Below are positions 1 to 35,363 of a stretch of 35,363 nucleotides of DNA, piece after piece. Within the stretch, counting starts at the first letter, position 1, and each line of letters begins with the position of its first letter. The translations under genes and the position numbers were made by a program. Under the pieces are notes generated by a model that was not told where the DNA came from, did not search any database, and saw only the letters and a list, made by a program, of their open reading frames with translations. Source of the DNA: a virus. The stretch lies in IMG/VR virus record IMGVR_UViG_3300045789_000515, positions 1 through 35,363 of that record; one strand, 5' to 3'.

Positions 1-3000
1 CCGTTGTAATAACCCTGGTTTCCGTTGTTACCCCTTGGCGGAACCTGACACGGTAAGTGGTCGTGAATTCTCTGTCGCTTCCTGATCCCGCATAAGACCA
101 ATCGCTCTCCACTTCATATTGCGCCTGACAGAAGTTGGCTCCGCTGTCTCTGCAGGAAAACAGCTTCATATTCATGATGGTGTTTACATTGTCGCCGGAG
201 CTATATGAGCCGTTTGCAGCATGTCCGAACGAGAAACCCACCTTCATTCTGAAGTTAGAGCTGGCCTCTGCCTGGTCGATGATGTACTGGGGAACATAGT
301 GATAAAAATCGACCTTATCGCCATTTCCTGCCGTCTCAAGCCAAAGGGAATACCTGCCTCTATTTAAAGCTGCACTGCCCCCACCAACCACGCTGAAATT
401 GTCATCAGGAACAAATGCTGTGAGGAAGTTATCGTGAACATAGAGCTTCCTGCCGTTGTAGGAATCCACGCCAATGAGCGTGGTTTCTCGGCCAGCGGTG
501 AAGTCTGTGCCGTCAAACTTCAGGTATTTCTGATCGCCGTCACCAAAGTAGAAGGTTCCATCGTTTTCGATGAATGCCCGCCAGTTGGTGCCATCGTAAT
601 ACCCCAGATGGGTGGCAGTGAGGTTAAGACCAGCAGAGGGCGTATCCCCAAGGCGGGAAGGTATGTTTTGCAGGTTGCTGGACCAGTCAGCGCCGGCGGT
701 GGCTGTATCCACCCAGGACGTACCGTTCCAGCGCTTCATCACTTTGGTGGTGTCGTTGTACCAAAGATCACCAATGCCTTCGGCTGTCGGCGTACTGGTG
801 GCGAAGAACGTGGTGACCTTGCCGTCAGCGGTTGCCTGGGCATCGGACGCATCAGACAGCGCCTGTGATATTCCCGAATCCTGGGCATCTACCCATGTGG
901 ACCCGTTGAACCGGTAGGGGTGATTACCATCATCTGTATCAAACCAGAGATCGCCCTCGCTGATGCCGCTGGCAGGTTCGGTGGTTTGATAAAATGACTG
1001 TATCTTGCCGTCAGCTGTTGATTGGGCAGATGCAGCATCAGAAAGCGCCTGTGACGCATCCGATGCCGCCTGGTTTAACTGCGAGTATTCACTGCCACTT
1101 ATGTCGTCCAGCGATCCCGGCTTGTCGCTCAAGTTGGCGTAGCCGCTGCCCTCGGTGATCGTCACAGCCCCGGAAAAGGCTGCGCTTCCATCGCTGTACA
1201 CAGCAAACAGGGTCACACCATCGTACTGATAGGTGATCATGCCGGTCTTGCTGTCGGCGGACTTGGGGCCAATAGTGGCCACAGCATCCCCTACAACGCT
1301 TTCCACCTGCCCCGCCACACTGATTTTTTCAGTAGCTGCCAGAGTGCCAGTTACGATCTTGGAGGCCGTCAGCTTGACGATCTTGGTGCCTTCGATGGCG
1401 TTATCTTCCAGATTCGCATCAATAAAGGCTTTGTCAGCGTCGGTAACCGTGGCCCAAGGGCTCAGACCATCCACCTCGGCCGCGGCAAGGCTGGGAGTGG
1501 TGACACTGAATTCCTGACTCACACTTCCCTGCCCGAACGCGTCATAGGTCGCGAAGCGCAGGAAGTATTCCGTGTTGTCTGCCAGGCCAGCAATGACCAC
1601 AGGCCCGCCATAGGCTTGCGCCACCTGATTGGCCGGGCCTGGCGTGAATCCTTCGCTCTGGCTCAGCCAAACACGGGTCTCCTTGTAATCCAGATCCTCC
1701 GGCGGGTCATAGTCGATCTGCAGGGACCGGAAACTGGCGGACACAGTGATGGCGTCGGGCAGTTCAGGCGCTACGTTCTCTACGGCCAATTTCGCGGCCT
1801 GTGCGCTCAGTTGGTTCTGGCGGCCCCGGCAGTACACCCGGACCTCAAAAGCACGCCACGCGCCAGCCTGGCCCTGCTCCCGGGCATAGTCTTCGGCATT
1901 TTTCTCATAGGTGTAGATGAAGGCAGGATCATTGACCCACTCAGTCCGAACCAGAGAGCCATCCGCCCATACTTCCACCTGGTAATCCTTGAAGTACAGG
2001 TCCAGAGAGCCACGGGACGCCCCCAGCTGCCCCTCGCTGCCCATTTCCAGCCATTCGGTAACGCTGGTCTTGCGCCACACGAACTTGGCGTCACGGCCAC
2101 CAAAAACAGCATCGTTGCCTTGCTCGAAAAGCTCCAGCCCGTGGACGTTGGGCACCTCCACAACATCGTCAACGTCCTCATCACCAGGCTCCGCATTCAG
2201 CACCTTGGTTGTGGTGATTTCTTGGATCGGGGCATCAGGCACGACATTGCCGGACAGGGATACACCACGCGCCCGGATCTCGTAGGTCTTACCATCGCTG
2301 GGCACGACAAAGCCCACTTCGGGGGAGGCCGGGCCAACTTCGAACCACCCCTGGTCGCCCTTCTCCCGGTACTCAATGACAGCGTATTTGTAGCTGCTAA
2401 CACCGGGAGGCTGAACTGCCACCTCAATGGTAGAAAGGTTAGCGTTTGCGCTTCGTGGGGTGTTGGTAAGCTCGGCCACGGTCACGGAAACCGGGTTTTC
2501 GGTTTCTTCAGGAATGTCCGGAGTGACAGCGATGGTGCCGGTAAGTTGATGCACCACATAAGCAGACTGCCAAACATTCAGCGGAGTGGGCTGCGGACTG
2601 TAAAGGGGCGAAACTATCTTGTCTGTACCGTCATTGAAAAAGCCATAAACTCCAGGGAGAGTAGCCCCCATAAATCCGAGGCCGTTGCCGCCACGAGTGC
2701 CCTGGAATCCCGGCACCTCTGATTCGCCAAAAAATGCATGAAAGTTTGATTCAGTCAGATCGCCAGGGATCGCCGTATCGCCATCCATGACAAAATAAAG
2801 AGCACCGGGCCCGCCCGGTGCGCCAGTGCCTGGGTAGGCTCGCGACCAGCTGTTTGCCTGATAGTAATCAGGAGGCACTTCCGCATCGCCACCAGATAGA
2901 TCAATCAGGCCGTTTTCACCAATGGCAAAGCCTCGACAAATGATAGCGAGGCCGGCGCCGGAGCTTCCGCCATCAGAGCCAGGCCCCAGATATGTCAACT

Positions 3001-5290
3001 CCGCTCCAGGCTGAAGCTGAACAGATGGCAGCTTGCCAAGACCGCCGCCGCCATGCCCACTCCCGCCCCAGAGATAGGCGGGCAGACCCCTCAGTTTTCC
3101 GTCCGATACATCAAGGCCGGAACGTGCAGCGCTTACTACCAGGCCGCCAACCGGCTCCAAATCATAAAAGGAATCTGTGAAATCAAAATCCAATATCTGA
3201 ATGTATGGGTTGGGGGTGTAGGAACGATAAAACCACCGGTAATTCTCAAAGTTGCTTGCCTGCTGAATGACGCCATCAGACTGGGGCATGGATTCAGCTC
3301 GAAGATAACCAGCAAGGCCCTTGTTGTCAGAGTCCCACTTGAAATAGCGAGCCTCATAGACAGGGTCTGTGGTCAGCTCATCGACGCCCGCGCCACCTGG
3401 CTGCCCATTTCCTCGGCCATCCAGCGTGCCGTTGTTCTGGAAGTAGCCGGCAACGCGGAGCTGCACGTTCTTGGTGAGCGTGACAGTCACATCCCCGTCG
3501 ATGGTTAAATCCTCCGGGCACCAATAGATGGCAGTTTCATCAGCAATTGAAGCATGCCCGGCCAGCGTGATGTCTGCCGTAATTCTCCGCTCGCCTACCT
3601 CCTCGAGTACCGCACCAGGGAAGTTGGCCGCACTGATCTCGGTGCCTTCGCTCTGATACCAGCTGAGCGGTAATGCTGAGCCAAACTGGTCCACCGGTAA
3701 TTCGCTGGCCCGCTGGCTGGAGCCAAACAGATCAACGGTGACCTTGCCGGTTTGCCAATCCACCTTGACCTGCTGAACCTCAAAGTTCCGGTTCAGGGTC
3801 ACGTCCACCTGGTCGGTGCTGTAGTCCTTAACCCCGGCTAGATTGACCCGGACAATATCGCCTACTTCCAGATCGTTGTTCTCGGGGGATAGCTCAAGGG
3901 AAGTGCGCAGTGGCGGACCAGCATAGCGATCCCGAAGGCTGTCCAGGATGTTCTTGATGGTAGTATAGGTGTGCCGCTCGGCAGAAAGGCCCCGGAACTC
4001 AATCTCCAGGGTTTCGGACTGACCATTGCGCTCGATAGAGCCCGAGTCAAGCAGACGGTTCACCCGGGTAAAGGCTTCTTTGCGCTGGTTCCAGTTCCAG
4101 AAGACCAGGATGTCGTTGATCATCCCGCCCATGTCGTGGTTCAGGGTCGGAGCGCTCAGCACATTGCTTTCATTCAGCTCCCGCGAATAGCCGCTTTGGG
4201 AGGGAATCAGGGTCATGCGGCGCAGGCCAAGCTGCCCATCGGAGTAGATAGGCGGATAGCAACCCATGAGCCGGAAAACCTGCTCTTCTACGAACTTCTT
4301 GCCACTCTCCTTCTCAACGCCGGACAAAAGGACGGACAGGCCTTCATCAAAATCATCCAGATCCCAAAGATCGGCGCCAATGTTTAAGTATTCCGATGTG
4401 CGGATGAACTCAGGGCCCACGCCCATGTGCCAGTGATCTGGCAGGTATTCGCCCGGGTATCCGTAAATTGAGCCGGTCAGAAGCGCGTAGGCCAGCATCG
4501 GCGCCGGCATGTCCAGGTAGACGTATTCGGTGACCTTGGGCGCATTGTCGCGCTTTTCGTCTGGGTCCACTTCAATTGCCAAGGGGGTGGTGCCCAGGAC
4601 ACCACGGGTCACCTGCCTGAGCGTATTGGTGCTCTCGTCCACCTCCTCAGCCATGGCGATTTCAAAGGCGTCATTCTCGCCTTCAAGTCGCACCAGGCAG
4701 ATGCTTTTCCCGCTGGCCAGCGTCCGTCCTGACGGGCTCACAGGCTGCTTGACCAGCTTAAGGCCATTGACGGAGTACACCTCAATCTCCGTGTCATCCG
4801 CAGCCAGGGAGGCGCTGAGCGTGGTCTCCTTCAGAACAAATATGTCATCACGCATCTGGCGCTGAATATCAGCGCACTTGAAGGTGTATTCCTGCTCTTT
4901 GTAGGAGGCGCCCTGAATCAGCTGGGTTTGCACCAGGGTGAATGAGGACCAGGACAGCCCAGCAAAGCCCGCGTAATACCGAACCCGCTTGTTCCGCAGC
5001 CCCTTGTCATCGCTCAGCTTCGCCTGCTGCAGCTCGGTCAGGCCTTCATCAGCAATGCGCACGGTCATGGAGCCGATCTTGCTGTTGGCCTTGTCCGGGT
5101 CCAGCTTCTGGCTGGTGCTGTCCACTCTGGTCAGCACGCCATCGGTCACACTCGCGCCGGAAAGCCCTTCAATAGAGTGGCTCGTGAAGTAGTGATAATC
5201 CTCACCGCCAAAATCGAACTCAATAACAAAGCGCGGCTCTCGGACTGCTAGGGCGTTAAGGGAGCCAAAAGCGCTGTTATGCGTTCTCAT
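1..5290 (-). CDS. Tail tip / host-specificity protein (J-like), C-terminus outside window
   Basis: One reading frame stays open from the ATG at 5290 to the left edge (about 1,763 codons, no stop seen), so the stop lies outside. The start overlaps the previous stop by 14 bases. Position after tape measure and a distal-tail gene, and the size, fit a central tail-tip/receptor-binding protein. The first ~600 residues look like hub domains. A Gly-rich stretch follows (~620-800), then a fibronectin-III-like segment (~1170-1250), and then two ~63-residue repeats (~1408-1533) each with a GDLW...WNG(S/T)(S/T)WV core, a motif common in siphophage tail-tip proteins. Beyond that the sequence resembles a fibre tip. 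Exact domain borders are inferred by eye. Long open frames on the plus strand here are shadows. Confidence 0.88.
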   Translation of the reverse strand, partial: MRTHNSAFGSLNALAVREPRFVIEFDFGGEDYHYFTSHSIEGLSGASVTDGVLTRVDSTSQKLDPDKANSKIGSMTVRIADEGLTELQQAKLSDDKGLRNKRVRYYAGFAGLSWSSFTLVQTQLIQGASYKEQEYTFKCADIQRQMRDDIFVLKETTLSASLAADDTEIEVYSVNGLKLVKQPVSPSGRTLASGKSICLVRLEGENDAFEIAMAEEVDESTNTLRQVTRGVLGTTPLAIEVDPDEKRDNAPKVTEYVYLDMPAPMLAYALLTGSIYGYPGEYLPDHWHMGVGPEFIRTSEYLNIGADLWDLDDFDEGLSVLLSGVEKESGKKFVEEQVFRLMGCYPPIYSDGQLGLRRMTLIPSQSGYSRELNESNVLSAPTLNHDMGGMINDILVFWNWNQRKEAFTRVNRLLDSGSIERNGQSETLEIEFRGLSAERHTYTTIKNILDSLRDRYAGPPLRTSLELSPENNDLEVGDIVRVNLAGVKDYSTDQVDVTLNRNFEVQQVKVDWQTGKVTVDLFGSSQRASELPVDQFGSALPLSWYQSEGTEISAANFPGAVLEEVGERRITADITLAGHASIADETAIYWCPEDLTIDGDVTVTLTKNVQLRVAGYFQNNGTLDGRGNGQPGGAGVDELTTDPVYEARYFKWDSDNKGLAGYLRAESMPQSDGVIQQASNFENYRWFYRSYTPNPYIQILDFDFTDSFYDLEPVGGLVVSAARSGLDVSDGKLRGLPAYLWGGSGHGGGGLGKLPSVQLQPGAELTYLGPGSDGGSSGAGLAIICRGFAIGENGLIDLSGGDAEVPPDYYQANSWSRAYPGTGAPGGPGALYFVMDGDTAIPGDLTESNFHAFFGESEVPGFQGTRGGNGLGFMGATLPGVYGFFNDGTDKIVSPLYSPQPTPLNVWQSAYVVHQLTGTIAVTPDIPEETENPVSVTVAELTNTPRSANANLSTIEVAVQPPGVSSYKYAVIEYREKGDQGWFEVGPASPEVGFVVPSDGKTYEIRARGVSLSGNVVPDAPIQEITTTKVLNAEPGDEDVDDVVEVPNVHGLELFEQGNDAVFGGRDAKFVWRKTSVTEWLEMGSEGQLGASRGSLDLYFKDYQVEVWADGSLVRTEWVNDPAFIYTYEKNAEDYAREQGQAGAWRAFEVRVYCRGRQNQLSAQAAKLAVENVAPELPDAITVSASFRSLQIDYDPPEDLDYKETRVWLSQSEGFTPGPANQVAQAYGGPVVIAGLADNTEYFLRFATYDAFGQGSVSQEFSVTTPSLAAAEVDGLSPWATVTDADKAFIDANLEDNAIEGTKIVKLTASKIVTGTLAATEKISVAGQVESVVGDAVATIGPKSADSKTGMITYQYDGVTLFAVYSDGSAAFSGAVTITEGSGYANLSDKPGSLDDISGSEYSQLNQAASDASQALSDAASAQSTADGKIQSFYQTTEPASGISEGDLWFDTDDGNHPYRFNGSTWVDAQDSGISQALSDASDAQATADGKVTTFFATSTPTAEGIGDLWYNDTTKVMKRWNGTSWVDTATAGADWSSNLQNIPSRLGDTPSAGLNLTATHLGYYDGTNWRAFIENDGTFYFGDGDQKYLKFDGTDFTAGRETTLIGVDSYNGRKLYVHDNFLTAFVPDDNFSVVGGGSAALNRGRYSLWLETAGNGDKVDFYHYVPQYIIDQAEASSNFRMKVGFSFGHAANGSYSSGDNVNTIMNMKLFSCRDSGANFCQAQYEVESDWSYAGSGSDREFTTTYRVRFRQGVTTETRVITT

Positions 5291-5687
5291 CGAATACCTT
5301 CACTTGCCATGAATAGGAGTAGAAACCAGCGGAATTAACCAGCCTTTTGGAAGGATTGCCGCGCAATTTGTAGCTAACCGGGGCAACCGGGCTGCCTGGC
5401 TCCCCCATCAGGTCCAGGGTGAACGGCTCGCCGGCGGCCACGGACATCAGGAACTCACGCATCTGGGCAAGCAGCGCCACATCATCAATGGCCACCGTGC
5501 TGAAGCTGTCCCGTTCTTCAATGCGGTAAAAGGTGGTGAAGTCCTTGCCGGAAAGCGTGGTGAGCGTGTTTTCCTCACGATTGAAGCTTGGAGAAACCCC
5601 CTCAATGCCCACTTCCAGCTCATAGGACTGTCCGGCAGTGTGCCCAGCAACAAGGCCGCGCTTTGCCGTGTAGATAATTACTGCCAT
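5277..5687 (-). CDS. Distal tail / minor tail protein
   Basis: 136 residues starting MAVIIYTAKRG. The ATG at 5687 is preceded by a GGAGAAAGC ribosome site, so I chose it over a start five codons upstream. The protein is soluble, with no signal peptide or membrane segment. It sits between the tape-measure block and the tail-tip gene and overlaps the latter by 14 bases. That position in siphophages is held by distal-tail or minor tail proteins linking tube to tip. I do not recognise a specific Pfam family, so the role comes from position and coupling. Confidence 0.75.
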   Translation of the reverse strand: MAVIIYTAKRGLVAGHTAGQSYELEVGIEGVSPSFNREENTLTTLSGKDFTTFYRIEERDSFSTVAIDDVALLAQMREFLMSVAAGEPFTLDLMGEPGSPVAPVSYKLRGNPSKRLVNSAGFYSYSWQVKVFDENA

Positions 5688-5753
5688 GCTTTCTCCAGGC
5701 ATAAAAGGGCCCCATAGGGAGGAGCCTGTGGCACTCTTTGCTTGGCTGTCATA

Positions 5754-5912
5754 TCAGGACATTGCCCGAATAAGCTCAGGGAGCCGCCAAATCACGAGCA
5801 GCACCACAGGCAGCGTTATCAGCGCCCAAAACCTTGAGTTCGGTATTTCCACGAGCAACCTCCTGACGTGCTTGGCAACTTCTCCCAAGCCCAAAAAATT
5901 GGTAAAGTTCAC
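5754..5912 (-). CDS. Small membrane protein in the tail module
   Basis: A 52-residue frame with a GTG start at 5912, preceded by AAGGAG eight bases upstream. An internal GTG at 5852 has an even better AGGAGG six bases ahead and would give a 32-residue form. The N-terminal half is a plausible amphipathic helix with basic residues (AKHVRRLL). It is followed by one hydrophobic segment (FWALITLPVVLLVIW, about residues 28-42) and a short tail. It lies directly after two terminators and before the distal-tail gene. Function unknown; two good ribosome sites argue that it is translated. Confidence 0.6.
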   Translation of the reverse strand: MNFTNFLGLGEVAKHVRRLLVEIPNSRFWALITLPVVLLVIWRLPELIRAMS

Positions 5913-5979
5913 TTATTGAACTCCTTGCTCTGATCAAGGGTTTGATCCCGCTTCCCTGCTATTCCCAGGGGGCGGAATG

Positions 5980-6020
5980 AAAAAGCCCCGACAGGTGACG
6001 GCCTGCCGGGGCTTTGTTTT
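5980..6020 (-). terminator. Intrinsic terminator (second of a tandem pair)
   Basis: AAAGCCCCG (5982-5990) pairs with CGGGGCTTT (6007-6015), extended by CAGG/CCTG. Read on the minus strand the stem is followed by TTTTT; on the plus strand by TTTGTTTT, so it may work both ways. It lies after the lipoprotein gene. Confidence 0.75.
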
Positions 6021-6076
6021 ATCTGCTTTACATTGGGGCTGCGTTCGCCAGCCCTGCGCACCAAACGCCGGGCATA

Positions 6077-6101
6077 AAAAAACCCGCCGGAGCGGGTTTC
6101 T
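6077..6101 (-). terminator. Intrinsic terminator after the lipoprotein gene
   Basis: AAACCCGC (6080-6087) and GCGGGTTT (6092-6099) form an 8-bp stem with a 4-base loop. On the minus strand the stem runs straight into a seven-T tract. It begins about 15 bases past the lipoprotein stop and precedes a second hairpin at 5980-6020. Confidence 0.8.
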
Positions 6102-6114
6102 TGGGTCTGCTTTC

Positions 6115-6534
6115 TCAGTCGCAGGCCATTCGTATTACCTTCAAATTGAAACTGTCTCTGGTGCTCTCAACTACAACTTTGCCACCTGCAAGCTGCATAA
6201 ACCTTCGATAGCCTACATACCCGCCATACGAGTTCTTTGCATTAACCTCACCGCAAACAGCATGGTTGCCACTGTCATCCTTCATTCCGGCAACCTCATA
6301 TAAGTTGCGGAATTTGGCACTATCCGGGTCTTTCAGGCCATTCTTGGCAGCCTCCATGGCTTCAGCTGCTCTCTTTTCAGTTATTGGAAGCCTCTCTCTT
6401 GGCTTCTTGGGTGGCAAGGGCTTCTCTATCTTCTGGGATAATGTCGGTTCAGTCTTGCCCGGCGGAGTAGCGCACCCGTAAACAGCCAATACGAGAATCG
6501 GAATCAGGGCCGCCTTGCAGATCTTTGATGTCAT
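6115..6534 (-). CDS. Predicted lipoprotein encoded between tape measure and tail tip genes
   Basis: 139 residues from the ATG at 6534 (GGAAA-type ribosome site upstream). N-terminus MTSKICKAALIPILVLAVYG then Cys is a lipoprotein signal (lipobox V-Y-G|C). The mature part has a Pro/Lys-rich linker, a helix with LKDPDSAKF, then a C-terminal stretch with a conserved-looking CGEVNAKNSYGGYVGY core and a Cys near the end. A lipoprotein is not a virion part by default. Phage lipoproteins at such sites can block receptors (superinfection exclusion, as T5 Llp does), but that is inference. Tandem terminators follow immediately, which is typical of an inserted moron. No clear private promoter is seen in the 76-base gap upstream. 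Confidence 0.8.
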   Translation of the reverse strand: MTSKICKAALIPILVLAVYGCATPPGKTEPTLSQKIEKPLPPKKPRERLPITEKRAAEAMEAAKNGLKDPDSAKFRNLYEVAGMKDDSGNHAVCGEVNAKNSYGGYVGYRRFMQLAGGKVVVESTRDSFNLKVIRMACD

Positions 6535-6610
6535 ATCGGTTTCCTTTCCCTTGTGGACCTCAAATCCTATTTCACCAAGACTTACCCGTCCACATGGCCG
6601 CTTCAAGCGG

Positions 6611-9547
6611 TCAGTCCCCAGACAGTTCCCGGCCTTGGCGACTAGTCTTGTTGATAAGCACGTAATCAAGATCATTGATCTGCTCGCCCAGCTTGCCAAC
6701 CAGGGCTTGAGTGAGGCTGTCCTCATCCAACCCGTTCACGTCGCCTTGGAAGTAAATGTTTATCCCGTTGCCGTTACCACCGCCTGCCCCATCAAGCTGA
6801 ACAGGTGCCGGCGCAGCTGGAACCGTCTGAACTCCTCCGCTTATTCCAGGGCTTCCGCCCAAAGACCCACCTCCGCCTCCGCCAAAAGTGGTTGACTGAA
6901 TGGCGCTCACCCGCGCAAAGCCGGTCAGCAATAACGCAGCAGAAGCCGGGATTGCAGCCCATATTGGCAAGTCCTTAAAGACTCGAACAGAGCCGGCAAT
7001 GGTGTCTACGGTTGCTTGAGCGATTGCTGCCGCTTTGCCGATCTCAAACATCTTGCGGTTTTCGCTCGACATCAGGCCAGATAGCATTCCAAGGTATCCG
7101 CTCGTAATAGAAACCCGACTCTCCCATTCGGCTCTCTTCATCGCTGTCAGGTTTTTCTCATGGTTCTCCTCTTCGTCCATGATGGCAGCATCCCACTTAG
7201 CCTTATTGTCATAGTCAGCTGCGCGGGCGGCCTCAAGAATTTCTAGCCGGTTCTGGTGATGAAGATTAAGCAGCTCTTCCTCTGTTGCGTACTGCTCCAG
7301 AAGCTGCTCGCCTCCATCTATTTTCTTCTGCCGCTCTGCCTCCATCTCGGCAATGATTTCGGCTGCAGCCCGGCGCGACTCAAGGTTTCTCTCTATGGCG
7401 TCCTTCTCGGCCTCATGGGCATCAATAGTGGCGTATGCCTGCTCTGCGGCCCGGAGCTGACTCTGCGTGGCACCATCGACAGCCAGCTTGTACAGATCCG
7501 CCTGGGTGGCGGTCATGCCCAGGGTTTGGGCTTCAAGGTTCAGGGCGTCGATGCGCTTCTGGATGGCGTCGGAGCCGCCTGAGTTGCTGCCACCGCCAGA
7601 GGGCTTATCTTCCGGCTTATCGCCTGACCCGCTTCCACCACCTTCGGCGATCTCGAACAGCCGGGAGAATGTAGCCCGATAGTCCTCTGCTTTTTGCTGG
7701 ACTGTATCCAGCTCTGCACGCAGCTCAATAAGCCGTTTCTTCCAGTTATCCGCGCTTCGATCTTCTGGGTTTCGCTCAAGGAGTAACTGGTAGCTCTGGA
7801 TGCTGTTATAGAGACGGATCGCTTCGTCTTGCAGGTCCTCGAAGGGCTGCTCCAGGTCCATCAGCTTCTTCTGGGCCTGCGCTGATGTCAGTCGCTCGAA
7901 AGAGCCGGCCAGCTTGTCGATCTCGGAATCCAGATCAACGGCTTTCTCGCTTGCCTCATCAGCACTGGTGGCAAAGTAGCCCAGCGCCAGGACAGCGGTT
8001 GTCACCACCCCTACGGGACCACCCAGGAGGCCCATGGCACCAGATGCTGCCCGGGCGGCAACGCTGGCACGGCCTGATGCTACGGCTGCGGCATTTGCGG
8101 CAGCAGTATGCGCAGCCTGGGCGGATGAGGCTCTGGCCGTCGCCTTGGTCAGGTTGTCCATGGCGAAGGCGTGGGCATTGGTGCCTGCCGTGGCCTTGGC
8201 GTCCGCAATTGCGCGCTGCTGGATGGTACGGGCAGCGATCAGCTCCGCTTCAGTTCGGCGGGCAATGGCGGCCGTGGCCATGGCCTCTGCCTTGGCGTCC
8301 GCGATCGAGGCCACCACAGAGCGACCCTTGGCAGCTGCGTAGCTGGCAACAGCTGCCGTGGCCCTGCCGGCCACCAGAACCGCCAGGCCTTCGATGACGG
8401 CGGACAGCTGCTCGGTGCTCTCTTGAGCCTCACCCAGGGTGTCACCGTAACCAGACCACAGGCGGACTAGGTTGGTGGCTGTCTGGGTAGCAGAGCGCAT
8501 CAGCCCGGCCTGCGAGTCCCCGATACCGATAAACGCCACATCGACTGCACTGAAGAACGAATCAATATCACCCTGCAGGGTGTCGAGCTGATCAGATGCC
8601 GTTGCGGCGGCCTGTCCAGTAGATGCAAGGCGGCTTTCCATCGTCCGCAAAGCGGCTGAGCCATTGCTCAGCAGCGCGGCCAGTGCCGGCCCTGCCTCTG
8701 CCCCGAATACGGAAACTGCCTTGCTGGCCGTGACTCCCTGAGCCTCCAGATCCGCAATGATGTCCACCAGCGGCCGGAAGTTACCAGCAGCATCACGCAC
8801 GGAAACACCAAGGTCAGAAGCTTTTTCGGGCAATTCGTTGAAGATGGCGCGCAGGCCGGTACCGGCACGTTCGCCGTTACCGAATGCGGTGGTGAGGAGA
8901 CCGAGGGTGGCCGTCGTGGCCTCAAGGGACTGGTCGAGTGCTGCTGCTGTGGGGCCGGCATTGCGCATGGCCACCTGCAGGCGGTCCACATTCAGTGCGC
9001 TGGCACCGATAGATGCCGTAAAGACATCTGCTACGCGGCCAGATTCAGAGGCATCCAGCCGGAACTGATTGAGCGTTGAGGTCATCAGCTCAGTTGCTCG
9101 CCCCAGCTCCGCCTGCCCTGCCTCGGCCAGGTTAAGCACGTTCTCCAGGGAGGCCATCTGCTCTGTGGCGCTCTGGCCGCTTGAGGCCAAGGCATAGAGA
9201 GCTTCGGTGGTTTGAGCTGGGTTGAACCGGGTGGAAGCAGCAGCTCGGAGGGCGGATTCTGCCAGCTGATCCAGCTCCTCCGCCGTGGCGCCGGATACAG
9301 CGCCCACGTTCTTCATCCCCTGTTCGAAACTGGCTGTTCCCTGGAGGATGGAACGGAAGAACTGTGAAGTAGCAACAGTGGCCAGCGCGGCGCCAAGCAG
9401 CTTCAGGCCACCGGTCATCTGATCCGTGGCACGGGTTACCTTGCCCTCGGTCAGTTCGGCTTGACGCCCCAGGCGATCGAGGTGGCGCTGACCTCCATCG
9501 ACTTGGGTGCTATCAACCGCCAGTACGAGACGCGCTGTTTCTGTCAT
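6611..9547 (-). CDS. Tail tape measure protein
   Basis: 978 residues. The N-terminal ~80-260 region (VSGATAEELDQLAESALRAA onward, with many TEAL/ASSGQS and GLRAIFNEL motifs) matches the TP901-type tape measure domain. The middle is Ala-rich and helical with a short hydrophobic stretch (GAMGLLGGPVGVVTTAVLAL). Long charged coiled-coil helices follow, then a hydrophobic segment near residue 870 and a Gly-rich C-terminus. The gene overlaps the frameshifted chaperone by 35 bases, the standard gpG/GT-H arrangement. At about 0.15 nm per residue (known for the family) the tail would be roughly 145 nm long. Confidence 0.95.
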   Translation of the reverse strand: MTETARLVLAVDSTQVDGGQRHLDRLGRQAELTEGKVTRATDQMTGGLKLLGAALATVATSQFFRSILQGTASFEQGMKNVGAVSGATAEELDQLAESALRAAASTRFNPAQTTEALYALASSGQSATEQMASLENVLNLAEAGQAELGRATELMTSTLNQFRLDASESGRVADVFTASIGASALNVDRLQVAMRNAGPTAAALDQSLEATTATLGLLTTAFGNGERAGTGLRAIFNELPEKASDLGVSVRDAAGNFRPLVDIIADLEAQGVTASKAVSVFGAEAGPALAALLSNGSAALRTMESRLASTGQAAATASDQLDTLQGDIDSFFSAVDVAFIGIGDSQAGLMRSATQTATNLVRLWSGYGDTLGEAQESTEQLSAVIEGLAVLVAGRATAAVASYAAAKGRSVVASIADAKAEAMATAAIARRTEAELIAARTIQQRAIADAKATAGTNAHAFAMDNLTKATARASSAQAAHTAAANAAAVASGRASVAARAASGAMGLLGGPVGVVTTAVLALGYFATSADEASEKAVDLDSEIDKLAGSFERLTSAQAQKKLMDLEQPFEDLQDEAIRLYNSIQSYQLLLERNPEDRSADNWKKRLIELRAELDTVQQKAEDYRATFSRLFEIAEGGGSGSGDKPEDKPSGGGSNSGGSDAIQKRIDALNLEAQTLGMTATQADLYKLAVDGATQSQLRAAEQAYATIDAHEAEKDAIERNLESRRAAAEIIAEMEAERQKKIDGGEQLLEQYATEEELLNLHHQNRLEILEAARAADYDNKAKWDAAIMDEEENHEKNLTAMKRAEWESRVSITSGYLGMLSGLMSSENRKMFEIGKAAAIAQATVDTIAGSVRVFKDLPIWAAIPASAALLLTGFARVSAIQSTTFGGGGGGSLGGSPGISGGVQTVPAAPAPVQLDGAGGGNGNGINIYFQGDVNGLDEDSLTQALVGKLGEQINDLDYVLINKTSRQGRELSGD

Positions 9548-10207
9548 GCCAGGCCTTCGCTCTGAGTTGGTCCAGACGGCGCAACACGTCCACCTCCCAG
9601 GGAAGAAGGTGGATTTGCTTCAGTGCTGCCCAATGGTGGATCTCGGTATAGGTGCAATCGCCCAACTGGCAGAACCACCCCCAGAGGTACTCCATACCTT
9701 CCGGGGGCGACTCAATCTTCAGGCTTTTGGGTTTGTTGCCGGTTTGCTTCCAGACCTGCTCCAGTCGTTCTCGCTGACTGGTGCCGGTCTTGGCGTCGGG
9801 TAAGTCGAGGGCTATTTGCCCTTCCGCCCAGTCGTAGAGTCGCTGGACGGTTTCGTGAAAAAACGGGCATCGTTGGAGGCGTAGCGATCAATCATGTCCC
9901 GCAGCTGGGGCGCATTACGCAACAGATTCTGGACGTTTTCAGGGGTGCATTCCTCGTCAAAGGACCAGTCGGCCACCAGGGCAGCCGTGAGAATCACTGT
10001 GCGATCTTCGGCTTTCGCCTCACCCTTGCCAGCGATGGCCGCCAGATCAGCACGATAGGCCTCCGCTTTCGCTTTCTGGAAGCTGTCAGACCATTGGGAG
10101 CGCACCACCAGATAGTGGTCGGTGGCTTCTCCCTCCGGGGTGCGCAAGGGCACCTTAATGCCCTCGTTTGCCTTGTCGCGAGTGAAAAACGCATCCATTC
10201 CTACCAT
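9513..10207 (-). CDS. Tail assembly chaperone GT, -1 frameshift product
   Basis: The upstream chaperone frame holds an in-phase slippery heptamer T TTT TTC at 9863-9857. Slipping back one base continues as FHETVQRLYDWAEG and stays open to a stop at 9513-9515. The frame is open on both sides of the slip site and runs past the zero-frame stop (TAG at 9814-9812). The fusion would be about 231 residues: 117 from the first frame and 114 from the second. The product ends inside the start of the tape measure gene, as lambda gpGT does. The second frame lacks a suitable early start and ribosome site of its own, supporting expression by frameshift. Confidence 0.85.
9812..10207 (-). CDS. Tail assembly chaperone (gpG-like), short form
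   Basis: 131 residues. The ATG at 10207 overlaps the tail tube stop as TAATG; a second ATG three codons in is possible. The protein is charged and soluble (FFTRDKANEGIKVPL near the start), fitting chaperones that coat the tape measure during tail assembly. It lies between tail tube and tape measure genes, the constant position for this pair in long-tailed phages. The tail of the zero frame (KPSSDSTTGRKGK) is replaced when ribosomes slip at 9857-9863. Confidence 0.85.
   Translation of the reverse strand: MVGMDAFFTRDKANEGIKVPLRTPEGEATDHYLVVRSQWSDSFQKAKAEAYRADLAAIAGKGEAKAEDRTVILTAALVADWSFDEECTPENVQNLLRNAPQLRDMIDRYASNDARFFTKPSSDSTTGRKGK
9826..9863 (-). promoter_or_regulatory. -1 programmed ribosomal frameshift site
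   Basis: Heptamer TTTTTTC (minus strand, 9863-9857) is read as CGT TTT TTC in the chaperone frame, matching X XXY YYZ. Eight bases downstream GTCCAG (9848-9843) can pair with CTGGGC (9831-9826), one G-U wobble, giving a 6-bp stem with an 11-base loop at the expected distance for a stimulator. A second small hairpin, AGGGC-AAATA-GCCCT, surrounds the zero-frame stop. Confidence 0.8.
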
Positions 10208-11145
10208 TACGCGGCACCTTTGGTGATAACGATTTGGCTCTCTTCGGTTTCATCGAACAGCGCCCTCAGATCCATGGAAATGGTCACCTCACCTTCACCG
10301 CTCACGTCAGGCTGGCCACTGTTGTACTTGATGCGCGGCAGCGTGAATGCGTAGGCGTTGGTGCCATCACTCAGGGTGAACTCCAGGCTGGATTCCGTCT
10401 CATTGAGGAATTTCTGGTAGAGCGCTTCGGACTCGAACCAGGCGGTGACGGACCCAGACAGCATGGACTTTTTGATGCTGACACAACCGGCAGTGTCTGA
10501 GCCGACTGTAAACAGAGCGGTCAGGCCGTTTTCCAGGGTCAGGGAAAGCTCGGTAATGATGGCTATTGGCGATCCACCTTCCTCAATGGTTCCGGAGAAG
10601 CTGTCGAACGGGCTGGATGTGGTTGCAGCATCATAGGTGGCGCCAGCAATGGCCGTTTGGGCTGGTTCATCCATGGATCGCCCAACCAGTCCGAAGTTGC
10701 TGGTGATGATTGCGTTCGGCGAAACCGTCAGGTTCCAGGTGTTGAACTCGCAGCCCTTGTAGCGAAGGTATTGGCCAATGTCGCCAAAGTGGCGCTCGAT
10801 GGTGAACGGCCGGCGCACAATTCCCGCCTTCAGTTCATCCGTGCCGGCGCTCGGGGTATCTTCTTCCCAGGTGCCACACAGGACCGCTTCCAACATGGTG
10901 TCGAATGCGCCACCGAAGGACAGTTCGCAGCTGATGTCACCGCCAACCTGCTTGTTTCCGTGTCGCAAATGGGCGACTTGCCGGTCCGAACGCAGCTCCT
11001 GTGACTCAATGGTCTCTTTAGTCAGAGCCAGCGTGGTACCGGTCTGTCGAATCGGCGTAAATACGGGAGTTGCCGGGGTGGTCCCGGCAACGGTTTCGGC
11101 CACCAGGGCCATAGAGTGGCGAGAGCCATTTGCAGGGCAGCCCAT
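10207..11145 (-). CDS. Major tail tube protein
   Basis: 312 residues. Beta-rich with many Thr/Ser/Gly turns. It has the typical tube-protein opening (resistance to unfolding loop ETVAGTTPATPVFTPIRQT, residues ~17-35), then the SQELRSDRQV segment seen in phage tail tube family members (Phage_tube_2-like). It lies between the tail terminator gene and the chaperone pair. It forms the hexameric rings through which DNA passes. The stop overlaps the chaperone start (TAATG). The start at 11145 follows AGGTTCCCT; the upstream 56 bases contain a terminator hairpin. Confidence 0.9.
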   Translation of the reverse strand: MGCPANGSRHSMALVAETVAGTTPATPVFTPIRQTGTTLALTKETIESQELRSDRQVAHLRHGNKQVGGDISCELSFGGAFDTMLEAVLCGTWEEDTPSAGTDELKAGIVRRPFTIERHFGDIGQYLRYKGCEFNTWNLTVSPNAIITSNFGLVGRSMDEPAQTAIAGATYDAATTSSPFDSFSGTIEEGGSPIAIITELSLTLENGLTALFTVGSDTAGCVSIKKSMLSGSVTAWFESEALYQKFLNETESSLEFTLSDGTNAYAFTLPRIKYNSGQPDVSGEGEVTISMDLRALFDETEESQIVITKGAA

Positions 11146-11169
11146 AGGGAACCTCCGGTTGGGACATAC

Positions 11170-11194
11170 AAAAAGGCCCGCTCAGTGGCGGGCC
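11170..11194 (-). terminator. Intrinsic terminator between tail terminator and tail tube genes
   Basis: GGCCCGC (11175-11181) pairs with GCGGGCC (11188-11194) over a 6-base loop. On the minus strand the stem is followed by TTTTTG. It sits within 10 bases of the preceding stop codon. Confidence 0.7.
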
Positions 11195-11201
11195 GTGGGG
11201 G

Positions 11202-11672
11202 TTAGAACGCCCGGTTAATCCAGGCGCTGTAATAAATCGTTATCGACATTCGATTCCAGTTGTCGACGCGCCGCATGGGGCTGACGCCACAGGAGCGAAT
11301 CAGCACGCACAGCGGCACATAAACCGCGTACTCCTGGTCGATGAAATCGAGATCCAGCGTTTCTGTTTGTGGGGGCGCCTCGAACCGGGCGCCAGCCTTG
11401 AACCGGGCGGCCACTTCATCGGCCTTTGCCAATAGCGGGCTGTCGCCGGTGTTCACTGGCCAATTCAGATCAATCTGGAATACGCCATCGTGCCGGTCTT
11501 GCCCGGTATCGCCCAGCGTAGCTACGCCCGGTTGAGCAGGCAGTGCATGCACCCGGGCCCAAGGAGTGCCGGTTTCGGGGTCAAAGTCCTTTCCGGGCTT
11601 TGCCCAGGGCAGCCCAAAATCGCCACTGATCCATGACTGAACCAGCGCGTTGCGAATATCGAGGAATCTCAT
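11202..11672 (-). CDS. Tail terminator protein (DUF4128-like)
   Basis: 156 residues, starting MRFLDIRNALVQSWISGDFG. The layout (N-terminal helix, WARV strand, DRHDGVFQIDLNWPVN strand pair, then a long loop and C-terminal strands) matches phage tail terminator proteins that cap the tube and join it to the head (U/DUF4128 family). Its start overlaps the upstream tail-completion gene by four bases (ATGA). It is the last gene before a terminator hairpin and the tail tube gene. Confidence 0.8.
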   Translation of the reverse strand: MRFLDIRNALVQSWISGDFGLPWAKPGKDFDPETGTPWARVHALPAQPGVATLGDTGQDRHDGVFQIDLNWPVNTGDSPLLAKADEVAARFKAGARFEAPPQTETLDLDFIDQEYAVYVPLCVLIRSCGVSPMRRVDNWNRMSITIYYSAWINRAF

Positions 11673-12073
11673 ACGCGATTTTTCCGGGCTTCTTCTTCAA
11701 ACAGGCGCTTAAACCGGGCCACATTGCGGCGCAGCATGCCCTCCGGCGCTTTGGTGTGCGACCAGCCATCAAACTCAACGCGGTAGGCGTAGGGCATGTT
11801 GTTGCTGAGCAGGGTCACGCTGCCGCCTTCAATGGCTTGCACGATGGACTCCATTTCGGCGGTCGTGGCGCTGCCATCTTTATCAGTGCGGCCATTCTCT
11901 GCTGATGCGGGGGAGCCTGTTGTGGTTTGCCAGTCACCGCGCAGTCGGCCATCCAGAACCGGGGTGTCCATGATGACGGCACGAAACAGCCTCAGCTCAA
12001 CGCCACGGGCAGTCTTTTCCATCGAGCGCCCGGCCTTCTTGGAGAATGACCGAACGTCCGAGGTAAAGCTCAT
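11669..12073 (-). CDS. Tail completion / HK97 gp10-like protein
   Basis: 134 residues. Helical N-terminus (SFSKKAGRSMEKTARGVELR), then TPVLDGRLRGDWQTT. The TPV(L/D)xGxLR(G/N)xW pattern is the hallmark of the HK97 gp10-like/minor tail completion family, followed by NNMPYAYRVEFDGWSHTKAPEGML (seen in two parts here), equally typical. It joins the tube end to the head-tail interface. Both ends overlap neighbours by four bases, so it is translationally coupled in the connector cluster. Confidence 0.85.
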   Translation of the reverse strand: MSFTSDVRSFSKKAGRSMEKTARGVELRLFRAVIMDTPVLDGRLRGDWQTTTGSPASAENGRTDKDGSATTAEMESIVQAIEGGSVTLLSNNMPYAYRVEFDGWSHTKAPEGMLRRNVARFKRLFEEEARKNRV

Positions 12074-12444
12074 TTTCGCACCTGAATCTCATGGAGAAGG
12101 GTTTGCCCTGCAGGGCGCAGGGGCTTAATCCGGATCATGGTCCACTCGCTGCCATCCACTGTGACCGAATCCGTCACCACCGGGTCAACTTCGAACGGCG
12201 CCAGCAGCAACTTGCGGTCACTGGTGCGTATCTCGTTTCCAGCGTCACGGGCCTCGCCGGCCTCCCTGCCTGAATAGTTCAGCAGCACGCCGTTCGGGGT
12301 GAAGCTTTCCGTATTCTGGCCGGTCATGTCGCCAGTGAGCGGATCTTCTGTGCCACCCGTTACCCGGGAAACCGTCACCGGCTGGCCAAACTGAGCCAGC
12401 AGCCTCTGCGCCGTGGCCGCCTGTCGGTCGTAGAAGGCGCTCAT
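12070..12444 (-). CDS. Head-tail joining / stopper protein
   Basis: 124 residues. N-terminal helix (YDRQAATAQRLLAQFG), then a beta-rich part with GQPVTVSRVTGGTEDPLTGD, a charged loop, and a C-terminal DGSEWTMIRIKPLRPAGQTL. This is the form of small head-closure (stopper) proteins that follow the connector adaptor and seal the capsid after packaging. Assignment rests mainly on size, fold pattern and position between the adaptor and gp10-like genes. It is coupled by four-base overlaps on both sides. Confidence 0.7.
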   Translation of the reverse strand: MSAFYDRQAATAQRLLAQFGQPVTVSRVTGGTEDPLTGDMTGQNTESFTPNGVLLNYSGREAGEARDAGNEIRTSDRKLLLAPFEVDPVVTDSVTVDGSEWTMIRIKPLRPAGQTLLHEIQVRK

Positions 12445-12938
12445 GCTCGGACAGCCAGTAGCCCACGGGTTACCAAGAAGTCGGCAAACTGCGCACGGCT
12501 GGGGCGCTCAGGCGCCGCCCACATCAGCTTGCCAGTGTTCTCCACCTGGCCATATTCCACTTCCAGAACGTCCACCTTCTCTTTCGTCACCGGCCCCTGG
12601 CGCTGGTCCGGCGGGCTTGTCTGGTCGTTGAATATCTCAGCAGCCAAGGCCATCTGGCCATACTCAATCCGCGAGGGGATATAGTCGTTTGACTGCAGCT
12701 GCCCATCTGTCCACACGTTGGAGCGGGGCCACGCCAGCGCTTGACCAGCATTGGCCCGGTGGCCCTTCCACTTCATCACGTTCATCTGGACAGCAGCTTG
12801 GCGCAGCAGGGCTTCCTGCTCTGCCTCAGTGCCAGGCACGGTCACACCGTAGCGGGTGCCGTAATCGACAAAATCCGCTGCCGTGGCGTAGCTTTCCGCA
12901 TCCGCCTTGCCTGTGCCGTCCTCGATGATCAGGGCCAT
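12441..12938 (-). CDS. Head-tail adaptor, DnaT-like family (DnaT_2)
   Basis: 165 residues. Starts MALIIEDGTGKADAESYATA and contains QAAVQMNVMKWKGHRA and QALAWPRSNV, the marks of the phage family Pfam calls putative DnaT-like ssDNA-binding (DnaT_2). In phages these genes sit directly after capsid genes and behave as head-tail connector adaptors, so the DnaT name is probably misleading. Ribosome site GCAGGAG lies upstream of the ATG. A terminator hairpin separates it from the capsid genes. Confidence 0.8.
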   Translation of the reverse strand: MALIIEDGTGKADAESYATAADFVDYGTRYGVTVPGTEAEQEALLRQAAVQMNVMKWKGHRANAGQALAWPRSNVWTDGQLQSNDYIPSRIEYGQMALAAEIFNDQTSPPDQRQGPVTKEKVDVLEVEYGQVENTGKLMWAAPERPSRAQFADFLVTRGLLAVRA

Positions 12939-12985
12939 GGGTACTCCTGCATTCCGGCTTACCAGAATGCCTTAAATTCGTGAAA

Positions 12986-13010
12986 TGAAAAGGGGGCAAA
13001 TGCCCCCTTG
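12986..13010 (-). terminator. Intrinsic terminator after the capsid block
   Basis: AAGGGGGCA (12990-12998) and TGCCCCCTT (13001-13009) form a 9-bp stem with a very short loop. It is followed on the minus strand by TTTT CATTT. It starts two bases after the stop of the small capsid-linked gene. Confidence 0.65.
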
Positions 13011-13011
13011 T

Positions 13012-13236
13012 TCACTCGCCAGCCTTATCAGCTGGTGCTTTCTTGGCTGGTGCTTTCTTGCCCTTCTCGGTCACCTTCGGCAGATCCTTTTCGGGGGCTG
13101 CGTCTTTGCGACCATCCTCAGGCACAAAACGGGCATCCACAATGCGGACGCCGGACTTCTGGGCCAGCGCCTTCACATCCTCGTTATAGCGAGTGAAGGG
13201 GCCGGGCAGATACCAAACAGGCGCTTTATTCGCCAT
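13012..13236 (-). CDS. Small capsid-linked protein, unrecognised
   Basis: 74 residues, ATG at 13236 with AAGGAG upstream. The first half (MANKAPVWYLPGPFTRYNED) is compact and hydrophobic-aromatic. The second half is a Lys/Ala/Pro-rich low-complexity tail (KGKKAPAKKAPADKAGE). It directly follows the major capsid gene and precedes a terminator, so it is probably made in step with capsid protein. It could be a head decoration or head-fibre-like factor, but no family is recognised and that is a guess from position. Confidence 0.65.
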   Translation of the reverse strand: MANKAPVWYLPGPFTRYNEDVKALAQKSGVRIVDARFVPEDGRKDAAPEKDLPKVTEKGKKAPAKKAPADKAGE

Positions 13237-13249
13237 GGGTCATTACTCC

Positions 13250-14218
13250 TTACTGAGCAGCGTCGCCAACAGCCACAACGCCCGCGGTGTGTTTCACAGA
13301 AGTGGCCACTTCGTCCCAGTTGGTGCCGGTTGCCAGCTCTGCGTCGGTGGGAGATTTACCGCCGTTCGCTTCGTCCCAGGTGTAGCCTTTCAGGCCCAGG
13401 CCAAAGGTGTAATCCACCTGCATGGTGGTTTCGATGCGGTCTTTGCCGTTGCTGGTTTCGATGTTGCTGATTACGTCGCCGCCGTCATGCACGATGGCCG
13501 CAGACTCAACCAAGCCCAGAACCTTCTGCAGATCCGGGGTGCCCGATTCGGACAGGGCCGGCGCATCGGTAACGATCACCGCCTTGCCCAGAATGTCCAC
13601 CACCTGGACGTTCTGCGCCTGGAACAGCTGCGGGGTGTTGGTCAGGTTCTGGCCAATCAGCTTGTGGTACACGGCACCGGTCATCACGTTGGTGATGATG
13701 TTGCCGCTGTGGTCGCCGAACTTCGCGTGAGCAGAGTTCAGGGCGCCGTAGTCCAGACCGGCAGAGCCGGACACGTCATTGGTGGCATCGCTGTTGTTCT
13801 CGATGGCAGCAACCAGTGCCGCAATGGCAGTGTTCAGCTGGTCGGACATGAGGGCTTCAGCGAAGTTGCGGCTGGCCACTTCAATGCCTTCTGCGGTGGG
13901 CTTGCGCAGCCAGGTCAGCTGGCCCGGCTCGAACAGGATCGGGCCGAAACCACCGGCCACTTTGACGGAGCTGTGCTTCAGCTGGGTCAGGTCAGTGGCG
14001 GATGCTGCGTTGTTGGTTGCGTAGCGATCCACACGGCGCTGTGCGCTGTGAATGGCTGCGAAGAAAGATTCTTGCAGGAAATCACCATCAAAGCCTTCAG
14101 TGGTCAGGCGGATGGAGTTACGGCTTGCGGCGTTGAATTTGTCCACCATCTGGGCCAGCGTCTCAATGGTCGCGGGCATGATGTACTGGTTAAACACCTG
14201 CATATCGGAAAGTGCCAT
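13250..14218 (-). CDS. Major capsid protein
   Basis: 322 residues. HK97-fold coat protein of the type that starts MALSDMQVFNQYIMPATIE. It shows the N-arm, an E-loop-like GFDGDFLQESFFAA region and a P-domain helix (LMSDQLNTAIAALVAAIENN). Next comes NIITNVMTGAVYHKLIGQNL and a C-terminal DYTFGLGLKGYTWDEANGG, characteristic of this coat family (Pfam major capsid protein 13/coat type). It lies directly after the scaffold gene and has a GAGGTAAC ribosome site. It shows no N-terminal protease-cleaved delta domain, fitting a separate scaffold. Confidence 0.92.
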   Translation of the reverse strand: MALSDMQVFNQYIMPATIETLAQMVDKFNAASRNSIRLTTEGFDGDFLQESFFAAIHSAQRRVDRYATNNAASATDLTQLKHSSVKVAGGFGPILFEPGQLTWLRKPTAEGIEVASRNFAEALMSDQLNTAIAALVAAIENNSDATNDVSGSAGLDYGALNSAHAKFGDHSGNIITNVMTGAVYHKLIGQNLTNTPQLFQAQNVQVVDILGKAVIVTDAPALSESGTPDLQKVLGLVESAAIVHDGGDVISNIETSNGKDRIETTMQVDYTFGLGLKGYTWDEANGGKSPTDAELATGTNWDEVATSVKHTAGVVAVGDAAQ

Positions 14219-14229
14219 GATTTGTTACC

Positions 14230-14940
14230 TCAATTATTCAGTTCAGGGAAACGGTTTTTAAGTGCGGCTGTACGCTCGGAGCGGTCACCGCCCAAGCTGC
14301 CTTTAGGTGCGGCACCGCCGCCATTACCGCCCCCGCCGGCACCGCCACCAGAGGCCTTGGAAGCAACAATCAACGGCGCAAAGGCCGGATCGTTGCTGAA
14401 TTCTGCTTTCAGTTCGTCCACCGTCATGGCACTGGGCTTGCCCTCGGCATCCAGCACAACGGTGGTCGGCTTGCCATCACGGACTTCCATGGACAAGCGG
14501 CTGGTCAGGTGCGGCTGTAACGCCTTGGCGCTGCCCTGGACTGCGATCTCTGCCGCAATGCCAGACGCCACACCGGTGACCATTTGTTCCTTAAGCCAGG
14601 CCTGATGCTGCTCAACCTCGCCCTTCAATTCGCTTTCACGCTTTGACAGCTTTTCCTGCCAGCTCTTTTCCAGCGCGTCCACATCCCCTGCCTTACGGCT
14701 CTTGTCGTCATTGATGGAGGCCAGCTGATCTTCCAGCTCTTTCATTCGCTTGGCCGCTTCCTGACGCTCCTGCTTGGCGGTTTTGGTCTCGCCCAGCAGT
14801 TTGTCCTGGTGTTCCTTCAGGCGGCTGTTCTCGGCCTGAATCTCGGCAATCTGCTCCGGGGTCAGGCTACCGCCGCCACCGTCACCACCTTCGCCACCGG
14901 CACCTTCACGTTTAATCTGGGGGATCTTATTGAATCGCAT
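14230..14940 (-). CDS. Capsid scaffolding protein
   Basis: 236 residues. A Gly-rich N-terminal linker (~12-25) leads into a long, highly charged coiled coil (~27-115: SLTPEQIAEIQAENSRLKEH and KRMKELEDQLASINDDKSRK). A compact middle domain follows, then a C-terminal Gly-rich linker and a short basic tail (TAALKNRFPELN). Charged coiled coil plus flexible basic tail, placed immediately before the major capsid gene, is standard for scaffolds that guide procapsid assembly and then leave. Confidence 0.88.
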   Translation of the reverse strand: MRFNKIPQIKREGAGGEGGDGGGGSLTPEQIAEIQAENSRLKEHQDKLLGETKTAKQERQEAAKRMKELEDQLASINDDKSRKAGDVDALEKSWQEKLSKRESELKGEVEQHQAWLKEQMVTGVASGIAAEIAVQGSAKALQPHLTSRLSMEVRDGKPTTVVLDAEGKPSAMTVDELKAEFSNDPAFAPLIVASKASGGGAGGGGNGGGAAPKGSLGGDRSERTAALKNRFPELNN

Positions 14941-14971
14941 TGGTCACCGACCTCTTGGTTTACCCACTGGG

Positions 14972-16042
14972 TTAAAGTCCTGCCCGAGCGAAAGCCTGCG
15001 GCTCAAGTTGCCGCATTTCTGCCAAGGTCAGGGGTTGGAAATTTCTGTCGAGCTGCAGTTGCGCGAATCGCTCTGCATTGATGCCGCCATTGCGGAGCAA
15101 CTTGCCCCGCGTTGGCCCTATTGCTGAATCCTGGAAAGCGGCCGGCTGTCGTTTCAGCCACTGGTAATAAGTCAGGTCGGCGTCCACATAGCCGTTTACA
15201 CTGGAGCGCGTGGCGCCTTTGTCTAGGAAGTCCAGCCCGTCATCCAGCTCAGCCACCGTGGTAGAGCGGCAGCCGATGTGTATGGGGGGCAGCGGCCCCT
15301 CGCCCACCTCGAATTTTTGCCCATCAAGGCTGCGGCACCGCGTAGTGGTGACGCCGTCCAGCGTGGAAACCCAACGGTAACCGGTTACCAGGTCGGCATT
15401 ACGGTCCCACGTCTGCTTTCTGGCTGTGCTAGCCACATGCTGCACGGCAGTCCGCACAATGGCTTCGGCATGGCGCCGGGTGGTGTCCAGCAGGCCGTCT
15501 TTGTAGCGCCGGGCTTTGGTGCCGCGAATCGAGCGGACAATCTCGGCATTGGTCTGGCCCTCGAAAGCGCCCTGCCTGATGCGGTTCTTGACCGCCTCAA
15601 CTTCGCTGCGAGCCCAGTCTTTAATGAATGGATCGAGCAGTTTGCCGCCCTGGCTGCCACGGACGCTCATAGGGTCCAGGGTGGCCGCTGACCAGACCGT
15701 AGTGATCGCCGGCACCGCAAACGAGGCAGCGCTGACCACAGAATTCAGGTTCCGAGCCTCAAAGCCCGCTTCGTATTCGGCCAGCTCCTTAAGGCTACCC
15801 AGCAGGCCAGCTTTTTGCTTGGCATAGAGGCCGGTCAGTAGGCTGTCGATCTCTTTTAGCAGCCGGTTCAGCTTGTCCCGCTTGTAGGCGGCCAGCTCAG
15901 AGCGAAATAGCAGCTTCTTGCGGATTTCCCGGTCAACTTCCTGAAGGAAGCTCACCATCTGCTTGGCCTCGCCGGACTTCAGGCGCTCCAGATAAACCGC
16001 ATGCCGTACCGTGGAATCAACGAGGGCTTCAGGTACCGCCAT
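14972..16042 (-). CDS. Head morphogenesis protein (SPP1 gp7 / Mu F type)
   Basis: About 356 residues from the ATG at 16042 (MAVPEALVDSTVRHAVYLER), with GGATGA as a weak ribosome site; an ATG at 16051 is also possible. The N-terminal half is helical and basic. The C-terminal half carries the family signature: TDTTRRHAEAI-type helix, RWVSTLDGVTTTRCRSLDGQ and LPPIHIGCRST, a Cys/His core shared by Mu gpF and SPP1 gp7 proteins. These bind the portal and enter the procapsid as minor head proteins. It overlaps the portal gene end. Confidence 0.9.
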   Translation of the reverse strand: MAVPEALVDSTVRHAVYLERLKSGEAKQMVSFLQEVDREIRKKLLFRSELAAYKRDKLNRLLKEIDSLLTGLYAKQKAGLLGSLKELAEYEAGFEARNLNSVVSAASFAVPAITTVWSAATLDPMSVRGSQGGKLLDPFIKDWARSEVEAVKNRIRQGAFEGQTNAEIVRSIRGTKARRYKDGLLDTTRRHAEAIVRTAVQHVASTARKQTWDRNADLVTGYRWVSTLDGVTTTRCRSLDGQKFEVGEGPLPPIHIGCRSTTVAELDDGLDFLDKGATRSSVNGYVDADLTYYQWLKRQPAAFQDSAIGPTRGKLLRNGGINAERFAQLQLDRNFQPLTLAEMRQLEPQAFARAGL

Positions 16043-17468
16043 CAGCGTCATCCAGGGCAAGGCCGGTTCCGCTTTCGCCTACTTCCTCGCGCACTTCGTC
16101 ATCGGTCTTTTCTGAATCAATCAGACCGGTGCGGCGCATCCACGCCCACACGTCAGTCTCAGGAACAGCGCCGCTCATCCAGGCCGCCACAATCTCACGC
16201 AGCAACTGGGAATCCAGCGTGTGTTCCACCAGATCCTGATTGAGCAGATAGGACACATCACCAGACGCGCCCATGAACTCGGCGCACCACTCAAGGCACT
16301 TGGTGTACGCCTCGGATACATTGGCGGACGCCAGAGACAGAGCCGAGTGCTGTGCCGCGTCATCGCTGTTCACTTCCGTGGCCGTCTTGATTGCGCTACC
16401 GACCTGCATCAGCCTCGCGCCAAGGCTTGTCATTCTTTCTTCTATCTTGCCAGGCTCTTCCGCCAAACCCGTGTCAGAACTCATTGTGGCTATGCCGAAC
16501 GAACCACCCTCTGGGAGCATAATCGGCGCCCTTGATCCAAACAAAACGCCCCTTTTTTCCAACATTTCTACCCACTGCTGGGTCAGTCCTGCCATCCAGG
16601 GCTGGCCCATGCCCACATAGTGCAGCGAGTTATACCAGCTTGCCTGAATTTGATAGTGGGTTATGTTTAGCCTTGCCAGATCCAGCAGTGGCGCCTTATC
16701 AATGCTGCTTTCATTGTTCTGCGCACCCACAAAAGTGAAGGGTATGCGGTTCCACGGCGCACCGTTTCCGCGCTTGGGAATGTACTGTTGGTGGATTTCC
16801 CATGCCGTGCCCTTTTCATTCGCACGCCAGACGGTGACCTGGTAAAGGCCCTCTACCAGTTGCAGCACTCGGTACTGCTCGATTTCATCAACGCTGAAAC
16901 CGTCCTCCGCCACTTCTTCTGCTGTTTCTTTAAGCACAATCAGCGACAATAGATGAGCGCCGCCCACCTTCGTGGTGCGCCAGTTGGTGATCTGCTCTGC
17001 TTGATAGCGAACAATGCTGGCGCGGACCAGGCCGGCGTTTTGGTCGGCCCGCGAGGCCGGGGCCTCTGCATTGGGGTAATCCACCAGCAGGCCTTCGCGG
17101 CCCTTGCCCATGACGTTTTCGAGGACACGCTGGCTCTGCTGAAAGATGCTTACCCCGGCGCCATCAACATCAGTGGAGACATAATCCAGACCAGCCTGCA
17201 CTTCCAGCTCAGGGTCTTTGCGGAATACCGCACCGATCAGCCCTTGAAGAGTGTGCCCGGTGACGTTGTAGAAGCTGGCCCGCTGCTTGTAGCGGTCATA
17301 GACGGCTTTCTTCTCGCCCGGCTCCTCTTCCACCGCTGACGGGTTCGGCAGATACGCCTCGCCCTTGGCTTTGACTTTTTCCTCACCGGCAACAACGTCC
17401 GCGACCAACTCCCAGCTGGGCAGCGCAGCGTCGTAATCGCCTCTCGTGTAGGTAACGTCTTTAGCCAT
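16029..17468 (-). CDS. Portal protein (DUF4055 type)
   Basis: 479 residues. MAKDVTYTRGDYDAALPSWE is followed by a Y-L-P-N-P motif and FYNVTGHTLQGLIGAVFRKD, matching DUF4055 phage proteins that occupy the portal position. The C-terminal half is helical (ERMTSLGARLMQVGSAIKTA; ATEVNSDDAAQHSALSLASA), as in the crown and stem of portals. Start overlaps the TerL stop as TAATG. It forms the dodecameric ring at the packaging vertex. Confidence 0.9.
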   Translation of the reverse strand: MAKDVTYTRGDYDAALPSWELVADVVAGEEKVKAKGEAYLPNPSAVEEEPGEKKAVYDRYKQRASFYNVTGHTLQGLIGAVFRKDPELEVQAGLDYVSTDVDGAGVSIFQQSQRVLENVMGKGREGLLVDYPNAEAPASRADQNAGLVRASIVRYQAEQITNWRTTKVGGAHLLSLIVLKETAEEVAEDGFSVDEIEQYRVLQLVEGLYQVTVWRANEKGTAWEIHQQYIPKRGNGAPWNRIPFTFVGAQNNESSIDKAPLLDLARLNITHYQIQASWYNSLHYVGMGQPWMAGLTQQWVEMLEKRGVLFGSRAPIMLPEGGSFGIATMSSDTGLAEEPGKIEERMTSLGARLMQVGSAIKTATEVNSDDAAQHSALSLASANVSEAYTKCLEWCAEFMGASGDVSYLLNQDLVEHTLDSQLLREIVAAWMSGAVPETDVWAWMRRTGLIDSEKTDDEVREEVGESGTGLALDDADGGT

Positions 17469-18784
17469 TAGTAATTCATTCTCAGTGTTGTGGTGATTGC
17501 CGCACGCTCAAGCGGCCACTCCACATCAACCATGTAGCCAATGGCAGTGGTGATGTGCTGGTAATCGTTCTTCTGGTCTTCCTGGAAAGTGGAGCCTTCT
17601 TGAAGCTGGACAGTTGCCAAGCCCTTGTGGCTCCACGGCGCGGTAACCGGGTTTACAAACAAGTGCCGCTCGCCGGCCGCATTCAGAATTCTTGCCCTGA
17701 CTGCGTTCTGCCGGTCTTTGATGGCGGGCGCCTTCTTCTTCACCTTCCTGGTGAACTTCCAGCCATTTGCCCTGAGCACACCCTCAATATCGGTGTAATC
17801 CGAAGCGTGGCCGTGCTTCTCGCCAGCGCGGCCGGCCGGATCCCCGTAAATCAGCACGTGCTTGTTTTTGTGGTCTCTGAACTTCTCCACAAACTCATCA
17901 GCTGACTGCCTGCTGATGGCGCTTGTGAGCACGATTTCATCCAGTAGATAGAGATCGTCATTCCGGACAACGCCAACCGATGAGGAAAGTGGCGTGTAGT
18001 TCTGGTCATGCATCCAGCAAAGCTGCTCATGAGGCTCAATAACAGCATCTGTCTGGTTGGCCTTGCTGTAGTCCTCATAGATGCGGCCGGTTGCCGTTTC
18101 AAAGCTGGCCTCGAATTCCTGCCGGAACTGCTTTGAGGACATTTGCCGCTTTGCTGACGCAATCACATCAGCCGGCAGAATTTCTGATGACTTCCAGTGA
18201 AACAGCGCCCACTCATGGTCATTCGCCGTTTCGGCGTACTGAGCCATTTCGTAGTAGTGGTTCAGGCCATCCGGAACACCCAGCAACCAGCACCAGGCGC
18301 GGTAATCCGGCCGGGTTGGGTTTACTGTGTTGAGGGCCGGGAGAATATGGGCCTCCCAGGACTTGCCCTTAATGTCGGCAATCTCGTCAATGCCGCCACC
18401 GGTCCACTGGATACCCTCGATACGCTCCGGCCGGTCAAGACCGATAAGGTGTATCTCTGTGCCATTGGGCATGAAGATAATGCGGTCACTTTCAGACGGC
18501 CGCTTTGCGTGGGTACATGAGAGAGTCAGCTTCTTCATGTCATCCCAGTAAATCTTCTTCACCTGGTCGTGCGTTGGCGCACCGATGAAGTATTTCTCTC
18601 CCGGCCGCTTCATGGCCTCCTTGGCAATAAAGCGTTTAAACCTCTCGGTCTTGCCTGACCGCCGGCCAGCCGGAACCACGGGGAACCTGACCCCTTCAGA
18701 GACAGCCTTAATCAGCGCCAATTGGACAGGATGATCCTTGAGCGGATACCACCTCTCCATCTGGCGCTGAAGCTGGATATTCAT
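17468..18784 (-). CDS. terL: Terminase large subunit (ATPase-nuclease)
   Basis: 438 residues. Walker A is GRRSGKTE (40-47) and Walker B is GGGIDEIAD (129-137) with the catalytic DE pair. The nuclease domain follows: MHDQNYTP (Asp260), HVLIYGDPAG (Asp315) and the C-terminal NDYQHITTAIGYM motif, equivalent to the usual final metal-binding Asp/His-x-x-D-A-(I/L)-G-Y region. It packages DNA through the portal and cuts concatemers. Start overlaps the TerS stop (TAATG). Length is normal for the family. Confidence 0.95.
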   Translation of the reverse strand: MNIQLQRQMERWYPLKDHPVQLALIKAVSEGVRFPVVPAGRRSGKTERFKRFIAKEAMKRPGEKYFIGAPTHDQVKKIYWDDMKKLTLSCTHAKRPSESDRIIFMPNGTEIHLIGLDRPERIEGIQWTGGGIDEIADIKGKSWEAHILPALNTVNPTRPDYRAWCWLLGVPDGLNHYYEMAQYAETANDHEWALFHWKSSEILPADVIASAKRQMSSKQFRQEFEASFETATGRIYEDYSKANQTDAVIEPHEQLCWMHDQNYTPLSSSVGVVRNDDLYLLDEIVLTSAISRQSADEFVEKFRDHKNKHVLIYGDPAGRAGEKHGHASDYTDIEGVLRANGWKFTRKVKKKAPAIKDRQNAVRARILNAAGERHLFVNPVTAPWSHKGLATVQLQEGSTFQEDQKNDYQHITTAIGYMVDVEWPLERAAITTTLRMNY

Positions 18785-19293
18785 TATCCCGGCAGCTTTT
18801 CGGCCAGCTTCTCAAGTGCGGCCGCCATATCCTCAACGCCGCCATCCTTGTCTTCCTCGAAGGCCTTGACACTCACATGCTTGCCCAGTAATTCCAGATT
18901 GCGGAGCTTGTCCGGCCATTTAATCTTCCGCACAACGGTTTCGGTGTCGCCTGACATCAGCTCTTGAAGGTCTACACCAGAGATAGACTGGCGCCATTCC
19001 TTCGGCCACTGATGAATTGGCAGCATATTCCCGGTGTTATCAAGAATGTCAGCAACATCCAGGGTGTCGATTTGATGCAGCCGTTTGAGCACATAATCTG
19101 CATCAACCTTGGTGCGCTTTGAACGCTCCGCCTTGGCCTTTTCTACAGCTGCCTCAACCTTGCCATTCCTCAACAGCCGCGAAGCAGTCTGGTCAGCTCT
19201 GTTTGGGCTGTACCCAGCACGCATTGCTGCCTGAGTGCCATTAAGGTCTTTGAGGTATTCCTCTACGAATAATTGCTGCTTCGGAGTCAGCAC
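18784..19293 (-). CDS. terS: Terminase small subunit
   Basis: 169 residues from GTG at 19293, giving LTPKQQLFVEEYLKDLNGTQ right after the start. This is the canonical Terminase_2 opening, followed by AAMRAGYSPNRADQTASRLL (helix-turn-helix). An in-frame ATG at 19308 exists. However, the GGAGGA just inside it (19305-19300) is spaced correctly for the GTG, so I prefer the GTG. It recognises the packaging site on concatemeric DNA. Two short GC-rich inverted repeats lie just upstream (19309-19343). Confidence 0.92.
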   Translation of the reverse strand: MLTPKQQLFVEEYLKDLNGTQAAMRAGYSPNRADQTASRLLRNGKVEAAVEKAKAERSKRTKVDADYVLKRLHQIDTLDVADILDNTGNMLPIHQWPKEWRQSISGVDLQELMSGDTETVVRKIKWPDKLRNLELLGKHVSVKAFEEDKDGGVEDMAAALEKLAEKLPG

Positions 19294-19343
19294 CGCTGAT
19301 TCCTCCATGCCGGCCCCGCCGGCTCACTTCGGGCACCGCCCGA

Positions 19344-19616
19344 TTATCTTTGCTGTTCGATTTGCCGATCCACAATCACGTCCAGCTTCCGGTCAATCTG
19401 GAACAGACGGTCATCGATGCGGCGCTGCAACTCTGTGGTGCGCTGTGACTGGTGAACCATGTTGGCCTCGTTCACGCTGACCCGCTTATCCAGGTTGAAC
19501 CAGGCGCCAGCCAGAGCCATGAACATGGCCAAGCCAGTGAGCAGGTTCCCCACGCTTATCTCGTTATTGAATCTCACGGGACTGTGGTTGTGTTTTGAGG
19601 GTTCAGTCTCGGGCAC
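19344..19616 (-). CDS. Single-span membrane protein with coiled coil
   Basis: 90 residues from GTG at 19616, preceded by GGAGAG eight bases away; a TTG at 19643 would add nine residues but has no ribosome site. A membrane segment (VGNLLTGLAMFMALAGAWF, about 24-42) is followed by a charged helix (QRTTELQRRIDDRLFQIDRK). It is the last gene of the lysis cluster before TerS. It could be an accessory holin, antiholin or spanin regulator. Phages often place such a protein here, but I recognise no family. Confidence 0.7.
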   Translation of the reverse strand: MPETEPSKHNHSPVRFNNEISVGNLLTGLAMFMALAGAWFNLDKRVSVNEANMVHQSQRTTELQRRIDDRLFQIDRKLDVIVDRQIEQQR

Positions 19617-19746
19617 GAATAGCTCTCCAAACCTGCCGGCCAATCCACAGCAGGGCCACAGTGCAAAAAAATAGGATTACGGCCACCGATAGAAACGCCG
19701 CCCGGGCGGTTATCAGTGCGCCTTTACTCAGCCGCGCGGATCGCAT
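19603..19746 (-). CDS. 47-residue basic single-span membrane protein
   Basis: Frame from ATG 19746 to TGA 19603. It reads as a basic N-terminus (MRSARLSKGALITARAA), one strongly hydrophobic segment (FLSVAVILFFCTVALLWIG) and a basic tail (RQVWRAIRARD). Its start lies inside the o-spanin gene and its end overlaps the next gene by 14 bases, filling the gap between them. The ribosome site is weak (GGACTGG). The clean N-basic/TM/C-basic build and the overlap pattern argue for a real gene, possibly a second holin-like peptide. Confidence 0.55.
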   Translation of the reverse strand: MRSARLSKGALITARAAFLSVAVILFFCTVALLWIGRQVWRAIRARD

Positions 19747-19978
19747 CGACCAGTCCGTTATGGCGGGTTGCGCAGTCGTTGTAGGTGGCCTTCCACTGGT
19801 TCATGGCCAGAGCCACGGAGCGGGCTGTGCCGTCACTCAGCGGCGCCAGCTTCACCGGGCACTTCGCCAGCAGGTTCTGCTGATAGGGCTTCGGCTGATG
19901 CTTCTGGCCCCAGATTGAGCAGCCGGACAAGCTCAGGCTCAAAACAAACGCGCTGATAAACAGGCTTAACCACTTCAC
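19724..19978 (-). CDS. o-spanin, Rz1-like lipoprotein
   Basis: 84 residues from GTG at 19978 with GGGGAG six bases upstream. Signal sequence MKWLSLFISAFVLSLSLSG then Cys (lipobox L-S-G|C), so the mature protein begins CSIWGQKHQPKP and is an outer-membrane lipoprotein. Its first 146 bases lie inside the Rz-like gene in another frame. This embedded or overlapping arrangement is the hallmark of Rz/Rz1 spanin pairs, which fuse inner and outer membrane in the last step of lysis. Confidence 0.88.
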   Translation of the reverse strand: MKWLSLFISAFVLSLSLSGCSIWGQKHQPKPYQQNLLAKCPVKLAPLSDGTARSVALAMNQWKATYNDCATRHNGLVDAIRAAE

Positions 19979-20228
19979 GGATCACTCCCCGGTCGATGAC
20001 CGTCTGGTTGGCCTTGAGAGTGGCCAGCTTGGCCTCTACCTCTTGCGCAATTCCGGATTCACGAGCCATGGCCGCTTTGATGGCTTTCTGGGCGCCCTTC
20101 AGTTCGGATAGCTCTTGGCTGTCTTCGTAGAGACCCCGGCCATACCAGCCGCCAAAGGCAATGCCGCCGACAATAGCCAGTACCGCCAGATACGGGCCGC
20201 CTTTGTTCAGCAGGGTGAGCCAAGTCAT
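19833..20228 (-). CDS. i-spanin, Rz-like
   Basis: 131 residues from the ATG at 20228, which overlaps the holin stop (ATGA). N-terminal signal anchor (GGPYLAVLAIVGGIAFGGWY, about 10-29), then a long periplasmic coiled coil (ELSELKGAQKAIKAAMARES; ESGIAQEVEAKLATLKANQT), and a Cys (VYQRVCFEP) before a Pro/Ala-rich tail. This is the build of an inner-membrane spanin. The o-spanin gene begins inside it, which supports the assignment. Confidence 0.87.
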   Translation of the reverse strand: MTWLTLLNKGGPYLAVLAIVGGIAFGGWYGRGLYEDSQELSELKGAQKAIKAAMARESGIAQEVEAKLATLKANQTVIDRGVIREVVKPVYQRVCFEPELVRLLNLGPEASAEALSAEPAGEVPGEAGAAE

Positions 20229-20434
20229 TTCTGCTCCCGGCGCCACTTCCAGACGCCAACAGCGATGGTCACACCGCCAAATACCGTCCCATAGGCTGCA
20301 ACGGTTCCCGCCGGAATATCGGGCGGATCAAAGAAAACCTTCAGCGTGATTACCGTTGCCAGTGACATCAGCCACAGAACAATCAACATGCTCATTAGCG
20401 CGTTTTCAGTGATGAATCGGTACAGGCGGGCCAT
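20225..20434 (-). CDS. Holin, two membrane segments
   Basis: 69 residues starting MARLYRFITENALMSM at 20434, overlapping the endolysin stop (TGATG). There are two hydrophobic segments (about 13-36 and 44-62) with a short DPPDIP turn, and a strongly basic C-terminus (KWRREQK). That is a class II holin topology. It would form the lesion that lets the leaderless endolysin reach the wall. Its place between endolysin and spanins fits. No family was recognised beyond topology. Confidence 0.78.
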   Translation of the reverse strand: MARLYRFITENALMSMLIVLWLMSLATVITLKVFFDPPDIPAGTVAAYGTVFGGVTIAVGVWKWRREQK

Positions 20435-20814
20435 CAGTAGCTCCACACCCAAGGGCGGGGCCGTCCGGCTTCATGCTTCAGGTCATCCAGGTGGATAAAG
20501 CGACCGCTGCCTTTCTGGTTCACGCCGATACCGGTAAAGCCGTGTTTTAGGGCCAGCTCAATGATTTCCAGGGCTTCGCCACCACTCACTGCAATATCAG
20601 CAGCGCGGCCACTGGCATGCGCCCCCGGGGAGGCTTTGCGGGCCTCAATGGGGTGAGTCGGGTGCCGGTAACCGCTTGTCACGGTCATGGCCCTGCCGTA
20701 TTCGGTGCGCAGAGCCTGCAGCTTTTCCATAAAGCCCGGCTTCATGCCGTTCTTGCCGGTGTGGGAGCACACAAATTCATGCGGCTGGAAGTTGGCGAAT
20801 CTGTCCCAGTCCAT
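20434..20814 (-). CDS. Endolysin, M15 family peptidase
   Basis: 126 residues from ATG 20814 with TGGAG upstream. The core is MTVTSGYRHPTHPIEARKAS, then GAHASGRAADIAV and RFIHLDDL. Together these give the M15_3 zinc ligands His66, Asp73 and His108. The family cuts peptidoglycan cross-links (L-Ala-D-Glu or D-Ala-linked bonds). There is no signal peptide or membrane anchor, so it needs a holin. The frame could be extended upstream to 20985, but that region contains terminators and no ribosome site, so the short form is preferred. Confidence 0.92.
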   Translation of the reverse strand: MDWDRFANFQPHEFVCSHTGKNGMKPGFMEKLQALRTEYGRAMTVTSGYRHPTHPIEARKASPGAHASGRAADIAVSGGEALEIIELALKHGFTGIGVNQKGSGRFIHLDDLKHEAGRPRPWVWSY

Positions 20815-20830
20815 TGCATGCTCCAGAAAC

Positions 20831-20900
20831 AAAAAAAAGCCCCGGGCGGTCGGGATACTCCCAACCCATCGGGGCAATAAAAAACCCGCCGTAGCGGGTT
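20831..20900 (-). terminator. Tandem intrinsic terminators between Q and lysis genes (tR'-like)
   Basis: First hairpin: AACCCGC/GCGGGTT (20883-20900), followed on the minus strand by TTTTTTATT. Second: GCCCCG (20839-20844) with CGGGGC (20870-20875), an inner GGT-GGG/CCC-ACC stem, and then an eight-T tract at 20838-20831. The pair lies between the antiterminator gene and the endolysin, the place of lambda tR'. Confidence 0.85.
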
Positions 20901-20964
20901 TGGGGGAAGGACCACTTCTTGTTGCAGTTTCCTTTGGGGGCAGGAAACCACAGTGGCAGATTTC

Positions 20965-21009
20965 ATAGTACTTTAGGCTAGACAAGTATCAATGCGTCTG
21001 ACTGTCTAG
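20965..21009 (-). promoter_or_regulatory. Candidate late promoter (pR'-like) with inverted repeat
   Basis: Minus strand: TTGATA (20992-20987), 16 bases, TACTAT (20970-20965). The -10 is weak (4 of 6). An inverted repeat TGTCTAG/CTAGACA (21003-21009 and 20978-20984) straddles the -35 and could bind the Q-like protein. Position between Q gene and terminators is as in lambda. The call is tentative. Confidence 0.38.
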
Positions 21010-21020
21010 ACGACCAGTGG

Positions 21021-21386
21021 TTATGCGGACATGGCAGCCTGACCAGAAAGGGCACCATCAATCCACGCCACCGCCTCATTCTTGAGCTGGCCCGCTTTGT
21101 CTTTGCTCACTCCAAGGGATTTTCCCAGGGCTCGCAGCGTTTCGTATTCGTGGATATACCAGCCGATCAGGGCGCGCTTGTGCATCTGGCTCTTGCGGTT
21201 CCCCACCATCCCCACCAGCCGGTCAATCAGCATGGCCTCATCGTCCTGCATGGGCTCCTCGCCAACGACGCCGCCCGCCATATCAGCAATGCGCCCCATA
21301 ATCCCGTTGCACTTTGGTGTGCCGCTGCTTGTGCGAACCCACCGGCCCCAGCGCTCCAACTGAAGATCAGTATCAACTGTGCTCAT
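21021..21386 (-). CDS. Q-type late antitermination protein
   Basis: 121 residues from ATG 21386 (GGAGAG upstream). The start has LERWGRWVRTSSGTPKC, the L-x-x-WG-x-W opening of the Phage_antitermQ family. It is followed by DDEAMLIDRLVGMVGNRKSQ, a helical stretch, and a C-terminal helix-turn-helix-like LRALGKSLGVSKDKAGQLKN. The family loads on RNA polymerase at the late promoter and lets it read through terminators. It is the last gene before tandem terminators and the lysis genes, as expected for Q. Confidence 0.85.
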   Translation of the reverse strand: MSTVDTDLQLERWGRWVRTSSGTPKCNGIMGRIADMAGGVVGEEPMQDDEAMLIDRLVGMVGNRKSQMHKRALIGWYIHEYETLRALGKSLGVSKDKAGQLKNEAVAWIDGALSGQAAMSA

Positions 21387-21388
21387 AT

Positions 21389-21775
21389 TTACTCTCCGCT
21401 CGCCAGATAGCCATTGATCGTTTCGATTGCCGCATCTGCCCCTTTGCACAAAACGGCCATGTAGCCCTGCGCTGTCAGCCATTCAAGCCAGTCCTGTTGC
21501 TCTTTGCTGGTTGCGCTGCCCTTCACCCGCTTCATTTCGATGGCCAGCCCGTGGAAGCCACCACGCGCCACCGGCAGGAACAGGTCGGGAAAGCCAGGGC
21601 TCAGCCCCTCCGCCTTCATGCGGGCCATCTTGGCGCAGCGCAGTTTCTGGCTACCGGCCAGGTGCGCACCGTTGGGCACCGCAATCAGTCGCCCTTTCAA
21701 TGCCTTGTGCTGGGCGTTGAACCACTTAATAACGGCGACCTGCTCCTGGTGCTCGGTGGGCACGGGTTTATTCAC
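21389..21775 (-). CDS. VRR-NUC domain nuclease (Holliday-junction resolvase type)
   Basis: 128 residues. TEHQEQVAVIKWFN holds the first acidic residue (Glu11). GFPDLFLPV gives the conserved Pro-Asp (63-64) and LAIEMKRVKG gives the E-x-K pair (80-82) of PD-(D/E)XK VRR-NUC enzymes. These act on branched DNA in phage recombination and on concatemers before packaging, the place RusA or NinG holds in lambdoids. It overlaps the upstream gene by 8 bases and is followed at once by the Q-like gene. Confidence 0.88.
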   Translation of the reverse strand: MNKPVPTEHQEQVAVIKWFNAQHKALKGRLIAVPNGAHLAGSQKLRCAKMARMKAEGLSPGFPDLFLPVARGGFHGLAIEMKRVKGSATSKEQQDWLEWLTAQGYMAVLCKGADAAIETINGYLASGE

Positions 21776-22019
21776 TTGGCAGATACCCCATGTCAGCGAG
21801 AATCATGGTTTTGACGGTTTCAACAAGCGCCAGCGCCTCCGACATCTTCAGGCCTGCATTCCGGTAGCCAACCAGATACTGATCATCATCGTTGAGCAGA
21901 ATCAGAAAGCCCTTCTTAAAATGGCTCGTCTCCGTCTCAGCGCTGTTTAACAGCATGGACTCAAGCGTGATTCGTGAAGCATCGCCGGCCGCCATTCCGA
22001 TTCCTGTCACCTTCGCCAT
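21768..22019 (-). CDS. Unrecognised small protein
   Basis: 83 residues from ATG 22019, chosen because AGGTGG lies five to six bases upstream; a GTG at 22028 would add three residues. It is soluble, with a mixed alpha/beta look: FKKGFLILLNDDDQYLVGYR strand region, then a helix MSEALALVETVKTMILADMG. No motif is recognised. It sits in the nin-like stretch between an HNH-type gene and the VRR-NUC gene, overlapping the latter by 8 bases. Confidence 0.7.
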   Translation of the reverse strand: MAKVTGIGMAAGDASRITLESMLLNSAETETSHFKKGFLILLNDDDQYLVGYRNAGLKMSEALALVETVKTMILADMGYLPSE

Positions 22020-22028
22020 AATCGCCAC

Positions 22029-22388
22029 CTACCTGTGATAATTTTCGATAGCCGCCAAAGCATCCGCAGGCACCGGCAACCAGCCATGTTGCCGCCGATA
22101 GTGCGCCACCAGCCGGCCAAATATGGCCTTCTCGATCTCTTTGCGGGTTTCGCCCAGGCCTTGCCCCTCGAACAGCGACAGGTCGCCATGGATGCCGCCG
22201 GGCCCCTGGTGGGCCTCATAACTGAGCGGGATCACGAACCACTGGCCGATGTGCACCTTGTTATGGCGCCCGGTGCTGCCCACGCAGTGGTGAATACAGG
22301 CCGGGCCAAGGCCGATATAGCAGCCAGTTTCTGCCAGCCATTGGTGCCAGCGCTTTTGCTCCGCTGTTGGTGCTTTGCCGCCTTTCAT
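22029..22388 (-). CDS. HNH-fold protein, Ref-like (RecA-dependent nuclease family)
   Basis: 119 residues. The centre reads CYIGLGPACIHHCVGSTGRH, then KVHIGQWFVIPLSYEAHQGP. Cys plus a His-His pair, then a W-F-V-I-P-L-(x4)-H segment and a further IHGDL, is the pattern of phage Ref-type HNH proteins (P1 Ref, RecA_dep_nuc family), which cut DNA at RecA filaments. The second Cys of a classical finger is less clear, so activity is not certain. It lies in the recombination cluster and overlaps the next gene upstream by four bases. Confidence 0.65.
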   Translation of the reverse strand: MKGGKAPTAEQKRWHQWLAETGCYIGLGPACIHHCVGSTGRHNKVHIGQWFVIPLSYEAHQGPGGIHGDLSLFEGQGLGETRKEIEKAIFGRLVAHYRRQHGWLPVPADALAAIENYHR

Positions 22389-22615
22389 GCAGCCTCCGGC
22401 TTCAGCCAGTTATTCCAGACACCCAGAGCCCAGAAATAGGTGTAAGCCACAGACATGGCCGCTATTCCCCACTGCTCTGCCTTTATGGTTGCGTAGAACC
22501 AGAAGGGCTGTCCGGCCAAGCCAAACAGGCAGGCGTAACGCTTCCATGCTTCGTTGCTCTGCTGAGTCAGGAAGACGGCAATCATGCCGGTCAAAGCGAT
22601 TCCAATTTGTTCCAT
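22385..22615 (-). CDS. Three-helix membrane protein
   Basis: 76 residues, rich in aromatic hydrophobics. Probable membrane segments lie at about 5-18 (GIALTGMIAVFLT), 27-43 (ACLFGLAGQPFWFYATI) and 50-68 (GIAAMSVAYTYFWALGVW). A short C-terminal NWLKPEAA follows. Similar small proteins occur in the nin regions of pseudomonad and marine phages, function unknown. Starts with a TAATG overlap and ends with an ATGA overlap, so it is expressed only as part of the chain. Confidence 0.75.
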   Translation of the reverse strand: MEQIGIALTGMIAVFLTQQSNEAWKRYACLFGLAGQPFWFYATIKAEQWGIAAMSVAYTYFWALGVWNNWLKPEAA

Positions 22616-22764
22616 TACTCCACCCTCGACAGTTCGTTGGGCTCCACCTCAGCCTCAGGCCAGTGGAACCGGGCAAATTTCAACGCCTCGGCGCGGTCTA
22701 TCGCTTCGCCTACCATGTAGGCCAGACGCTTGCCGTGGCGGGTTACCAGCCAGCAGCGGTACAT
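22615..22764 (-). CDS. 49-residue unrecognised protein
   Basis: ATG 22764 to TAA 22615, opening MYRCWLVTRHGKRLAYMVGE and ending VEPNELSRVE. The start overlaps the upstream stop as TGATG and the stop overlaps the next start as TAATG, leaving no gap on either side. That packing is strong evidence that it is a gene despite its size. Basic/aromatic beta-like N-terminus and a helix EAIDRAEALKFARFHW. No function recognised. Confidence 0.7.
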   Translation of the reverse strand: MYRCWLVTRHGKRLAYMVGEAIDRAEALKFARFHWPEAEVEPNELSRVE

Positions 22765-22982
22765 CAGCCCACCCAATCCAGCTGGCCAGGTTCTCGGCGG
22801 CAGGCCTCGCCAGATTCGTTCAGCTCACCCGCAAGAATCTTTGCCTCGCCTGAATTCGCCACCACTTCACGGATCTGCATGCACGTCTTGCAGAAAACAG
22901 TAAATTGCCCGGTGCGGCCGTACGGGCAAAAGCTGAACCTGCATCCGCTTTGGCTCGCGTTTGGCTCAACTTGGCTCAGCAT
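22764..22982 (-). CDS. Small Cys-rich protein, putative zinc ribbon
   Basis: 72 residues from ATG 22982, overlapping the upstream stop as TGATG. The N-terminal part holds CRFSFCPYGRTGQF and then FCKTCMQIREV: two Cys-x3/4-Cys and Cys-x2-Cys pairs about a dozen residues apart, a zinc-ribbon-like layout. The C-terminal half is helical and acidic with one more Cys. It could bind nucleic acid or protein. The motif is seen; the metal binding is inferred. It belongs to the coupled nin-like chain. Confidence 0.68.
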   Translation of the reverse strand: MLSQVEPNASQSGCRFSFCPYGRTGQFTVFCKTCMQIREVVANSGEAKILAGELNESGEACRREPGQLDWVG

Positions 22983-23116
22983 CACACCACCCCCAGCGCA
23001 GCCAACTGCAGAACGACTGCCAGACCGCCAAGGGTGGCGCATACCCAGTCACGGACCTCCAGCGCCAACAAGGTGCCGAACACCGTTGCCACAAGGACAA
23101 GAACTGCCATGGTCAT
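22982..23116 (-). CDS. 44-residue membrane peptide
   Basis: ATG 23116 overlaps the NinB stop (ATGA) and the stop at 22982 overlaps the next start (TGATG). Two hydrophobic segments (MAVLVLVATVFGTLLALEV and VCATLGGLAVVLQLAALGVV) flank a short charged turn (RDW). It is too short for usual gene finders, but it exactly fills the gap between its neighbours. Role unknown; a hairpin membrane peptide is likely. Confidence 0.62.
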   Translation of the reverse strand: MTMAVLVLVATVFGTLLALEVRDWVCATLGGLAVVLQLAALGVV

Positions 23117-23568
23117 TGGTTTGCCTCCCGATATTCGGCGTAGACGGCCTGCGCCTTCTCGCTCCAGTGGATGCCGTTTTCGGCGCCGTAGCTGTAGATC
23201 AGCTCAATCAGCTCCGAGAATTCCGCTTTGCGCATCTTGCTGGTGCTGTGGCCGAGCATGACCACCCCGCCATCGATACCCATAGCGATGCGGTTTTCGC
23301 GCTTCAGTGCCGCGGTAAAGACCGATTTCCATTCTTCCCGGGTGGCCATGCACTTTTCGCCGTTGATGATCAGCGTGCACTGGCAGGCCACATCCTCCAG
23401 CAGGCACCAAAGCTTCGCGTTCTGATCCAGGCTTCGCTTTGGCTCTCGCAGGGCCAGCTCCAGCGATTCACGCCCCTTTCTGAACTGATCGGCCAGCAAG
23501 CCTTCGGCATGGTCCAGGGCGCGCTTGAAATTGTCCTCGCGCAGCCGATAAACCTTCTCTCTGCTCAT
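23113..23568 (-). CDS. ninB: NinB-like recombination protein
   Basis: 151 residues from ATG 23568 (overlaps the upstream stop as ATGA). Carries the NinB core: KRSLDQNAKLWCLLEDVA, then EEWKSVFTAALKR, GIDGGVVMLGHSTSKMRKAE and FSELIELIYSYGAENGI. NinB (Orf) of lambda binds single-stranded DNA and helps the Red system in place of RecFOR. Here it matches the Bet and YqaJ-type pair encoded on the other operon. Length is normal for the family. Confidence 0.93.
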   Translation of the reverse strand: MSREKVYRLREDNFKRALDHAEGLLADQFRKGRESLELALREPKRSLDQNAKLWCLLEDVACQCTLIINGEKCMATREEWKSVFTAALKRENRIAMGIDGGVVMLGHSTSKMRKAEFSELIELIYSYGAENGIHWSEKAQAVYAEYREANQ

Positions 23569-23756
23569 GCGCACCCCCGATACCTTGGCGTACAGATAAC
23601 CAGCGCCTGACGCTTCCCGGCCTCAGACTGGGGAACCACGCGCCACCGGTATTCCTCTCCGCTACCGGCGCAAACAATGACGTGAGCCTTGCCGGTGGTG
23701 TTTGTCAGCCACTCCAGCTCTTCCACTGCTGCCTCTCTGTCGGTGAATACGGTCAT
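23565..23756 (-). CDS. Unrecognised 63-residue protein
   Basis: Starts MTVFTDREAAVEELEWLTNT, then a strand KAHVIVCAGSGEEYRWRVVP and a basic end TPRYRGCA. It overlaps both neighbours by four bases, so it is translationally coupled. A compact alpha/beta fold is likely. Similar short proteins that start with an acidic helix and a VIVxxG strand occur in phage replication clusters, but I cannot name a family. Confidence 0.7.
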   Translation of the reverse strand: MTVFTDREAAVEELEWLTNTTGKAHVIVCAGSGEEYRWRVVPQSEAGKRQALVICTPRYRGCA

Positions 23757-23938
23757 AAAGCCCCCGACAAATACCGCGCCACGGCGCTCTGCTCATGCTG
23801 CGCCACCAAGCCCTTGTCGCGCATGTTGACCAGGACGTACTGAGCCTTTTTCGGCGGCAGGCCCAGGCATTTGGCTATCTCGCCCCGGCTCATTGGCCCG
23901 TCTTGCAGCAGGGTGAGGATTCGGTCTGTGTGGGTCAT
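23753..23938 (-). CDS. Small winged-helix DNA-binding protein
   Basis: 61 residues from the ATG at 23938 (four-base overlap with the upstream gene). MTHTDRILTLLQDGPMSRGE, IAKCLGLPPKKAQYVLVNMR and DKGLVAQHE form three helices and a wing, the classic small winged helix (MarR/DprA-C-like). Probably binds DNA as a regulator or replication helper; target unknown. A longer frame start at 24085 overlaps the next gene fully and is not credible. Confidence 0.72.
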   Translation of the reverse strand: MTHTDRILTLLQDGPMSRGEIAKCLGLPPKKAQYVLVNMRDKGLVAQHEQSAVARYLSGAL

Positions 23939-24162
23939 GCGGCCTCCATCGCTTTCAGCGCTGCCTTGTCGCACCGCTCTTGCCAGTCGCGCAGGCCTTC
24001 CCAGCCCCACTGGTGACCGCCGGTGCAGATGGAGTAAATAGGGCAACCCGCACAGCCCTTTCCGTTTTCGTAACGGCTGTCGCAAAGCGCGTACCGCGGG
24101 GGCATAGGATCGCGAGGAATGAAGTTGGCCTGCTCTGCGGGGAACATTGGAATCTGGCTCAT
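23935..24162 (-). CDS. Small four-cysteine protein
   Basis: 75 residues. Cysteines occur in C-x(9)-C-x2-C-x5-C (ALCDSRYENGKGCAGCPIYS then ICTGG), followed by a helix GLRDWQERCDKAALKAMEA. The spacing suggests a small zinc or iron-sulfur site. The C-terminal helix may pair with a partner. Similar proteins are known in phage early clusters without a function. It overlaps both neighbours by four bases. Confidence 0.7.
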   Translation of the reverse strand: MSQIPMFPAEQANFIPRDPMPPRYALCDSRYENGKGCAGCPIYSICTGGHQWGWEGLRDWQERCDKAALKAMEAA

Positions 24163-24503
24163 GCCGCCCTCCCCGCTTTCCGCGTCATGGCTGCCTTTGC
24201 CCCGGCACGCTGTCCTTCCGTCAATTCGTAGCCGTTAACTGCGCTGCGAACGCCCTGGAGAATTCCCGGACGGCACTCCACGCAACAAGCAGCCACCAGT
24301 TCGTTGATGCGCGCGCTTGTCTTGCTGTTTTCCCATTCGGCCATGGGATAGCGCGCCTTAAGCCGATTCGTTATCTCTGCGCAGCTCAGAGGCTTATGAG
24401 CGGCGAGCAGGACGGTCATAACCTGCCGGCGCCGTTCGGACTGAACAGCCAGGGGCATGTTGTGATAAGCATCGATACTGGTTTCGGATACATTGGTTTT
24501 CAT
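24159..24503 (-). CDS. Winged-helix protein, putative regulator
   Basis: 114 residues. QSERRRQVMTVLLAAHKPLS, then CAEITNRLKARYPMAEWENS and KTSARINELVAACCVECRPG form a winged helix-turn-helix with a Cys-rich edge (three Cys in the wing). C-terminal tail is basic (RAGAKAAMTRKAGRAA). It resembles phage replication-cluster wHTH proteins that bind DNA. Four-base overlaps on both sides; precise role unknown. Confidence 0.72.
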   Translation of the reverse strand: MKTNVSETSIDAYHNMPLAVQSERRRQVMTVLLAAHKPLSCAEITNRLKARYPMAEWENSKTSARINELVAACCVECRPGILQGVRSAVNGYELTEGQRAGAKAAMTRKAGRAA

Positions 24504-24670
24504 GCCTTACCCCTCCGCTCAATTTCTTCACCGATACCGTCTGCCACCATGTAAACGAGTGCGCCAAAGGCCATCCGCCAACCGTCATCCCCGAGCCCAA
24601 TAACAAGGTCTGCAACGGCACAACCAGCCACCCAGACCACAATAAAAACCAGAAAATAAGTCACGCTCAT
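24500..24670 (-). CDS. 56-residue membrane protein
   Basis: ATG 24670 overlaps the stop of the replication gene (ATGA). Two hydrophobic stretches: VTYFLVFIVVWVAGCAVADL, and GWRMAFGALVYMVADGI, then a charged end EEIERRGKA. A longer frame (start 24778) would overlap the replication gene by 110 bases and is unlikely. Coupled translation indicates a real gene; no function recognised. Confidence 0.68.
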   Translation of the reverse strand: MSVTYFLVFIVVWVAGCAVADLVIGLGDDGWRMAFGALVYMVADGIGEEIERRGKA

Positions 24671-25317
24671 GCCACGTCCCCTTTGCTTTCCAGTTGACCG
24701 GCCACGCGATCCAGCGCATCGGAGAGGCGCATGTGACCCTGTTTTTTCTCGCTGCCCTTGCGCATCACTTCCAGGCACAGCTTCGGCTTGCCAATCAGAC
24801 GCGGCTCCGGCACGAACTCGCTGTGCTCACCGCTGTTGCTTGCCTCGGTCATGCCCAGAAGCTTGGCCGGGAATTTCTCAGGCGGGCGGCTCAGGTAGCC
24901 CATGAAGCGCTTCACGAACTCGTTGCCCTTGAACGGCAAATCCTTGTCGCTGACCTCGCACAGCTTCATCCAGCCGCCCATGTCCTCGATGGCGGCCATG
25001 GTGCGCGGGTCATCGAACACCACGGATTCATAGGGGCCCACAGAGCGGATTGCGCGATCCACTGCCGACCATGCAGCCAGCGCCCGGCTGTCCCCGTCGC
25101 CCTCGATGTGGCGCACAATGTCCGCCGGTTTCGGCGCAAAATCGCCGTGCTTCGGGTCGTTGATGTGAGCGGTCAGCCCCTGCTTGATCTGCTCCAGGTC
25201 GAAGCGCTGCAAGGCGTTGAAGATCAGATCCAGGGCGCCGTCAGAAGGCGTCTTGTTGTACAGCTCGCTGGCCTGGGTCCAGATGGTTACGAATTGCGAA
25301 TAATCCTGTGGTGTCAT
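24667..25317 (-). CDS. Replication protein, DUF6475 type (helicase-loader position)
   Basis: 216 residues. PQDYSQFVTIWTQASELYNK, then DGALDLIFNALQRFDLEQIK, FAPKPADIVRHIEGD, and VVFDDPRTMAAIEDMGGWMK match the phage DUF6475 family. It lies immediately after the O-like initiator (stop/start overlap), exactly where lambdoid phages encode the P helicase loader, so loading of host DnaB is a fair inference, not shown by motif. The C-terminal ~70 residues are polar and probably flexible. Confidence 0.75.
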   Translation of the reverse strand: MTPQDYSQFVTIWTQASELYNKTPSDGALDLIFNALQRFDLEQIKQGLTAHINDPKHGDFAPKPADIVRHIEGDGDSRALAAWSAVDRAIRSVGPYESVVFDDPRTMAAIEDMGGWMKLCEVSDKDLPFKGNEFVKRFMGYLSRPPEKFPAKLLGMTEASNSGEHSEFVPEPRLIGKPKLCLEVMRKGSEKKQGHMRLSDALDRVAGQLESKGDVA

Positions 25318-26066
25318 TACGCCAGCCCTCGCTCTCTTGCCATGCGCTCACCGCGCTCTTGGGGAGTTTCCTTGCGGCCTTGTTGGGCCTGCCTGTTGCC
25401 AGAACGACCAAACCGGTGGGCATTGCGGATCCAGGTATTCATGGCCGCATGCCAATCCTTCATCGTTGAGCCTTTGGCCCGGTGGTGGTCACAGAACTGG
25501 GGGAATTCGGTAATCAGTGAGACTCCCAGCTCTTCAGCCAAGCGCTTGTTGGTTTCGTTGGGCTCGAAGTCTTCAGGGAGTTGGGCTGCACGTTTCGCTT
25601 TCCCCCCTTGGGGGGATACAGGGGGGCTCTTTTTATCTTTCTCTTTCTCTAATTCTTTCTCTAATTCTAGTTCCGCATCCTTTCCGCTTTCTGTCTTCGA
25701 TTTGTCCGCATCGCTTGCGGACACCTTGCGGACTTCACCCTTACGTTTTGCCTCCATGCTGCGCCGTTTTGCGGATTTCCCGTTGTGCTCATCGAAGCGA
25801 ACAATCGCGATACCGCCTTCAACTTCTGCGATCCAACCAACATCAAGCAGGGCCTTACCGAATCCAGGCACACCACTCTTGCGGTCAATACCCTTCAGGC
25901 TCAGGCCAGGCATCAAGCCATCTTCGGTATGGGAATCGGCACTGCTCCACAACCAGTACAGAGCGCCAATCACCATGGCCTCTGGCTGGTCTGTCAGATC
26001 ACATAAACGGCTCACCCTTGGGTCGTCCCATAGGTTGCCGCGCATTTTGATCCAGTCGCCGGCCAT
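25317..26066 (-). CDS. Replication initiator, O-like with DnaT-type C-terminus
   Basis: 249 residues. The N-terminal ~85 (GDWIKMRGNLWDDPRVSRLC; GALYWLWSSAD) is the winged-helix replication-protein type that binds the origin. The middle is a highly charged Lys/Glu linker (~95-150). The C-terminal part (FPQFCDHHRAKGSTMKDWHA then AMNTWIRNA) matches the DnaT-type single-strand-binding domain. Together with the DUF6475 gene it should start phage replication. The origin may lie in the Lys/Glu-linker DNA, but I see no clear iterons. Confidence 0.82.
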   Translation of the reverse strand: MAGDWIKMRGNLWDDPRVSRLCDLTDQPEAMVIGALYWLWSSADSHTEDGLMPGLSLKGIDRKSGVPGFGKALLDVGWIAEVEGGIAIVRFDEHNGKSAKRRSMEAKRKGEVRKVSASDADKSKTESGKDAELELEKELEKEKDKKSPPVSPQGGKAKRAAQLPEDFEPNETNKRLAEELGVSLITEFPQFCDHHRAKGSTMKDWHAAMNTWIRNAHRFGRSGNRQAQQGRKETPQERGERMARERGLA

Positions 26067-26128
26067 GACTACGCAGCCCCCTTCTGGATTTTAATTTCAC
26101 GATTTGGCATAGTTACCTCGCTCACAGC

Positions 26129-26168
26129 AAAAAGCCCCGGTTTCGCCTACCAAGCGCCGGGGCTTTTT
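26129..26168 (-). terminator. Intrinsic terminator upstream of the replication genes
   Basis: AAAAAGCCCCGG (26129-26140) and CCGGGGCTTTTT (26157-26168) form a 12-bp stem. On the minus strand it ends in TTTTTG. It sits three bases past the stop of the cII-position gene, so replication genes lie behind an early terminator, as with lambda tR1. It could also act on the plus strand. Confidence 0.8.
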
Positions 26169-26170
26169 CT

Positions 26171-26764
26171 TTATCGGTTAACTGCTTCCAATTTGCTTGG
26201 GGCACGTGCCGCACCTTCCAGTTTCTCTATCTGTCCACGGATCACTCCGCGCACTGCCTGGATGCTGTCGCCCTCATTCGCATAAGCGCGATCCATCACT
26301 TTCAGCCCTTCAACAGAAATGTCCTGAAGCCCGTGGAACGCCACGTCATTGCGAATGCGGTCGGTGATGTTGTCGGCCCGAGCATTTGCCTCCCATGCGC
26401 AGAACTCAGCCTCAGCCATTTGGCGGGCTGTTCGGCTTGGGAAGATGGTGGCCACGGCGGCAGACTGATACGGCTCAGGAAGTGCCGGAATGAACGCCTC
26501 AAGCGCAAAGTCGAAGTGCAGCGGGGATTCCCGGCAGAACATTTTGCGGATGCGCTCGCAGGCCTGCTTTTCGTTGTGCGTCGGAATGTTCGGGCTCAGG
26601 TGGTACTCGGCCCAGGCCTTGGCAATTTCGATGGCCAGACGGCTCTGGCACACATCCCGGTCACGGCCAATGGCATCCCAGATGGCGCCCAGCTTCTCAG
26701 TGGCTGTGCCGTGCTTCTGGATGCTGTGGGGTATCTCCCCCATTACTTTGCTGATTGCGTCCAT
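26171..26764 (-). CDS. Unrecognised 197-residue protein in the cII position
   Basis: Second gene of the early minus operon. Starts MDAISKVMGEIPHSIQKHGT with a GGAG nine bases upstream. Helical throughout: WDAIGRDRDVCQSRLAIEIA, CERIRKMFCRESPLHFDFAL, DRIRNDVAFHGLQDISVEGL. No clear helix-turn-helix or catalytic motif. By place it could be a regulator such as CII, but it is twice CII's length and I do not recognise the family, so no function is given. A terminator follows its stop at once. Confidence 0.75.
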   Translation of the reverse strand: MDAISKVMGEIPHSIQKHGTATEKLGAIWDAIGRDRDVCQSRLAIEIAKAWAEYHLSPNIPTHNEKQACERIRKMFCRESPLHFDFALEAFIPALPEPYQSAAVATIFPSRTARQMAEAEFCAWEANARADNITDRIRNDVAFHGLQDISVEGLKVMDRAYANEGDSIQAVRGVIRGQIEKLEGAARAPSKLEAVNR

Positions 26765-26899
26765 CTAATCTGGCTCCATGGATGACTTGCTTGCTGAAAT
26801 TTATTTGCTGAATCTTCGGGCTCGACTGGGGCCGTGGTCCGTGCAGCGTAAAAACCGGGAGCTGTGCCTGTTGCGACTCAGGTACAGCACGGCCAGGCT

Positions 26900-27127
26900 T
26901 CAGGCGGCGGACTCTTCGCTGTCCAACAGCTCGAAATGGCGAAAAACATCGTCCAGGCTCACTGCGCCCTGACTCTCGGCGGCAAGCGCTTTCATCAAGG
27001 CCGGACGGGGAATCCGGGTTGCGCACTTGATGTGCCCGCGCAGGTACTTGCCAGTGGTGCCGCAACGCTCCGCGTAGGCATCTTGTTCGGCCTCCGAAAG
27101 GCCGCTGATGTATTTGGAAAGGGTCAT
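26900..27127 (-). CDS. Cro-like repressor (YdaS type)
   Basis: 75 residues from ATG 27127 with GGAGGTAATC upstream. LSKYISGLSEAEQDAYAERC, then GTTGKYLRGHIKCATRIPRP and ALMKALAAESQGAVSLDDVF form a YdaS/Cro-type helix-turn-helix. It is transcribed divergently from the CI-like gene and its promoter overlaps the operators. Expected to repress repressor synthesis and commit to lytic growth. The 135 bases between its stop and the next start hold no convincing gene. Confidence 0.85.
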   Translation of the reverse strand: MTLSKYISGLSEAEQDAYAERCGTTGKYLRGHIKCATRIPRPALMKALAAESQGAVSLDDVFRHFELLDSEESAA

Positions 27128-27147
27128 GATTACCTCCGTAGACTCAG

Positions 27148-27176
27148 AATATAACCAATATGGTTATATCAAACAA
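27148..27176 (-). promoter_or_regulatory. Early promoter pR
   Basis: Minus strand: TTGTTT (27176-27171), exactly 17 bases, TATATT (27153-27148; 5 of 6 to consensus). The perfect operator palindrome 27151-27167 overlaps the spacer and -10, so bound repressor would block polymerase. It drives the Cro-like gene and early operon. Confidence 0.72.
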
Positions 27177-27207
27177 CACCTTTTCGGTTATTCACCAGAA
27201 AGGTTAT
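27151..27207. promoter_or_regulatory. Right operator cluster (OR): three palindromes
   Basis: Consensus ATAACC-N5-GGTTAT. O1 27151-27167 is perfect. O2 27175-27191 (AACACC-TTTTC-GGTTAT) and O3 27191-27207 (TTCACC-AGAAA-GGTTAT) each keep one perfect half-site and 4 of 6 in the other. The graded quality and three sites between cro and cI genes match lambda OR. Confidence 0.82.
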
Positions 27208-27242
27208 TTGCTGGGAGAATATGTGCTCACTTCGGAGGAGCC

Positions 27243-27905
27243 ATGGATTCCAAAACTATCCGGTATAAAAACACCCGGTACTTGGTGCACTCTGTTGGCG
27301 GCGTGTCTGCCTTTGCTGAAAAGCTAGGCAAGCAGCAGTCACAGGTAAGCGCCATTGCTGGGGAGAGCCCGGTTAAAGGAATTGGGCCAAAGATCGCCCG
27401 GCAGATTGAAACTGCATTTGGTAAGGCGAATGGGTGGTTAGATGTTCCGCATCAAGACATGTGGGAGGGTGGCTCAAATGTCGAGGAGGCACCAGCCCCT
27501 TACGGAGTCAGGCAGGCGCCCGTGATTAGCTGGGTTCAGGCTGGGGAATGGTCTGAGGCTGTAGACCTGCATCAGCCAGGATATGGTGATGCTTATGAAG
27601 CAGTGCCAGACAGCTCTGGGCAGCATGTTTTCTGGCTGCGAGTAGTGGGAGACTCTATGACCTCGCCAACGGGAGCCAGCATACCGGAAGGCCACCTCAT
27701 TCTGGTTGATCCTGACCGTGAGCCCATAAATGGCAGCCTGGTGGTTGCGAAACTGGAAGATAGCCAGGAGGTAACCTTCAAAAAACTCGTTATCGACGCA
27801 GGGCAGAAATACCTCAAACCTCTAAACCCTGACTACAAGACAACTCCCATCAACGGAAACTGCCGGATTGTCGGCGTAGTTATAGAGGCCAAGATAAAAT
27901 TTTAA
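27243..27905 (+). CDS. CI-like repressor with S24 self-cleavage domain
   Basis: 220 residues. The ATG at 27243 follows CGGAGGAGCC; the frame extends upstream through the operators, but that is not credible. An N-terminal helix-turn-helix (YLVHSVGGVSAFAEKLGKQQ and QVSAIAGESPVKGIGPKIAR) is followed by an Ala-Gly cleavage bond in SWVQAGEW (100-101). The catalytic Ser lies in VVGDSMTSPTG (138) and the Lys in VVAKLED (170). All parts of a LexA/CI repressor that cleaves itself with RecA are present. It keeps the lysogen by binding OR and OL. Confidence 0.93.
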   Translation: MDSKTIRYKNTRYLVHSVGGVSAFAEKLGKQQSQVSAIAGESPVKGIGPKIARQIETAFGKANGWLDVPHQDMWEGGSNVEEAPAPYGVRQAPVISWVQAGEWSEAVDLHQPGYGDAYEAVPDSSGQHVFWLRVVGDSMTSPTGASIPEGHLILVDPDREPINGSLVVAKLEDSQEVTFKKLVIDAGQKYLKPLNPDYKTTPINGNCRIVGVVIEAKIKF

Positions 27906-27932
27906 ATGTTCAATAATGCTCAAGGAGGGAAC

Positions 27933-28493
27933 ATGAAGAAAGCAGCAATAGCTGGCATCCTGTGCGCGCTGGCCGGCGGCGCAATCGCCGATGCAAAGTT
28001 GGCAAAAGGCGCACTTCCCGCACAGATCTACAACAAGTCATATCAGCAGTACACCAAAGAGCTCGAGGCTGCCATTAAACTACAGACCAAAAACCAGAGA
28101 TGTGCGGTTGTTCAGTATGGCGCTGTATCAAGCAGCAAGAGCCGCCCAGGATCCCCGGTGTTCTTTGTGAATTGTGACGGTCACGATGGAAGCACATTTA
28201 ACACCTGGTACACCCTGGATGACATCAAAAAGGGGCAGGCAAAGTCTACCGCAAACCTTTCTGCCGATGATGTGCGATCGAAATGCTTCAATGCCATCAA
28301 AAGCAAGCTGAACCAGCCTTCCACTTTTTCCCCTCACCTTTTAGATTATTCCGTCAGGAATTTGAATAATGGTCGGAGCCAGGCCCGAATAGGCTTTACT
28401 GCGGAAAACATGCTGGGTAATGAGTTGGACTATGTGGCCCAATGCCTTGTTGGCCCATCTACACCAGCCGAAGTAACCATCCAAGAGAAGTAG
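27933..28493 (+). CDS. Secreted protein co-encoded with the repressor
   Basis: 186 residues from ATG 27933 with AAGGAGGG upstream, 27 bases after the repressor stop. MKKAAIAGILCALAGGAIAD is a clean signal peptide (cut after AIA). The mature protein has four Cys: NQRCAVVQYGAV, VFFVNCDGHDG, DVRSKCFNAI and DYVAQCLVG, so two disulfides are possible. No terminator separates it from the repressor gene and one follows it, so it should be expressed in the lysogen. That suits a conversion or superinfection-exclusion factor (inference). Not recognised by family. Confidence 0.82.
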   Translation: MKKAAIAGILCALAGGAIADAKLAKGALPAQIYNKSYQQYTKELEAAIKLQTKNQRCAVVQYGAVSSSKSRPGSPVFFVNCDGHDGSTFNTWYTLDDIKKGQAKSTANLSADDVRSKCFNAIKSKLNQPSTFSPHLLDYSVRNLNNGRSQARIGFTAENMLGNELDYVAQCLVGPSTPAEVTIQEK

Positions 28494-28503
28494 CCCACCC
28501 CCC

Positions 28504-28536
28504 AAGTCGGTCATTTCGGGCCGACTTTCTTTTTTC
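28504..28536 (+). terminator. Intrinsic terminator closing the repressor operon
   Basis: AAGTCGG (28504-28510) and CCGACTT (28521-28527) form a 7-bp stem with a 10-base loop, then TCTTTTTTC. It stands between the secreted-protein gene and the left operators, insulating lysogenic from lytic transcription. Confidence 0.8.
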
Positions 28537-28543
28537 TGGAAAT

Positions 28544-28603
28544 ATAACCTTTTTGGTGTTGCCAACCGAATAACCTTTGTGGTTATATAACCATATTGGT
28601 TAT
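28544..28603. promoter_or_regulatory. Left operator cluster (OL): three palindromes
   Basis: O4 28544-28560 (ATAACC-TTTTT-GGTGTT), O5 28570-28586 (ATAACC-TTTGT-GGTTAT) and O6 28587-28603 (ATAACC-ATATT-GGTTAT). O5 and O6 are perfect and abut directly. They precede the plus-strand early operon. A promoter pL must overlap them; TTGCCA (28559-28564) with TATATA (28584-28589), spacing 19, is a weak candidate. Confidence 0.82.
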
Positions 28604-28624
28604 CACAACACCCCGGAGCCAGAC

Positions 28625-28939
28625 ATGAACTCAGCCCTCAGAAACCAGCAAGCCATGGCCAGCGCGCAAGCGGCGTATGACAACGCCCTGCCGGTGGACG
28701 ATCTGGATTTCCTGGACGACGACAAAACCGACTTCGACCGGGAAGAGGAAGAGGCGCTGGCCGAAACCGGAGCTGGCCGGGTTATCGAACCGGAACAGCT
28801 GTGGGCGGCCCTTCGCCGCAAGCCTGAGTTTCGGGCCGTTCTGGACAACGTAATCACCGAAATGATGGACGACGAGCGTTACCAGCAGGCCCGCGACGAG
28901 CGCATGAAGCTGGACGCACAACAACGGATGGAGCCGTAA
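28625..28939 (+). CDS. Acidic unrecognised protein, first gene after OL
   Basis: 104 residues from ATG 28625 (CCCGGAGCCAGAC upstream). A very acidic centre (VDDLDFLDDDKTDFDREEEE) and a helical C-terminal part (EQLWAALRRKPEFRAVLDNV; MDDERYQQARDERMKLDAQQ). In lambda this place is held by the N antiterminator, but N proteins have an Arg-rich start, which is lacking. Possibly a host-factor binder or DNA mimic; no function recognised. It is followed closely by the next gene. Confidence 0.75.
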   Translation: MNSALRNQQAMASAQAAYDNALPVDDLDFLDDDKTDFDREEEEALAETGAGRVIEPEQLWAALRRKPEFRAVLDNVITEMMDDERYQQARDERMKLDAQQRMEP

Positions 28940-28942
28940 GCC

Positions 28943-29230
28943 ATGAGCGAATCAAAACGCATTGAGATTCTGAGCGAGCAGGCAGTTATTGACGCCAAAT
29001 CGCTCAGCCAAGAATGGGTCAGCGTAAGAGCGGCAGAAGTGGCGCGCTTCACCTGGCATGGCAAGTGGGAAATGGCGCAGATCGAGTGGGGCGCGTTGAG
29101 CCTGACTTGCCTGACCATCAATCGGGCGCTGGCTCTGATTGATGCGGTCATCGCGCACAAGTTGGGCGTCTCTCGCATGGCACCGCCGCCCCAGATCATC
29201 TACCCGCAAGCACCCCGGAGCGCCGCATGA
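28943..29230 (+). CDS. Unrecognised 95-residue protein
   Basis: Starts MSESKRIEILSEQAVIDAKS three bases after the previous stop. Helical: LSQEWVSVRAAEVARFTWHG, then SLTCLTINRALALIDAVIAH. A Pro-rich tail (APPPQIIYPQAPRSA) follows. The last four bases overlap the next start (ATGA). Soluble; no motif or family seen. Confidence 0.72.
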   Translation: MSESKRIEILSEQAVIDAKSLSQEWVSVRAAEVARFTWHGKWEMAQIEWGALSLTCLTINRALALIDAVIAHKLGVSRMAPPPQIIYPQAPRSAA

Positions 29231-29427
29231 GATACGCAAACATTGTTCTCGGTTCCGCCGTTGCGATGGCTCTGCTGGCCATCCTGTGCATGGCCGGGGA
29301 AATGGACTACCAGGACGCACTGATAAGCGAGCAGCACACCTGCGCCATGGTGCGCGATGGAATCTGGCCTGCTGAGCAGGCCGAAAACTACAACTGCGCC
29401 GAGCCGGTGCAAATCGCCAAAAAATAG
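29227..29427 (+). CDS. Small exported or membrane-anchored protein
   Basis: 66 residues. MRYANIVLGSAVAMALLAIL is a signal anchor or signal peptide. It is followed by CMAGEMDYQDALISEQHTCA and MVRDGIWPAEQAENYNCAEP. Two Cys in the exported part could pair. The YQDxLxSEQxTCxMVxxGxWPxxxxxY core is familiar from many pseudomonad phages and prophages as a hypothetical protein; function unknown. Coupled to the upstream gene by a four-base overlap. Confidence 0.75.
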   Translation: MRYANIVLGSAVAMALLAILCMAGEMDYQDALISEQHTCAMVRDGIWPAEQAENYNCAEPVQIAKK

Positions 29428-29436
29428 GAGAGACCA

Positions 29437-30159
29437 ATGCCGTTTTCAGCGTTCAACAACGACCCAAGTTTCAAGCAACAGATGATTGATCTGGCAGTCA
29501 AGCATCGCGAGGCCGATGAATTCCTTAAGGGGACTTATGGGCAGGAAGGCGAGCGATTCCAGGCTTGCTCTGTCGGCTGCTCTGTGCGCGATCTTGACCC
29601 GGAACGCGATCTTAATGATTTGGGCGATCACGGTTTCTTGGCTGACAAGCTGGGCGTGCCTGAGTTTGTGTGCCGCTTGCAGGACCGCATCTTCGAGGGC
29701 CTGCCGGACCCGAAACACATTGAGTGGACAGAGCGCCTATTCACTGCGATCCCGGCGGGTTCGGACCTTTCTGGTGTGCAGCCCCGATTTCTGGCAGCGG
29801 TCCAGCGCCGGGCACTGGATCGGATTGGCTCGACCAAGTTCCCCGAGATTTATTCGGCAATCCAGGGCGTGATTGAGGTTCTGGACGACTGGGCAGAAAC
29901 AGGGGCTGTCGATGAATTCGCGGCGCGGTCGGCGGCGGAGTCGGCGGAGTCGGCGTGGTCGGCGGCGTGGTCGGCGGCGGAGTCGGCGTGGTCGGCGGCG
30001 TGGTCGGCGGCGGAGTCGGCGGCGGAGTCGGCGGAGTCGGCGTGGTCGGCGGCGTGGTCGGCGGCGTGGTCGGCGTGGTCGGCGGCGCGGTCGGCGGAGT
30101 ACGAATGGATGGCCGACACGCTGATTGACCTCATAGAGCAAACCCAACAACAGCGCTGA
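29437..30159 (+). CDS. Protein with a (W/E/R)SA(A) repeat helix
   Basis: 240 residues, ATG 29437 after AGGAGAGACCA. The first ~160 residues are globular and not recognised (YGQEGERFQACSVGCSVRDL; RFLAAVQRRALDRIGSTKFP). Residues ~164-220 are sixteen units of 3 or 4 residues, each Trp, Glu or Arg followed by Ser-Ala(-Ala). The 3/4 alternation puts the large residue on a and d of a heptad, so one long amphipathic helix with Trp/Glu faces is likely. It ends EYEWMADTLIDLIEQTQQQR. Role unknown; a terminator follows. Confidence 0.8.
   Translation: MPFSAFNNDPSFKQQMIDLAVKHREADEFLKGTYGQEGERFQACSVGCSVRDLDPERDLNDLGDHGFLADKLGVPEFVCRLQDRIFEGLPDPKHIEWTERLFTAIPAGSDLSGVQPRFLAAVQRRALDRIGSTKFPEIYSAIQGVIEVLDDWAETGAVDEFAARSAAESAESAWSAAWSAAESAWSAAWSAAESAAESAESAWSAAWSAAWSAWSAARSAEYEWMADTLIDLIEQTQQQR
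29926..30096 (+). repeat. In-frame 9/12-bp tandem repeat
   Basis: 171 bp of units TGG, GAG or CGG followed by TCG GCG (GCG). All units are multiples of three, so slippage changes length without breaking the frame. A larger block (GAG-GAG-TGG-TGG order) occurs twice. Other frames and the reverse strand are also open here because of composition. Confidence 0.9.
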
Positions 30160-30170
30160 TCTGTTGTTTT

Positions 30171-30193
30171 GCGGGGTCCGCCCCGCCTTTTTT
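30171..30193 (+). terminator. Intrinsic terminator upstream of bet
   Basis: GCGGGG (30171-30176), loop TCCG, CCCCGC (30181-30186), then CTTTTTT. It lies 11 bases after the repeat-protein stop and 13 before the Bet start. The recombination genes therefore sit behind a terminator, as in lambda's left operon. Confidence 0.8.
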
Positions 30194-30206
30194 CAAGGAG
30201 CAGAGC

Positions 30207-31013
30207 ATGAATGCTGTAGCCCAGACGGAAAAGAAAAGTCTCGTTGTGAAGTTCGCGGATCGCTATGCCGTGGACAGCAACAAAATGCTGGACACCCTGA
30301 AAAGCACCGCTTTCAAACAGCGGGACGGATCTGCCCCCAGCAATGAACAGATGATGGCCCTGCTAGTTGTGGCCGACCAGTACAAGCTCAACCCGTTTAC
30401 CCGTGAGATTTACGCCTTCCCGGACAAGCAGAACGGCATCGTCCCCGTGGTGGGCGTGGACGGCTGGAGCCGAATCATCAACAGCCACCCTCAGTTTGAC
30501 GGGATGGAATTCCGATACTCGGAAAACACTGTCATCCCAGAAGGCGCAAATTCCCCCTGCCATGAATGGGTTGAATGCGTCATGTACCGGAAGGACCGAA
30601 ACCGGCCGGTGGTTGTCCGCGAGTACCTGGACGAAGTTTACCGGGCTCCCTTCAAGCAGGGCATGAAAGGACCATGGCAAACCCACACCAAGCGGTTTCT
30701 GCGCCACAAGACAATGATCCAGTGCTCACGTCTTGCCTTTGGCTTTGTCGGCATTTTTGACGATGACGAAGCCCAGCGCATAAACGAGCAGGCAGAGCGT
30801 GACATGGGGCCGGCTGATGTGATCCGCGACGAACAGCCCGAGCAACTTCCAGAGTGCCCGCAGGAAACCGCCGACAAATACCGTGGCTTTGTTGAAACCG
30901 GCAAAAAATCTGCCAGCGACGTAATGGCCACCCTGGAAAGCAAATACACCCTGAGCGACCAGCAGCGCCTTGAGCTGATAGCCGCTCAAGCCATTGAAGG
31001 AGAAACCGCATGA
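30207..31013 (+). CDS. bet: Single-strand annealing protein, Bet (Red beta) type
   Basis: 268 residues from ATG 30207 with AAGGAGCAGAGC upstream. Core motifs include MMALLVVADQYKLNPFTREI, YAFPDKQNGIVPVVGVDGWS and TKRFLRHKTMIQCSRLAFGF, standard for phage recombination protein Bet. It coats single strands made by the partner exonuclease and anneals them. The C-terminal part (TADKYRGFVETGKKSASDVM on) likely contacts the exonuclease or host SSB. Four-base overlap with the exonuclease gene. Confidence 0.95.
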   Translation: MNAVAQTEKKSLVVKFADRYAVDSNKMLDTLKSTAFKQRDGSAPSNEQMMALLVVADQYKLNPFTREIYAFPDKQNGIVPVVGVDGWSRIINSHPQFDGMEFRYSENTVIPEGANSPCHEWVECVMYRKDRNRPVVVREYLDEVYRAPFKQGMKGPWQTHTKRFLRHKTMIQCSRLAFGFVGIFDDDEAQRINEQAERDMGPADVIRDEQPEQLPECPQETADKYRGFVETGKKSASDVMATLESKYTLSDQQRLELIAAQAIEGETA

Positions 31014-32566
31014 AAATCATCAACGTCACCCAAGGCAGCCCGGAGTGGCTGGCCCACCGTATGGATGCCCGTAACGCGAGTGAGGCGCCTGTTGTTCTAG
31101 GCCAGTCCAGCAAGATTTCGCGTAACGCCCTGATTGAAGCAAAGGCCACTGGCATAGAGCGTGATATTCCAGATTTTGTCCGCGAAGTGATTTTTGCAAA
31201 CGGACACAAGGTTGAGGGAATGGCCGGCCCCATGGCCGAAGAGATTATTGGCGATGAGCTTTTCCCTGTGGTTGCCATCAGCGATGACGGATACCTAAGC
31301 GCTTCCTATGACGGCCTGACCATGGATGAGGAAACCGGCTGGGAATGCAAGCAGTGGAACGAGGACAAGGCCCAGATGGTTCGCGAAGGCGTTCTGCCGC
31401 CGGAAGATGCCGGGCAGGTCTGGCAGCAACTGGCAGTTGGCGCCAAGCGCGTTCTCTACATGATCACTGACGGCACCCCTGAGCAGTGCGTTCACATGAT
31501 GGTGGAGGCCACGGGTGAGGAAGATAAGAAACTTCGCGCAGCCTGGGCCCAGTTCGATGAGGACAAGGCCAACTACCAGCCCCGCGAGAAGGCGCCGCAA
31601 GTTACCGGCGCCACCACCGAAGACCTGCCGGCCGTATCCGTTCAGGTGAGCGGCGATCTGTCCATCGTGGACAACTTCGACCGGTTTGAGTCTGCCCTGA
31701 AGCACTTCATTGACGAGGTGCTGGTACGGGAGCCGAAAAACGACCAGGACTTTGCGGATCTGGACAACCAGGTGAAGCAGCTGAAGAAGGCGGAAGACGC
31801 GCTGGATGCCGCCGAAGCCCAGCTGCTGGCCCAAGTTGAAGCTGTGGACAGCGCCAAGCGCCGCAAGGACATGCTGCACAAGCTGGCCCGCGACAACCGG
31901 CTGATGGCCGAGAAGCTGGTTAAGAGCCAGAAGCAGGCCATCAAGCTGGAAATCGCTCAGCAAGGCAAGCAGGCCGTCGAAGACCACGGCGCCAAGGTTC
32001 AGGCAGCGCTGGACGGCTACACCCTGCCCCGCGTCCCCACGGACTTTAACGAGGCCATGAAGGGCAAGCGCACCATCGCCACCCTGCGCGATGCCGCCGA
32101 CAACGAAGTGGCCCGGGCAAAGATCGCCATCAACGAAGCTGCCGACCTGATCCGGACCAACGCGAAGATCATTGCCGAGGCTGGCTACGAATTCTTGTTT
32201 GCCGACCGGCAGCAGCTGGCCCTGAAAGACAGCGAACTGGTGAAGCTGGAAGTCGAGAGCCGCATTGCACGCCACAAGCAGGAAGAAGAGCGCCGCCTGG
32301 AGGCTGAGCGCCAGCGCATCGCTGCCGAGGAAAAGGCCAAGGCAGAGCGCGAAGCTCAGGTCGCGCCCAAGCCGGAACCGGTAGCAGAGCAGCCAGCACA
32401 GGTGAAAAGCGAGCCCCGCGCCGAATACAAGGCCGAAGAAAAGCCATTCCGCCCCAGCGACCAGGACATTCTGCGCGCCATCGCCGCCGAGTTTCAGGTG
32501 GACGTGCATACCGCCGCCGCCTGGGTGCTGGAAATGAATCAGCAGGAACTGGAACGGGTCGCCTAA
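31010..32566 (+). CDS. YqaJ-type exonuclease with long coiled-coil extension
   Basis: 518 residues, about twice a usual YqaJ-domain exonuclease. N-terminal ~190: QGSPEWLAHRMDARNASEAP opening, NGHKVEGMA (Glu69), SYDGL (Asp101) and WECKQW (Glu112, Lys114), the PD-(D/E)XK catalytic set. Residues ~220-470 are coiled coil (NQVKQLKKAEDALDAAEAQL; HKQEEERRLEAERQRIAAEE) and resemble DUF1351-type phage helper proteins. A short helical end domain (SDQDILRAIAAEFQVDVHTA) follows. Looks like an exonuclease fused to an accessory protein. It makes 3' tails for Bet. Confidence 0.9.
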   Translation: MKIINVTQGSPEWLAHRMDARNASEAPVVLGQSSKISRNALIEAKATGIERDIPDFVREVIFANGHKVEGMAGPMAEEIIGDELFPVVAISDDGYLSASYDGLTMDEETGWECKQWNEDKAQMVREGVLPPEDAGQVWQQLAVGAKRVLYMITDGTPEQCVHMMVEATGEEDKKLRAAWAQFDEDKANYQPREKAPQVTGATTEDLPAVSVQVSGDLSIVDNFDRFESALKHFIDEVLVREPKNDQDFADLDNQVKQLKKAEDALDAAEAQLLAQVEAVDSAKRRKDMLHKLARDNRLMAEKLVKSQKQAIKLEIAQQGKQAVEDHGAKVQAALDGYTLPRVPTDFNEAMKGKRTIATLRDAADNEVARAKIAINEAADLIRTNAKIIAEAGYEFLFADRQQLALKDSELVKLEVESRIARHKQEEERRLEAERQRIAAEEKAKAEREAQVAPKPEPVAEQPAQVKSEPRAEYKAEEKPFRPSDQDILRAIAAEFQVDVHTAAAWVLEMNQQELERVA

Positions 32567-32741
32567 TTCATGGCCCCAGCGGGCGGTGGGCAACACCCGC
32601 AGCCAGGGCGCCCGGCTCCTTGCCCCCTCTCAACCACGGAAGGCCGTGGGGATAGTTAAGGCGCGAGGGGAGTGAAATTCAGGGCGTGACCTGGTGGACG
32701 GCGGGGAAAGACCCGCATCCATTCAGACAACGGAGAGAGAT
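32567..32741 (+). other. Non-coding gap with GC-rich hairpins
   Basis: No convincing gene. A hairpin CCACGG-AAGG-CCGTGG lies at 32634-32649 without a T tract. A 29-codon Pro-rich frame starts at 32570 but has no ribosome site. The stretch may hold a promoter or structured leader for the following gene; nothing clearer is seen. Confidence 0.4.
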
Positions 32742-32996
32742 ATGGGCGAATCCCTGGAGCAGCAAATCGTTGAGGCGGTCCGAGTGCTGGGGCCATCCCC
32801 ATGCACTGCAATTGCCGCTCACATCGGAGTGGAGCCGCGCGCAATCAGCCAGCGTCTTCGATTTATGGGCGAGGCCGGCCAGATAGTCAAAGTGGGCCTG
32901 ACCAGCAGCAACGCTGCCATCTGGGCCGAACGCTGCGACCGGGCTGCGGAGCTGCTTCATAGCTTCATCACGAAACCGGCAGGGGTGCCGCTATGA
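32742..32996 (+). CDS. Small winged-helix DNA-binding protein
   Basis: 84 residues from ATG 32742 with GGAGAGAGAT upstream. LEQQIVEAVRVLGPSPCTAI, AAHIGVEPRAISQRLRFMGE and AGQIVKVGLTSSNAAIWAER form a winged helix: helix pair, recognition helix and wing. Ends in a helix ending AELLHSFITKP. Similar small wHTH proteins regulate phage early operons. Last four bases overlap the next start. Confidence 0.78.
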   Translation: MGESLEQQIVEAVRVLGPSPCTAIAAHIGVEPRAISQRLRFMGEAGQIVKVGLTSSNAAIWAERCDRAAELLHSFITKPAGVPL

Positions 32997-33175
32997 ACCT
33001 TCACCCAGACACCATCCAGCGCCTACTGGAGCACCGTGTAACGCCACTGGGCGCCCAAGACAGAACGATCCGCCGAGCCCAGCGCCTGGTGCTGGTGAAG
33101 GTCGGCAAAGGCAAGAAGGTGCCGCTGGCATTGCGAGAGACAACGGCCTTTGTGGCCAGGGAGACGGACAAGTGA
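32993..33175 (+). CDS. Unrecognised 60-residue basic protein
   Basis: MNLHPDTIQRLLEHRVTPLG, then a basic stretch IRRAQRLVLVKVGKGKKVPL and a Thr-rich helix end. Coupled to both neighbours by four-base overlaps (ATGA before, GTGA after). The Arg/Lys pattern suggests nucleic-acid contact, but there is no motif. Confidence 0.68.
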   Translation: MNLHPDTIQRLLEHRVTPLGAQDRTIRRAQRLVLVKVGKGKKVPLALRETTAFVARETDK

Positions 33176-33405
33176 CGACAACGACCATGTTTAACGCCCC
33201 TCACATGCTTACCCAGACGACTGGCGATGACTGCTTGCTCCCTGAGCCCTGCATTGCAGTGAGCCATGACGCCGCCCCGATCCTGATTATCGCCCAGGGC
33301 GACAGCGAGATTTTATTGAACCTGGAATCTGTGAACGAGCTTTGCCGGTTGCTCAAGAAAGTGAAAGGCCAGGCTGAGCTTTCAAAAGGTGACGACCATG
33401 AGTGA
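33172..33405 (+). CDS. Unrecognised 77-residue protein
   Basis: GTG start at 33172 overlaps the previous stop as GTGA, with GGGAGA seven bases upstream; an ATG five codons in is possible. The second half reads AAPILIIAQGDSEILLNLES, then VNELCRLLKKVKGQAEL: a strand-turn-strand plus helix. No family seen. Ends inside the start of the next gene by 8 bases. Confidence 0.68.
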   Translation: MTTTTMFNAPHMLTQTTGDDCLLPEPCIAVSHDAAPILIIAQGDSEILLNLESVNELCRLLKKVKGQAELSKGDDHE

Positions 33406-34876
33406 TTCAGTGAGAGAGGCGGTTAAAGAAGATCCAATTAAGATGCTCGGGTTTTTACTATCCGCCATCAGGTGTGGTGATGAGTTCGGTGAGCCGCACG
33501 AAACAGCTTCCCGTGTCATCCATGCCGCCCTTAGCGCCAATGGTGGGGAGGTGGAGCCGGTGGCATGGGTAGTGTTTGCCGATAACGGGAATATCAGAAT
33601 CTGGGGCCGGGAGAAGCCGGAAGCCTTCCCGGATGCTGCGCCGCTGTACTTGAGTCCAACTGTCAAGGATTCCTTGACAGTCCAGAGCGAGCCCATTGGG
33701 TATGCAGACCCAGACACACTCGCTGACTATCGGGCAGGTGACAGGCTGCACATGCCCGTTTATCGCCCGGATGCGTCTGCCGATTGGCAAGACGGAATCC
33801 CTGTTTATCTGCACCCCGCCCCGCCATCTGTTGCGGTGCCGGAGCTGACAGTGCGCGTGTTGAGTTTTCCTGAATCCAACGGCAAGCGCAACTGGACTGC
33901 CATGCTTGTGCGAAAGCAGAAATGGGGCGGCCTTGCTGGAAACTGCGGTGGAATCACAATACATCGAGGGGAGCTGTGGAACCGGGTCGCGTATGCAGCA
34001 GAGTGTGCAAAACTCCTGCTTGGCGAGCGCGAAACCGAACCGGACATTTTTGACTACGGCGACGACATCGAAACGCCAGACCAGTGGCCTGGGGAGGTTC
34101 GTGCCGGACGCCCTGTCAAGAACAGCACCATGCTCACCGCCGCCCCATCCCCCGACCATATTGCCGACGCCGGGAAGGTGGATGGCGTGGACGGCTGGCC
34201 GGGGTCCATTACTCGAAGTCAAGCTATTAAGATTTTGGATAGGGCCACCGACAAAGATGATCCGCACTGGGAGTTCGTTGTTGACGACTTCTATGATGAG
34301 GATAGCGACACCATGCCCTCAATTTTTCATGTTTTTGCTGCTATCGGAGTCACCGAGGAAGAATACCGGGAGGCAGCCGGTGTGCAGAACATTGACTGGC
34401 CCGCTTCTGCCACCCCCTCTGTGCCGGAGAACGATAATGGTGTCTCCAGTGCCTACGACAGCGGCTACCTAGATGCGATGCTCTACGCTCGCGTCTGCTG
34501 CGATCGATTGGACAACCCTGAAAACACTAAAGATTATCGAGATTGTGCAAGGTTTCTGGATTTGATTTTCAAGAGCGAAATTGATGAAGCCGCCCGCCTC
34601 CGCACCGCTGGCGACGAGGGAGTGATGAAATCCGCCTTGGCCGTCAATGGCCCGCACGCCGGCCAGCGCGTCCTTATCCGGCCTGACGCGGAGTTTTGGA
34701 CACTGGAACTGGAGCGCGGCGAGACCTTCCGGCGAGTGGAGTACCAAGTATTCCCGATGATGATGCCCGGTCGGGTTTGGCCCGTGGCCTGGATACTGGC
34801 TTTGCCCGGGACAGAGTCGGCGGTGGCCTATGCGCTTTGGCGCGAGCATAACGGAGGTGAGAGCGACCATGGATAA
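33398..34876 (+). CDS. Large mosaic early protein of unknown function
   Basis: 492 residues from ATG 33398. Contains at least two short modules ending in the phage motif P-(L/V)-Y-L-x-P: EKPEAFPDAAPLYLSPT and ADWQDGIPVYLHPAPP. This is a motif found at the ends of many small phage left-arm proteins. An acidic middle (DYGDDIETPDQWPGE; DDFYDEDSDT), a Cys-rich helix (DAMLYARVCCDRLDNPENT) and a C-terminal RRVEYQVFPMMMPGRVWPVA domain follow. It looks assembled from several smaller phage genes. No catalytic motif was found. Confidence 0.72.
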   Translation: MSDSVREAVKEDPIKMLGFLLSAIRCGDEFGEPHETASRVIHAALSANGGEVEPVAWVVFADNGNIRIWGREKPEAFPDAAPLYLSPTVKDSLTVQSEPIGYADPDTLADYRAGDRLHMPVYRPDASADWQDGIPVYLHPAPPSVAVPELTVRVLSFPESNGKRNWTAMLVRKQKWGGLAGNCGGITIHRGELWNRVAYAAECAKLLLGERETEPDIFDYGDDIETPDQWPGEVRAGRPVKNSTMLTAAPSPDHIADAGKVDGVDGWPGSITRSQAIKILDRATDKDDPHWEFVVDDFYDEDSDTMPSIFHVFAAIGVTEEEYREAAGVQNIDWPASATPSVPENDNGVSSAYDSGYLDAMLYARVCCDRLDNPENTKDYRDCARFLDLIFKSEIDEAARLRTAGDEGVMKSALAVNGPHAGQRVLIRPDAEFWTLELERGETFRRVEYQVFPMMMPGRVWPVAWILALPGTESAVAYALWREHNGGESDHG

Positions 34877-35267
34877 CCGAATAGCAGATTTCAGGCATAT
34901 GCGCGGCATGTCCCTGGACGACCTGTCGGAAGCCAGCGGCCTGTCAAAATCAACACTATCAGAGCTTGAGCGTGGGATAACCAAGCCCATGCTGGACTCT
35001 GCCCGTCGCATCGCCAGTGCGCTGGATGCATACGAAAGCGAGCTGTGGCCAGAGGACTCCACCATGCCGCTCACCGTTCGCACCACCGACACCGCCCTCG
35101 CAGCGGCTGAGGCGAGGATTGCGGAGCTTGAGAAGGCGCTGGAGCCGTTTGCGCGGGATACCGACTACAGGATAACTGATGACACCCCAGTGACCTTAAG
35201 CATGGTTAACCACTTGACCGTAGGCGACCTGCGCCACGCCGCCGCCCTGCTCAAGGAGAAGGAGTGA
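34869..35267 (+). CDS. XRE-type helix-turn-helix protein
   Basis: 132 residues from ATG 34869 with GGAGGTGAGAG upstream. IADFRHMRGMSLDDLSEASG, LSKSTLSELERGITKPMLDS and ARRIASALDA form a clear XRE helix-turn-helix. A linker is followed by a coiled-coil C-terminal part (LAAAEARIAELEKALEPFAR) and a helix VGDLRHAAALLKEKE. Could be an excision or early-operon regulator in the int-proximal arm. The fusion of XRE to an ELEKALEPFA-type phage domain is common and suggests module shuffling. Confidence 0.82.
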   Translation: MDNRIADFRHMRGMSLDDLSEASGLSKSTLSELERGITKPMLDSARRIASALDAYESELWPEDSTMPLTVRTTDTALAAAEARIAELEKALEPFARDTDYRITDDTPVTLSMVNHLTVGDLRHAAALLKEKE

Positions 35268-35322
35268 TGAAGCGCACAGAGCCTGCATTGAGATAACCGC
35301 AACTGATGCTGCTGGAGTGATT

Positions 35323-35363
35323 ATGGATATTGAGCGACTAAAGAATGACCCGGATTACTGGAA
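35323..35363 (+). CDS. Start of a further gene, cut by the window edge
   Basis: ATG 35323 with GGAG upstream opens MDIERLKNDPDYW and stays open to the edge. Only 13 codons are visible. The 55 bases before it hold only a nine-codon frame. Product unknown. Confidence 0.5.
   Translation, partial: MDIERLKNDPDYW

Follow-up and report, generated by a model that had tools for sequence, protein, structure and literature searches.

The DNA analysed here (the window) comprises positions 1–35,363 of IMG/VR virus record IMGVR_UViG_3300045789_000515, a linear record of a temperate siphophage-type genome. The late genes are on the minus strand and include those encoding the terminase (17468–18784) and the tape measure protein (6611–9547), the left operon runs on the plus strand from position 28626, and a lambdoid immunity region lies between the left operon and the late genes. 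No integrase gene was found in the window record; five sister phages carry one, either near the record end or further inside, and the window record was therefore probably cut before its own. Further into the left operon, an ORF at 29437–30159 (plus strand) has a low-complexity repeat tail of the WSAAESAW type.

The repressor gene (27243–27905, plus strand) encodes a 220-residue S24 protein of the CI/C2 type (Peptidase_S24, PF00717, E = 1.8e-28), which is 45–49% identical over ~90–99% of its length to the repressors of Klebsiella phage Chronis, Salmonella phages L and ST64T and phage 434. A 17-bp operator, ATAACCNNNNNGGTTAT, is found at six sites with 0–2 mismatches (three of them exact) and nowhere else in the window, a match total reached by no shuffle. 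Three OR sites precede the repressor gene, at 27151–27167 (a perfect ATAACC-N5-GGTTAT), 27175–27191 and 27191–27207 (two mismatches each), and three OL sites follow at 28544–28560 (two mismatches), 28570–28586 and 28587–28603 (both perfect). A candidate PR promoter (27146–27176, minus strand; TTGTTT-17-TATATT or TTGATA-15-TATTCT) straddles the operator at 27151–27167, and a candidate PRM for the repressor (27191–27220, plus strand; TTCACC-18-GAGAAT with an extended −10 TGG) has its −35 element overlapped by the operator at 27191–27207. Both promoters were assigned by consensus match only, and the PRM candidate scores below a stricter promoter scan.

The repressor operon contains a second gene, which encodes P0001, a secreted four-cysteine protein of 186 residues (27933–28493, plus strand; PHROG_29597) with its ATG at 27933 and its stop codon at 28491–28493. 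The ATG is separated by 27 bases from the repressor stop, which ends at 27905, and is preceded at a distance of three bases by a perfect ribosome site, AAGGAGGG (27922–27929). A longer start at the in-frame ATG 27906 was rejected, as no ribosome site precedes it and the signal peptide would be hidden inside the longer product. The operon is closed by an intrinsic terminator (28504–28535, plus strand), which consists of a hairpin at 28504–28527 and a T-run (MFE −13.4 kcal/mol, z = −3.7, with 0 of 200 shuffles as good). It follows the secreted gene, with no other convincing terminator in the operon, and its hairpin ends 16 bases before the OL operators.

Inspection of the P0001 sequence and its hydropathy identifies a Sec signal peptide, MKKAAIAGILCALAGGAIA (27933–27989), followed by DA, with predicted cleavage at AIA/DA; the hydropathy profile contains no further hydrophobic segment past this peptide. 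Assignment as a lipoprotein was rejected, as there is no lipobox at C11 (GILC) and the AIA/D Sec site is found instead. The mature protein contains four cysteines (C57, C81, C118 and C171) and, as judged from the sequence, is predicted to be a soluble periplasmic product. The preliminary description of this locus had pointed to a secreted four-cysteine protein, a 27-base gap, a strong ribosome site, a terminator just before OL and a lambdoid layout with the gene in a rexAB-like slot, and all of these are borne out, with three OR sites before the repressor, the secreted gene behind it and three OL sites after.

Domain structure and relatives of P0001

The AlphaFold model of P0001 (mean pLDDT 80, pTM 0.48, 12 sequences) consists of two alpha+beta domains. 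The N-terminal domain (28035–28232), delimited from the model and the alignment, contains C57 and C81; the C-terminal domain (28254–28484), delimited from the model, comprises a helix and four strands and contains C118 and C171. The homology and structure search proposed in the preliminary description was productive in part. P0001 matches PHROG_29597 in a profile search over residues 46–172 (E = 3.6e-10), and its Foldseek matches among viral predicted structures include a lipoprotein of Gordonia phage Sidious (probability 1.00), although the viral lipoprotein matches cover mostly one domain and are counted as support only. No family was found in Pfam or NCBIfam and no profile match in PADLOC-DB; in the PDB, a sequence search was of no help and Foldseek returned nothing at E ≤ 0.001, with low top TM-scores. 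None of the homologues found has a known function.

The closest relatives of P0001, at 68% identity, are encoded by two IMG/VR phages (L006 and L007). Relatives at 23–37% identity are found in a gonococcal prophage, a Helicobacter pametensis prophage (with a near-identical protein on IMG/VR contig L009), Pasteurella phages Pm86 and Pmp12, Pseudomonas phage VW-6S and the Pectobacterium plasmid Drgb1. Two scans of bacterial genome contigs gave no relatives, with automatic peptide patterns that were probably poor, so that the bacterial distribution is under-sampled. The 2.17-Mb gonococcal record (L004, NZ_CP119142.1) is listed as a plasmid and is evidently a chromosome; in its prophage, genes for a KilA-N/antirepressor-like protein and a terminase lie downstream of the one for the homologue (324 residues).

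C57, C81, C118 and C171 are invariant across the full-length relatives. Two short members, an unannotated ORF of Burkholderia phage Bcep176 and an ORF of a human-faecal phage, consist of the C-terminal domain alone and contain the second cysteine pair only, the Bcep176 cysteine aligned at column 81 being its lipobox cysteine. Because the C-terminal half occurs alone with its own two cysteines, we infer from the alignment one disulfide per domain, C57–C81 and C118–C171. The membrane anchor differs among the relatives: a lipobox in VW-6S and Bcep176, a transmembrane helix in the Neisseria, Helicobacter and Pasteurella proteins and a plain signal peptide in others. Since the anchor varies, the constant feature is a domain outside the cytoplasmic membrane. 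The PHROG_29597 profile is dominated by longer, membrane-anchored tail-region proteins of Pasteurella phages, which have the cysteines in common with P0001.

The genes of the relatives occupy moron positions, either in the repressor operon or next to genes for the tape measure, the tail tip or the terminase; those of the Pasteurella phages and VW-6S are directly upstream of the tape measure gene, where position alone would also fit a role in tail assembly or in the virion. The preliminary description had named as evidence against its proposal a homologue with an unrelated proven role, such as that of a virion component; the relatives found instead combine moron positions with signal peptides, lipoboxes or membrane anchors.

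A second protein of the window belongs to what may be a wider family. The lipoprotein encoded at 6115–6534 (minus strand), whose gene directly follows that of the tape measure protein, contains a DPDSAKF/VNAKN domain (PHROG_2320) and is probably a second envelope moron of the same phage. P0001 itself has no direct match to PHROG_2320. Members of its family match weakly (P0010, E = 0.0018; the Bcep176 ORF, E = 1.6e-4), and hhalign places the C-terminal domains of the two families in register with a score of 30.2 (E = 3.6e-4, probability only 37%), compared with a best score of 19.5 among 100 column-shuffled decoys. The C-terminal domain of P0001 is thus likely, but not proven, to be a remote homologue of the PHROG_2320 domain. 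This likely related domain and the moron-type gene positions are all that would link the PHROG_2320 lipoproteins to P0001; their VNAKNSFGGY motif and cysteine spacing differ. Genes of the PHROG_2320 type are found between tail genes K and I in KpLi5, Fraca and AUS531phi, between the late-control region and the integrase gene in SEN5, and upstream of an endolysin gene in PAJU2; in Bunnybear the gene lies between those for the tail chaperone and the tape measure but on the other strand. All of these are moron positions. In AUS531phi the domain is fused to a peptidoglycan-binding SPOR domain (PF05036, E = 7e-16).

The repressor-operon slot in sister phages

Anchoring on the first left-operon gene (28626–28939, plus strand) identified 15 loci of the same lineage, among which L034 and L035 are the same contigs as L006 and L007. 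In L006 and L007 the relative of P0001 is kept behind a different repressor, with operators of the ACAC...GTGT type. Downstream of the secreted gene, L006 carries a 49-codon relic of the C-terminus of another S24 repressor (8563–8718, plus strand), 88% identical to the corresponding part of the repressor of phage CBW1004C-Prop1, which would represent the fossil of an immunity swap. The arrangement is consistent with entry of the repressor and the secreted gene as one unit, replacing an older repressor. A possible toxin–antitoxin pair (a weak BrnT-like match, E = 0.0015, and a CopG-like antitoxin) is also encoded in L006, at 8784–9461 (minus strand), between the secreted gene and OL and antisense to the repressor operon.

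The slot is empty in L030, L031, L032 and L036; L030 and L031 have the operators of the window, and the repressor of L036 is 85% identical to the L006/L007 type. Elsewhere it is occupied by other genes: a PADLOC defence candidate, PDC-S42 (E = 1.1e-101), shortly downstream of the repressor in L037 (4878–5825, plus strand), a DUF7946/DUF7947 protein in L042, opposite-strand genes in L041 and L044, and in L033 (5147–5795, plus strand) an outwardly rexAB-like pair of a CxxC zinc-ribbon-like protein and a coiled-coil/transmembrane protein. L038 and L039 carry in the same slot (5447–5794, plus strand) a different signal-peptide protein, of the DPESAQF...VNAKNSFGGY type (PHROG_2320, E = 1e-20); a 19-nt sequence at the gene start, AAGGAGGGAACATGAAGAA, is identical in this gene and the P0001 gene, and the same phage encodes a second protein of this kind elsewhere in its genome. 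For the L038 slot protein, AlphaFold prediction from the single sequence gave a model too poor for use (pLDDT 44). As the slot genes of the lineage do not all encode secreted proteins, a function in the envelope does not follow from the slot itself.

Comparison of the mature part of the P0001 gene with that of L006 gives a dN of 0.22 and a saturated dS of ~3.3; P0001 is under strong purifying selection and is selected as a protein. The lowest GC3 values among the 36 window genes are those of the lipoprotein gene at 6115–6534 (0.54), the repressor gene (0.54) and the P0001 gene (0.56), compared with a median of 0.68; accessory genes that were acquired recently usually stand out by such low GC3. 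We conclude that 27933–28493 is an accessory gene of the lysogeny operon, or moron, and not a virion gene.

Comparison with known systems and proposed role

A close parallel to P0001 is Glo of Vibrio phage K139, a small, Sec-exported, soluble periplasmic exclusion protein encoded in the lysogenic operon cI-orf2-glo-int, which P0001 resembles in operon and predicted location. The two are without sequence relation (hhalign probability 0.2%) and P0001 was rejected as a Glo homologue; Glo has 137 residues and two mature cysteines compared with four in P0001, and in K139 another gene separates cI from glo, whereas the P0001 gene is directly behind the repressor gene. The preliminary description knew of no described system with this protein. 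This is accurate for the exact protein family, which is uncharacterised, but a soluble periplasmic exclusion protein from a repressor operon was already known in Glo. Its reading of the gene as a lysogeny accessory gene with a possible part in exclusion is reasonable and supported in part.

In gene position, P0001 agrees with cI-rexA-rexB of lambda and with genes 45-44-43 of Gordonia phage CarolAnn, in which the genes directly behind the repressor are coexpressed with it; CarolAnn 43 and 44 are viral defence genes. Those systems consist of a cytoplasmic and a membrane protein for which abortive infection has been proposed, whereas P0001 is a single secreted protein without a transmembrane segment in its mature part, and the RexAB type was discarded on this basis. 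Ltp of TP-J34, gp15 of HK97 and SieA of P22 are prophage proteins that prevent DNA injection from within the cytoplasmic membrane or at its outer face. Ltp and gp15 act via the tape measure protein, SieA via the ejection proteins. They are membrane- or lipid-anchored and differ in fold from P0001, which is predicted to be unanchored, with a two-domain disulfide fold; P0001 does not qualify as a superinfection-exclusion lipoprotein of the Ltp type, having neither a lipobox nor a lipid anchor.

By analogy with these systems, we propose that P0001 acts in superinfection exclusion, in the periplasm and at the stage of genome entry, as the product of a lysogeny-expressed moron, a reading to which we assign a probability of roughly one half. 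It is favoured because known repressor-operon genes function mainly in exclusion or defence and because known envelope exclusion proteins act on entry; the step from a periplasmic lysogeny protein to blocked entry is one that we infer. As suggested by the gene layout, transcription from PRM, controlled by the repressor at OR, would yield a single message for the repressor and the secreted protein that ends before OL. P0001 would then be exported by Sec, lose its signal peptide and remain in the periplasm as a soluble two-domain protein, each domain probably closed by one disulfide. In a lysogen it would most likely stop superinfecting phages in the periplasm, as their genomes enter the cell, with the conduit formed by tape-measure or ejection proteins, or a host factor used by that conduit, as a possible target. 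Such an activity would complement the repressor, which stops only phages that share its operators.

The foremost alternative, although a doubtful one, is a role in lysogenic conversion in which P0001 would change the host envelope without any part in exclusion and help the lysogen to withstand stress, predators or competing bacteria. Lambda bor and lom are examples of such conversion. A secreted, constrained protein in a lysogeny slot would suit this role, as would the SPOR fusion of the related C-terminal domain and the occurrence of PHROG_2320 matches in two control bacterial genomes as well; against it, slots of the same lineage hold a defence-candidate family and a membrane pair, and the genes known from repressor operons serve mostly in exclusion or defence. 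Less probable still is a block of adsorption rather than of genome entry, in which an outer-membrane receptor would be masked or altered from the inside, as FhuA is by Cor. Systems of this kind are common in prophages and the periplasmic location permits one, but P0001 lacks a lipobox and hence an outer-membrane anchor, and the mixed anchors of its relatives (transmembrane, lipobox or none) point to no single membrane.

The ORF could also be real and yet not expressed with the repressor, being transcribed from its own promoter or in the lytic cycle only. A weak −10-like TAAAAT at the end of the repressor gene would speak for this, but we regard it as quite improbable: the 27-base gap is without a good promoter, the two genes share a strand that is opposite to PR and the late genes, the terminator comes only after the second gene and the PL transcript starts beyond it. 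A virion or tail-assembly protein, which might be suggested by the relatives encoded directly before tape measure genes, is the least probable explanation, as the P0001 gene belongs to the repressor operon, runs in the opposite direction to all late genes, encodes a Sec signal and is missing from sister phages.

The periplasmic class of exclusion proteins is poorly populated: it has few members, and both mechanistic detail and structures are scarce. P0001 offers a family to which no function has been assigned. The position of its gene implies that lysogens express it, a single lineage provides natural pairs of phages with and without the gene, and one disulfide per domain amounts to a testable pairing rule. 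More tentatively, the AKN-motif domain may be the module that unites a large and uncharacterised group of proteins for phage exclusion in the periplasm, encoded in repressor operons, tape-measure neighbourhoods and tail-tip loci of many phages of Gram-negative and actinobacterial hosts, each version blocking the genome-entry machinery of different phages. If the DPxS...AKN lipoproteins do act alike, 'hypothetical' genes beside the tape measure genes of many phages would become predictable superinfection-exclusion factors. As a point of annotation, the lipoprotein ORF of Bcep176 (L027; 4878–5216, plus strand) is a real ORF of 112 residues at a locus where gp24–gp26 have been called on the opposite strand.
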